Shown: positions 1 to 64,000 of the stretch, piece by piece
How positions within the stretch are numbered: position 1 is the stretch's first letter
Layout: each line of letters starts with the position of its first letter
Assembly (NCBI RefSeq): GCF_964340395.1
Contig: NC_135556.1
Location: 16,560,642 to 16,624,641 of the forward strand
Source of the DNA: Glandiceps talaboti
Taxonomy: Eukaryota > Hemichordata > Enteropneusta > Spengelidae
DNA length: 64,000 bases
Reading direction: 5' to 3'
Notes under the pieces: generated by a model
What the model was told of the DNA's origin: nothing
The model's input: the letters and a program-made list of their open reading frames with translations, nothing else
Databases searched by the model: none
Program-made: the position numbers and the translations under genes

Positions 1-730
1 TACATATTTGCAAATGTACAAATTCTTTGCTCTCGGGTAAGGCTTACCGAGTTCTCTACCCTTTTCACCGTTACATATCTACTTACATGTACTTCATTGT
101 ATCTCGAAAATCACAGTTGTGTCTATTCCTTTCACGCTGGTCATGTGAATTTAATTGTAGAATATGGATGTAATTCCTACATAGATTTTCAATGCTTGTA
201 AATCTATGACATATTTACAACTTTGATTGTAATCTGTGACATATTTACAAATTCTCAACTTTGAAAGGTTATTGTGAGAAGAATAACACCAATAAATAGT
301 GGAAAAAACGAGAAGTTACTGATTACTGATTGGTAATTCTTAATTGTTTTAAGAGTAAATTTTAAAAGAGACATCCATATGAGTTTGGCAATGCCACTAA
401 TTTAGCAGAAATATGGAGGAGAAGACTCACATTACCGAAAGGTAAATTTCATAAAATAACTGTGGTATTTTCAAGTATTCCATGATTTTAAATTATTGCA
501 TGGTTTGATATTTTATGACTCTAAATGTGGGCTCCTACATGTCCTTATTTTCAAAAATGTTTTCACCATGGACCTGGGACACCCCGCACCCTCCCCACCA
601 GAAGCTATCATGGGAATGCGACCTTTCCCAAAAATGAAGATAGAGGGGAGAGCCTAGAATGTAAAAATATGTCGCCAGTAGCATTCTTATCACCCCTTTC
701 CCCATCAAACTAGTAGGAAGGGATTAGAAG

Positions 731-845
731 AGCACCCACGGCGGTTAATCTTTCAGTATTGGGGATATTAGAGCCCCACTGCGGCTAATCTTTCAGTATT
801 GGGGATATTGGAGCCCCACTGCGGCTAATCTTTCAGTATAGGGGT
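731..845. repeat. 40-bp tandem repeat, about 3 copies
   Basis: Three successive units of about 40 bp, each containing 'gcggctaatctttcagtat' followed by 'ggggatatt', differ at only a few positions. It is a short minisatellite with no coding sense. Confidence 0.85.
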
Positions 846-3146
846 TCATTTCGAGAGGGAGCATGACATTTTTTTGCGAGTACGAGGAGGGGTGCCAAAT
901 CGTTTCTTGCCGTAAATTCTACTCGCTATAAAACGTCTTGAAATTGTTGTACAGGTCGTTTGTCAGCAACGTTTCACAGTATGATTACTGTGCAATGACC
1001 AATGATGGTCTTTAATCAGCAAAATCGAGATGGCACGCCTGGATGTAGCTACGTATAGTCCTGCTTACATGACGGTGCACGAGTCTGTATTACTGACTTG
1101 ACTCTAAACACCGGATCCGGAGTAGGAGGGACAATTGTCAGAATCGAGTCCCGGATTACTCCGCATGCAAGCAGGACTAGCCTGGATGCTGGGTGTTCGC
1201 GTCTGTATAGTTTAGAATATATAAATAATACTATACATACACTTGTCAACGATGGCATGAAAGTAGGTCATACATGGAAATTTTCCAGGTTTGAGGATTA
1301 GAGGCTATAACAGGTAATTTTTGACAACAATTGCGAAATTATTCTGGGGCGATAGGGATTGGTGAACAGTACAGATAGAGGCTGTTGCGTTAATCTGATA
1401 GGACACTGGCAGAAACAGCTAGCTAACCCGTTCCGTTCAGTGGTCACTTCTTCCTGTCGTAAATTAGCAATAAAACAACACTGTGAGAGTAACCCACGAC
1501 ATATTCACATGCATTACAAAATAATGTGAAGTTTCAAATTACCCACCTCTGGATTTGTCAGTAATGTATCGGATTATGTAACAAAATCTTCAGTTATAAG
1601 CATATAATGCAACTCTTGGTCAGCGTCATACGGTGAGGGCAAACATATACAAAATGAAGATGTTGTTGACGTCATATCCTCGTACCGGCTTTCACTTTCG
1701 TAGATCTATTGTCATTCACAGAGGTCATTCATATAGCTTCAAAATCATCATGTGACTCACGAGATGTGAGAGACGACGTCTCGTACGGGGTCACGAACTG
1801 TGTGTGGACACGCGTTTCTCAAGTTGCACAATCTACTTGTGATTACTGTTTGTAATGTGTGTTCATGGGATCATGCAAATATAATATCACTGTGCACTTC
1901 CCCATTATATGTAACCGTACTTACATGTAATTGGAGAACAACAACAATTTTTTGATCTTCTTCCGTATCAGTGTGTATAGTTCTGTGACCTCGATATGTC
2001 CAGGTGGTATTACTACTTTATCTCACAAACCCAGCTTTATCCACAGGGGCACGTATTATTGCTTAGATTGTCGTTTTCTAAAAAATTTCACACGAATCCT
2101 GCTGCTACAAATGTATCAATCTCTATACATATATTTCCTCACAGGTAGGAAACTATAGTCAAAACGTTTGTTATATTTCGCCCATAGACAAGGAAAGCAA
2201 CAATCTGAGAAACACTACGTGCCCCTATGGCTTAATCCACGGAAATGAAAAAGAAGAACAGTCACATGTAGCAATAGATCCATTACTAAACTTTACAGTC
2301 ATACAGTCTAGTTCCTATACGGTATCGTTACAATTTACACATACCTCAATTCACAGTACAGTCAAAGTCGTTACTCTAGAAGTCCTGCGATGCAATTTAA
2401 AAATTTTTAGTTAGAAACCACGTTGACATCCAGACTAACATTCATACTGAACTTACTTGGGTAAATTTTAGGATTCTGACTGAGAGCTTCTCAACCAATC
2501 CGATTAATGGAATTTTGATGCAGTCCCTTCCCTATTGACCAGTCAAACTCCTTTCCTCAGTAACCAATCATAAATAGGTCCCGTATCACGTTCGCGCCAA
2601 TATTTATGGGATGTTGGTAACCCTATATAAGCTAATGAATATGTGATTTGTAGGAGTTTTATTAATGACCAATAAAGTGTGCGTAGTCGCTTTTTTAGTA
2701 CTTGGTTGTGTAGTTATCATTCTATCCAGAACCTCTTGTGCAACAACTATCGAACAAAAATAACCGAAAGCGGGCAGCAAACACATTAAAAAAATCAACG
2801 AACCGGACACACCTACCAAGTTATACGTTCACTATGCCGGGAGCTTGGTAAACACAGAGAAAATGAACGGACACGTTTAATAACAAAGTTACACGTTCAC
2901 TATCAATTATGATGCTGCAAACAAATGATAAATGACCATGTCCATTTTTTTAAAACAAGTACTGTTAACAAATATCCACTTTTTAAAGTTGCTACATTTG
3001 TAAGGGACTTATTTCGTTCTAGACGGTCCCTCTCTTACTACGTGAACTCTTCATACCAAGTATCAAAGATCGCAACGCCAGCCAACCAGCCAGGCAGCCA
3101 GCTAGGCAGGCAGGCAGGTAGCCAGGCCTCCCACCCACCCTCCTTT

Positions 3147-3148
3147 CG

Positions 3149-3183
<35 letters not shown>

Positions 3184-3184
3184 A
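3147..3184. repeat. (GTGC)n microsatellite
   Basis: About nine uninterrupted GTGC/CGTG units follow a degenerate CCAG/GGCA-rich tract. ORFs on both strands here are the low-complexity translation of the repeat. Confidence 0.95.
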
Positions 3185-3754
3185 CTTTCATGAGGAACTG
3201 TGTATGTCACTAGTCTGAAAACAATAAAGAACAGTAAATTAAATATACCAACCTTTCCTTACTTCCTTAGAAATGTTCTTGTCATTCAAGTTATGCTGGA
3301 AATCTGGGACTGGGGGAAAAAGGAGAGAAATACTTAAAATTTGAAGGATTTGTAGCATTAGTGTGTATTTATATTCCCCCAAATGTTTTATTTATTTCAA
3401 AGAGAGAAAATACGAATGACATAGGGGGATTTGTCGCTACGAGTCAGAGACGATAGTATTTTTCCGGTTCAATGAAGAGTAACATCAGGGAATATTCCTG
3501 CACAAGCTGAAATTTAATTTTAAAAATAATGAAAATTGTGGCAAATTTGAACAGGTTTAATTATATTTCGAGCACCGCAAAACCAAAATAAGTAAACATA
3601 CGTGTCCTAGAACGACCAATGTATATGTATAAGCTTTACATGTAATATATCCCGTATTTTCTGTTCCAATATGTAAACTTGCATTTGTCTTGTGCATGTT
3701 ATAATATTCAGTTGAAATCATAGAGACAATAAGAATTGTGCGATAATATTATCA

Positions 3755-3760
3755 TTTATT
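3755..3760 (-). promoter_or_regulatory. Poly(A) signal of the Roco gene
   Basis: TTTATT on the plus strand reads AATAAA on the minus strand, about 70 bases past the Roco stop codon (3832-3834). Position and orientation fit a short 3' UTR. Confidence 0.6.
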
Positions 3761-3831
3761 GACTTCCCTTGCCTGGGATATTACAAGTTAAGTATTACAT
3801 TGACCAATGGCATCATAGTGCCACCAGTCTG

Positions 3832-6777
3832 TTAGTTGAAAGGACCTAGCCTAGTATACCACGAGTTGCCATTGCGAGAACTCGTTTCTGTACTTACATG
3901 TTCATCTTCCATGTATGTTGTCAATGCAGTACGATGCATGGCTCTACCACAGAATGCAGTGAATGTTGATCCAATACATGGGAAGGTCCCTTCCTGGTTA
4001 CAAAACGACAGGATATGAAGCGCATTCTCATTCTCTGCGCGCTCATGAGGAGATGTACAAAGAATACCGCATCGATATTTCAGCTCAGGAAATTCTCTAC
4101 AACGAATGGCCTGGATATCTCCGTTCAACTTACTGAAGAGTTCATAAGGGTTACATCCGTGCACCAAAGCAACGGTGACTCTGATTAAATGCTGCGCGGG
4201 TGATTGTTCGGTTAAGTCGAGTCGAAAGGAGAACTCTTCATGTGTAACCTTTCCAACGTTACGGTAAATTTTGAAATTATGCGACTCGTGGAAACAACTT
4301 GAAATACACCTGGAAACAAGTCTTGAGTATATCGAATCTGGTTTGAAGAATCCAAAATCAAAATAGAACGTTTTGAATGGAAGTCCAGGCCCAAGATCAA
4401 CCGGGTCACCTTCATACATGGGTGTTGCAGATGGAATGACATACTCTTTCACCGTAGCCATTCTTCCTAAAGGGCGCAGGAAATCATAACACTGAAGAAG
4501 TGTCAGAAGTACATGAGTGTGTTCCGTGATGCTTTCTAATAAACTTTCAAGAAGCTTATGGTGAATGATGCCCTCTTTGGATAGACGGTTCCACTTAGAA
4601 GCAAGACTAGGTTTTCTGTCCTTCTCTTGGGGTATGTTTACAATCAATTTGAAAGCGTCGATAAGCAACCTTGGACTCATCAGCACAAATTGTCTCAGTA
4701 TTGGGTCATTACTGATGTAGATCAAGTGACCGGTGTCATGGAAGAATTGCAGCATACGAACCACCTCTTCTCTGGTTTCGACACCACAGTGCCTTCGTGC
4801 GTAATCAAACACATCCTTAAAAGGCATTATCCCTTGTATATTGGCACTATCGTTACACTCCAGCACAGTCTTCCCTAAGACTACCGATGCTAGTAACTCG
4901 CCATATCTAAGAACATCCTTCAAATTCATGGCTTTCTTTACATTATTGTCATTCTGGAGAATATATTTGAATTTAAACCATCGGACCGGGAACGTGTTTT
5001 CCTTATCACTGGTGGTGCAAATACATTGTTTTCGAATGGCAGCTTGCAGTTCTTCCACGTCTCCATCAGAGCGTGCAGAGTTTTCAACCATCCAGAGAGG
5101 TGTATTGTCCGAGTTAATCGCAAGACGATCACAGTACATGGAGTTGGTATCATACAGCGTTTCCTTCAAGTGAATTGCAACCCTTTGCCGTAGGTCGACC
5201 TCTACAGAGGTTTTATGAGTTCCTACGATGAATATCATCGAATTTGGACTTGAGTGTGTGCATGTGGAGTGAAGCCAAAACAGGAGACGCTTTACTTCTC
5301 TTTCCATTGATTCATCATCTAAACATTTGGCTAGATTAAACACAACCAAAAATATTGCACGTGGTGCTATAAATACGTGGTGCGTATTGTAATAAAATTC
5401 GTCGCCAGCAAAATCCCATACGTTCAATTTTAGCGGTAGGCTAGTTCTTTTTAAATCCCTCAGGTTGATAACGTGCTGATTAATGTATCGAAAGTGACTT
5501 GTTTCTGCGTATATCCTTCGGTACACGTCAAATACCAAAAAGAAGATGCCATATAGAATTGCAATCATAGAAGAAAGAGCATAAGAATCTGGCAGTCTAT
5601 ACCCACAGAAACAGGCTATGATAAGTCCAAGTGCCATTCTTATGGGTAAAAGAATTGGTGCACCGAGCTGAAAAACACCATTCACGACGGGCCCAAATTC
5701 TACTCCCAGAGACATTCCAAAAGTCACCAAAACATTGGACATAAATGCATACATGTGCAACGAAAAGAAAATAGGTGACAATACCCCAACAACGACAGGG
5801 AGTGACAATATCATGATTTGAACAAAAAAGGTCCATCTCAGTTTCATCCCAATGGCTAAAGTACGAAAGTTCTTTCCTCTAAGTTTAACATACAGTTTGT
5901 GTATTGAGAAGCCTACGGCTAAACCTATGATTATGACGGCTTTCTCCGTGTACCATGTGTGGGACGGGAAGGGTACGGATGGGTCATCCTCTTTTGTTTT
6001 CAGTGGAGATAAAGTGACCGAAAACCCAAACAACATACCTATATTAAAAGTCGTGGTGATGAATACTCCGAGTGCAAATCCACCAATGATTGTCACAAGA
6101 AAAACTATCAACGTAACAGCCTGTGATAAGTCTGTCCGTGACTCGATTAGTATGGCATACTCTCTATTAAAGTTGGACAACTTTTCGATGAAGACAAGCA
6201 ATAGTGCAAGTCCTGCTGCAAGTTTTGAAGAAGTGATGCTATCTGTAAAGAATCTGAAGACGAGGACAAATATAGAAAATGAGAAAATAAACCCATTTTG
6301 CAGTTGAAGGATTTCAGCTAGGAGAATATTACCTATTACAGAAAATACAATTAGTAAGTAAATAGCGAGGAACCCCAACTTGTTATCGCGGTTATTTCTT
6401 ATTTCACTCTTGTTACTGTCCTCCACGGCTGTTTTTGCAAGTAACCAAGACATTTTGTGTGTGTACTCATCTTGTTTAGAACTGACATGTCGCCATCTCT
6501 CGTCGACTTCAACAGATTCACACTCCAGGGTATCTACGCCAACTGTTTTCTTTTCATCGGGGTTGAATTTTTCACCCATGAGTCTCCTCCTTAAGCTAGT
6601 CTTTCCTACACCAGCATCACCAAGGAGTTGGACTTTGACATCATTACTAGGAAGGGTGCCATTCTTTTCTAAATATTTATGCTTCTCGTGTAGAGAGCTA
6701 TTCGAAACCAGGTTGCCTACATCATGAGGATCGATGAGATGGAACTGGTGCCACAATCTTTTCATATATTCCTTCAT
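3832..6777 (-). CDS. Roco-family (Roc-COR) GTPase with a multi-pass membrane domain inserted in the Roc domain
   Basis: A single uninterrupted exon. Numbering from the most upstream in-frame Met (6807, 991 residues), the P-loop GDAGVGKT is at 63-70, a switch-I-like KKTVGVDT near 86-93, the G3 motif in NVWDFAGDEFYY near 462-473, a degenerate G4 'VGTHKT' near 528-533, and a G5-like 'ENSARS' near 575. A COR domain follows (from about 605, including FFHDTGHL and YFDFGFF). In known Rocos, P-loop and switch II are about 45 residues apart. Here residues about 144-430 between them form 9-10 hydrophobic helices, such as AIYLLIVFSVIGNILL and GLALLLVF. By family, Roco proteins are dimerising GTPases that act as signalling switches; membrane anchoring is inferred. 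I start at Met 6777 because the sequence just upstream looks like a splice acceptor (pyrimidine-rich run ending in AAG). So this may be the last exon of a longer gene, with upstream exons to the right that I could not find. Confidence 0.9.
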   Translation of the reverse strand: MKEYMKRLWHQFHLIDPHDVGNLVSNSSLHEKHKYLEKNGTLPSNDVKVQLLGDAGVGKTSLRRRLMGEKFNPDEKKTVGVDTLECESVEVDERWRHVSSKQDEYTHKMSWLLAKTAVEDSNKSEIRNNRDNKLGFLAIYLLIVFSVIGNILLAEILQLQNGFIFSFSIFVLVFRFFTDSITSSKLAAGLALLLVFIEKLSNFNREYAILIESRTDLSQAVTLIVFLVTIIGGFALGVFITTTFNIGMLFGFSVTLSPLKTKEDDPSVPFPSHTWYTEKAVIIIGLAVGFSIHKLYVKLRGKNFRTLAIGMKLRWTFFVQIMILSLPVVVGVLSPIFFSLHMYAFMSNVLVTFGMSLGVEFGPVVNGVFQLGAPILLPIRMALGLIIACFCGYRLPDSYALSSMIAILYGIFFLVFDVYRRIYAETSHFRYINQHVINLRDLKRTSLPLKLNVWDFAGDEFYYNTHHVFIAPRAIFLVVFNLAKCLDDESMEREVKRLLFWLHSTCTHSSPNSMIFIVGTHKTSVEVDLRQRVAIHLKETLYDTNSMYCDRLAINSDNTPLWMVENSARSDGDVEELQAAIRKQCICTTSDKENTFPVRWFKFKYILQNDNNVKKAMNLKDVLRYGELLASVVLGKTVLECNDSANIQGIMPFKDVFDYARRHCGVETREEVVRMLQFFHDTGHLIYISNDPILRQFVLMSPRLLIDAFKLIVNIPQEKDRKPSLASKWNRLSKEGIIHHKLLESLLESITEHTHVLLTLLQCYDFLRPLGRMATVKEYVIPSATPMYEGDPVDLGPGLPFKTFYFDFGFFKPDSIYSRLVSRCISSCFHESHNFKIYRNVGKVTHEEFSFRLDLTEQSPAQHLIRVTVALVHGCNPYELFSKLNGDIQAIRCREFPELKYRCGILCTSPHERAENENALHILSFCNQEGTFPCIGSTFTAFCGRAMHRTALTTYMEDEHVSTETSSRNGNSWYTRLGPFN

Positions 6778-6809
6778 CCTTAAAACAAATTCAAACAATA
6801 AAAGCAATA

Positions 6810-9800
6810 TAAGTTATAATAACGTTGTTTCTTATTAACAACGTTACCAAGGAAACGAAAGGTCTGTTTTGCATATCAAATCAGCGTAAGTCTACCTTTC
6901 CCACACCATGGTAAAATACATTATATACATTATATATAATGATAGTATTTATATTTTTGATAAATTAATGGCAATGAACATGCTTTTATTCAAGTTTGAG
7001 AAAAATATTGAAGTATCCATTCCTGACTAGTGTGGTACTCCACAGGGATACCGTATGTAATTTTGCTTGTATGGATGGATATATGAAATTACGTTTAAAT
7101 ATGAATACTGTTACAACTTGCTTGTTTGAGTGGGTATTTAAAAAAAATACCTGAATTCTACTACCAGTAAAGATTTTGTTATTACATCAAGTGTATGTGC
7201 AGGGAGGGACAGAACATAGTGCGCTCATTTGTAGCAACATTATTCGCATCCAGGACCTATAGTATCAACCAAGCAAGTTTACATGTTCATGTGCGATGAT
7301 AAAGGTCATGCAAACTATCAAATTTGAGGTCATGTGTGAGCGAGCTGTCGGTTTTGGAAAACCGTGCTAGTAGTGTATTAGTCTTAGAATTTCTCATACT
7401 GATATTACTCTGGTAATTGAGCCTTCTATTATGCACAGCCACAAACTAAAACTATTGTCGCAACCTGTTGATACAACAGTGAAAAACTAGGACGTTGGTT
7501 TAATTATAGTTTCAGCAGAGAGGCGTCTCTGAAATGTAGTTCATTAAGAACTTGCAGTGTTATTTTGGGACTTCCAATGTTTACACTATGTTTATCACAG
7601 GATGATTAGAATTGCACAACAGAGGAACCACTATCACCCACTTGTGTACATCTATCACATTGAGGAACAGTAGATTTAGTTTGCGTCTATCTTAGTAAAC
7701 CGAAGGCTGGATTGCCAGTGATTGCGTGCAGGCACAAGAATCATCAAAAGGTGTGGGGTATTCAGTTTACATACATTAGCGACACTTCTTGTTTTTTGTT
7801 GTGCACATTAGACTGTAAACAAGCTCGAGTGACTCCTAACAAAAAATTGCATAGCCCCTTCTTACAGACGTTTAACCTACCAAAATGAGAACTGACATGA
7901 TCTTTCCTTGGTTTCATATGCTAACAATTGTATGAATTGAGTTGTGTATAAAGAATGCCAAAACGGGAACTTTTCTAATGCTTCCCTAACTTTGTCAGAT
8001 TGTAACCGAACGAGGCCCAGTTTTCGACTTAAGTTAGTACATACAAAATGGAAATACGAAATACACCTTACTTTGAAGGCAATCAGATATGCTCAACAAA
8101 GCTTGTTAACTGAGGCTGAAGTTTTTCGAAAAAAAATATTTATTCCCAAACCTATGCCATATACAAATACCTGATGAGAGCTATAATTGATGGTCGAGAT
8201 GATTCAACATAATATGTTGTATCAGTGTTTGAAACAAAACTAAAAAAAACAATCAAGTTAATACAGAGTGTGTCCCTTTAAGTAATCACATTCGAATTCT
8301 AATCATTTAGGCCTAAGTTGTGTCGAATTGACAATAAAATGTATGACCTTAGATTTCCTGCTCATCTTTTGACAAAGAATTATTTGAAAATTGAGAAAAG
8401 CTTAAATGAACATGATTATGTACACGTATGACTGTGGATAATAACACTGTATCATAGACATGCATGGTAATTGTAAGGTTGTCTTCACAAAGATTTTAAA
8501 CGATTTGACATTAGTGTCGGCTTACCTTGTGCTAACGATTTACAGAAATATAAGTTTTCCTTCTCTAATGCTGACAACAACTGTGCCAAGATCAATACCT
8601 TGGGGAACACTATATCAGTCTCCCTAACCTGAGACCACTATAACTAATGACACTATGAAAGTTGGACGCCAATCATGTGGATGAAAACGAGGCTATTATT
8701 CATATGACGTCATTCTACTACTTTATGACTGGAAACAGCCCAGTCTAATCTAGTCTACTTTACTGCGAACAATATCAACTGGTATTAGTAATGCTGCCAT
8801 CAACGTCAAGAACTAAAACAACTGCACGGTCTTCACAAGAATTTTTTCAGTAGTACATATGTCTAGCGGGTTATGAGGGACGGAAGTCGGTTAGATCTGA
8901 TGTCAGCAAATGTCCAAAAAGAACAAAACATTTTGAAAATCGAGTGCGAAAATGGTGACTTGGATTATTGTAAATATAACCCGACGGGGTACGTACAGAG
9001 AAGTGGCTGGTAGCGCCTACAATATATGGCAACTCAGATAAAGTCTGTTATCGTAAGCTTGCGTGTTGTCACATTTCATAATGCAATGTATCAGATTTAT
9101 AAAGGAATGATTATTGAAATATTCAATCTGGCAAAAGTATCAAAATTACGCCCTCTACGGCAGGATTAGAACAATCACAACGTCGCTGATTGCACGACAG
9201 CGACCCCACGATCCGGCCCCACGAACTGTATCCGAGCGAAAATTATCATTTATTTCTGAAATTTGTGAACCTTGATAAAACAAAATGGTTCAACTATGTC
9301 TTCTGATTTAGTTTACCTGCAGACTGTTGAAAGCATGATCGTTAAAATGAAAGTATCACCAATTTGTATACGTACACGTACATTTTTTGAAACTTTTTTT
9401 TTCAACCGACCGCCGCACCCATCATTTCAACGTGTTGCGGTAAGAAACATAAAATTAAGTTCGGTCGCTCTCACTCACTCAATAACCAATAGCTTTTTTC
9501 ATTGTATAAGATCACTCCGCCCACACAGTATAACCGAAATGACTAGCCAAGTAAAAAAAGGGAAGTGTATAAAGAAAATTCCTTAGAGACCATGTTGCTA
9601 GTCATTGACAACAACGTACGCAAACAAAAGTAGTTTGCGTTTCAATTTTAACGTGTTTTTTAACGTTTATTCCCATTTATGATTTTTACTCGTATGTTTT
9701 TATCTTGACTCACGTTGTATTGGTGTCTTGTGATTTGAATACTATTAAGTGTTTTTTTTATGTCAAAGGCAGGCACTTCAATGACCCTCTAGGATTCAAT

Positions 9801-10301
9801 AAAGTATTTTCTAATTCTATTTCAAATACTAATAGCAAGTCTGCCTTGTCATTTGTATAGATGCACACTTCATACAAATTAGAGATGACTGCAAATTGAT
9901 CTTTGAGTGAGGTATCATCAAGTGACCACGTGCACTGTTTACGTAATTGTTGGAACCCCATAACCTCAGTAGCCCCCAATAGAGACGAATGATATGATGC
10001 GTGAAAGTGCTATTCATTGGTAGGACGACGCCGAGTTGTTTTCGAAACTCAAGAAACATACAGTCCACAGATGTTACCATTGTCCTCTTTGAATTTATAT
10101 TTCCTTTCCGTGGCAACCGTCTGAATCCATGATAAATTATTTTATGTCCCGGTGTAAGGACAATAACATTCAAGTATTTGTCACACCCAACTCGACTAAT
10201 CTGATCAGTTGGTGACAGACAAACAGTTGACGACATCCCAAGAATCGACGAGCAGTGTATTTTATTTCGGGAGTTTAGTTGAACATCAACACATCTCAAC
10301 C
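6810..10301. other. Intergenic region between the Roco and AGTRAP-like genes
   Basis: No recognisable gene. It could hold upstream exons or the promoter of the minus-strand Roco gene and the promoter of the AGTRAP-like gene, but I could not pick out either. One minus-strand ORF near 9.8-10.3 kb is described separately. No clear tandem array was noticed. Confidence 0.5.
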
Positions 10302-10320
10302 ATGGCAAAATGCAGTGCAC
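9758..10320 (-). other. Unidentified open frames, possible coding remnant
   Basis: A 163-residue minus-strand frame (9829-10320) overlaps a second frame (9758-9979). Read together they give a fairly complex amino-acid composition for about 180 residues (for example KYLNVIVLTPGHKIIYHGF, then FQQLRKQCTWSLDDTSLKDQF in the other frame), as a frameshifted exon might. I recognise no family and see no convincing splice sites. It overlaps the tentative first exon of the AGTRAP-like gene on the other strand, and both cannot easily be real. It may be chance. Confidence 0.2.
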
Positions 10321-13300
10321 CTCTTTGGGTAAGTACCGTCGTTAACGCGTTGGTGCGTCCTCCCATAATCCCCTTGGTTGTACGTCTCTGATCGCTCGCC
10401 TGTTTCAAAATATGGACCCTTGTTGTTGTGACATTCCTTCATTAAGTTAAATTGAAACAATTATCATTTTATGCATATAATAATCTTCATTTATACTGGA
10501 TAGTTCTTTAAGTATATAAACACTTGTCTCCCAAGAAGTCCAGTGATGGCCATCCCTTATGGGTTCAATGTTAATGCAGGAGGAAACCGGAGTACCCGGG
10601 GAAAACCTGCGTTGTTCGGTTGAGTCAAACTGAACGACACTCTTCTTACTTACAGCGTGGTAAATTTAATCGAACCCTGAACGGGGTTCGAACCCCGACC
10701 GCAGTGGTAAAAGCCAAGTGGCCACTTGGCCACCGACAACCCGACATATGACACAGTAAATCGAAGTAACTTTGATAGATTTGTAGATTTCAGCGACATT
10801 GAGGAATGAAACATCACGTTGATGCCAAATACATAGTCCGACATCAATCTCTGAAAAAATCACATCGTAGTGATCCGACACCTCAACAAATAGTCAAATT
10901 ATAATTACTACTTTAAAGTTAAAAGTTTGACTCTAAGCTGTCGTTTTTGTTGGGCATTTCTTAATTATTCTTTGACTTTCATTACCTTATCGTGAGGACT
11001 CACAGGTTAAAATGCATTCTTTTCACTAACATCAAAAACTAAAAAGTGAAAAAATCGTAAAATATAGACCAACTACTCACTTATCATATTGTTACGTCGA
11101 TAATTTTGATTTAATACTGATCATCATTATTTTCCAAATTTGTCGACAGCCGTTCATATTGGTCCACATATGGTTATCAGTCGTGTAAGTATATCAATTA
11201 TATTTTTGAGCCAAAATTTTTGACAATTTGATGTGTACAGCTGGAGTTCATTATGGTCCAAAGTGACAGTATCTGTACAACGAAGTATCGTAAAGATCAG
11301 TACATAGTTCCTGTGTGTTATAAGGAGATAAAGTGAATATTGGTCGATTTATAAAGTCACTGTAAGCATATCTACAATCACATAAATGATCGTGTACCAC
11401 TTTTCTAAACAAAACCTATGAACCGTATATTGTTAGCGACTCGTTCCAGGTGAACACATTTGTCCCAGCTAGAAGTTGATTGATTGTAACAAGGGGTGTG
11501 TTTTTTTCTCAAACATTGAAATGTATTAAAATTTACACTAAGTTTAATACCTAACTTAGATTCTAAGACTTTGATAATGCACTTATCAACACAGTAAAAT
11601 CAAAAGACCCGTCAAATCTCACTGAATCACACCACGCCACACTACACCATAGTACACCACACCACACCACACCACACTACATCACGCCACACTACACCAT
11701 TGTACACCACACTACACTATATTATACAACATCACACTACACCATAGTACACCACACTACACTGCACTATACTATACTATACAACATCACACTACACCAT
11801 AGTACACCACACCACACTACACTACACTACACTACACTACACTATACTATACAACATGCATCACACTACAGTATCTCTAGATCTACTATCCGTAGCTTCG
11901 ATCTACACACAAGTCGATCTTAAAAGATGGAATGACCATAAATAAAATAATAATCAGATAAATAATCCTGTATCCACAAATATTGTACACCCACTATTTT
12001 TAGTCATATACATGTAATAGCTCAAAACAACTATTAGCTGCAGCTAGTTGTATGTTGATATGGATGTAACCAAACAACGATGGTGTTTACTTGTGTTAGT
12101 TTATCACCATTGGCAACCATTTCTCCTAGGGTTAGCAAAGGTCATGACCTTTACGCTACTGATTTATCGCTGAGTTTTCAACAGGGCCTGGTTTTCAATG
12201 CAATTCCAGTCACCCATAACGACTTTAATATGTGACTAGGGTAAATTACAGACAGTGGATATACTTTACTGTCTGATTATACCTGTCACCAATAATAGTG
12301 TTTGTGGCAATATTTACGATCAGAGGCTGACGAGGTGTGACGAACAGTTTCTATTACATGTAACAAAAATCCAAAGTGACATAAACTACCCAATTTCACT
12401 TCTTTTCCAGATCACAGTATGTTTAGTATCGTGGTTCATGCCATATGGCAGCTATACTACCAGTCTATAATTTTTCTAATGCAGACGCTTACGTTAAATA
12501 CTGCAATATATCGTTGTATTTGTAGTAAACGATTTTGATATTCCAACAGAGTTGATTTAAATGCCTAGTTCAAAATAAAATTTAGGCATGCAAATCAGTT
12601 GTCTTGATATGATCTTGCAGAGGAATGAACAACTGGTTCAGAACAAAAGAATAATCAATACACGTGTGTAATCATTATATGTCTCCACGAGTAATTTGTA
12701 ATAACAATGCAAGAACCTGAAAACAGGTGCGTCCACCACTCTATTTTTTACTTTTTTGCCAAATAACAGATGTCATTTCGTCGAATTGATCGGGTTTTAT
12801 AAAATATTTATCTTATGCCAGTGCTTTTCAGGCGGCAGGAGCCGGGGACTTACTAACAGGAGTTGGAGCAATGCAGTGGGTCACACACTCGTATGCCTGG
12901 ATGAATTTTACGATCGTCGCTCTTGGCTGTTGGACAGTTGGTCAGACAAGCATTAAGGAGAACTGTATCATGGTGAGTTTATCTAAAATCTAATAGTTGA
13001 ATAAAAAAAGGTATTAATAGTGTTTTTATAGCGCGATTTCCCACTTTGTGCTCAAAGCGCTTTACAATTATTACCCCTGGCACGGATCTATAGCGACACA
13101 ACAGTCATTTTTTTTTACTTTCCCCAACTCCCTGGGGAGCATACAATCCATTGCAGCCTTAGGTTTAAAGCATTCGCATTGCAGCCTTTATCCTACCTGG
13201 TCCCCAATTATACAGCTGGGTGGACTGAGGTTTGTGGTTCAAATCTTGCCCAAGGACTTTAGCCACCCAGAAACAAACAGCAGTGACTGGGCTCGAGCCT

Positions 13301-14318
13301 GTAACCTGCAGATTCCAAGCCAGCCACTAGCTCGCTATAACAATTTGCCCACTCATGACTTCAAGGTAGCACAGAGTCGCAGTTACATTAATACCTTGCT
13401 TGCTGGCCCCTGTGGTCAAACGTATGTTGAATGTGTAAAGTTCTAATAACCCTTTGATTGGTGGATTAAGGTTTCAGCCATCTCTAAATCCAGTCTCATC
13501 TAAAACCTAAGCAAGCCAATATATTTCTTGGTTTTCAGCATGTAGGTTTACACAGTGATATATGTATTGTGTTCTGATGGGGAAAACATTGAGTGCATGA
13601 AAGCGCAAATCTAACAAATATATTAGCTTATCTTGAGCATGTTTGAATCACAGGCAATGATCGGCCCTTCGGCACCAATGATCGACGATCGGCTATACTC
13701 AAATAATATCGATATCAATAGCTACAAATGACACACGAGTATATGAATTGCTACCAGTCATCATTTGTTTGTTTGTTGTCTCATACCTCCTCTGACTCCT
13801 ATCACCAACATCAGTGACGGAATTAAGGAGTTTGGGTGACATCTTTTGAAGATCCTATTCATCCTTTCCAAGAAAATGCCATTGAGGACTCCCTACTGTT
13901 CCCTTCAGTCGTCATAAAAACAACTGGCGCTTTCAAATACCTCCCTCCCCCGCCCCCGCATTTAATGACAGCATTTTATCAGTTACCCCCATCACATATC
14001 CAAAACATTTTGAAGTACCCCTACCCCTCCTTCCAGCAGTCTTTTAAAGGATACTAATTATTTGCTTTCGTTTCTGTTTTTAATTCACAGCTGATCATTT
14101 CCCTAGTGTTGGGTTTTATCTTTGATATTGTTTTCATCGCCATCTATGATGTGTTTGAAATCATCGGAAGCTGCAAATCTCAAGCCTGTGGAGAGTTCAT
14201 GTGGAGTGAGGTCATGGCCATACTCAACTGTCTCTTCAAGATTGCAACGCTGATTTTCGCCATCTGTGAATATATGAATCGTGGCGGAAATCTCAAAGTT
14301 TCTGTGGAAGTCAAGTAA
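10302..14318 (+). CDS. AGTRAP: Type-1 angiotensin II receptor-associated protein-like membrane protein
   Basis: Exons: 10302-10328 (tentative), 12832-12972, 14091-14318; all junctions are phase 0, giving about 131 residues (human 159). Exon 2 encodes HSYAWMNFTIVALGCWTVGQ, close to the human SYAWANFTILALGVWAVAQ. Exon 3 continues with the hydrophobic LIISLVLGFIFDIVFIAIYD and ends near YMNRGGNL, matching human MYRERGGEL. AGTRAP is a small three-helix membrane protein of the secretory pathway that in mammals promotes AT1 receptor internalisation; outside vertebrates its partner is unknown. Exon 2 ends at ATG|GTGAGT and exon 3 follows TTAATTCACAG, both good splice signals. Exon 1 (ATG in good context, TGG|GTAAGT donor) has the right length and phase, but its MAKCSAPLW lacks the usual hydrophobic N-terminus. 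Another first exon is possible. Confidence 0.75.
10530..10745 (-). mobile_element. tRNA-derived SINE
   Basis: Read on the minus strand, an A-box-like TGGCCAAGTGG is followed about 30 bases on by the B-box GGTTCGAACCC: a tRNA-like pol III promoter. A body containing 'ccgggtactccggtttcctc' follows, resembling the conserved central domain of several deuterostome and mollusc SINEs as I remember them. It lies in the first intron of the AGTRAP-like gene if exon 1 is right. The ends are approximate and I could not define target-site duplications. Confidence 0.7.
11625..11870. repeat. ACACT/ACACC degenerate pentamer array
   Basis: About 240 bases of imperfect 'acaccacact' and 'acactacact' units, with longer-period interruptions containing 'accatagtacacc' and 'actatactatacaacat'. 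It is a compound minisatellite in the AGTRAP-like intron 1. Confidence 0.9.
13028..13450. repeat. Dispersed repeat with 'gcgctttacaattatta' head
   Basis: Lying in AGTRAP-like intron 2, this stretch starts with 'tgctcaaagcgctttacaa', then 'tccattgcagccttaggt', then 'tacagctgggtggactgagg' and 'cttgcccaaggactttag'. I recall this order from a repeat found in many marine animal genomes. Its 132-residue ORF is a by-product and not a gene. I cannot assign it to a named class. Confidence 0.55.
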
Positions 14319-14483
14319 TGAATAAAATGGATAAACTTTGTATTTTTAAATGCTTGTATTTGTTCATGTGTGTATTTGTCAGTTTGTCATTTTAAAGTCC
14401 TACTTGTTTTAAAATGCTGTTTTTATGTATAGTTTTTATCTATGGGATGTTTCTGAGCATTTCTGCATTCTTTTATCTCCCGA

Positions 14484-14489
14484 AATAAA
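14484..14489 (+). promoter_or_regulatory. Poly(A) signal of the AGTRAP-like gene
   Basis: AATAAA about 165 bases after the stop codon, the first strong signal apart from one that nearly overlaps the stop (near 14319). Confidence 0.55.
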
Positions 14490-15093
14490 GTTTAATAATA
14501 AATGAATTACACGTACATACATTAACCAATTTGAAATAAATTTGTAAAAACGAGTTAAAGTTTGATTAGCTCTGTAACTGTCCATCAAATAATGTTTAAG
14601 TTAGATTTTTATAACAGAAGTAGTTCTATAGTTGTTGGGGTCGTCACAACAAGTAGTGCAGTATATTTTCATTACAATGATTAAGCAACGCGTCAGCTAA
14701 AAACAAGTTCTAGAGTTCTGTCTTACATAAACTTCCCATTGCACTTATAATTTAGATACATTCCCTCGTATGCGCAAAATTAAGAAAAATTTGTCTCCGG
14801 CCTGCAAAAATGAAAATATGTTCAACGGACACCCCAACCCAACACTTTGTACTGACAACGTTAATTATCAAGAAATGTCCATAAATAATTTTGAAACAAG
14901 GTCACGTAGTCTAGCACAATCTTACAGAAGTTTGAGACCGCATTATGTGACCGCGTATAAAGCTGGTCTCAGATTCAGAATCAGATTCAGATTGAAGGAC
15001 AATATGAGACTTCAGATTCAGCATCATAGTCTAAGATACAGAAAATAATGACACCCAACGATATCAGTCAAACAAGAAGTTAATACAGTTACA

Positions 15094-15213
15094 AGACTAT
15101 AGGACATGGTCCCACTTCACAAACCCCTATTTTCAAGCTATTTTCCCCATATAGGGTTGAAACATCCCAACTCCCACCAAGTCGGGTTGAAGGGGAACAT
15201 GTTCCTGTAGTCT
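15094..15213. mobile_element. MITE-like element with about 25-bp inverted ends
   Basis: The left end 'agactataggacatggtccc' and the right end 'ggaacatgttcctgtagtct' are imperfect reverse complements, giving a 120-bp foldback. The middle contains another small hairpin (cccctat/atagggtt). Size and inverted ends fit a non-autonomous DNA transposon; no obvious target-site duplication. Confidence 0.55.
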
Positions 15214-15436
15214 CAAAAGGTATTATCTGGTTTGACTGCTTTTGTTTTCCCCGTGTGTGAGACTATATGAGGGTAAATATGAGTACCAATCTGAGACCAA
15301 CTTTATACTCGTTGCTTGTACGTTACACAATGGCAACAATTCAGTGTAAAGGGATATCAGCAACTAAAAAATTCTTCTATAATACCTGTAAACATGATTT
15401 ATTGGCAATAAATGAATACAAAGTCTCTTCGGGAAT

Positions 15437-15461
15437 GTCTGTCTGTGTGTGTGTCTGTCCA

Positions 15462-15503
<42 letters not shown>

Positions 15504-15520
15504 CGTGTGTGTGTCTGTGT
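15437..15520. repeat. (GTCT)n microsatellite
   Basis: A long run of CTGT/GTCT units flanked by GTGT tracts. It forms the start of a longer dispersed repeat that runs to about 15.97 kb. Confidence 0.95.
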
Positions 15521-15970
15521 CATCATTTTCGGTAATTAGGCTATATCTTAAGACTGCATACTTGAATTTCAATATAATTTAGTACATACTTTAACCATAA
15601 CAAAGCGGATATGTCCTATAAAATATTTGATATAGCTTAGTCAGTTTTAATGAAAAATTTGCATAATTAATAATTTTAGGTAACTCGGTTGTATCTTAAA
15701 AATGCAAGCTTCAAATTTCGTATAATATGGTACATATAATGATACGCACCTGTCCTATGAAGTTTGTTCCTACAACTTTTACCTTTAATGAGTATTTTGA
15801 ATAATGAACGATATTCAGTAATTAAGCAGTATCATGCACTCTTCAAATTCCGTATAATTTGGCACATACATTAACCTAAGAAAGCATGCTTGTCCAAAAA
15901 CAAAGCCTGTTACCATAGTTTTTTAGTTTAATGAGTTATTTGCATAATTAGTGATTCCCTTATGGGAGGC
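15521..15970. repeat. Dispersed repeat with about 140-bp internal periodicity
   Basis: Roughly three diverged units, each with 'taattaggctatatctta'-like, 'ttcgtataatatggtacata'-like, 'tgtcctat' and 'ttgcataattaataatt'-like blocks in the same order. A repeat of similar layout (short-repeat head, then degenerate units with 'gatatgcaaattag') lies in TRIM intron 1 near 27.7-28.3 kb. Confidence 0.6.
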
Positions 15971-16563
15971 ATTCAGTTTAAATCTGGTCAATGCCTATTT
16001 TTACAACTCTATTTTAGAGAGGTCGCGCGAAGCATTATTGGTAAAAAAAAAAAAAACTTTTCTCTGGGTTCCATAGGGATAATAAAGAAATATAGCAAAG
16101 ACGAAATCAGCCTCGCCTGTATTCCTCTTAAATAACATGGATATTCATACAATATTCATGTTCATCATGTTATGCCGTATATTTCTATGTTTGTAGTCAC
16201 TACAATTTCCCTCACCATGGGTCACTGGACATACAAGTGTCGTAGGTCCCTCAGGGTAAATTTAGTTATCAATAGTAATTTTCATGACACGTCCGACCTC
16301 TAGGTTGTAACTCACGGTGGTAGTTTTCAATAATCATAGTACAATACATGGACGTTGACAACAATACATTCGTACTCATACTCACCCGTGTCCTAAACAC
16401 ATGGTTAAGCTCCGTTGCCATAACACCGTCTGAAGACTGTCTTTGTTCGTACCTTTGTATGACGAAAGTGGTCACGTTCGATAGTGCGAATGCGCATGCT
16501 GTTCTGTCAGCCATATTATACACACCTTTCGGTCACAATGGCATAATTTTCATCAACCAACCC

Positions 16564-17409
16564 ATGGCGTTCAAGATCAGTCCTTTACGGAGACTATACC
16601 TCGACTTAAACAGGTCTATGGATCAAAGCCAGGTCGTACAACTAAAGGGTTTGTTATTGGATGATCAGATTCCAAAACAAGAAAAGGAGTCCGCAGAAAA
16701 CGCTTCCGACATTTTCATATTGTTGGAAGATTATGGATACGTATCACAAGACAATCTCGGCTTTCTAAAAGAGCTACTGGAGAATTTCAAAATGCCTAGT
16801 CTAATAAAAAAAATCAGTGATTGTGAGAAGCGGATTAAAGGAGAGTGCTCAACGCCATTAACAGATTCACAGGGTAAAAATCAAGATTGTTTTGAAATAT
16901 GTGTGTCTTTAATTTGTCTATCAGTACGTAATGGTTTCAGTAAAATTTATCATTGCTTGGACAACTTACCATATCGTGAACTGTTTCATTCAATTCATAG
17001 TATTGGTATAAATATATCCATTCAACACTGGTTGAAGAAAATAACCCCGGCCTGCTATAGAAACGTGCAGGTTGGTTGTATTTACACAATTGCCGAACTC
17101 TATTCAATCAATGACCTCAAATAGTCGTCTTGGTTTCGATTCACAAGCCTTTGCCTATCTGACAAGTGTGTGCCTACTGTGTAATGCCGTGGATTCCAAA
17201 ACACACGATAAAAACATTCATTTTTTGCGCGTAACTATCCAATTACACTGTTTATGCTGCATAAACATGACTGGGAACCTTTGGAGACAATGGTCATGTG
17301 ATCACTATATTAAGGTTTGATTGAAACTGTACTTGTGCGTTTTTCATGTACACGCACCCGCATGATGCATGGATGCATAAATTTACAATCTTGTAATCAT
17401 ACACGCACG

Positions 17410-17476
<67 letters not shown>

Positions 17477-20400
17477 ACACACACACGAAGTGAACACGTT
17501 ACATTGGCTATCTACGCTTACATTTCTTTAAATTATATGTTATTATGTATTCCGGATGGCACTTGCCACTCAGATGTATATTTTCTGTGGAAGAGGCCGA
17601 ATGTAACATATGAATAGGTAATTTGTGGTAATCAACTTGACTCAGACCTACAAGTGCATTCTCAAAACTACGTTGCCTTGAATGCAATAAACTTTTGTAC
17701 ATGATGAATATGTATAATACTGTATATAAGAAAGTGTTCATTTATATTCCAGTGATTTTCTTCCCGAGATATGTATATTCAGGTTAAGTCAACTAAATCT
17801 GTTTTTGCAAAAAGTTGTTCTTATGCAGTTTTTCAGTGGGAGGGCAATTTTGTTTCGATGGGTAACAGGGAAAGTGGGGGGGGGGGGCAAATAAGGAAGA
17901 CTTGCGGCGATGAAGTCCTGATTTTTTTACAGTGGGAGAAGAAAACATGAAGTTGTACGTACATTGTGTACGTGGTATATAGCACAAACATTTTCCTGGT
18001 TGGGAATGGGTAAATCATTCTCAATATTGGGTAGGTAGTGGGCTGGCAGGTAGGGTGAAATCCTGTGGGAGGGTAGATATCCTTCAACACCATTGGGGGG
18101 CACATAACAACAGCTAAACACGCTCCCCCATTTTTCACTAATTTCGACTTCAAAACAACACTTCTCCTTGCCAAGCCTCTCGCAACCACATTTACAGTCG
18201 TTTGTATAACACCTGAATTTATTGTGTACTTTAGATGAACAAGACACAACGGGGGAAATATTGTCTTCATCTTCGAATTCTACTCGCAAGAGATCTATTG
18301 ATAGCTATAGTGACACTGCTCCACAAATTAGAAAATCAAGACTAAGCCATACTAGAGATGTTTCTGGTAAGTTCATTTCATGTATTTATTTGTAGGTTTA
18401 CTTTTCTAAAAATCAGTCACAAAAACTTTCTGATATTATAGAAAAAGATTTCCATGCGAACTTATCATCCACAACTTTCAGTTATTGCAAATGTAAGATT
18501 CTATAAGGGGGAGATGAATTGTTCAATGTAGGATATAAAAAACTAAATTCTTTTAGTTTGGCCTCAGACCCCCCCCCCCCCCATCCCTCCACCTTCTAAC
18601 TACGTACATTGGCAAAAATTGAAAATGTTTCAGACAGCACAATCGATTTCAAATCAGTATATAGTAATATGTAGTACTATGAATAAAAAGCCAATATGTA
18701 GTAGTATATAGTAGTATGAATACAAAGCCAGTATGTAGTAGTATGTAGTGCTATGAATACAAAGCCAGTATGTAGTAGTATGTAGTACTATGAATACAAA
18801 GCCAGTATGTAGTAGTATGTAGTGCTATGAATACAAAGCCAGTATGTAGTAGTATGTAGTGCTATGAATACAAAGCCAGTATGTAGTAGTATGTAGTGCT
18901 ATGAATACAAAGCCAGTATGTAGTAGTATGTAGTACTATGAATACAAAGCCAGTATGTAGTAGTATGTAGTATAATGAATACAAATCCAGTATGTAGTAG
19001 TATGTAGTACTATGAATACAAATCCAGTATGTAGTACTATGAATACAAAGCCAGTATGTAGTACTATGAATACAAAGCCAGTATCTAGTAGTATGTAGTA
19101 CTATGAATACAAATCCAGTATGTAGTAGTATGTAGTACTATGAATACAAATCCAGTATGTAGTAGTAAATAGTACTATGAATAAAAAGTCAGTATGTAGT
19201 AGTATATTGCTATGAATAAAAAGTCAGTATGTAGTGAGGAAAACCCCGTTCTTTTGTTGACACTTTACTTTATTTCAGTACCATGCATTTACTATAGCCA
19301 AAATTCTTCTATTTCTCAGTCTGACGACATTTTAAAATTAATATTTGTATTTGGGGGTACAAGCAGATTCATTAAAAGTAAAATCGTTTTTGTAGGATGA
19401 GAACTGAAATGGCTAAAAAAATTCAACCCATTGATCTCGCCCCTAATGTTAATGAAGTCCTAATAATTCACCCAAAGACTACTAAGACATTACAACGAAA
19501 GCTGGAGTATTAGAAAGCAATGAGAGGACAAAATAATTGAGGATAAATTGTTCCAAATTGGTAATTAGGATAGAAGTGCATCCCCGTGTCAGTCAATTTG
19601 ACATACTAATTAGTTATTCATTCATACCCATCAGTGTGGTCACATCAATCGAAGCCAAATTTATTCCCACCCACCGACCTTGATAACATTCTATTTAAGA
19701 TTTATGAAATATTTTTCGTGATTTATGACACAATAGTTTAGACATTCACTTAAAAAGTATATTTTCAGAGTTCACTGGGTTTGCATTGATGTAAAAGTTT
19801 AGATATTAAAAGAAGAATACGAAAACCTAATGATTTACTCTCCTATCACACCTTTACTTGCATCGTATGTAACCTTGCCACCCAAAAACTCACATTCAAT
19901 TATTTTTCAAATTACTGTATGGTCTACGCGATCATATTTGAAAGTTGTGAATACAAAAACATGGCTTAACAGGCTGTCAGACGTAAACGGGGGCAGAAGT
20001 CATAGAATCAGTGGTAAAGACTCGATCCCACCGCTGCCACCACATTGACGATTTTAATAGCATTATAGTTGTTTCACACAGCTGCAATCACAAGTTCTGT
20101 AATGTACTGTACTGTACTGCACTGTACTGTACTGTACTGTACTGTACTGTACTATGACAGTGAATTTGTATGCATTAATTCTAGCGTTGGATCTAATTGG
20201 TAGGGCTAAATGCCAGAACTCTTTGTCAAGACTGGGGTCAACGTCCCACACCACGACATCTTACCTCACTATTCACCCTTCACTCTTGTGAGACCCACTC
20301 CTCATCTCACACCACATCTAGTATATAATTTATTCACTGTATAGTTGTCACCAGCGATTTGACTTTATGCAAAAATTAATGTATTTCCTGATATTACGGT

Positions 20401-22593
20401 ACAACAGTGGCAGTGGTAAGATGTGGCAGCAGTGGGATATGGCACCGCCGGTGGCAACAGTAGGATATTTGTGAAAATCACGAAATAAATTAGATACTAC
20501 AATATATGAGTCAAAGTAAAATGTGACCCTCCTCTAATTCCCCTTTTCTAAAATATCACCCTCCCCTGATATTAGAACCGATTGATAAAATATGACCCCT
20601 CTGTAATTACTTAAGGCTCACTAATATGAATTACGTTTCATGGTCATGTTCTAAAATCGTGTTCTGATTGAAGCTATTCTTATATTTTATAACCTGACCT
20701 TTGTTCCTTAAATCACAGGTCGAAGTGAAAGCGTCGATATTAATGGCGACGTCTTAACTTACAATGGAAACACACGTGTCGGGGGTTTTATTGCAAGTAG
20801 CCCGCTATCACCAGACCACAACTACTTTGAGGTAAAAATAACGTTAGATCAAGTTAAGTTTGAAACTAAATTCATACAATTTAACATAAAACTGTCATGA
20901 ATGGATGAATTATGATGTGAAAAGTTGATAGTAACATATATATAGGATAAATTATTTCCAAGACAAAATACACCATTCTGTTAATAGGGTAGTGATCTGG
21001 CACTGAGGGATGTAGTTGGCTCACCCCAAAACACGATCAAGAAGGTAATAGCGTCGATAATGTCAAATTTAATTTGTATTTCTCACTGATGTATTCATAT
21101 ATACAGAAATGTCTTTACCTCTATTACAATGTACTTATTCATTTGTATTTTATGCACAGGTAGAAATACTAGATACTGGTTACAGGAACACAATTGGTGT
21201 AGGTTTAGCTCCTCAAGATTATTCTCTGAGCAGACAACCTGGATGGGATGAGGGTTCTGTTGGATACCATAGTGATAACGGATTGTGAGTGAAATTTTAG
21301 AATAACAGAATAAACAATTACGTCATTAGAGACATTTTTTAGAAAAATAAATCATGTAGAGGAAAATTGCCAATTGATGAATTATTTGTCGGTAACAATA
21401 AAATACTAGTAGTATAGGTTTACTAAGACGCGACTACCATGATGGCTATTTTTTGTGACATCACCAATAAACACACGCGCGCGCGCGCGCGCACATTCAC
21501 ACACACTTACTTTTTTTTCAAATTTGAACTTTCATGTACTATACTGAAAGTACAATGCAACCCTTAAATGGTTGCTCGAAACAATTACCGATAAAAGCCG
21601 AAGCTAAAATATACATATTTTTGTATGTTTTTTATCATTAAATTTTGTTTTAGTTTATATATAGGATCAGGTAGGGGGACAAAGTACGCAACAGTTTGTA
21701 AAAAGGGTGATGTGATTGGTTGCGGTATTCAGTTTAATGAAGAATTATCAAATAAGCTGTCTGTCTTCTTTACAAAAAACAACGAAGAGGTAAACGAATT
21801 TCGATTTACTCTCTATTCTAACAAAGTTCACAGGATAACATTAAAAAGTATTAGATATTAAATCCATTTTTCTAAACGGTAATGTTGAACTCCTATGTCC
21901 AATGTTTATTCAGAGGACTGGCAGTTACATGTAAAAGTTGAATTGTGGAAACGTCGATTTAGGTTTTATATGTTGAAACGAATTGCATTCCCGTCATCGT
22001 TAGACCAGCTACACTTTAAAAAAAATAAAGACTTTCCGCTGGTAACCAGGCGGGCATGTTTAACCATAGACGTTGGAAAGAGACAGTTAACAATGCCTAT
22101 GGTTTAACAAATCGTAAACCGCTTTGAGTACAGTATGGGAAGGTGCTATATGAAAACTAATGTCATATAACATTATGAACAACTCATTGCCAAATAAACT
22201 GGTATGGTAGTAAAATACATTCTCACGATCACAAGCCAGTGCATCTTTGTCCGCTGACGCATCAAAAAATCTTGACAATGTGTTAGAAAGTTGCCGTAAA
22301 GAGGTATGTTGTTTTATGATGATGAGTGACAATCAGTGAAATCTATTCCGGTAAAGACAAGAAATAAATTAAAAGTGATTACATATCATACTATATAGCA
22401 CTAGCAAGTTACAAACGTTCATTTTGTGTTCAATTTCCCAAAGCTTCGCACGGTGAATGTAAAATCTAAGAGTGATTTGCATCCAGCTGTTGGTCTACAT
22501 TCTGGACGTGAGAAAGTTAAAGTAACCCTGGGACTAACATGGAATCAACGGACAGGTTGGTATTTCTACAATATATGTCTTTTCTTAGACTAG
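16564..22593 (+). CDS. Death effector domain-SPRY protein
   Basis: Six exons: 16564-16873, 18235-18366, 20719-20831, 21160-21284, 21654-21789, 22444-22593. The phases (1,1,0,2,0) join exactly to give 321 residues. Residues about 5-90 form a death effector domain: LKGLLLDDQIPKQ and NLGFLKELLENFKMPSLIKK align with the caspase-8/FADD pattern (SLKFLSLDYIP, NLSFLKELLFRINRLDLL), though the RxDL motif is altered. Exon 2 encodes a Ser/Arg-rich linker (TRKRSIDSYSDT). Exons 3-6 encode a SPRY domain of the RanBPM/SPRYD3 type (PGWDEGSVGYHSDNG, GDVIGCGIQF, HPAVGLHSGREKVKV), not a PRY-SPRY/B30.2. DEDs self-assemble in death-receptor and inflammatory signalling, and SPRY domains bind protein partners; a sensor or adaptor role is inference. 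I chose ATG 16564 (context CCCATGG) over 16348. The last exon could instead splice onward at ACAG|GTTGGT, a weak donor. Confidence 0.85.
17401..17487. repeat. (AC)n microsatellite
   Basis: About 40 AC units with a short ACGC lead, in intron 1 of the DED-SPRY gene. The Cys/Val minus-strand ORF over it is an artefact. Confidence 0.97.
18530..19450. repeat. Dispersed repeat carrying an expanded 37-bp minisatellite
   Basis: Flanks (18530-18650: 'aaaactaaattcttttag', a C-run, 'cagacagcacaatcgatttc'; 19230-19440: 'gtagtgaggaaaa', 'aagtaaaatcgtttttgtag') match a second copy near 44.52-44.83 kb. Between them about 15 tandem units of 37 bp ('agtatgtagtagtatgtag' + 'tgctatgaatacaaagcc') run from about 18650 to 19240. 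The copy at 44.6 kb has only one unit. It lies in intron 2 of the DED-SPRY gene. Confidence 0.85.
20100..20152. repeat. (ACTGT)n microsatellite
   Basis: Ten or so pentamer units with one substitution, in intron 2 of the DED-SPRY gene. Confidence 0.95.
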
Positions 22594-23239
22594 ACACAAT
22601 CTACTTTTTATGATGTGTTTCTGTTCTCTCCGAAGGGTTTTGGTCCTATATTACCCTAAACAGTGTATGTCTTGTAACGTCATAACGCTACCACAAGAAA
22701 GTTGTGACAAACAACCTGCTATGTAATGTACACTTAGATGTTTGGATCTGTGATACTTATGAAGGCGTTGCATCACCTTTTATGAAGTCACTGAGGCTAC
22801 ATATGTAGTAGAATTGGCAAGCTTCTTTCGATTTGAAATGTCAGATAATAGAACCCATACCAAAACGTATTGCCTCCATTGTGAATTTGATACCTTGTAC
22901 AAATTTGAATTGTTTACACCCGTCAGCGTTTCACTAAAGAAAGTAAAATGTTAATGTTATGTCGGTTATCGGTCTCACTCCACTCTACAGTCTATGCTCG
23001 AATTGATCTCACAACTCTCGTGAATTACGCAAACCTCGCAATCTCCTCCTGTAGGAGCTTGTGACGTATTGTATTTCATTGCGTATATCTATGGCTGTTG
23101 ACAGTTTGGTTTTTGAAATCGCATACTCATTATCTTCTTATATTTCGTTTCAGTTGCGAGTCAGTAACTATGCACAGTAACCAGATAGCAAAACTATTCA
23201 ACATCGTCGATGGTTGTCGGATGCAGCAGATTGTTGTTT

Positions 23240-23660
23240 TTTTATTCGCCACACAACATTCAACTGCTGACATCAGACCATCGACAAATGGGCCTGTTAC
23301 AAACAGGGAATGTAAACAAACAATTTATAAAGAACACTTGGCTCAGCATGTTGGAACAGCAAGGACTTGTATTACATGCACACTGTGGTTTTATAAGAAC
23401 AGTTTGTACATATGTGACTTGCCAGGAGAACTGGAAATATGTTTGTGAACAGTGAACTATTATGTAAAGTGGTCATAAAACTGTTCTTGTCAAATGATGG
23501 ACTGTAATACAAGTCTCTACTCCCAACATGCTGTGCCAAGTGTTATTAATCCAATTCGTTTGTTTACTTTCGATGTTTGTAACAGGTTTCGTTCGTCCAC
23601 GGTCTGATATCAGTGGTTGTACAACTACGAAATACATACAATCACAAGATACCTAAGTTA
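23240..23660. mobile_element. Long foldback (MITE-like) element
   Basis: The left arm (about 23255-23365, including 'aacacttggctcagcatgtt' and 'aaggacttgtattaca') is the reverse complement, at roughly 75-80 percent by eye, of the right arm (about 23497-23640, including 'tgtaatacaagtct' and 'aacatgctgtgccaagtgtt'). The pairing continues inside the loop ('aagaacagttt' near 23395 with 'aaactgttctt' near 23480). Size and symmetry suggest a foldback DNA transposon remnant. ORFs in it are by-products. Confidence 0.65.
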
Positions 23661-24154
23661 AAGTGACGCATGTTGTGTTTCGGAAACAGTGCGACTATGG
23701 ACTGGGAAAATAGCAAGGGCGGAGCTAACCAGTGGCTAGTTTCTATACTCAAACCATAGACAAACTAACCACAATCTGACTATTTTAAAACCTGTCGATG
23801 TCTCTGCGTATTTTAGACAGAAAAATGAGTATCTTCATCAATTTGCAATTATGGAATTTCGATTAATAATTTACTTGATTTTAGTTTATACATAATATTA
23901 TACCTGTAAGCCTGGAGATTTCATTTCTCTTTACGTCTGCTTACAAACTCCCATTTTACACAGATCTGAGATGTATCAAATATTCTCACACCTCCTTAAT
24001 AGTGCGTGTATGATATCATCAGCATGTTACGTTATTAATTAATGCTATCAATTAAAAAATGATCATGTACCTACTTCAAACACACTTGAGGTTGATAGAT
24101 TACTTTTTTTAAAGGAAAAAAGTTCCCAAATATCTCAGTACGTGGCAAGGGACA

Positions 24155-24256
24155 GTATGTATGTATGTATGTATGTATGTATGTATGTATGTATGTATGT
24201 ATGTATGTATGTATGTATGTATGTATGTATGTATGTATGTATGTATGTATGTATGA
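24155..24256. repeat. (ATGT)n microsatellite
   Basis: About 25 uninterrupted ATGT units, followed by a GTGT run. Confidence 0.97.
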
Positions 24257-25039
24257 GTGTGTGTGTGTGTATTGTAAAACTTTTGTTATCTTGTTTTAAA
24301 ATGGAAGGGGGTGGGGGGGTACTTCAAATGTTTTTTTTTTATCCAGGCAGAGAGGGTACTTCAAAAGTTATCAGTGAACCAGTGACATGTTGGTATAGTT
24401 ATGAACCGCACGTTACCAAATTGGTAACCGAGAAAAACAATTTGAATTGCTTCTGCATATAGAAAAATAATTTGACTGGAGGACTGACAATAGAAAGAAA
24501 ATTTGCTGTCACAGTAATGGGAAAAAAATGTTTTGCCATACCCACTTCCCCCTCCCCCCGAAATCAAATGGTTCTCCACTTAGGTAGGCAGAGTTGACAA
24601 TCATATGGGCCGAGTTGGCGATGTGCCGAGTTGGACCTACCCCCTCTGGTTGTTGCACATCACGTGCTTTATTTGTTTATGAAAGCGTTTGTGGACAAAC
24701 ATAAGACCACCTAGAATTGTAATTTTGACAAAGAACAACAATGGTTATCGTGATTTTTCGAATATGAGACTGAACCTGAGGCTCAATATGAGACTGGCCT
24801 CGTCCTCCAATGTGAATCTGATGCTGAATCTGAGACCAACTTTATACTTGAGGTAGACGTAGGTAGACGGAGCGTAGTTATAATAGACCTAATTAGGTAG
24901 ACGTGGTAGACGTATTCTCCAAGGGGGAATTCAGTTTTGTCAGGTACGTTGTTGTGAGTCACATAGTTTAGGGCCGCTGAAAACTGTGTACAGACCGCAG
25001 TACACATTTTCATGCTGTTTGAACGGGGGTAACAACATC

Positions 25040-28000
25040 ATGGCCACCTCGGTTGATTTGCAAAAGTTCCTCAACAAAATGGACGACGATTTTGTGTCAT
25101 GTTCAATCTGCCTAGAGCGATACGACAATCCTAAAGTGCTAGCGTGTCTCCATACGTTCTGTGAAAAATGTCTTTTAACATTAGTAAGACGATCGCGACG
25201 CCATGGGTTCGATTGCCCAACTTGTGGAATGGGGTTCGACATTACAGCTGACGGTGTGCGAGAGCTAAAGGGCAACTTCTTCATGAATTCGTTAGTCGAT
25301 CTTGTCGCAGAGAGACGAATGTTTGCAACCGCTGAAACCGAGAGGAAATGTGAGTTTTGTGAGGAAGATGCGGCGACTCATATCTGCGTTGAATGTCCAC
25401 AATATTTCTGCAATACCTGTGTTAAATCTCATCAGAAAATCAAAGCTACACGTTCTCATGAAGTCACTACAATACAAGAATACATGGAAACGAACTCTTG
25501 TATTCCTAACAAGATGATAGAGTACTGTAATGTTCACAAGCGAAGCGAGTTGAAATTTTATTGTGACACATGCACGCTACCAGTTTGCACTGACTGTACA
25601 ATAGTGGACCACCGCATACCTGGTCATCGTCATCGCAATTTAGATGAGGTCGCTCGTGAGTATCGCGAAGAACTGGTACAAGTTACGCAAAGATTACAGC
25701 AACAAGAGCAAAGGATGAAAGCGTCAACATCGGGGCTAAAGACAAATTTACAACGTTTTAAAGTCCAGTGTGGGATTGAAGAGAACAACATACATGCTCA
25801 TGCTGAAGACACTATACATAAAGTGAAGAAAGAAGAAGGCATTATAGTTGACCGTCTGAAAGCAGCATACCGAGATACAGAGAAGGAACACAAAGCCCAA
25901 ATTGACCGCCAAGAATTAAATCATGGTAATATCGAAAGCACGCGTAAGTACATCGACACTCTCACACAATTTGGTGGACCTGCTCAACTATTATCGACGA
26001 AGCAAGAAACTTTGGCTCAAGTAAATCATCTGATGTCGCTGGAGTTGAAAAGTTTCGAAAATGACGCCGCCGTGGAATTTAAGCCCAATCCAAGCGACAC
26101 TATTTCTCTTGGGTCTCTTGTATCAGATGCTTGCGTATTGAAATCTAGCGTAGAAAACATCCCGAAAGAAGTAGTTAAAGGTGAGTCCACAACATTGACC
26201 ATCGTTACCAGGGACAGTGAAGGAAGAGAAATTCTTCCCCGCCAAAAACTTGCAGTCAAGATCGGGGACAGAAATCTTGATCTGGTCTACCGTGGTGGTG
26301 GAAATTTCAAGGTGACATTTTTTGGGGCAGAAGAAGGGAAGCAACAGATATCCGTCACGTTAGACAAGCAACCATTACGAGGAACACCTCTGCAAATCAA
26401 AGTCGTCGACAGAACATCCGTGAAAAGACAAGTGGTTGAGATCTCGACAGGTAAGTCCTCAGCATACACTATATTCTCGATTGAAAAGAAGTTTTTGCTT
26501 AGAGTTGGAGCAGAAGCAAGTACAAATGTGTCTGGAATGAATTCAAACTGATAGCCGCAAATCTGTACGATCAAACGCTGTCTACGAGAAAATCGGGATA
26601 GTTTGCAATTGAGGATTGATTTATGTACATTAGTACATATGATCACGATGTATATGTCGCTATGCATCTGTAGTATGTACTAAATTTTGAAACAAAATCC
26701 TTGGAATGAAGGTACGAGGCTCGTACATTTACACTTTGGCTTACATGCTCAGGGGTTAGAGCTAGAGTGCTTCAGTGTCTGAAATGCATGAGGACCTCGA
26801 TAGCAACACTAGTACATCTCTGCCTTGAAATAGGCAAATATTGTGTGACTGACTGACTATGACTGACAGACAGCATAGCAATCAACACGAACACACGTGT
26901 TTGAATTTGTCTCGCGAGCTTTCCTTGAACTTTCAAGTTGCCGAATGATGTCCCGGATTGAAGAGAAATTCAGAATGTTGCTTGTCTGAAACCTACTGTT
27001 CTGAAACCATGTACTGGCACAATGGATTCTTGTGTTCTGCATAATATGTAATATCTAGATTAACTTTCACGGAAATGGTCATGAACCAAGTCACAGTTAT
27101 TCAACACCTCCCAAATTGAACGGACAACAAGTGTTTACAACTCAGGTCTCATCTTCAAGTTTATGTGCTAAGAACTACACATACAGGAATATAATAAAAT
27201 ATCATCTTGTCGTGTCATTGTTTCATTGACAGTATCATGTATTATTTGAAAGTGTATCAAACTTTGTAGAATTAGGAAGGTATGTGATTTTGTTACCATG
27301 GCAACTGATCTTCATAGAATGGTAACTTTTTTGAAATCAGTATAACAAACTACCCCACATCAGGTGGTCCATATGCAAATAAACTCGATTATTATTAAAT
27401 TCATAACATTATTTTGTCAGCAGAAAATATTTTACCAAAACATTTTTAAGCCTCCTGTATGTTTCCATGGAGACAGCTGTCCTATTTTACACAATTTGTG
27501 TTACATTGGATAGCACTGACTCATACATGCCAAAAGCAATGAAATTGATTTGCTAAATTTTTTTTTCACGTTTTATGTCAAAATGTGGAAAAGTAATCCA
27601 CATATTATGGTTAATTTGGTTACCATGGCAACGGACATTCATAAAATGACCCCCATTTTTAGCACAACTGAAGTGAGGTTCAGTAGTGCTATAGGGATTG
27701 CCTGGCGTTTGTCTGTCTGTCTGTGTGACGGTGTGTGTCAAAAAGTCAAAAACCGCTGAACCGATTGCCATGATATTTGGTGGGTGGCTAGTTGGGAAAT
27801 TTTTCAAATCAAAATGATCTTACCACCGGTTTGTGATTTGGGTCAAAAATGTGATTTTTGGTCAAAAAACTTAAATTCAAAGACTACAAGCAGATTGGGC
27901 TGAAATTTGGGTGAAACATTCTTCAGGGTGTTTTTACTAAGAATTGTTCATGATGGTCCCATCAGTGATATGCAAATTAGGACTAAAAATGTGTCTTTTT

Positions 28001-31000
28001 GGTTAAAATCTATAATTCCAAAACCAGTGAGCAGATTGGGCTAAAATTTAATGGGAATGCATCTAGGGATGTATGGACAAAGAAATATTAAGCATACCAT
28101 GATTCCATGAGTGATATGCAAATTAGGTGTAAAAATGTTCATTTTTGGTCAAAAACTTATATCTCAAAAAGTACTTTGGTCAAGGAGTCTGAAACTTGGT
28201 GAGATGTTTCTGAAAGTGTTATTCTGCAGATTTTCTCCAAAACATTTTGAAAAAATTGGCCCTAGCAACCATGACCACGCCCTTATGCCCTCTGTGTACT
28301 TTCATTTATGATTTTGATTTCCATTTAGTATCCTCAGTAAAGCATCTGTGGAATATGCCAACATATTACGTAATAATGAGTACATACTGTGTGCGTGTAT
28401 TTGGTATTAATTTTTTAAATCATTCACTTTTCATATTGTTGTGTATGTTTTGCCATTGCTTTAGGTCGAAGTGAAGGAATTACTGTACAAGGAAATATAC
28501 TTAAATATCAACATGGTGCTAGTGGAACGGACGCTGTGTACATTGCTGCCAATCCTCTAACGCCAGAGAACAACTACTTTGAGGTAAGGCAGCCTTCAGT
28601 ACTTACAAGGGGACTTCAAGCCTAATATTTTGCATAAAATGTGACCCTCCTATGATTGCATTTTCTAAAAAGTGGCCCTCCATCAATTTCCTTTATCTAA
28701 GACACGACCATACCACAATTTCCAAATATTTGTTTAAGTATTAAAATACTGTCACACAAGAAAGGGGACAGGTGATAAACTTAGGACTCGATCCCATTGC
28801 TGCCACGAAGTTTGTAAGCCGTACATGCTTAAGTATTGCATATCTAATTTAGTTGCATTGAGAAATCAGAAATCTGAACTTCTGAAAGTTAAAGCTTTTG
28901 AATGTGGCTTTAATATCTTGAAAGCAAACGTATATAAGCACCTCTGACCGTTATCATAATATATAGTCACTTTGATACATTACTGTGAATCAAACTACAC
29001 ATTGAGAAGGTCCATATACCTATCATATTTTTTTTTATCATCCAGTGATATTCAATTTTGTTTTAAAACACACTACTAACATGATTGTTCAATATTATGT
29101 TGGCATCCCAAGTTTGGACAAAGTTTGATGGTAAGATCTAACGTTTGTATGTCCCTACATTTTGGTCCATGGTGGATCCTCCCTCTCTCAACACTTGAAC
29201 ACTTGAACGAGAACAAAACTAGAAATGGAATGACCACACTATGACTGTTTGCATACATTGCAATCTTTTTGATCTGTTTATTGCGATGTCCATCATAATA
29301 TTCGTGAAATGGGTTTTCCTTCACTACATCAGTGTATGTCTGATATTTCAGTTTCATAATTCCTTCATTTGTGCCAGGTAAGTATTCTGATGAAACACTG
29401 ATGTATTGTTTGTTTTTTATCGCAGATGTATTTGCTCACGAGGGCTATCGCCATAGGATTAGTACATAGGGATTACTCATTGCAGCATCAACCAGGATGG
29501 GATGGGCAATCCATAGGTTATCATGCCGATGATGGATCGTGAGTATAGACTAGTTGATTTACACAGAAAGCAGAAAGAAATAGCTGAATTATTAACTACA
29601 TACTTGTAGCTCTTGTAGAAATGCTCATTGATACTTGTGTTTTTCCATGTCATGTATTTGCTATTGATTTTTGCAAAGTGAATACTTGAACAATCAAGTT
29701 GCTCTCTGCAAAGTTGAAAGAAATCAGTGCTAAATGAGGATACCTATCATATTACAAGTAAATATGTTTGACAGGATCTTCAAAATTAACACAGACTAGA
29801 GTTTTTCTTAGTAAAATCAAAGATGACAGCTGTAAGGTTGCAAAAACAAAGTAGAACTGTTTTATCCATTGAAAATACAAAACATAAAATGTAAATAACC
29901 ATTCTCATCCATATTGTGGTTTCTACTTTTGATTCAACTGAAAAGGATATTTTAAGCATGTCTCCTTGTCAACTCAAAATTTGTGAATGCTTTTATTGCT
30001 TAGATGAGAGAAAATGCACGCTATGTCCCAATTGAAATATGTACCCATTATCTCAGTATCCGTTAGTACGTTACCGTCACCTAATTTGGCAAGAGGGGGT
30101 TTAATATGCATACTATTGTCATCCTGTGAACTTGACAGGTACATGCAAGTACATGTATAATAGACGCCGATAGAAGCAAACAACTTGGATGCCTCTTGTG
30201 GTTTATATTATGACTATCGTATGCATGATCACTTCGTATGAGAGATTATTTTGTAATCTTTGTATTGTATTGTATTGTAATATATTGTATTATATTAAAT
30301 TGTATTGTATTGTATTGTGATGTGTTGTATTGTATTGCAGATTGTATCGCGAGTCTGGATTAGGTCAGCGTTATGGTAAAGCATGTCGCCAAGGTGATAG
30401 AATAGGCTGCGGTATAAAGTTTGATCAAATAAGATATTCTAGTAAACCTACCCAGACAGTGCCTGTTTTTTTCACAAGAAACGGGAAAGAGGTGTGAGCA
30501 ATTTTTCATCTTTTTCCTTTTTAAAGAAAACGTTATTACAGAAGTTGTCGGCTTCATGAAATCGTGGTGGTTGTTGTTGTTGTAAATGTATTCTGAGGAA
30601 GCCAAAACGTTCATGCAAAACAATTCAACACCTTTAGGGAGCAAGCAGAATTTATGGTGAGGGGGTGGGCGTAAGGAGAATTTTAAAAAATTTGGTCAAA
30701 ATTATTTTCGTAGCGCCCCCCCCCCCCTTTGCATTGTAAAATAATTTCATGACCCACCCCCCACCCAATTAACCCAAGAAATTTTGTCACCCACCTAATA
30801 TTGAATTACATTGAGGCAACATGTTTTACAAATGGTCTTGGTAAAAGACTGCCCGTGGGATTTAATCTGGTTCAGACCATGAGCAAAATATTCTGTGCCC
30901 CCCCCCCCCCCCAGATCATCATCATCATTTCAAAGTACCCCCTTCGCACAACCAAATTGGTTTCATGCACCCCCCCCCCAATTTTCTCCTCAACCCCCCA

Positions 31001-32520
31001 CCCCCTCTGTAAATTCTGCTTGTGTCCATAGTCAACGAGATGCATCCTGTGCACTTTATACAGTGTATTCTTCTTTCCCAGCTTAAAACAGTGATGGTCA
31101 CAATGCCTGATAGTGGATTCTTTCCGGCGATTGGTCTAGATTCCATTGGAGATAAAGTGTGTTTGGATCTAAGCACCAAATGGGTGAGTATTCTATGTAC
31201 TAGTATGTAATGGTATTGAGAACCTCAAACCACCCCTCAAAACTTGGACAGCATCTCGATAAAAGGGAATGTTTCGGGTCAAAAGAAAAGATGTGTCACA
31301 AAACCCTTCTAAAATTAAACAGAACCATTAGTAGATATGATGGAGTGGAATTATTTATAGATACCCCTTGGTTCTTTATTCCATCTTCAGCCTGAGACAA
31401 TCTCCATGATCTTCAGAAACTTTACAAACACCTGAACCTGTTCATTTTAAACTGTTCACCGACCAGTTTGCCCAGCTTTTGGGTCAATTGGGTGGGCTAT
31501 TCAGCTGCTAAATAGAAATAGAAGATCTAGAAATGCTATGACTATGACAGAATTTGAGATCTAGTACATTGATTGAGAGGACATTTCATTTGGGCCACAG
31601 ACGTGTGTCTTCCCATTTAGTAAAATACAAAGGAACTAGATATGGATGTTTGCTTCTTGAGTGTAGCACCAGATGTTCAGCAAAACGGCCCCATAGGGCA
31701 TCACACAGATGAACCTACGTACCATATTTCTTACTATTGTGTTTTTATTTTATGGCTTTATAGTCTGTATAATATTGTATCACAAGATTTTTACGAATTC
31801 ATGGAAAACCTAAACTAGACACTCACACATAAAAAAAAAAGTATAATAAAACAAAATAAAAAATCTACCTACCCCACCTATTCCAAAATTGAGCGTAATT
31901 GGAACCACACAATTTTTAGGCCTTAGCATATTGTATTGTATTGTATTTGAATTAGGCTACATCAAAACAGTATATAATATGAGTAAGTACTGGTTGGAAA
32001 ACGGAATCTAGTGGCAATTTCGACAAAGTTCAACATCCAAATGTTCATGCAGTTAACATAACAGTGGGCAATATTTTGTGATCTAATGCGTTGATATAGA
32101 GAACAATTGGAACACAGAATTTTGTATCTTCACATAGCAAAATGTATGCATTGTATGTATGTTTAGAATTGATAAACAATTCTATTCATTGATATGAAAA
32201 AATTGTCTTTTTACAGCACACATCAAACTGCATATAGTTATGTAACATATTACTTTACATGGTAAACCTTTAGATTCTTCATCCAGTACCAACTTCAACA
32301 AGGAAATTCAATTTGTCTAGTTAGTATGCGTGCCTAGTTTTTTTCTCAACTACAGCTGAGAAAATTAATAAATTTGTAATTTTGTCATGATTCATGTAAT
32401 GTATCAAGATTTGTGGAAAAGTATACTTTTTAATTCCATCATGTGTTCTTTTGAACCAAGATATGAAAATCATTTTACATATGAATGTTTATTTTCTTTA
32501 TTTATCCTCAGCAGGGCTAA
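25040..32520 (+). CDS. TRIM E3 ligase: RING, B-boxes, coiled coil, filamin repeat, SPRY
   Basis: Exons: 25040-26450, 28465-28583, 29426-29538, 30341-30491, 31082-31183 and a 9-base terminal exon 32512-32520; phases 1,0,2,0,0; about 634 residues. The RING has C21, C24, C36, H38, C41, C44, C59, C62 (C3HC4). A B-box-1 pattern (CEFCEEDAATHICVEC) lies at about 103-140 and B-box 2 (YCNVHKRSELKFYCDTCTLP) at about 160-205. A coiled coil runs to about 330 and a filamin/ABP280 repeat spans about 360-468 (ending LRGTPLQIKVVD). The SPRY domain (about 471-632: NNYFE, PGWDGQSIGYHADDG, GDRIGCGIKF) is RanBPM-like. By family it is a ubiquitin ligase that dimerises through the coiled coil, with target choice by the C-terminal domains. 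Filamin followed by SPRY is unusual: TRIM2/3/71 carry filamin + NHL. ATG 25040 sits in ATCATGGCC context; an in-frame ATG lies at 24986. Reading through the exon-5 donor instead gives VSILCTSM and a stop at 31210. Confidence 0.92.
27690..28300. repeat. Dispersed repeat with degenerate internal units in TRIM intron 1
   Basis: It begins 'gtttgtctgtctgtctgtg', then has about four diverged units of about 130 bp containing 'gatatgcaaattagg', 'tgtaaaaatgttcatttttg' and 'cagattgggctaaaattt'. The layout resembles the repeat at 15.44-15.97 kb. The two short plus-strand ORFs over it are by-products. Confidence 0.6.
30257..30340. repeat. (TATTG)n microsatellite forming a splice acceptor
   Basis: Imperfect TGTAT/TATTG units run directly into 'tgtattgtattgcag', the acceptor of TRIM exon 4 (30341). 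The array itself supplies the polypyrimidine-like tract. Confidence 0.9.
30690..31020. repeat. C-rich low-complexity stretch in TRIM intron 4
   Basis: Poly-C runs alternate with short AT-rich spacers containing 'accccccacc'. Pro-rich and Gly-rich ORFs on both strands reflect only composition. Related 'gtgaccctcct' phrases occur near 20.52 and 28.63 kb. Confidence 0.6.
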
Positions 32521-34918
32521 CTGATACAAGTGCTAGTCTAGAACTGACTGCTGTATACTTGAAGTAAAGGTATATCCATTTGTGCTCAGATGCTGTTATG
32601 ACAGGAGTACAGTGTATGTGAAACGAATCACAACACCTTGTTGTCGTCTCCTTCTTTGTTTGGTTTTCTTTTTTTCAATTCGTGAAATCAACACTCACAT
32701 GTGCACGGTGGTCATCAAAGAAAATGAGGTCATCAATTGGAGTGCTGGCCTTAGACAAAACAATTGCATGGCCTACATCTCTGTACTTTCCACAGGATTC
32801 AAACATCAGAATTTTAATGGCGCCTTTTAGTCGTCTGAGTTATACATAAAGAGAGCTCTTGAGATTGGATGAAGAATGGCACTAGACTACACATCATTAA
32901 AACGCAACACAAATTTCTTTATTTTACATGATTTGTACACAAGATAACCAAGACTTTATTTCTATGATACGTGACCATAATATCAAACACCCATATCTTC
33001 TCTACTGTAATAGACACATACCTGAAAATTTGTGTATTTCTCTCTATATTTAATAGATTAATACAATCTAACCTCTACAGTTGCTACAGGGCTCAAAATT
33101 AACAGTAGTTCCACGCCCGCAGACAGTCAATTCTTGTCGTGGAGCTATACCATAATTTGCAGGTGGTAGGCCACTCAGGCTGACATTGATTATGTGATGA
33201 TTTAAAGGATGGAAGATTTACAGATATGAAAGTGTTTTAATAACACATATTGCCAATAGAGGAACTCTCTTTTCAGTTCAGGAAGTATGAGAATACTGGT
33301 CACCATCTGTGGACTACCACTTTCAGGAAGGACTACCAAAAAAAAAAAGTTAACTTTGAGCCCTTCACTACTACTACCATTAATAACACAGAATTTGAGT
33401 GACTTTTTGTGTTACATGATTTTTTAAAATAATAGATAACATTACAGTGCATAAATATTATGATATGGTCGCAAATTATTGATACAAAACACAGGCAGTC
33501 GCAATTAGAAATATGTACAAGTATATTCAGTAGCAATAGGCACAAAAAGGTTTGTCTTACTCAAAATATAGACTTTTTCACCTCAATCTCTGGCAGTGTT
33601 TTAATCCATGTAAACTAAATATGTGGCTGGTTAACTTAAATCTTGGGCAGTGATCAGCTCTCTTTCAATTTACAAAAGTTACTTTCAAATTTGAACCACA
33701 GGCAGTGTTTTAATCATAGCCCCTATACTATGAAGGGTCTCAGACCACTACAGTGGTCTCCAGGTAGGGTGTATGGTTTAAAGGCTGAACTAGCTGCAAC
33801 TGAACATTATTTTTGAAAACGTTTTGTTAGATACAATAATTTAATTGTAATATTGTACACCCTGAAAAGTACTGAATCACCTGTGAGTGAGCATATTTTC
33901 GTAGCTGCATACATGATAATTCAAATGAAATTTATTTTTGGGTCCGCACCCAAAACTCAACGGCAATCATGCTTTCAATCTGTTACTGCACTATATACTG
34001 ATAAAATCAACCACTGATTAGCATGCATAATGTCTAACTGACATTTTAACATGTTCAATGAATAAATTGTGGCTGATTGAGAAACGATACTATAGTTACA
34101 AACTAGTACAGTTTTAACATTTTGACAGATTCAAGACCGAGTTTTTGCTCAAGATTTAAACTTGTTACTACACCACCTATGGCTAATATTGACCACTAAT
34201 TAACAGACACGTCTTTTTGTCAGTTACTGACCAATTTTTAGTGACAATATCTTTGTTACTTAATGAAAAAATATATCCCAGTTGCAGCTAGTGCAGGTTT
34301 ACTTGGTAAATGTTCACTGAATGAATTATGAACTTCAGGAATTGCAAACTCAATTCCAATTTGAAAATTGACATTTGATATAAACAAATCTGGCAGTGAC
34401 CAATGAATAATTTGACTTTTTGAACTTAAAAATCACAGGCAGTGGTCAGGTAAATTTCAACTAGTACTATAACCTCTCAACTTGAAACATGTATGTGTAT
34501 ATGTATCTAGAATCAACAGATTTTGAACTTGCAGTTCAAACTTTTAACTTGACATATCAACGTGTTTTATATACAATTAAAGTTTACACAGTTAATATGA
34601 CTGTTGCTTGGCTTAACATCTACAATGTACTCTTGCTCACTTGCAATCTCGGGAGTTGTAATCTCGACTTTCACTTGTACTGACTCTTGATGTGTACACA
34701 TTTTTTTCAATTTCATTGTGTGATGCTGAATATAATATTAAAAACAGTGGAAATTTAGTCATGGATGTGTTGTTACATTGTGATGACGAGTGAGTTTGTG
34801 AGAGTTCACACTATTTTTAAATATAAGCACAATTATGAGAAAAATTACAAATATAGTAATTATGATATACAATCTTACAGATATGAATTCAAAATCTAGT
34901 TAAAGGCTCGGCTTTGCA
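32521..34918. other. Intergenic region between convergent TRIM and NuMA 3' ends
   Basis: No gene recognised. The left part may be the TRIM 3' UTR, though I see no strong poly(A) signal close to the stop. From about 33.59 to 34.45 kb it carries phrases ('aggcagtgttttaatc', 'actagctgcaactg', 'actgaatcacctgtgagtg') of a dispersed repeat also present near 57.88 and 63.58 kb. Confidence 0.5.
33780..34330. repeat. Dispersed repeat family A, copy 1
   Basis: Shares, in order, 'ctagctgcaactg', 'ctgaatcacctgtg', 'tgcataatgtctaa' and related phrases with copies near 57.88-58.16 kb and 63.58-64.00 kb. No inverted ends, coding frame or poly(A) tail recognised, so the class is unknown. Confidence 0.65.
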
Positions 34919-34924
34919 TTTATT
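34919..34924 (-). promoter_or_regulatory. Poly(A) signal of NuMA
   Basis: TTTATT on plus reads AATAAA on minus, about 80 bases past the NuMA stop (35005-35007), implying a very short 3' UTR. Confidence 0.65.
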
Positions 34925-35004
34925 GGTTAAGAGACATATATGAAGAACAATTTGTGGTATGGGGCATTTAGAATCATCTTTAACATCAAGAGGCTGGCAT
35001 TAGC

Positions 35005-38000
35005 TTACAATCCAGTCTCCTTACGGTAGGTTTGATTGGACAATTTTACAGCTTGATCCTGAAATAGATGCAGAAAAACACATTTTGTAAGGATGACTTA
35101 TTGCTATGAATACTATTGAAGACTTCTTGTCCCGTGTTTCTGAATTCATTACTTAGTACGTACTATAAGTACACATACTCTTTAGTAATTACAAACACAC
35201 ACACATATACCAGTCACACATAAAACACAGACATGTACACACAGACACATATCCATACAAATATGTACACATAAACACGTGTATGTAAATACAACACATA
35301 TACATATATACGCAGGAACAATCCAATAACCCTATACAGCCCTCTTGCCTTACAGACATTCTGTCTCTGTCTCTGTCTCTCCAATAAATAAACATGGTAC
35401 GATGCCTACCTTTGTTAATTTCTTGTTTTTTTCATTAGCCAGTCTGTCTGATTTTCTCCTGGCTTGCTTGTGCTTCTTTGGAGTGATACCTATTGAGAAT
35501 GCGATGCTTTCTCTCTTGTCAAAGACAGGCTGAAAAGGATAGAAAATTATTATGATACAACAAAATGACAATATACACCATTATTACATATGTACAAGAG
35601 AACATGCATACATACATTTACAGTCACATCAGGCAGACAGACAACCATCAAATCCCCATGTACAAATATTGAGGGAGTAATATACATGTTGTACTACCAC
35701 AATTATACACAGCCCCCAAATTCAATTCAAAACAAGTGCCACGAGAGGGCGTGCCATAGAGGGGGAGGGGGCTAAAATCACATGGTCGCAGACAGTAAGG
35801 CAGAAAACAAAATGTGGTTAAGAGGTTAGAGTACTCAATCATCACTCCTTACCTAAAATTTACCTCTAAACAGCACACCTAGTGGCCAAACTAAATAATC
35901 TTTTGTCTTTCTGATAACCAAAATATGGCATATTGTTTACAAGTATGAGATCAAGGTAGGAGGCCATAGAAAGAAGACAAATAATCATGCAACTGCCTAA
36001 AAGTTAGAATTGTGTGCCCACAGTATAGACAGCTGTATACTGCAACTTACTGGTTCAGGTTGTTTATGTCTATTTTCTTCCAATGTCTGAAGAGATGTAG
36101 CTTGTCGTGTCATCATTTTGGACATCCTTCTATCGTTTTGCATACCTTGGTATGACAGTGATGTCCTCATCTATAACACAAGTATACACAAGTCAGACTG
36201 TTATAGTAAAAAAAGGTACACATGGGTAAAAAAAAAGAAAAAAAGAGCAAATCCTTGACAAAAAATATTCTCAATTGCTGCTGTATGTCTAACAATCTAT
36301 CTTGAAATGCAGGAATTCAAAGTTTCTTACAATGCTGTCACCAAATTCTCAGTTTGATTAAGGTCGATTTTTTTTGTCTGTGGTTTGAAAAGAATTCAAA
36401 TTTCCCAACATTTTGAGCCCACGAAAGTGGTCTTTCAGACAGAGCTGGCTGTTCAGAAACTAAGTTTTGCTCTGGTGACGAACTGAAGCTTAGTGTTTAT
36501 TCAATTTCTAATGTGTTGCACCAGACTCTAAGCACACACAAGACAACAGGTTAAATAAACCTGTATTGAATAACACTTTTACATATTACATGTAATAGAT
36601 ACACTTGATTGCAACAATTAATACGCCTAAAATGATGTTGCTTTGGTGTTTCACTCATGTCATGACATTTTTACACACACACACACTCAGACAATTTCTA
36701 ATGCAAAAGAAACAATTACATAGGTGCAGTGGGTATGTAGACGTAATCAAATTGATATGTCATGTCGATTATCAGTTAGAAAATAAACAATTGCAGCCAT
36801 TAAATACATCAAGTCCATGTGTAATGTTTTCATTAGAAGCCTGCTTTTACTGCACAGTAAAAGAAAAACAATGCTTATCACTGTTCAATGTGATTGAACA
36901 AAGGATCCTGCTGTGTTTGTTAGGTCTCTGATATCTTTGTGTCAAAATTGTAATGTCCCATGAGAGAAACACCAAACCAATATCATTTTAGCTGTATGTG
37001 TGTTATGAGAACCAGACGACTCGTAGTCAGTAAGACTTACCTTCCTAGAAGCCGTAGAATTATCATCAGCACCATTAGCTGCCTTTCTCTTTCTATTCTC
37101 ATTGGCTACAGCTGCCATGTTCTCCTTCAGCTTAGCTTCCTCAGCTTTCCCCGGAGTAGCATACTGTGTCTCAATGGAGTACGCAGATCTCATGTGTGGC
37201 AGACACAGTGTATTCCTACGTTGTAACTCTGACACCCTACCCCAGTCAAAATGTTCTGGTTCATCCTCACAGCCATTTAACAACACAAACCCTGCTCTAG
37301 CTGTAAAATGAGGAAAATACACATATTTGTGATACATTGTATAGTCATTATAGCTGAAGCAGTAATACTTCTGTTATGGGTGACGGTGAAGTAAAATCTA
37401 CCAAACTTCAGTTCTGTTCCCCATCACAATTATGGTACAAGGTATAGAAATCTGTGCATTTTTACCATATTTCATAGCTAAAGCATTAATTCTTTTGTTA
37501 TGGATGATAATGAGGTAAAATCTACCCAACTTCAGTTTCCCCATAACTGAGATATTTTATCAGGTGACCGTTCCCTACCAAAATATGGTACAATGTATGG
37601 AATTTCAAAATCAGTGCATGTTTCCATATTTCCAACCACTGTTAGTGTTTCTAAAACTTTAGCAAAAAAAATTGGGTAAAAGTCAAGCTTTTAAGTCACT
37701 TCGTTTGCAGGAATTTCCATGAATCTTTGACTCATTTTCAAGATTTTATTTATTAATTACACATTTAATTGATATTTACCGATAAAATTCATAATTATGT
37801 TATTCACCATACAGGGAATGCATTTAATTTACAATTAACGATTACTTAGTATTAGGTTATCTAGGTAGTGCATTATTAGGAATGTCATGCAACACTATAA
37901 GGGAGCATAGGTAGTGATTTTACTGAACGTCATTCAACACTATAAGGAAGTACCTGGAAAATTCTCTACAGAAAAGGCAAAGATCAGAGAACGGATGGAC

Positions 38001-41000
38001 AGATACAGGAAGTTAAAGAATTTTTGAAGCCCTGAAAATAAGTTATAAAAAGAAAATAATACACACATGATGTTATTGCTATGCTAATTCAAAATGAATA
38101 ACTATCTGGTGGAGAGTTGTTGGATAAGCCTTGAGGATTGATACGCAATAATCAGTCACATACTGACACACACAGAGCAGCTTTGATCAGAATCTTATTT
38201 TTCGTCTCCAAGAACATAAGCCATTAGCACCCAAAACACTCACTCAAGTAAAATGATTCCACAGTGTGTACCACACCCATTTATAGCATTCATTATGTGT
38301 AAAATAACTGTTTACTGTAACAATAAACCTAGGATGCCACTTTTATAATGTTGTCAATTTGTAAACAATGTTATTGTCAATGAAAGCTAACTGATTACAG
38401 GTTACATTTAGTGAATGGTAGCATGGTCTCCTGCTATCTGTGGTAATGAATCATCTGTTCACCCCCCACCCCCCAAAGAGAGAAATTGAGATTCAATGCC
38501 ATGGATAGCACTAGACTAACGTTAGCATGGCAACATTTACACCTGATATGAATGCTAATAAAGATTATGGCACACTGTAAAATTGTTTTACTAGGTAAAT
38601 TGTAACAGATTCTGTTACAAATCAATACTGTACAACACTGACCTGTTGTGTGTTTACCAGTTGCTCCTGCCACACTAGCACTGCCAAGACTAGCCGTACT
38701 TGAAGCCAACTCAGGTATGGTATGATTACCAAAATCCATAGAAGCTGTATCACTCATGTCAAAACTCTTCTGGCTTTCAAGAGTGATTTCAAAGACAGAT
38801 CCACCTGTATACAGATGAGAACAATAGACGTAACTCAGGAGTTTTGTCATTCAAAAACGAAATCACAGCTGTTTTAGGAAAGGTGTCAGAATGAAGTGAC
38901 CAGTGTCACACCATGGCTAACTATGATTAGAATTCCTAGTATTCAGGTGTAACACAAAACCATTCCATGACATACTAATTACTATATAGTTTTCACATTC
39001 TAAAATCTCTATGAAACCCCTGTTACAGCATCAAGTGTGCTGAAGAGATTATTAAAGCCATGAAAGGTGTGCATCAACATAACAATATACCATAACAGAT
39101 TATTCTAATGAGGATTTTCAAGCAAGTATTTTCATCCTGGTGAAAATATTACAAGCTGGTATTTTTTTTTTTGGTGCTGTGAATAGCTCCCAGCCATTAA
39201 TATTATTTATACTGATACATACCTCAGACCACACTTGTCCGAGTACATACACACACATACATGTACAAACCATGCATTTTTACAGACATCCATTCACGTT
39301 TGGGAGGTACATGTATATGACAGGGCTATCTTGCATTCTCGCTATCACGTCACTGTTTTATAAACTCAACTTGTATGATTTGTCTCATACCTTTCCTACT
39401 AGTACTTGACAATCTTGATGGATACAAATCTGGGGTACCAAACGTTGCCTGTGATGTCTCTATCAAATCTGACAGCTCCAATGTACTGTCCCATTTATTG
39501 TGCTCAAAGTCATGGTCATTTTGATCACCATGTTGAACATCTTTCATTGGCTTCTCAATCTCCTTACTGGTGCATGACATTCTGGTGTTATTCTGCGTTT
39601 CACGTATCTGTCTGTTTGCATGGTTAAGCTGAAAAGAGAAGTAGAGTTGACTGCATTATTTGAGTACTAACGTAAACATATTAATACTCTTTCAGGGGGC
39701 ACATTTTTGTACAACACAAGTTTGGTAAAACAGGAGTAAAAATGTAGACAGACTACTTTTTTTCAAAGATACCCTTTAGCAATTTTTTCCTGGTTCAGAA
39801 CCAGTCAACAAAAATAAATTCAATTTTCCTGAAAACAAGTCTTTTGTTTTTATTTTTATTTTTTCTTCTAATTCAGAGTTTTTACTCAGGTTTAGAAACC
39901 CCATAAGCATAGAAGGGAAATCTACAAAAGAACCACTTTCGGTCTGAATCTGACATAAGGATACCTACCAATGTACAATGAGTAGTAACACTGAAGTAAA
40001 GCCCTTTCTCTATATGCTTGTTTAAACATTCACATCAAGTGTAAATAGTATACTATGTCAATTGGTTTATTTACAGGCCTAGCATGTGACCTTTCTAATG
40101 TGGTCAACTAGTAAATGAAACAGTGTACTTTTACACTAAATATGGATGCTATAAATGATCGTGGTACATACAGAAAAACACTTTACTTTGGTGTTTATAT
40201 ATGGGTTGTGTAATTTGTATTTGTTGTACATTTGCTGTACATGTACATACCTGTACTTCAAGTGATCGTAACCTCTGATTTAGACTTGAGTTCTTTTTCT
40301 GCTCTTCCATATATTTCTCTTTGTTGGATTTCACCTCGCCTTTCATTTTGATGTCTTTGGCTTGCAATGTTTTACACTGTAATAAAATTACAAGCACACG
40401 ATGGTGATACAGCAGTATTTACAAAGGATAGAAGAATTGTAAAGGGATACATGTTTGCAACTCTCTATGATTGGTTCTTGTATTTAGTTTCCTATGAAAA
40501 CCTAATCAATGTATTTTCATCTCTTACATTATTTAAAACTTGCTGAATTATATTATAAGCTCTCAAAAGTATTTACATTGTAATGTGACAATGTGCTCAA
40601 CAATCGTATTAGACTGCAAGAATCATCAGTTTGTACTTATAAGCTAAACACATTCTTCTAAGTTCTACAGGAGAGTACACAACATTGGATTTTCAGTCTC
40701 CAAGAACATGAACTTAAAACCACAGACATGGAAAATAAGGAAATATTTCGCTCTGTAAATATCCAACCAATTAGAAAAAATATGACATTTAATGAGTTTT
40801 CAGTGAATGACTAATTTGATACGTCGTAATATTTCTGTACTGACTTATTTTGTGTGTTTTTAACCTTAAAAGTCAAGCATCTTGTGATACTGTTATGAAA
40901 AGTGAAGAAAACTGATAAGCAGTCTACTACAGTCATAAAAGACCTGAAGTGATCCCTTATAATATAAATGAACCACACATCATTTCACAGCACATCTCCA

Positions 41001-42926
41001 AACTTACCTCACTCCTGAGTTTTTCAACCTCAGTCTTCAGCTGTGTTTCATCAGCGGACATCTTCTTAATCTTCTCGGCGTAGTCCTTCAACTGTCTGGT
41101 TTGTTTCTCACAAGTGCTCTGCAACGGATGATGCTGGGACATCAGTTTCATTAGTTTAGCTTTGTACTGATCTCCTCTTACTTCGCTATCTTTCAACTTC
41201 TTTTCTGTTTCTTCTCTCACTCTATTTAAATTCTTCAACTCATTTCTGGACCTATAGAGTTCTTGTTTGGCGCTGTCTCTCTCTTTGCAAGCATCATCCA
41301 GATTTTTGGCAAGTTCTTTACGAAGTCTGTTGGCTTCTGTGCCAGACTTTTCTTCAAAGCCTGCTAACTTAAGATTGCACACTTTCTCGATTTCTTGGAT
41401 ACGTTTTGCAGACTCTAGTTTGATTAGTTTGCATTCCTCACTTATCGTCTTATTATTATTTCTAAGAATCTCTCCTTCTTCCACAACAATGCGATGTTCC
41501 TTTTCAGCCTGTTCCAATTTTAAACTGATATCAGATTTTTGTTTTTCAATGCTGACTTTGAGATTGTCTCTTTCTTCATGTAATTTGGCAATATCTGAGT
41601 TTTGTTTGTCAATCTCTTTCTGATAACTTTGTACTTCATTCTTGAAGCTTTCCTCCATCTTCATAAATTTCTTATTTGCTTCTTCAAGAACTGAAGATTT
41701 CTCTGTTATCTCTTTCTCATAGGCTCCCCTAATCTTCATTATCTCTTCCTGGTAGGCTGTCACATCATTCATCTTCTGCTTCTGAAGATTATCTTTCTGT
41801 GTTTGCATGGCAACCAGCTGTTCTTTCAGAACTTTCATTTCCTGTTGGTTTGTCCATTTCTCGTTTTCTTTCGTCATTTCCAGACAATGGTGTGATCCTT
41901 GTAGATCCAGGATCTTCTGCTGGAGATCATTTTCCCTGTCTTTCCATTCCTTCTTTGTGGTCTGCATCTCCCTGTGAAGCTCCTCAATCTTGCCCTTAAA
42001 GAACTCTTCTTGTTCTTTGACCTGCTTCTCAATGGTTCGCTTCTCTATCAAAACTTGGTCTGTATCCCTCTTCTGTTTCTCCACAGCTGTTTGGTAGACT
42101 TCAACATCTTTTTTAGTTAACGACAAAACATGCTGTAACTGACCAAATTCTTGTTGAAGTGCATCTTTCTCCTCAGCCAGTTTTGCTTTTTCCTCAATCT
42201 TGCCCTTAAAGAACTCTTCTTGTTCTTTGACGTGCTTCTCAATGGCTCTCTTCTCCATCAAAACTTGGTCTGTATCCCTCTTCTGTTTTTCCACAGCTGT
42301 TTGGTAGACTTCAACATCTTTTTTAGTTAACGACAAAACATGCTGTAACTGACCAAATTCTTGTTGAAGTGCGTCTTTCTCCTCAGCCAGTTTTGCTTTT
42401 TCCTCAGTCTTGCCTTTAAAGAACTCTTCTTGTTCTTTGACCTGCTTCTCAATGGCTCTCTTCTCTATCAAAACTTGCTCCATATCCCTCTTCTGTTTCT
42501 CCATAGCTGTTTGGTAGACTTCAACATCTTTTTTAGTTAACGACAAAACATGCTGTAACTGACCAAATTCTTGTTGAAGTGCATCTTTCTCCTCAGCCAG
42601 TTTTGCTTTTTCCTTTTCAATTTCATTGTTGATACATTTCAAGCTCTCCAATTCTTGTGTCAGGTAAGATAGTTGTTGACCACTTTCCTCTTTCTGTGTT
42701 TTTAAGGAATGTGTCAGTTGACAAACTTCATTGATCTTCATTGTCAAGTCTGCTTGAAGTTTTTGTACTTGACTCTGTAGAGATAGTACTTCAGTTTTGG
42801 CCTCCTTGTAGCTAGCCTGAGGAAAATGTTAATTTAGAAAAAATCTTAGATTTCACTGATTTTTACATCAAATGTGTACTTATGAAGAGATCAAGAGTAT
42901 ACAGCATCAGACTCCAAATCATTACT

Positions 42927-42970
<44 letters not shown>

Positions 42971-45900
42971 CACACACACACACACACTGATATTTTTACT
43001 TCAATTTTCAATACCTATATTCACACACTTCATGAACAGGCACTGTAAAAAAAAATTTAAAAGAAAAACTTTTCTAGAAGTAGTCAAATAAACTGACCAA
43101 AGCTTGGTAGATCAAATGATTTACATAGGGAACTGGTTATAATGCACAAGCGGTTCAAAATTACCTAACATCTACAGCTGATCATACTGCCACCTAGTGG
43201 TCAGCTTTAACTATGGAATTTGTCATTCTGATGAGGATTGTCAACCAAGACAGATCGAAAGCTCAACAATGGTAAAAACTTTGAACTGCTTGTGCACTAT
43301 AACCTATGTGTAAATCAAATACAATATTATCTTACTGAGTAGTGTTGTTCATTTGCTTCCAATGTTTTGACTTGCATTGTCAACCGATTGACAACTTCAG
43401 GATCGATGTAAGCTGCTCTTAGTCGTTTCACCTCCGTTTCTAGTTCCATTTTCTCTTGCTGCATGATAAGGTCAAGTGACTCCCCACTGTTCTGGGGTTC
43501 CTCATTGGCTGAAATTGAAAAAAAAAATTAGACTGCAACATTGTCTCAACGTTACATTTAACAACTTTCACTTTCCTACTGAAGTCATGGTAGCTATAAC
43601 TTGTGCCATATTGGTAACTCGGTGCCCCACATCTCATATGGAAATAGCCACGAGCAGACATATTGGCCACTATTGTAGACACTAGTCATTTTGATTCATG
43701 CATATTGCACAACATCATCTTATTCAATGAAAAACGTCCAATCAGTGATCAGAAATATTTCTGCTAAACATGCATATCATCATGATGTAGTTAGTACTCA
43801 CCCTGCTCAAGGAGTTTTTCCTCATACTCCATAATTTTCTGTTGCAGGCTTTCTTCATTTTCTTGGTACATCTGTTTTATTTCATTATTTTCTCCAGTCA
43901 GTGCAACCACTTGTTCATTTTGATGACACATTTTGATTCTCATTTCATTCATCTCAATGTTAGCTTTGTGTAGCTGGTTTCTGTAGTATTCAACATTGGC
44001 AGCCAGCTTCTGTTTCTCTTGGAGCTGTGGATGAAGAAAACAAAAAAAGTTGCTGTTTACAGTACAGAATCCCTTTAACCATTGTAAAAGTACACACAGT
44101 AGTCATATTCTGACCTGATACGGTTATAACTTGTACATGGGTATTCACTAATGTTGAATTGCTGGCGTACTGTAGCTAGCTGCACGCAAATCTTACAAGT
44201 TGAATTAGCATATATTAGTACTGCAGATATTCAATCTTACCGAGTTTTCTAGAAGATATTTCTCATCACTGACTTCTCTGAGCATGGCTTCTAGTCTGGT
44301 ATTTTCAGCCTTGTACTGACTTAACTCAGAAATTCTTGCTTTCAGTCTGAAGAGAACAGATAAAGTAATATTATATGAGAAAAAGAAAATACCTGTGTAG
44401 TTAATTAAAACATAGATGAGATATAAGTTGTCTTTGTCAAATATAGTCTGAAGTGACTATAGGATGAACGCTACATAGCCACTTTAAGTAGATTCCAACA
44501 ATTAGGGGCAAAATCAACAGTTCAATGTAGAATAAAAAAACTAAATTCTTATAGTTAGACTTCAGGACCCCCCCCCCTTTTTTACTAAATTGGCCAAAAT
44601 TGATAATTGTTTCAAACAGCACAATTAATTTCAAATCAGTATATAGTAGTATGTAGTACAGTGAATACAAGGCCAATATTTAGTGAGGAAAAAAATCAAA
44701 TGCTCTTTAATTGTCACTATAATATTCAATTTTGACCTTGACTTGCATTTATTATCATGAACATTCTTTCATTTCTTGATTTGACATTTTTGAGAAATAT
44801 TTGTATTAAAAAATTTCAAAAAAAAAAAAATTTCTATGTATATCTTGTAACTGTACTGTAAATCTTACATTTTTTTTACATATTTATAATAAAAATCATA
44901 ATAAATGTCCAAAATGTTTGTTATTGTACGTACAATAACAAAATTTAAATTTTTTTTTTTTTAGCTTTTTTGCAATGTATAGAGTTACAAACACAGACTC
45001 TGACAATGTTGTTTCACATTCATTTTTCAAGTAGGAAGCCATGATAAAATTGTTTCATAAATTAAAAATCTAAAATAAATACCAAATCCTCATCCATATG
45101 ACCACTTTTAATAACCAATACCTCATATTTTCTTCCTTGACCTTTTCTTTTATGATGTTGGCATTTCTCAGATCTTCTACTTCAACTTGCAATGACTTTA
45201 AGTTGTGAATTTCTTTCTTCATTTCCATGACTTTGGTATCTAAAGTAAGACAAGACTCGTTTAGTTTTACAAACACATGGAAGTAAGATTAGAATAATAG
45301 AACAAGATGGACATCAAAGATATTATAATAAACTCATATGTAATTATAATGTAACATATGTTAGGAAAGATCAATCAGAATAAATGCATTCACTATTTTT
45401 AATCAGCATTTTGCTGGTGAAAATGTATGGTACAGTGTTTTTATTAAGAGGAGAAAGCAGGTAAAATCTACTGGGATCCCCAGTCATTTTACTAGGGTTC
45501 CAAAACAAAATTATGGTATATTGTATAGGAAACTATGCAATTTTTACCCCTCTCTCCCTTTCAGTTGCCGGGGTTCCAGGCCCAACCTTAGCAAAAACAC
45601 TGTTGTAAGTATATGTACAGGCAATATGGGAGTCAATTGCAATCTGATTAAAATCTTATTTCTTTATTTTATATACCTCTATGTCATTCGTTTATTGCCA
45701 TTTGTTTTCAATAGTGTTATTCTGTGAGTGAGTGCCTCCTTCCTACATCTGACCAAATACCATACATGTAGGAGTTCATGTTCAAATCTCACATCTACGC
45801 AGAGCCAATCAAAATCCACCTTGTAGCTTACAGGTCTAATACTCCAGGATTGAAGTTGAAAATGAAAAAATCCACCAAAACATCGTTGTCTGCATTCTGA

Positions 45901-48900
45901 GCTTGAGCTCTGTTCGATAGAGTGTTCTGAGGTACTGTACCCATTAGTTTAAACTACAAAAAAATTTCTCATTGGTTGAGTGGGCTACTCAACACACAGG
46001 ATATGAACATCATGAACTCCTATGATATTGTGTCAGATGTAGGAAGAAGGTGTTCTCTCACAGAACAAATAGCAATAAACATAGGAAACAGAGAGGTCAA
46101 TAAAGAAACCACGCCGTATTCACCACTTCAGATTTTAATGAGATGCATGGAAGTGTGTTTCTGTATACCTTACACACTTTACACTTGGTAAGTACCTGGT
46201 ATATAAAACTATCATAGATTTCTCTCACAACCATTTGGTCTAAAACTGGTGATCTAGGTGTACACTGGTAACAGAAGATTATTAGACACAACACTGAAAA
46301 ACAAACCACCTACCCTTTTCAATACAAGCTCTCTGTTTATCTTCTAATTCCATTTCTAATTCCTGATGTAGGTTGCATTCTTTTGAGAGAGCAACTTCCA
46401 ACTTTTTCAGTTGCTCTTTGTGTTTCATCTCTAGTTCCTCACGTAGGCGGCATTCACTTGAGAGGGCAACTTCTAATTTTTTCTGTTGCTCTTTGTGTTT
46501 CCGCAAGGCAATCTGAAAGCAAAGCACCATTTCATTTAAGTTACATTTGCATGAGGATAAAAACTCTCCAGTGTTTTAACAGTACTACTACTAGCATAGG
46601 ATGGTGGTCTTATCATGTTTTATCCCCCAATTATAATGACACAGAAATATGTTGTTGAAACTCTGTTATATTTCCATATTGTAACTCTACTGCAAGGAGT
46701 GCCCACTCTAACCCGGGACATTAGACAGCAATACACATTCCTGGGTTATTCCCCCAATAGTCTTCACTACAAGTGTGATGTGGAGGAAAATAACCCAGTG
46801 CCATCCATGATAAAAAATTTCAGCCAACTCAAGCACTGGCTTTCAAATAAATTGTACTACTATACATAAACAAATACATCAATTTTCCTGGTTGATGCAA
46901 TCTCTGGTATCTGCCACCACTTACACGTAATTTACAGTATTCACCAATGGTCAAAAAATACAGTCACTGCAAATCTGGCTGTGCATGTATGAAGGCCATA
47001 GAATATAAACATAAAGATGAACGAGTGACATCATACTCTACAGCACTTCTCGGTAAAAAGTCTATAGGATCTTAACATGTACACCCAGATTCACAATAGG
47101 CATACACAATTTGCTACATGTAAAAATACTTTACCTTGGTAGCCATCTGAGGTGAATTAAAAAACTGCTTGGCTGGGGAAGCCTCAACTATAGGTGAATA
47201 AGAATACATTCTTACGGCAGGAGATCCTGGCACTGACATCATCTCAACACTGGTATTACCATCTGTTCATGAATAAATAAAACAATTTCTATTAATTTCC
47301 TTTATCTATTATTGTATGTAATTATTTATATATGTGATTCATTGCAGACAGATGACAGATATTTTCACAAACACATTTACTTTAAGGTTAAATCATCTTT
47401 TTTTTGTCACATGTAAATGTAGCATGTTTAGTGTTAGCTTATATCAGTTCTTACAAATGCGAAGATAATAAATTTCCTTTGCTAAAGAATTTGTTTAACT
47501 TTTACTTCTCAATGTGATTTCCATTACAAAGTAATACATGTACACTCAAATGATGAAGATTATATTTCGGACAAGTGATAAAATTTACCCTTGTTAATTT
47601 TTGACAAAATGTTATGATTCTAGCGATCCATTTGTCACACAAACAAACTACAAAATAGATTTTATTTTTCTTACTAAAATACAAACAGTAATATTTACGC
47701 TATATCTTACACCATAAATTGCTGTAAGTCCCAAAGTTTAATAGGGGAAGTGATCAGATGTATAAATTTTAAAATTGAATTATGGGTTAGAAAATTGCTT
47801 TATGCGACAATTTTTATGAAAATTTGTGGCAAGATGAAGATGACTGCATGTGACATTATTAAGGTGATGTTGAATTACAGGTTGTAAGTTAAGATTATAG
47901 AGAGGATAGGCAAGCAAGTGAAAGTACAGAGAATGTGCCACTACATCTACCTCTAACAGCTGAGTCAAGATTTAATTTCCTTCCAGTAGTAAAGGCAATA
48001 CCAGATGGTGTTCTAGGAGATGAGGTGATAGGCAACAAACTGAAATGAGGGGCAGGGCCAAACTGTAGTGTTCCAGGTAGATGACAGTCAGCTAGAAATT
48101 ATCATAACAAACAGAAATCAGAACATCACACACTGAGTCACTCAACAGTTTAGAATATGTAGTCATCAGGGTTCTCTCCCATCCAGACTAGTCATCATTT
48201 TTCACATCTTTGATTTTGGACTTGCTAAATACACATCAATGCCAGTGACTGATCGGCACTTTTTGGGGGCCTGGGATTGTAGACTGGAGTAATTTGCAGG
48301 TTGCAACTTTCAGCAGTGTCCCCTCTAAGACTTATTTGAACACAAGTAATGCAGTCACATCATCTACAGTACTATTTCCATGAATTTGTGCTAATTATTT
48401 TTACAATGTGTTTGCATAAGTATCAATACTTGCCATAGAAAACCATGGCTAAATAAGAAATAAAGATACAGTAACAGATCAGAAAAATGATTGACTCTAA
48501 CTGACACGGTCATCGTACAAATACACATCTTTTTTCTTTGGCTGAAAGTAATGAAGAATGTTGAAATTATTTCAGAGGCATCTATACCTCCCATTTTTCA
48601 GAACAACCTTAGTTTGGTTGCCACACGTTCTTCATTTGTGCAAAAAAAAACCCTTCCAAATGAAACTGAGTCACAACAGTACATATTAAAATATTACTTG
48701 TTACATTATTACTTTGGTTTATTTATTACTATGTATAACTAGGGATACAAGTTGAATAATGTCTAGTTGGGCTTTCATCTGGTTTTTTAATTATGATATA
48801 AAACTGACATAATTATGACATCATTTATTGAGTACTCATAAAAAAACATTCTTGACTTTCAGGCCGCTTAACAGACTGTAAAATAGGTCCTTATCGTCCT

Positions 48901-51642
48901 TCCCCACAGCTGTTAATTCTTCCGCAGTACTGCGAAAAGATAGTGCTGTAAAAGATACATTAAAAGTAAAATCGTTCTTGTGCAATGCGAACTAAAATGG
49001 TTCAAAAGCCCCACCCCAAAAGCATAAGAATTTAAATTTTTTATCCTTACGTTGAACTTTTGATCTTGTCCCTAAACTTCTGAATAATAAGTTTTTGTAT
49101 GTATCATCGTGCATAACAATCAAACACTGTCTTCTACCAAAAATGTTGCCTTGGTTATTGACTGCACTACTTTAACCTGAACAGTATGTGTCAGACAGGT
49201 AACTATTTTACATGCAATGTGTGAAAAATACTTGACTACAAGCAACTCAAGTGACAAACTTCGTCCCACAATTTTGAACTTTCCCAGGTCCTTCAAGATT
49301 CAAATGAGCCGAAATGTAGAGAAACCCTATGCATTGTAGTCACGCAACAGAAGAATAAGTACCTTCAGTGAGAATCTGCCAATAATCTTCCCTCAGTTGT
49401 ATATCATTGGCATCTAACAACATAAACTGTATTATCATCATGATATGGGTTTGAGTACTTGTGTCTTCATTGATAATTTCATCCACAAAGTACTTCTTGT
49501 TGTCACATTGGACAGCTTGGATCAACAGCAGAGCTACAAGTTTACCAATTTCTTTGACATCACGGTCAAAACAAACCTTTGACCAGCTGACCTGTAGGTT
49601 TTGTTCACGGTAAACATCTGAAAATAGAAAAAGTACAAATTGGCATAATTTATCTATTGGTCTTGAGCTCATACACCACTGTGTTGATATTTAGTTATCC
49701 ATCACTAATGTCTACATCATACTGGTAATTCTGTCCTAGCTCGACTACGGGCAGTATATTTGTTACATGCAATGTTTGGGAACCCTGATAACAGAGTGAG
49801 TAAATCTGGTAAAACTTTCATATACAATGAAAATAATGAAACCTGAAACTAAATGTTGCCAGGCTGGACGAAAATCTTATCCACATTGCTTCTTTAATTT
49901 TCTGACATAACAAACATACACCATAACCATAAACCAACAAAGCTACACTTTCTTTGCGCCGACTGTGAGCTACAATTATCAGTTAAATGTACAACAATAA
50001 CATGTAAAGGTAAACCTAAAGCAGGCACTTTCATTCTGATATTTTTGAGACAGTCAATTAACTAAAACGTAACAACGGTACTTCAATTCTTGTCATGCCA
50101 GACAATAAAATATATCAATGTTGGTAAAAAATTTTATCAAGCCAGACATGTCGTTGCATGTTTCGTGATTTTGGTTATAGATTTCCATATGATAGTGTGT
50201 ACCACAATTTACTTGGTCTACCCTTGATGCTGAGGTGTGTATAAATAAGACATTATTGACTGTGGTATTTGTAAGTGACATGATATTTATGTAAGACTGT
50301 AATTTACTCACCTTGTAAGTATGAAATTATATATTGGAGTCTATCTTTTGCGTCATCATATTCATCTTCATTAAAAGTACCATTGACACTGTAGGCAGGA
50401 AATAAAAATAAAAATAACAATGTAAGTCACTACATTCTTCACTGACCAACATTCTGTATACAAATACCTGTAGTATTGTTAATTCACATCACAATACAAT
50501 CTTTTGTAAATTTATAAATACACTCTTTTGCAAATTTTCTATAAAACTCTCACAGTGAGGAGAACACTGTAAACAGACATCCGAATGTAAAAGTGACCAC
50601 ACTTCAGAGAAAATCTTTTAGACTTTTACTCAACACGGATGCATTGCTTTTGTCATCTTTGAGTACATTAAATGTTTGATTAAATTTGTTTTTCTTACAT
50701 TGTCTTTAGAATTTTTAGTAGGTGTTTTCCATTCCAGAGTTCCTGGAGTGACTCTACACACTGATTACTAACAGCATTGACCTGAAAAAAAAAAAAATTA
50801 TTTGGAAATAAATTTATGTCATGTGTGTCCATGAATTGAAGCAGCAAACATAGCTCTACACAAAATTTAATGTAGGGGCGATGAGCAAACCATACACAGT
50901 AAACTTCAACATCAGTGAAAGGTATCGGCGTATTACATGTTGAGCATACATGTATTTCTAAAATTAGACTGATATAGATATTAGATGTAAATTGTTTGCT
51001 CCATATTATTATAAATATCGTCACCCTTCACCTTTTAAAATTTAATGTCATGTACTTCCGACAACACAATCCAGAATGTTGCCAAATTTGTTGCATATAG
51101 TTATAAATGAATCCTCTTTTTCCCTAGGGGTATTTGTTTGTACACAAATGAGTTCATGCTGGGAAAATGAGGACTAAGGAACAAGATTATCAAAAACATG
51201 TAGTTCAGCTTCTGTGATGTTTATGTTATGTTTACTATCATCTGAAACGTGTAGTTGAGCTTCTGTGATGTTTATGTTATGTTATGTTTACTATCATCTG
51301 AAACATGTAGTTGAGCTTCTGTGATGTTTATTTCACTAATAACACTCTATTTCGGTTGTTGTTGTTTGTATATGTAAATATTTATTCCTATATTTATTTT
51401 CATTTTGTACAAAGGGGCCGGTGGCCTAATGTACTGAATAAACTACTATGTATAAATTAGACTGGCAGGCTTGTTTACTGTTGTCATTGGCTGGGACTGC
51501 AGCAGGTCCAGCATTAGATAGCAATAAACACAGCAAAACGTTGAAAAACCATTTGAATTCACAGTTCTTGAAATAGTCGACATCATTATATGTGCATTTT
51601 ACCTACCCAAGTTAACAAGGCCTTGGCCTTTGCACGGTCCAT
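35005..51642 (-). CDS. NUMA1: NuMA, nuclear mitotic apparatus protein (complete)
   Basis: Nineteen coding exons from high to low: 51607-51642, 50699-50781, 50312-50388, 49363-49617, 47951-48091, 47135-47262, 46314-46512, 45122-45239, 44241-44346, 43802-44024, 43336-43508, 41008-42816, 40251-40376, 39391-39628, 38658-38804, 37041-37300, 36051-36170, 35410-35529, 35005-35058. All phases fit and give 1470 residues (human 2115). Residues 1-150 match the NuMA N-terminal Hook-like domain (ALLTWVNAV against human ALLSWVNSL). Residues about 241-1158 are coiled coil, mostly from one 1.8-kb exon, as human NUMA1 has a giant coiled-coil exon. The tail has EDEPEHFDWGRVSELQRRN (about 1298), matching the human LGN/GPSM2-binding segment, and RESIAFSIGITPKK, with T1429 aligning to human CDK1 site T2055. 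By family it recruits dynein to spindle poles and, through LGN-Galpha, to the mitotic cortex. Exons 7 and 12 contain internal duplications. Confidence 0.94.
37380..37620. repeat. Dispersed repeat phrases in a NuMA intron
   Basis: 'gaggtaaaatctacc', 'cagtttccccataa' and 'ccctaccaaaatatggtac' recur twice within this stretch, and again near 45.43-45.56 kb and 63.92-64.00 kb. They appear to be part of the same wider repeat family as the copy at the right edge. Confidence 0.5.
41980..42609 (-). repeat. Three 210-bp in-frame coding repeats in NuMA exon 12
   Basis: Three consecutive 70-residue units (protein residues about 583-792) each start with KAKLAEEKDALQQEFGQLQ and end with KEQEEFFKGK plus I/T and EE. 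They differ by a handful of residues, and the DNA is nearly identical. They extend the coiled coil by whole heptads (70 = 10 x 7), so register is kept. Confidence 0.95.
42907..42988. repeat. (ACAG)n + (CA)n microsatellite
   Basis: About 13 CAGA units followed by CA units, in the NuMA intron upstream (5') of exon 12. Confidence 0.95.
43117..43317. mobile_element. MITE-like foldback in a NuMA intron
   Basis: The left arm (43117-43160, containing 'ataatgcacaagcggttcaa') pairs as reverse complement with the right arm (43279-43317, containing 'ttgaactgcttgtgcactat'). Both arms extend to 'tgatttacat...' / '...tgtgtaaatca' at the outer ends. The 200-bp size fits a non-autonomous DNA transposon. It ends about 18 bases from the NuMA exon 11 donor. 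Confidence 0.7.
44518..44830. repeat. Second copy of the 37-bp-unit element, unexpanded
   Basis: Same order as the element at 18.53-19.45 kb: 'aaaaactaaattctta', C-run, 'cagcacaattaatttcaaat', one 'agtatgtagtac' unit, 'tagtgaggaaaa'. A further fragment with 'aagtaaaatcgttcttgtg' lies near 48.96 kb. Confidence 0.75.
46351..46500 (-). repeat. Two 75-bp in-frame repeats in NuMA exon 7
   Basis: The exon begins IALR and then repeats a 25-residue coiled-coil unit twice (KHKEQ[Q/L]KKLEVALS followed by [S/K]EC and ending ELEM). The units differ at about six residues. Confidence 0.9.
51192..51335. repeat. About 52-57-bp tandem repeat in NuMA intron 1
   Basis: Three units containing 'gcttctgtgatgtttatg' and 'ttactatcatctgaaa'. 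The second unit carries an extra TTATG step. Confidence 0.9.
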
Positions 51643-52389
51643 CTTGTGACAACTTCACAGTCACACCAACTTGATATTAACGTTTACTTGAGTGTAAATG
51701 TTATATGCACCGTAATATTCTAGAAATAAAATATACAGGTAGAATACATATAAAAGAAAAGAATGTTCTCAAAAACAATGTTGACATAAAACCAAAAATT
51801 AGACTATTGAATGAGGTTTTCCTCCCTCCCACAGTTTTTGTTAGACCAAACCAAGTACCTAGGGCAATAACATTGATATGACAACTTCAGACAAGCCACA
51901 GATATTTGAATGAATGGGGGATTGCATGGAGTGGTGGTGTTGAAACAGTAACTGTAGAAGTTCAGAAGAGACATACTAGTATTGATTTTACAGGATGTAC
52001 ATTGGATGTATGTGTATTATGGTAATCCATTGACATTGCATGAGGACGGTCATGACATGGATGTATTGTCCCCTAAAAAATACATCATATTATTACATAT
52101 ACAGTAATTTACAATCTCTCGTCAAATAGCTCTTCCGATAACTTCCTATTACCTTAGACTGTCGTTAGTCTACTGAGATTTTAGACCCATAGTCTAACCC
52201 CAGACAATCAACACGTACAACCTTACTACAAGTGTTCCTGGCAACATGTAGTATAGACCATGGATGTATTACGGTGGTTTGTACATCCATGTTTGTTTAG
52301 ACAGTCTACACTGTGCACGTTAGCAATGTTTAGTTTTGTCTCTCGAAACAAAACGAATAAAATTTTGCATATTGATGGTTTAACTTACT
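51643..52389 (-). promoter_or_regulatory. Probable NuMA 5' UTR with one intron
   Basis: Reading the minus strand upstream of the NuMA ATG (51642), a good acceptor ('atttctag') ends at 51720 and a consensus donor (GTAAGTT) begins at 52388. This would place a non-coding first exon ending at 52389 and the NuMA start site close to the motif cluster at 52.54-52.65 kb. The splice sites are seen; their use is inferred. Confidence 0.45.
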
Positions 52390-52547
52390 AGTGTAGTCTC
52401 AGATCGTTACCTTGTATGGCTTACAACGCCTTGAAATGATATGTATGACCGCAGTAAATAATATCAACGCCAATCTTGGGTACATTCGCTCACGTCGACT
52501 TCTTTCAGCGCCATGCAAAATCACATTCAAAAGGAACCGGTTGACTG

Positions 52548-52642
52548 GTCACGTGACACAGGAGCCCAATCACGGCCACTTCTCGTTGGACGTAAACTTT
52601 CTCTCGCGAGAATTTGGATGTTTATTGACAACCAAGATGGCG
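52548..52642. promoter_or_regulatory. Bidirectional promoter motif cluster between NuMA and LRRC51
   Basis: Within 95 bases: GTCACGTGAC (52548-52557, palindromic E-box of USF/CLEAR type), CCAAT (52566-52570), TCTCGCGAGA (52602-52611, a palindrome known to mark CpG and bidirectional promoters) and AAGATGGCG (52634-52642, a YY1-type site typically at or just after the start site). No TATA box. LRRC51 lies to the right and NuMA to the left, so one element set could serve both. Confidence 0.65.
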
Positions 52643-52776
52643 AACTCCGTGTTACTGTGTTGAAAACCAACACTACAAAAACAAAACTAATCTGTCACTG
52701 TGAAAACGACATTTCACATAGACTGAAACTGAGATCATAACTTGTTGTCTTTCTGCAAGGGACACCGTATTTCGAG

Positions 52777-52947
52777 GTAAGATTACATTTGAGAATTTAA
52801 CAGCAGCAACTGTATTCAAATGTGGCAGCAACGCTTTGCACACAGTGATTCGCATTCTAATTTCGTTGAATCGAATACATCATGACGTTTCGGATATTTA
52901 GAAATCGGAGCCTTGTAACAATGATCATGCAACGTTTTGAATTTCAG
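52777..52947 (+). other. Probable 5' UTR intron of LRRC51
   Basis: 'ttcgag|GTAAGA' at 52776/52777 and 'gaatttcag|GAAATG' at 52947/52948 make a 171-base intron that removes the upstream ATGs (52882, 52921). This leaves ATG 52951 as the first start codon after the acceptor. Confidence 0.6.
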
Positions 52948-52950
52948 GAA

Positions 52951-54228
52951 ATGTCAACGCCACATTCTAGTGCACGCAACGGCAGTAGCTCGAGTCAACC
53001 GGGAATCGATTCTTCCAATGAAGTCCCACCACCCTTAGATTATTCGTTTCGATGTCTAACACAAATCGACGGTAGGGTCTCTATTTATTTCACGCATGTC
53101 ACACTAACTACATTCCCCATGGTTCTTAGATTTAATAACTACAGATATCTAACGTAGTTTATATTTGTGTGATAAAACTACTTATTTTCTATTTTGAATA
53201 ATTATATTACCACTTTCTTTTCATATTTTGATATCATTACACCAGATGTACTCTCTTTTGAGGGGGTTACTCTCTTCTAAGTTCTACATAAAAAAACCGA
53301 AAAATGTTCGTTGATTTATAGTCAGTAAAATTTTTCTCCAATCGAATACTGACAAATAACAAGACACTGTCAAATAAAGAAACAAATATAAATCATGAAA
53401 TTTTGAGGGCTAATCGTCATGCCTTGTACAAAAAGTGATCACGGCTAGAACTATTATAATATGTAATCAACATTCCATATATGTGACTCGGTACTAGGGG
53501 GGCAAAAATCAAATCAATGACATTCTCTGGCAAACTGTTGTATCTAATAGCATCTGGAATGTAAATGTGTACATACCGAGATAAGGAAATATGTCATTGA
53601 AAGTTTATTACCAGGTTTACAACATAGCCAGTCTGATTTACAAAAAATCTGATGTGGTGAAAGCGACTCAGTTGTCTTTTATTTATCTCTATTGCCATCT
53701 CTATATAGTGTTGTTTGGTTTTTATTTTGATCGTCTCCTTCCCACATTAGATGTCAGAAGGTGGCGATCACTCCCCGTAGCAACAAAATAATTAAGTAAG
53801 AAATAAAGCCATATTCACCACATCAGATTTTAATCAGACTGCAGTGTACTTAGTACGGATAGTTGTTATTCCTTAACATATACAGATACACAGAAATGTT
53901 CTATTACTAGAAACGTGGGGAATAATTTTAAAAATACACACCATTTCATATTAAACTGATATTTTTCTAACAGTTTTTAGTTCAGGGCTTTTTAATTAGA
54001 TATAGCACGATGGACTGAAGCAAATGAGTTATCATGTATGTTTACTTGGCTTTAATTTATTCAACAAATATCTTTATATTTTTCATCTAGTATCGTATGA
54101 ACAGCTGTGTTTACACTGTTATTTCTGCTTTATAGCAATCTTATGGAATAACTATGGAAACATGAAATAACTCTAAAACACCCACACTCATGAAAAACAT
54201 ACAATTGAACTAATATATAATATGTAAC

Positions 54229-54259
<31 letters not shown>

Positions 54260-57200
54260 TTACATGCAAATACATTATATGCACACACCTCATGTCAGCA
54301 TACATATAAATCAACGAGAGGTGTGGCTCAAAATACCCCTGTTCATTTTTTATAAATTTCTAAAACGTCAATAACCATCATTACAAATGTACTTGTACCA
54401 AAATCTTTGCAAGAATAAACATTATCAGATTGATTCAATTTTGAGTATGTAATTGATAGTATTTGCAATGTTCTTCTCAGTCTAAAAGTAGTGCTGGTAG
54501 GTCATTAGTATTGATTATAGAAAAATTGATATTACCATAAAAGATGTCAGTTGTAGATCATCATAAATCAATGTACATAACAATGGCACAAGACTGAGTG
54601 GGATGTTGAAGTTAAGTTTTCTAAGTGTTGTCGTTGGTGTTGACTACTGGTTATGCCAGTCAGTAAGGAGAAAACTTTGATATATAATCAAATAATTGTT
54701 AGTTAGCTTATGAAGACAATGAAGGGGATTTCATCCATGTTTACAAGTAGACAGTGTTCTAATTAGTTGTTGAAACTGGAACAATAAAACTCTCTTAATT
54801 CTCTTAATATTCAGAGTATAAAGTGAGATTTGCATGAACAATCATGTACATGTACAGTACATCTCAAAAATTACCCTTTGACTGAAACAGCACAGTGGAG
54901 TAGCATAGTAGCTGAGTGCTAAGACCTGGCTAAGACCACGATTTGCATTCACACCAGCATGTGTTAGCAAGAGACCAGGAGTGGTTAATGCCTACCCCAT
55001 CTCAATTAAACAACCAGACTGACAATATCGGGTAGAAAACTGGAACATGATTATTGAGCTGTAAAATGTAAAGCAATTTTCTCGACAATGTGTGGCTCAA
55101 CAATTTGTCAAGATTAAATAATGTATATAATTATACCAATTAGAATAATACATGTACAATTGACTAACTAGGCAACCAAGGAAAACAGTGTAACTGAGTG
55201 ACCTGAATACCATACATAATGGTGACCTACAGTTGTATGGATTCTATCAAATGGTATTTTTGAGTCACACTACAAGACAATACACCAACAAGTCATATTT
55301 ATACTAACATGTCTGTGATTTTATTTCGTTATTTTCCAAGTCAACAGAGGCGGCTAGCAACTGGGATATTGGTTTACTTCAAATCTCGGCAACAACTCTA
55401 ATACTACAAAATTGGTGGCAGATGATTCTTTGGGCTCAAAGCAATAATTAATCGGAATTGGGGGATGGGAAAAAAATCACAAATTACTGACTAAGATATG
55501 TCACTTGCTGCAGAGGTTAACATCTTCCATTATGTTGCTGTGTTCAAAGTAATTTGAATAACTAACAAAGCCAAGAGTTCAGCATTTCTTGTGAATAAAC
55601 AAAAGATTGCACATGCACCTATTGTTTGTAAAATTTCAATTTCCCTTTTCATTATTTCTATGATATATATTATAATTATGAATATGAACACCATAGTTCT
55701 GTTTCAGTGTGCATTATCACATGATAATAATGACTATGTCAAGAGTAAGTTCAATGTCCCTTTCCATCAATTCCACCCTTACGTGTTTCATGAACTTTAC
55801 CAGACTACAGTCCCTTCCTAGTTCTTGGAGGGACTAACAAAGAGCTTCACAAGAAATGTTGAAACTTGCTGTCATCTTTGAACACAGCCAACAATTAGGA
55901 TGGTGCAAAAAAATCACAGCTTTTAACCCTTGATAATTCTGCAGCTGAAATGCTCAATTTTTCACCACATGCCATCCATCTGCATTGTATTCATCCAACC
56001 TTCCATGCTAGCTTTGCATTTGCTGACAACACATCTATCACTTGCTTTGATTGTGCTGCTCTTTTTTTTATGTTTCTGTGATCATGCTTTTGACCTTTCA
56101 TAGCCTTGCCACAGTCACCCCTCTGCATCAATGACATAATGGGGGGGATCTCACTATGATATATGTGTGATGACATACCTACCACAGTTGAGAATACTGT
56201 CATTGCAGATATCCTAGATGAAGATCCTAGAACAGGGAAACGAGCCTTGAAGAAAACGGATGAAGGCAAAATTATCTCCTCTGCTTTCAAAGTGAATAAC
56301 AATTCAATTCAGGACCTCGATGGTTTTGCTGATATCATGAGTAAACTCTTTGATAAACCTGAAGAGGTGTCCTGGATTGATTTGTCGTTCAATGAAATTA
56401 ACAAACTTGATGATGTAAGTATGTCCAGGTAGACTGGTAGGAATTGTACATCTCTAACAAACGATATATAGTTTGTGAAATGAGACGACTCACAGCTGGC
56501 ACGTCCGGTACTTCAAGCTTTAATTTCACCAAAAATAAGCAACTTTTTTTTCCGCACAGCAGTAAACAACATCATGTCCTATCTAACTCTTGCAAATCAA
56601 TACTATTCCATTGTATTGTGTAAAATAATAGATTTGCAACTACTTCACTCTTGCACTTCCTGGTGGTGGCTCTCAATAATGGTGTTTTGTCATTCTGTGT
56701 TGCTTTTAAAATAATATCATTAATGCATATAAGGTAAAAAATAAATGCTAATCAATATTTGGACTGCAAAGGCTATGAATTGAAGACGTTTTTGTTTCAC
56801 AAACTAATTGTTTGTGAGATGTATGATTCTCAGAGAAGCCCAGATGATATTTTTACTGGGGCTAATCTAACATGCATGATGAACTGGTGTATAAATGAAA
56901 TAACTAATCCAAATTATATTGACAAATATGCATGAAAAGTGGTGTTGCTATTGACAAGCATGTTGGTTTTCAACTAAAATGTCAGAACATTACAGCTGGA
57001 AAGGTAAGCTAATCATTTCAACTTTGCATGCCATGGACACTGAAATCTGATATCAGTGTGACAGTGACAGTAGAGTATGAAACAGACAATTTAAGTATGA
57101 ACTAAATACCAACTACAAATATAGATTTATTTTGCATTGTGCTTGTATTTTTTTGAGGTCGAGATTTTCATCATTTTAACACATGAAATTATTACTGTTG

Positions 57201-58642
57201 TATATTGATTTGATAGTGACATTGGTATCATTAATATATACTTTGTTATTAAAATCCAAATTTTACATATATGTTATAAATTATAGAGATATGCATGTTG
57301 TCATGTTTATATGAAAGTATGATGTTGATTGTGACATCAATATGTATATAATGTTTTCGAAATCCAACTTTTGCATGTATGTTATAAAAAGTGATGTGTA
57401 AGTCAGTACATGATTATTATTATTATATGAAAGCATTATTCATTTTGATTTTGTCATATCTTATAAATTGGATACCCTTCATGCTGAGCTACTGTAATAA
57501 ATATGATAAAATAAACATATGCATGACTAGCCCCATCTACATGGCACTAAAACTCCTACCTGAGGTAGGATTCAGGATATTTTGAAGCCCATGTAGACGC
57601 AAACGTGTCCTGAACCTGTCCTGAAACCCTCCTGACTTTGTCCTATGTACTGTCATGACGGAAGGCGCGACATCTACACTGTAACCTTCCTACGTGTAGA
57701 CACAAATCCTACCTCAGGTAGGACTTGGGACTGCCTCAGGTAGGATGACCTACGTGTAGATGGGGCTAGTGAGAGTTAGAGAGACATGCAGCCAGACAGA
57801 GGTACTCTCCCACTTTCTCTTCAAAAAGAAAAATTGCTTTGTTGGATATATTACAATGAATACCTGTACTTCTCAAACAAATACTGTACACCATGAGGTG
57901 TAGTGAATCTCCTGTGAGTAAACATATTAATTGAAGCTGCACAGTGTGGTACAATAAGTCCAATCAAATTGATTTTTGGATCCACTCCCAAAAATCAGTG
58001 ATCTTAATTTCAAACTCCAATATGGATAAAACCAACCTCTAATTGACATGCAAAATGTCTAGTTATTGGTTTTTTAACAATTGTCAGTAACTATATCAAT
58101 ATTGTGGACTGTCTGATTGTAAAAATAATACTTCAGTTAGGGTTTGTGCTGCTTTAACTAGGATTGATCTCTTTTTAAATTTGTAGAATTCTCAGTGTTT
58201 ATTTTCCTTTAAATTCCTGTTGACCCATCACATATGTTCAAGAAAACCTGGCAATGTATGACATCCACAGACATCACCCTGGACCACAGTTTTGACTTCA
58301 GAACACCTATCAGATATTCATTTGATATTTAATTTTGTTTGCTCCCCCCAGGTCATTCTTCAATACACTGGACTGAAGATGTTGTATCTCCATGGCAACG
58401 CTATAGATGATTTGACAGAGATCGATAAACTGGCTAGACTACCCAGTTTGATGAGTCTGAGTCTCCATGGAAACCCAATAGAAAGTGAAAAAGGTTACAG
58501 GAATTACGTACTGACCAAAATTCCACAGTTACGAACACTGGATTTCAGTCGTGTGACAAAGTCTGACACGAATGACGCTGCTACCTGGAATAAAATGTAT
58601 GGCGGTAAAAGGAGACCAAAGAAGAAGAAAAAGAAAGAATAG
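52951..58642 (+). CDS. LRRC51: Leucine-rich repeat-containing protein 51
   Basis: Three coding exons, 52951-53071, 56209-56414 and 58352-58642 (phases 1 and 0), give 205 residues (human 192). It matches human LRRC51 along its length: PPPLDYSFRCLTQI against EPPLDYSFRSIHVI, EDPRTGKRALKK against EEPRTGLRPLKR, WIDLSFNEINKLDD, LYLHGNAIDDL, LTLHGNPMEEEKGYR-like SLHGNPIESEKGYRNYVL, then DFSRVTKSD. It has three or so leucine-rich repeats plus a cap and ends in a Lys-rich tail (PKKKKKKE). Its biochemical role is poorly known; in humans the locus (LRTOMT) also encodes a separate methyltransferase through other exons, none of which I see here. It is transcribed divergently from NuMA. Confidence 0.94.
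53072..56208 (+). other. LRRC51 first coding intron
   Basis: No exon recognised inside. It contains an (AC)n tract at about 54235-54260. A phrase near 53.80 kb ('attcaccacatcagatttta') also occurs in a NuMA intron near 46.11 kb ('attcaccacttcagatttta'), so a small dispersed repeat is shared. The rest is AT-rich and unremarkable. Confidence 0.6.
57537..57769. mobile_element. MITE with terminal inverted repeats in an LRRC51 intron
   Basis: The element begins CTAGCCCCATCTACATG and ends CGTGTAGATGGGGCTAG, near-perfect 17-base inverted ends, and is flanked by TGA on both sides (57534-57536, 57770-57772), possibly a 3-base target duplication. Inside, 'cctacctgaggtagga' and 'cctacctcaggtagga' palindromes recur. 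At 233 bp with no coding capacity it is a non-autonomous DNA transposon; a 3-base duplication would fit a PIF/Harbinger-like source, but that is a guess. Confidence 0.85.
57880..58160. repeat. Dispersed repeat family A, copy 2
   Basis: 'gaatctcctgtgagtaaaca', 'gacatgcaaaatgtctagtt' and 'gattgatttttggatcc'-like phrases follow the same order as copies at 33.8 and 63.6 kb. Confidence 0.6.
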
Positions 58643-59343
58643 ATATTCTATTTCAACTGACATCAATACATGATTAACTAGTTTACAAAATCAAATACAC
58701 TTCAAAGGAAATGAAACTTGTATATCAACCATGAAATTTTTAACAAATTTTGAATGCGTAACTCAGTAATGTACTTTCTTACTTACTTACTTACTTACAA
58801 GTGTAGTCTTTTGCCAAAAATCTGTTATTTTTAATGTATAAATATAATTCCCATGGCAAAATAATGTGTGACAAGTTGTAAAAATGATACAAAGAAATTC
58901 AAATCATTTGCCAATAATCATGAATTGCGATTAGCATAAAAATATTTTCAATCCGTCCTATATTTTAAAATTTCATAGATCAGAAATTGTATTAAATTTC
59001 TGATTTTTACAACATTTTTGCTGACTTAGCATTCACAGAATAATATTCTATATAATAATTACTGGTAGTACATTTTACCATAGACCCCATGATTTTACCT
59101 GGATCTGTTGAACCGAAGTCTTCACCATGTAATCATGATGTAATAACCAGAAATATGTTCAAATGTATCAACTTATGAAATTATCATGTATGTGTATATT
59201 GTATATTTTCCCAATATTGTTGTCGTTGAGTGTTGTACAAATTGTAGAAAAAAAAACCCAGATGCATTAATGATGTAATCTCCAATCACTGACATTGTCA
59301 CTAGACAAAAGATGAAAATATATCAGACGTAGAAATTATTTGT

Positions 59344-59349
59344 AATAAA
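59344..59349 (+). promoter_or_regulatory. Possible LRRC51 poly(A) signal
   Basis: AATAAA about 700 bases beyond the LRRC51 stop. I saw no canonical signal closer; an ATTAAA near 59.0 kb is an alternative. Confidence 0.35.
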
Positions 59350-59404
59350 ACAGTACACTGATTTGTGACAAAGAAAAACAAAAGATTGAATCATGAGTTT
59401 TACT

Positions 59405-60055
59405 TTATGGATTTTTGTCACTGTTCTCAAGTTCCTTATCTTCCAATGTTCAAAAATACTGCAACATATGACTTGGACTTAGTTGGAGGTGAAAGGTCAG
59501 GGATAGTGTACACCATATGTTGATTTTTGTGACCATTCTGACTTCCATCATGTGTCACAAAGCTATAACATATGACCTTGGAGATGAAGATTAAGGTTAG
59601 TCATGTACATCATGTTGATTTTTGTTAACATTCTGAGATGAGCTTCCATTATGTGCCACAAAACTCTTTACATATGACCCTGGAGATGAAAGTCAAGGTT
59701 AGTGTGCAATGTCAATTTTTGTGACCATGAGGTTTAACTTCCATGATGTGCCACAAAATTAACATGTGACCCTGGAGATGAAAGTCAAAGTTAGTGTACA
59801 ACATGTCCATTTTAGTGACCATTCTGAGGTTTAACCTCTATCCTGTGACAAAATTAACATGTGACCTTGGAGATGAAGGTCAAGGTTAGTGTGCAACAAT
59901 TTTGTGACCATTCTGAGGTTTAACTTCCATTATGTGTCAAAAAACAGGACCTTGGAGATGACGATTAACATTAGTGTACAACATGTTGATATTTGTGACT
60001 GTTCTGAGGTTTACCTTCCAATATGTGTCCCAAAACTCTAACATGACCTTGGAGA
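59405..60055. repeat. About 90-bp tandem array, roughly 7 copies
   Basis: Units contain 'gaccttggagatgaaggtca', 'aggttagtgt', 'ttttgtgaccattctgag' and 'acttccattatgtgtca', in that order, with moderate divergence and length variation. It starts within the probable LRRC51 3' UTR zone. Confidence 0.85.
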
Positions 60056-61164
60056 CATACACAAACAAACAAACATACACCAATTACCATGGCTGAATAT
60101 TATAGCAATACAATGAACAAAGAACAAAATTACAATCTGTACAAAAAATGATGATTTTATTTTCTTAGCATACAATCCAACATGACATTGAAATCTATAA
60201 ATTAAATGACTAAAGATTGGATTCCTAAAAACAATGGTGGCATGGCTCCTACAAAGACTAGAAAAAAGTATACACAGGAAAACACAAAGTAGAAATTTAA
60301 ACAAAAATGAGTGTGTTTTGAGAAAAGCTTCCCCAGCTGCAAGAATATACTCTATGGGATGACTTCTTCATTACTGAGTCTCTTCCCATATTTTAACTGC
60401 ATTTCATGCATCTCTTTAAAAAAGCAAATGTATAAAGAACTATGTGATTAACTTTTTCCATGACGTCTACAATGTATCTGTTTTTAAGTTCACAACTATA
60501 GTTCTAAGGCCTGTCATGGAAAAAGAGTGAAAATCACTTTCTATACAAACTCTTCAGTCATGACAATATGTGACATAGCAAAATAATTTTTACGATTAGA
60601 AATAAAATTAAACTTAGTTGGAAAATCCCCCCCCCCCCCCACTACGAAAAGCAAATGCATTTTACAATTCAACATTTTTTTTACAGTTGTCCCAATGTGC
60701 CTAAATAATTAACCCATACACACAGCTTTAGTTAATGACCTCAAAAAATGACTTGAATCAAAATCCTGAAGTTGACCCGTGTCAGTTTTTCCCCTCCCTC
60801 TAAACTCATTACTATACTAGTGTTTATATACTCCTTTCCTTAGTTTAATACTTTTAGTTGAGTTAACCAATGACATAGGAGATTGCCATGACATGCGATG
60901 GCAAGAATACAAAGTTTGTAATTTCTGTTCAAGTGTCTACAACTAGGGTTATGCATGGTACAATCGAATCTATCTTGTGGTCTCCTATATTTAATAAATA
61001 TTGTCCAAGCTGGTCTTGTTTCAAGTTGTTTCTACAAGATATGCTGCTTCAAGAAAAGAAATTGTTGACCCAATAGTCTTGATTTTAACATCTGTTCAAA
61101 GTTATAAGAAAGCTGTTTAAGTATGAAGACATTAGTTTTACTGTAAGTAATACACAGCCTCTAT

Positions 61165-61500
61165 TGTAGGCTGGCAGGTCCACCTGGCAAGTATTCCCAC
61201 CACTCTGCTTGTAAACTCGATATTATCAATTTCAGTATATTCGGCTACACCTTTATGTCTGCAACCGTTAACTATGGGATAAATTTGACAACACCTGTTA
61301 GGTAATTTGTACAAAGGTCCAATCTAACTTCTGTATATGGTCAGTATGTATTGTCACATCTGGCTAATTTGACGTAAGTCGTCGCGTGACTTACTTAAAC
61401 CAATCAGCTTCCATACGTTATCCATGACAAATACTGAGTTCACACGCTGAGTGGAGTAAACACTTGCCAGGTCAACTAACAAGTCTGCTATGAAGGCTTA
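61165..61500. repeat. Decayed inverted repeat pair
   Basis: 'acctggcaagtattccca' near 61.18 kb and 'taaacacttgccaggt' near 61.46 kb are inverted copies, with weaker pairing inward. It could be an old foldback element; boundaries are uncertain. Confidence 0.4.
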
Positions 61501-63241
61501 CATCATACTCTATTTGTTTAGAAAAAGGACCAATAAACTAGGCATGCCTCAATGGACTTCAAACAAGACCATTCAGAATCAATGTTTCTCATTTGAAAGC
61601 AAAGTACAATTGATTCAAATTGTCTCCTGAACATGAGAAGTGTAACTTTTGTGTGACTTCATGTTATAAATGCAAAATATAAAAAATGGCGTGACAATGC
61701 TATCAAGGAGATTTAGGCTAGCACGACTGGAGTTGTGTCAAGTTACATGATTTATGCCATTGGCTGACATCAAACATAATTGTAATGGAGCGGTGCCTTG
61801 TAAGTGACATGGTGTCCACATCCCCAATTTTTCCATATCATTGATGGATTTTGACCAGCGATACTATTGACCGATGTTACACAATACAGAAACAGAAACT
61901 GATCTATATATAATATAATCAACCAGAGCACCAACTTTCCATAGAAATTGCATAAAGATTATGAACTGAAACCAAAATCAGGAGGGAATTATCAGTACAC
62001 GTACAGAGAAATCATATCAGATTGAGATCAATTTATAATTATGATTTGAAGGGAGCTTGTGATCAGATAAATACAATGTTGTGCGTGAAAACAAAGTCCA
62101 TGAAGAATCAATGCAAAACACAAAGTACAGTATCAACATGTAAAGTTTATACATACATTCTGAAAATGTCTACTACAGCAAGTTAAAGCTAACGGCCCAT
62201 GCACCACACAACATTCCTCCACCCTCCCCCAACCCAAAAATGTTTCACAAGGCTCAAGAGTGGATGTACAGAGAGAAAATGTCTGACACTTTTCTATAAC
62301 TGCAAGTTGAGAAGGCGGCAAAAGTCTAGTAAGTGTGGTAACACTTGGTTGGTGCATTTAGGCAGGATATATGACCCTTAGTGTGATCTTTATATGAAAG
62401 ACTAACAGTATTGGAAGTTTAATGTACGTGTCTGCAAACAGATCCTTCCTATATAACAGTCACACTGTATTCACCGACTTTGGCCATTCTCAACACAATA
62501 GCACCATAACTTTAAGTTGTACTCATTGGCTAAGCACTCCACAGAAAAGAGCACTTTGTAATCACCAGACATATACTTTTGCAGTTGTTCGTTGCCCACC
62601 ACAAAAAAATAGGTACATTCCTGTTATGTACTTTGTGATGCTATTTCAACAGACTTTCTACTTATCCTATCTTTGAGGTTTTCTATACTATTTTTTGTAA
62701 GTTATACAAAAAAAAAATGTTTCAAACTTGAAATATATATATATACATGAAAAGAGTACATCATGTTGGGATAATAATTCATGTGGTATGGACTTTTTAT
62801 TTTGAAGGTGAAATATCTTATTTGTGATCAGATGGTTACTTTTACATCTGGCTATTAAATTGATTCTCTAAATTTGAGATATAACTTTCAGACTAATTAT
62901 CTTGTGCTCAAAGAGCAAAATGGGCAAAAATTCTAGAGTGTATAATTTCAAAAATATGGGCATGTTCTCTAGTACCAAGTCACTTTGTGTATTGAAACTG
63001 AGTAATCAATGAGTGAAATTGACAGCAGCGTGCAACTATGGCCAGCAAATGTCTGTGCATACGGTGAGAGTCTAGCTTGACTATTCTTAACGTACATGTC
63101 ATACAGCGAGTAAATATCCACTACTAATATGATAAGGTCTATGCAGGAGCAACCTTTGTCTCTCTATATCTTAGATCAATTATTCCCTCAGTGTACAAGT
63201 TTTTATTTCAAATCACTCATGAACCCCCCATCCCATTTCAT

Positions 63242-63242
63242 T

Positions 63243-63274
<32 letters not shown>

Positions 63275-63275
63275 A
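63242..63275. repeat. (GTT)n microsatellite
   Basis: About eleven TTG units. The poly-Asn minus-strand ORF over it is an artefact. Confidence 0.95.
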
Positions 63276-63579
63276 ACAATGTGACATTGGTGTATAATTT
63301 CAGAAGCAACAAGGAACATTAGATGAACTACCTGGTATATACTATCATTAAATAGCTTGTCTACAGCACTAGTAGTATTCCGTTTATCTCTTCTCATAGT
63401 TACAAGCATGGTATAAGGAATATCGCTAGCATCATAACAGGCTAGTCATTTGAGCAGGAGTGATGATAAATCAGAGAAATTTTCAATGACATCACAAAAC
63501 ATGAATGCCACATTTGAAAAGATGGATAAGCTACAATACATGTAATGCAGGAAGTAGCGGTGATTTTGTTAAAACTGCA

Positions 63580-64000
63580 CTAGCTGCAACTGGTACATTT
63601 TTTAAAAACTGTTTTGATACACATGATTTACCCATAGCATCCCACACCCTGCACAGTATTGAATCACCTGTGGGTACACATATTATGTAGCTGTGTACGT
63701 AGTATGTTACAATATATCCAATAAAATTGATTTGCCGGTCTGCATCAAAAATCAGTGTCCCTGAAGAATCACGATTTCAACTTACTTATACTAGTACTAA
63801 TATATAAAACAGACCTCTAATTGCCATGTACAATGTCTAATTATTGGTATTTTGACAATTTTCAGTGAATATATTGTTGAAAAAATAATACCCAGTCATA
63901 GCTAGTGCAAATTTAAGAGCAAGAAGTAGGTGAAATCTAACCCGGATTCCCATGTATTTTACCGAAGTTCCCTACCAAACTTTTAGTACTTGCTAAGGAA
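63580..64000. repeat. Dispersed repeat family A, copy 3, cut by the window edge
   Basis: 'actagctgcaactgg', 'attgaatcacctgtgggt', 'ccatgtacaatgtctaatta' and finally 'aggtgaaatctaaccc' with 'ttccctaccaaac'. This links the family-A phrases with those at 37.4 and 45.4 kb into one longer element. Confidence 0.65.

Follow-up and report, generated by a model that had tools for sequence, protein, structure and literature searches.

A Roco Gene of Glandiceps talaboti Encoding a Predicted Multi-Helix Membrane Domain Nested in the Roc GTPase Domain

Results

Organization of the Roco Gene

The analyzed window (a stretch of 64,000 nucleotides from the Glandiceps talaboti contig NC_135556.1) contains a Roco gene located on the minus strand, with one coding exon at window positions 6777–3898. 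A previous sequence-only reading had placed here, at 3832..6777, an unbroken frame of 991 residues. Its end coordinate, 6777, proved to be that of the start ATG, with the gene sitting on the minus strand; the frame is open across the insert described below, as had been stated, except that its last 21 residues probably belong to an intron. The 991-codon ORF (6807..3832) rests on a TTG start and the bacterial code table. The ATG at 6777 was assigned by homology with relatives, and an acceptor-like site (TTTTAAG/G) is located immediately upstream of it. Since a strong donor (CAT/GTAAGT) was found at 3897, the coding exon most likely spans 6777–3898 and contains 960 codons. All of them are open, with no stop codons over the insert compared to 7–29 in the other five frames, and the chance of a 960-codon open frame is approximately 3e-27, given the base composition. 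The features are as follows (window positions, all on the minus strand).

3898–6777, minus: main coding exon, most likely 960 codons, with a short N-terminus, Roc part 1, predicted membrane insert, Roc part 2 and COR (start ATG from alignment with relatives, donor, acceptor-like site)
3896–3897, minus: splice donor GT in the context CAT/GTAAGT (sequence)
6595–6621, minus: G1/P-loop, GDAGVGKTS (Pfam, motif alignment)
6532–6546, minus: G2/switch I, TVGVD (motif alignment)
5458–6492, minus: inserted domain, residues 96–440 (searches of Pfam and PDB at the sensitivity used revealed no relative)
5533–6375, minus: hydrophobic core of the insert, 8–10 predicted transmembrane segments (hydropathy on two scales, loop charges)
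5008–5457, minus: second part of the Roc domain (Pfam match; match after insert removal)
5404–5418, minus: G3/switch II, WDFAG (motif alignment)
5209–5220, minus: G4 site, THKT instead of the THRD of most relatives (motif alignment)
4429–4821, minus: match to COR-A scoring 32.4 bits, slightly short of the curated cut-off of 35.3 (Pfam)

Split Roc Domain and COR

A Pfam search with the exon product revealed a Roc match in two stretches (75.2 bits at a cut-off of 27), a Ras match and a COR-A match below the cut-off. When residues 95–431 were omitted, Roc became a single continuous match (profile positions 1–117 of 119, 78.2 bits), which agrees with the earlier proposal that the Roc domain resumes after a hydrophobic stretch; the Roc domain of LRRK2 also aligned in one stretch after removal of the insert (E 1.6e-15). 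COR had been expected to follow Roc, and COR-A was matched at E ≤ 1 in all eight family members scanned, the match of the window copy being the sub-cut-off one listed above.

The distance from the P-loop to switch II is 402 residues in the window copy versus 44–60 residues in 14 other Roc-bearing genes (the motif-readable ones of 22 loci, the motif pair nearest 55 being kept where a locus had several), so the loop is short in these other genes, as had been supposed for known Roc domains. The additional ~345 residues of the window copy are strongly hydrophobic, whereas no hydrophobic peak was found between G1 and G3 in the 14 other genes. Neither a kinase nor LRRs were among the Pfam families found in the exon or in the scanned members. 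Thus, the layout of the LRRK group (LRRs before Roc, kinase after COR) was not encountered, nor was that of the DAPK1 group (N-terminal kinase and C-terminal Death domain), Death-type exons being present at sister loci only.

Properties of the Insert

Eight non-overlapping hydropathy windows above 1.4 were found in the insert of the window copy taken as a single sequence, and the family-mean profile contained ten peaks (cut-off 0.9). The mean profiles of three family groups likewise showed ten insert peaks, and the number in single sequences ranged from 4 to 10 (eleven in the hemichordate sequence L019). The helix count is soft, because the same kind of cut-off also selects two windows (single sequence) or 3–5 peaks (second scale) outside the insert. 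The 9–10-helix membrane domain suggested earlier between switch I and switch II is accordingly best read as roughly 8–10 helices predicted by hydropathy. Loops 6–7 and 8–9, cytosolic in a ten-helix model with the N-terminus inside, carry the highest net positive charge; loops 2–3 and 4–5, cytosolic in the same model, show no positive excess. The insert is probably a membrane domain of 8–10 predicted helices, most likely ten with both ends in the cytosol, and we infer that it is actually inserted into the membrane.

The insert contains conserved Gly and Pro residues, and among 32 non-redundant sequences position 185 is basic in 97% and position 417 is acidic in 100%. An internal five-plus-five repeat was considered and rejected, its score (20.5) being equal to that of the reversed sequence and lower than the best of 40 shuffles (24.7). 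Pfam and PDB searches with the insert revealed no relative at the sensitivity used, and it may therefore represent a new membrane fold.

Distribution and Age of the Family

Among the matches listed by protein searches, at least 38 relatives were found, all of them from acorn worms, crinoids and molluscs. The insert was present in all 37 listed relatives that retain both Roc halves; one of the 38, P0001, lacks the N-terminus. Where both motifs were readable, switch I and switch II were 349–409 residues apart (35 of 35 listed relatives), and G1 and G3 were separated by 406 and 410 residues in P0021 and P0033, respectively. The G. talaboti genome itself carries the insert in at least 14 other loci: 13 of these hold it in one intact ORF (three being the genes of P0001, P0004 and P0027), and one more is interrupted by an N run. 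A search of deuterostomes for the same insertion had been suggested by the sequence-only reading, and it was found there in acorn worms and crinoids, and also in molluscs, which are protostomes; the family extends beyond deuterostomes.

Insert profiles of hemichordates and molluscs could be aligned over 271 columns with a score of 46 and a probability of 78%; the reversed profile scored 16.2, and the highest score among 60 block shuffles was 34.8. The insert tree and the Roc-COR tree agreed (37 sequences, r 0.947, Mantel p 0.001, 22 of 34 splits), and L019 clustered with 12 mollusc-type proteins in both trees with a local support of 1.000 (50 sequences). Judged by these alignments and trees, the inserts of the different phyla are homologous and evolve together with the rest of the gene, and the insert is probably older than the protostome–deuterostome split.

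The insert was found in none of the 12 loci readable by motif in a prokaryote scan of 16 loci. In L035, L036 and L037, unreadable by motif, the matched spans (747, 729 and 402 bases, against query stretches containing the insert) leave no room for it; L050 was not among the loci judged. Split Roc-profile matches on contig C1 were rejected as further members, the pairs read there being genes of the Rab type that have an intron in this position, as is a pair read on contig C5. No paper describing a Roco protein with this nested membrane layout was found in the open-access literature searched, in line with the earlier impression that the layout was undescribed.

C-Terminal Domains at Sister Loci

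A TIR-like or Death domain was found downstream at 9 of 13 sister loci, namely a TIR-like exon at L009, L010 and L014 and Death-type exons at L011, L012, L013, L016, L019 and L021. The search for TIR and Death tails revealed no C-terminal domain for L015, L017, L018 and L020. A profile match to TLR6 (E 7.6e-4) speaks for the TIR assignment, and TIR_2 was matched in three of four tails (best E 1.4e-4). For the window copy, a lenient tblastn search of the TIR-like tails against window positions 1–3910 gave chance-level pieces only, and neither TIR nor Death tails were found in the whole window and the 0.9 kb from the window edge to the next gene.

Selection and Divergence

The dN/dS ratio of the insert was 0.19–0.38 in all six paralogue pairs, of which three share sequences and several have dS close to saturation; on these ratios, the insert is under purifying selection. 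It also diverges faster than its flanks, as estimated from the window copy and P0001: where their inserts can be compared, they share 70 of 160 residues (44%), versus 69% in Roc part 2 and 66% in COR. Faster synonymous change in the inserts, as in diversifying receptors, was considered and rejected: of five pairs, only that of the window copy and L010 gave p < 0.05 at four-fold sites (34/60 versus 62/158, p 0.02), and this difference is attributed to a gene-conversion-like tract in COR (1/21 and 5/30 in bins 641–800).

Discussion

To our knowledge, Roc is a soluble domain in the Roco proteins known so far and has to be recruited to membranes. In Galpha, a soluble all-helical domain is nested in the Ras-like G domain before switch I, whereas the insert of the Roco family described here follows switch I. 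In LRRK2 and LRRK1, Roc is likewise followed by COR, and the Roc of LRRK2 matches in one stretch once the insert is left out; the window exon differs in having no LRR or kinase match and in the ~345 residues added between the two switches. Metazoan Roco groups also include DAPK1, which has a Death domain, and MFHAS1, according to the available part of PMC6337361. Roc-COR is common to them and the present family, and the Death domain of DAPK1 has a parallel in the sister genes; however, this family has neither kinase nor LRRs and carries its predicted membrane domain within Roc. In the portion of PMC4104024 available, the C-terminal regions of brown-algal Roco genes are said to resemble transmembrane proteins; the membrane part lies after COR in those genes and inside Roc in the present family. 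A long ROC domain with an inserted sequence is mentioned in an accessible passage of PMC11378527, but that insertion is non-conserved, in contrast to the conserved domain of this family. Aplysia Roco proteins combine Roc-COR with LRR/TIR or TIR/Death domains, so that Roc-COR is linked to TIR or Death in an invertebrate there too, while a multi-pass membrane domain nested in Roc is not described in the accessible part of PMC9334734. The AP-GTPase (Roc)-COR proteins of prokaryotes belong to predicted conflict systems, which likewise puts a Roc-COR switch in a predicted immune or cell-death context; they carry LRRs and effector domains, and again no nested membrane domain is described in the part of PMC8195603 that was available. 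In Arf/Arl GTPases, the interswitch strands connect the nucleotide state to the release of a membrane-binding helix (PMC4635315, in part); this helix is N-terminal and amphipathic and not an interswitch membrane domain, and the likeness is one of mechanism, not of kinship.

These characteristics allow us to propose, with a probability of roughly 55%, that the gene belongs to an old family of bilaterian Roco switches embedded in the membrane, probably working in immunity or cell death, in which a domain mounted on the interswitch would couple sensing to GTP. The ~345-residue domain would be inserted in the Roc interswitch (beta2 or the beta2–beta3 hairpin), with Roc closing up on the cytosolic face and followed by COR and then, at the nine sister loci, by the TIR-like or Death domain. 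It would sense a lipid, a ligand or a transported solute, and its attachment to the interswitch is proposed to let its state shift switch I and switch II. The shifted switches would set the nucleotide state and Roc-COR dimerization, which in turn would cluster the TIR or Death domains and evoke an immune or cell-death response. The coupling to GTP is suggested by the position of the insert. A more specific version can be offered only tentatively: a receptor and a G protein fused by nesting, with a sensor or transporter of about ten helices in the interswitch, ligand or membrane state directly setting the GTP switch and TIR/Death clustering as output, forming an ancient bilaterian class that expanded in acorn worms and was not seen in vertebrates among the matches listed.

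It is also possible, if not the reading we favor, that the membrane domain is a mere anchor or a passenger transporter on an ordinary Roco switch whose nucleotide cycling is independent of it. A G domain can remain undisturbed by an insertion at a hairpin turn, the insert changes faster than its flanks, and recruitment of LRRK2 to membranes has been described (PMC6337361, in part). On the other hand, such a role would require no more than one helix or a lipid anchor, and a multi-helix domain with conserved Gly and Pro, a basic position 185 and an acidic position 417, kept in the interswitch since probably before the protostome–deuterostome split, suggests more than tethering. It is very improbable that the hydrophobic stretch stems from an intron left unspliced, from the insertion of a mobile element or from a chimeric assembly. 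The neighboring gene product P0001, an annotated isoform X2, does start inside the insert and has no P-loop, but the frame is open through the insert, which is under apparent purifying selection, and the recurrence of homologous inserts in three phyla already refutes an artefact for the family. Moreover, P0011 (a 3994-base contig of unstated source type) carries the insert and continues into a Death domain, running on where the mollusc-type ORFs P0010 and P0014–P0017 end at or near a donor-like site, as would be expected of a spliced transcript in which the insert is retained.

A separate question is the state of the window copy itself. Its G4 motif reads THKT, without the Asp that confers guanine specificity, neither a TIR nor a Death exon was found for it, and its Roc part 2 dN/dS is raised (0.24 and 0.16 in pairs with the window copy versus 0.13 between its two neighbors). 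These are signs of relaxed constraint, and the first two indicate that it may be a diverged copy, namely a paralogue with altered nucleotide specificity and without a C-terminal signalling domain. That it is a decaying paralogue no longer working as a GTPase receptor, within a family whose architecture is real, nevertheless seems rather unlikely: all 960 codons are open, dN/dS in its pairs is 0.16–0.32 over all regions, well below 1, and four sister loci likewise yielded no C-terminal domain. The G4 Asp is also missing in whole lineages (15 of 52 alignment rows, including all five crinoid sequences), and therefore members of the family need not all be normal GTPases.

Returning to the proposed family of membrane-embedded switches, the membrane domain and the GTPase switch seem to be one unit, kept since probably before the protostome–deuterostome split. 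With such a unit, the ability of a membrane domain to drive a Roc GTPase becomes directly testable, a matter relevant to the switching of LRRK2 at membranes. If the proposal is true, these proteins would represent a new class of invertebrate innate-immunity receptors, with a membrane domain, a GTPase and a TIR or Death domain in one chain.

Coding Exon of the Window Gene

The gene considered here is located on the minus strand of the window, where an open reading frame (ORF) of 991 codons occupies positions 6807–3832; its first codon is TTG under the bacterial table. Alignment with relatives places the start at the ATG at position 6777, immediately preceded by an acceptor-like site (TTTTAAG/G), and a strong splice donor (CAT/GTAAGT) was found at position 3897. 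Therefore, the homology-placed ATG and the donor delimit a likely coding exon:

6777–3898, minus strand: coding exon of the window gene, 960 codons, ATG to donor site (likely)

Residues are counted from this ATG, i.e., the numbers of the sequence-only reading minus 10. The 991-residue frame of that reading is indeed unbroken, but its start was moved and the likely exon is the shorter one. The chance of 960 open codons given the local base composition is ~3e-27. In the region of the hydrophobic insert, the coding frame contains no stops and the five other frames contain 7 to 29.

Other ORFs noted in the window are as follows:

16324–17124, plus strand: Death effector domain (DED) ORF (Pfam E 4e-14), another cell-death module ~10 kb from the Roco gene
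24893–26551, plus strand: TRIM-type ORF with RING, B-box and a weak Filamin repeat match
40957–42828, minus strand: long ORF with a coiled-coil look by eye and near-identical internal repeats of ~70 residues; Pfam matches sub-threshold only
58262–58642, plus strand: short ORF with an LRR_9 match (E 2.4e-15)

Domain Assignment and Position of the Insert

The Pfam search revealed Roc in two stretches (75.2 bits), and Ras was also matched. The COR domain expected after Roc was recovered as COR-A, but its score of 32.4 bits is slightly below the cut-off of 35.3. By these Roc and COR matches the gene is classified as a Roco GTPase. The P-loop (G1) starts at residue 53, and 402 residues separate it from residue 455, the Asp of the DFAG motif (switch II, G3). 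When residues 95–431 were omitted, a single Roc match covering profile positions 1–117 of 119 was obtained (78.2 bits), and the LRRK2 Roc aligned as one stretch (E 1.6e-15). A separate LRRK2 alignment places the insert between TVGID and IQIRD. We take this site to be beta2 or the beta2–beta3 hairpin, i.e., the interswitch segment.

The G1–G3 distance was 44–60 residues, without a hydrophobic peak, in 14 other Roc-bearing genes (2 from the same genome and 12 from prokaryotes); these were the motif-readable loci among 22 chosen by Roc, with COR not a criterion, and the motif pair closest to 55 was taken if there were several. In six ORFs of the Glandiceps talaboti genome (L023–L028), distinct from the insert-bearing loci, the whole Roc profile lies within 348–441 bases, without the insert. 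Thus, both the wide separation of P-loop and switch II, with Roc resuming afterwards, and the usual short loop at this site were borne out, and we state with high confidence that a Roco switch is split here by a conserved hydrophobic domain.

Relatives in Other Animals and in the Same Genome

Three protein searches revealed at least 38 distinct relatives (P0001–P0038); two of the searches scored the best ~8,000 candidates, and other relatives, insert-bearing or not, may exist beyond these.

Animals in which relatives of the window gene were found
Acorn worms: Glandiceps talaboti, Ptychodera flava
Crinoids: Antedon, Anneissia
Bivalves (four to five genera): Sinanodonta, Pinctada, Mytilus, Mactra, Mercenaria
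Gastropod: Batillaria
Further: six sequences clustering with molluscs

The distance from switch I to switch II is 349–409 residues in the 35 of 38 relatives readable by motif. P0021 and P0033 lack the switch I motif used, and their G1–G3 distances are 406 and 410 residues; P0001 lacks its N-terminus and includes only part of the insert. The insertion, which the sequence-only reading had proposed to seek in deuterostomes, is present in hemichordates and crinoids but is not confined to deuterostomes, being found in molluscs too. In one protein search, 16 of 22 matches, P0005 included, apparently lie on one 45.7 Mb Ptychodera flava contig.

A search of the 590 Mb Glandiceps talaboti genome, in which 150 of 281 candidates were scored so that the locus count is a lower bound, yielded 13 further loci with the insert and intact ORFs of 857–1016 codons. 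By motif, 12 of the 13 have G1–G3 distances of 374–434 residues with 6–9 hydropathy peaks; in L009, DFPG replaces DFAG and the insert was recognised by alignment. P0004 corresponds to L014 and P0027 to L011 (tree distance 0), and three segments of P0001 are present in L010. Since these three genes are among the 13 loci, the family as sampled here comprises 50 distinct members, counting the window gene and L022, which has an N run across its first half. The window gene has two tandem neighbours in the same orientation, L009 and L010. A strong lineage expansion of nested-membrane Rocos was observed, with at least 15 loci in this genome including the window gene, and apparently also on the Ptychodera flava contig.

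Predicted Membrane Topology of the Insert

The insert is predicted to span the membrane. In the window protein, eight non-overlapping hydropathy windows exceed 1.4 within the insert and two elsewhere, and group averages of hemichordates, molluscs and crinoids each show ten peaks (cut-off 0.9). A second scale gave ten peaks in four of five groups and eleven in L019 alone, and 3–5 peaks outside the insert were also above the cut-off. At a fixed threshold, single sequences show 4 to 10 peaks. By hydropathy, at least 8 helices are thus indicated in the window protein and the proposed 9–10 in the group means, a tentative count in view of the spread among single sequences and the peaks outside the insert. 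Ten helices is a working number because some adjacent peaks are just 15–16 residues apart; with both ends cytosolic, an even number is required. Under an N-in ten-helix model, loops 6–7 and 8–9 would be cytosolic and have the highest net positive charge in all three groups, and loops 2–3 and 4–5 have no positive excess though they would also be cytosolic.

Position 185 carries a basic residue in 97% of 32 non-redundant sequences and position 417 an acidic one in 100%, and Gly247, Pro258, Gly362 and Gly384 are conserved at 91–97%. No Pfam family matched any of five inserts scanned, and no PDB chain matched the insert, the top hit being a soluble lipid kinase at E 0.12.

Origin and Selection

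Hemichordate and mollusc insert profiles are collinear across 271 columns, with a score of 46 and a probability of 78%; the reversed profile scored 16.2 and the best of 60 block-shuffled profiles 34.8. At different settings, the alignment extended to 311 columns with a probability of 85%. Distances in the insert and in Roc-COR are correlated (0.947, Mantel p 0.001; 37 sequences), with 22 of 34 splits in common. The hemichordate gene L019 clusters with 12 mollusc-type proteins with a local support of 1.000 in flank and insert trees alike (FastTree, unrooted; 50 sequences, own-genome loci added, P0001 and P0026 omitted) and shares with them the motifs GKxxQGKTS and DFAGHPLYH. The simplest reading, which rests on this one hemichordate gene of mollusc type, is that the insert would be older than the protostome–deuterostome split.

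For six paralogue pairs, of which three combine the window gene, L009 and L010, dN/dS was well below 1 (0.19–0.38 for the insert and 0.15–0.42 for its hydrophobic core), these values being rough because several dS are near saturation. Between the window gene and L010, a COR tract (residues 641–800) has 1/21 and 5/30 four-fold sites changed, with about half changed in most other bins, and holds a 102-base identical run; this gene-conversion-like pattern may reflect exchange between tandem neighbours.

Transcripts and Downstream Domains

P0011 (a 3994-base contig, 1055 residues) contains the insert and reads on into a Death domain. It is likely a spliced transcript retaining the insert, because it runs past the point where P0010 and P0014–P0017 end, at or near a donor-like point past HEYCQ/HDYCQ. 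However, P0001, which is modelled in the database as isoform X2 of the neighbour gene and is the one isoform examined, begins within the insert.

A TIR-like exon was found 0.8–1.1 kb downstream in L009, L010 and L014; TLR6, matched by profile comparison (E 7.6e-4), and TIR_2, present in three of four tails (best E 1.4e-4), support this assignment. Six loci (L011, L012, L013, L016, L019 and L021) have two exons that match the Death-domain tail seen in P0005, P0006 or P0027, all divided at the same position. Tail comparison found no TIR or Death exon at the window gene, L015, L017, L018 and L020. The guanine-specificity motif (G4) is THKT in the window gene and THRD in most relatives. The G4 Asp is missing in 15 of 52 aligned rows from several lineages, including all five crinoids:

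Rows without the G4 Asp: window gene, P0015, P0026, P0028–P0032, P0034–P0038, L015, L018

Thus, from the lack of a TIR or Death match and the G4 motif, the window copy may be specialised or decaying, though its frame is intact.

Possible Mechanism and Comparison with Known Rocos

The predicted membrane-spanning insert would sense lipid, ligand or solute, and its movement would pass via beta2–beta3 to switch I and switch II; Roc-COR would then dimerise according to nucleotide state, and TIR or Death domains would cluster and signal. Dimerisation by nucleotide state was reported in other Rocos (PMC5714945; PMC6337361), and Arf proteins provide an example of an interswitch through which nucleotide state and membrane contact can be linked (PMC4635315). 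The main rival, in which the insert would be a plain membrane anchor, is somewhat less likely; to the coupled switch we tentatively assign a probability of about 0.45.

The window gene is outside the LRRK and DAPK1 groups, with no LRR or kinase match in Pfam. Rocos followed by transmembrane regions were reported in brown algae (PMC4104024), Rocos with TIR or Death domains in Aplysia (PMC9334734), and prokaryotic Roc-COR proteins in predicted conflict systems (PMC8195603), but a membrane domain inside Roc is not described for them in the excerpts of these papers. Nor was one recognised in the titles and abstract openings of the top-ranked open-access papers, in line with the proposal that no such Roco had been described. 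Thus, the Roco family itself is known, and what appears to be new is the place and kind of the inserted domain.
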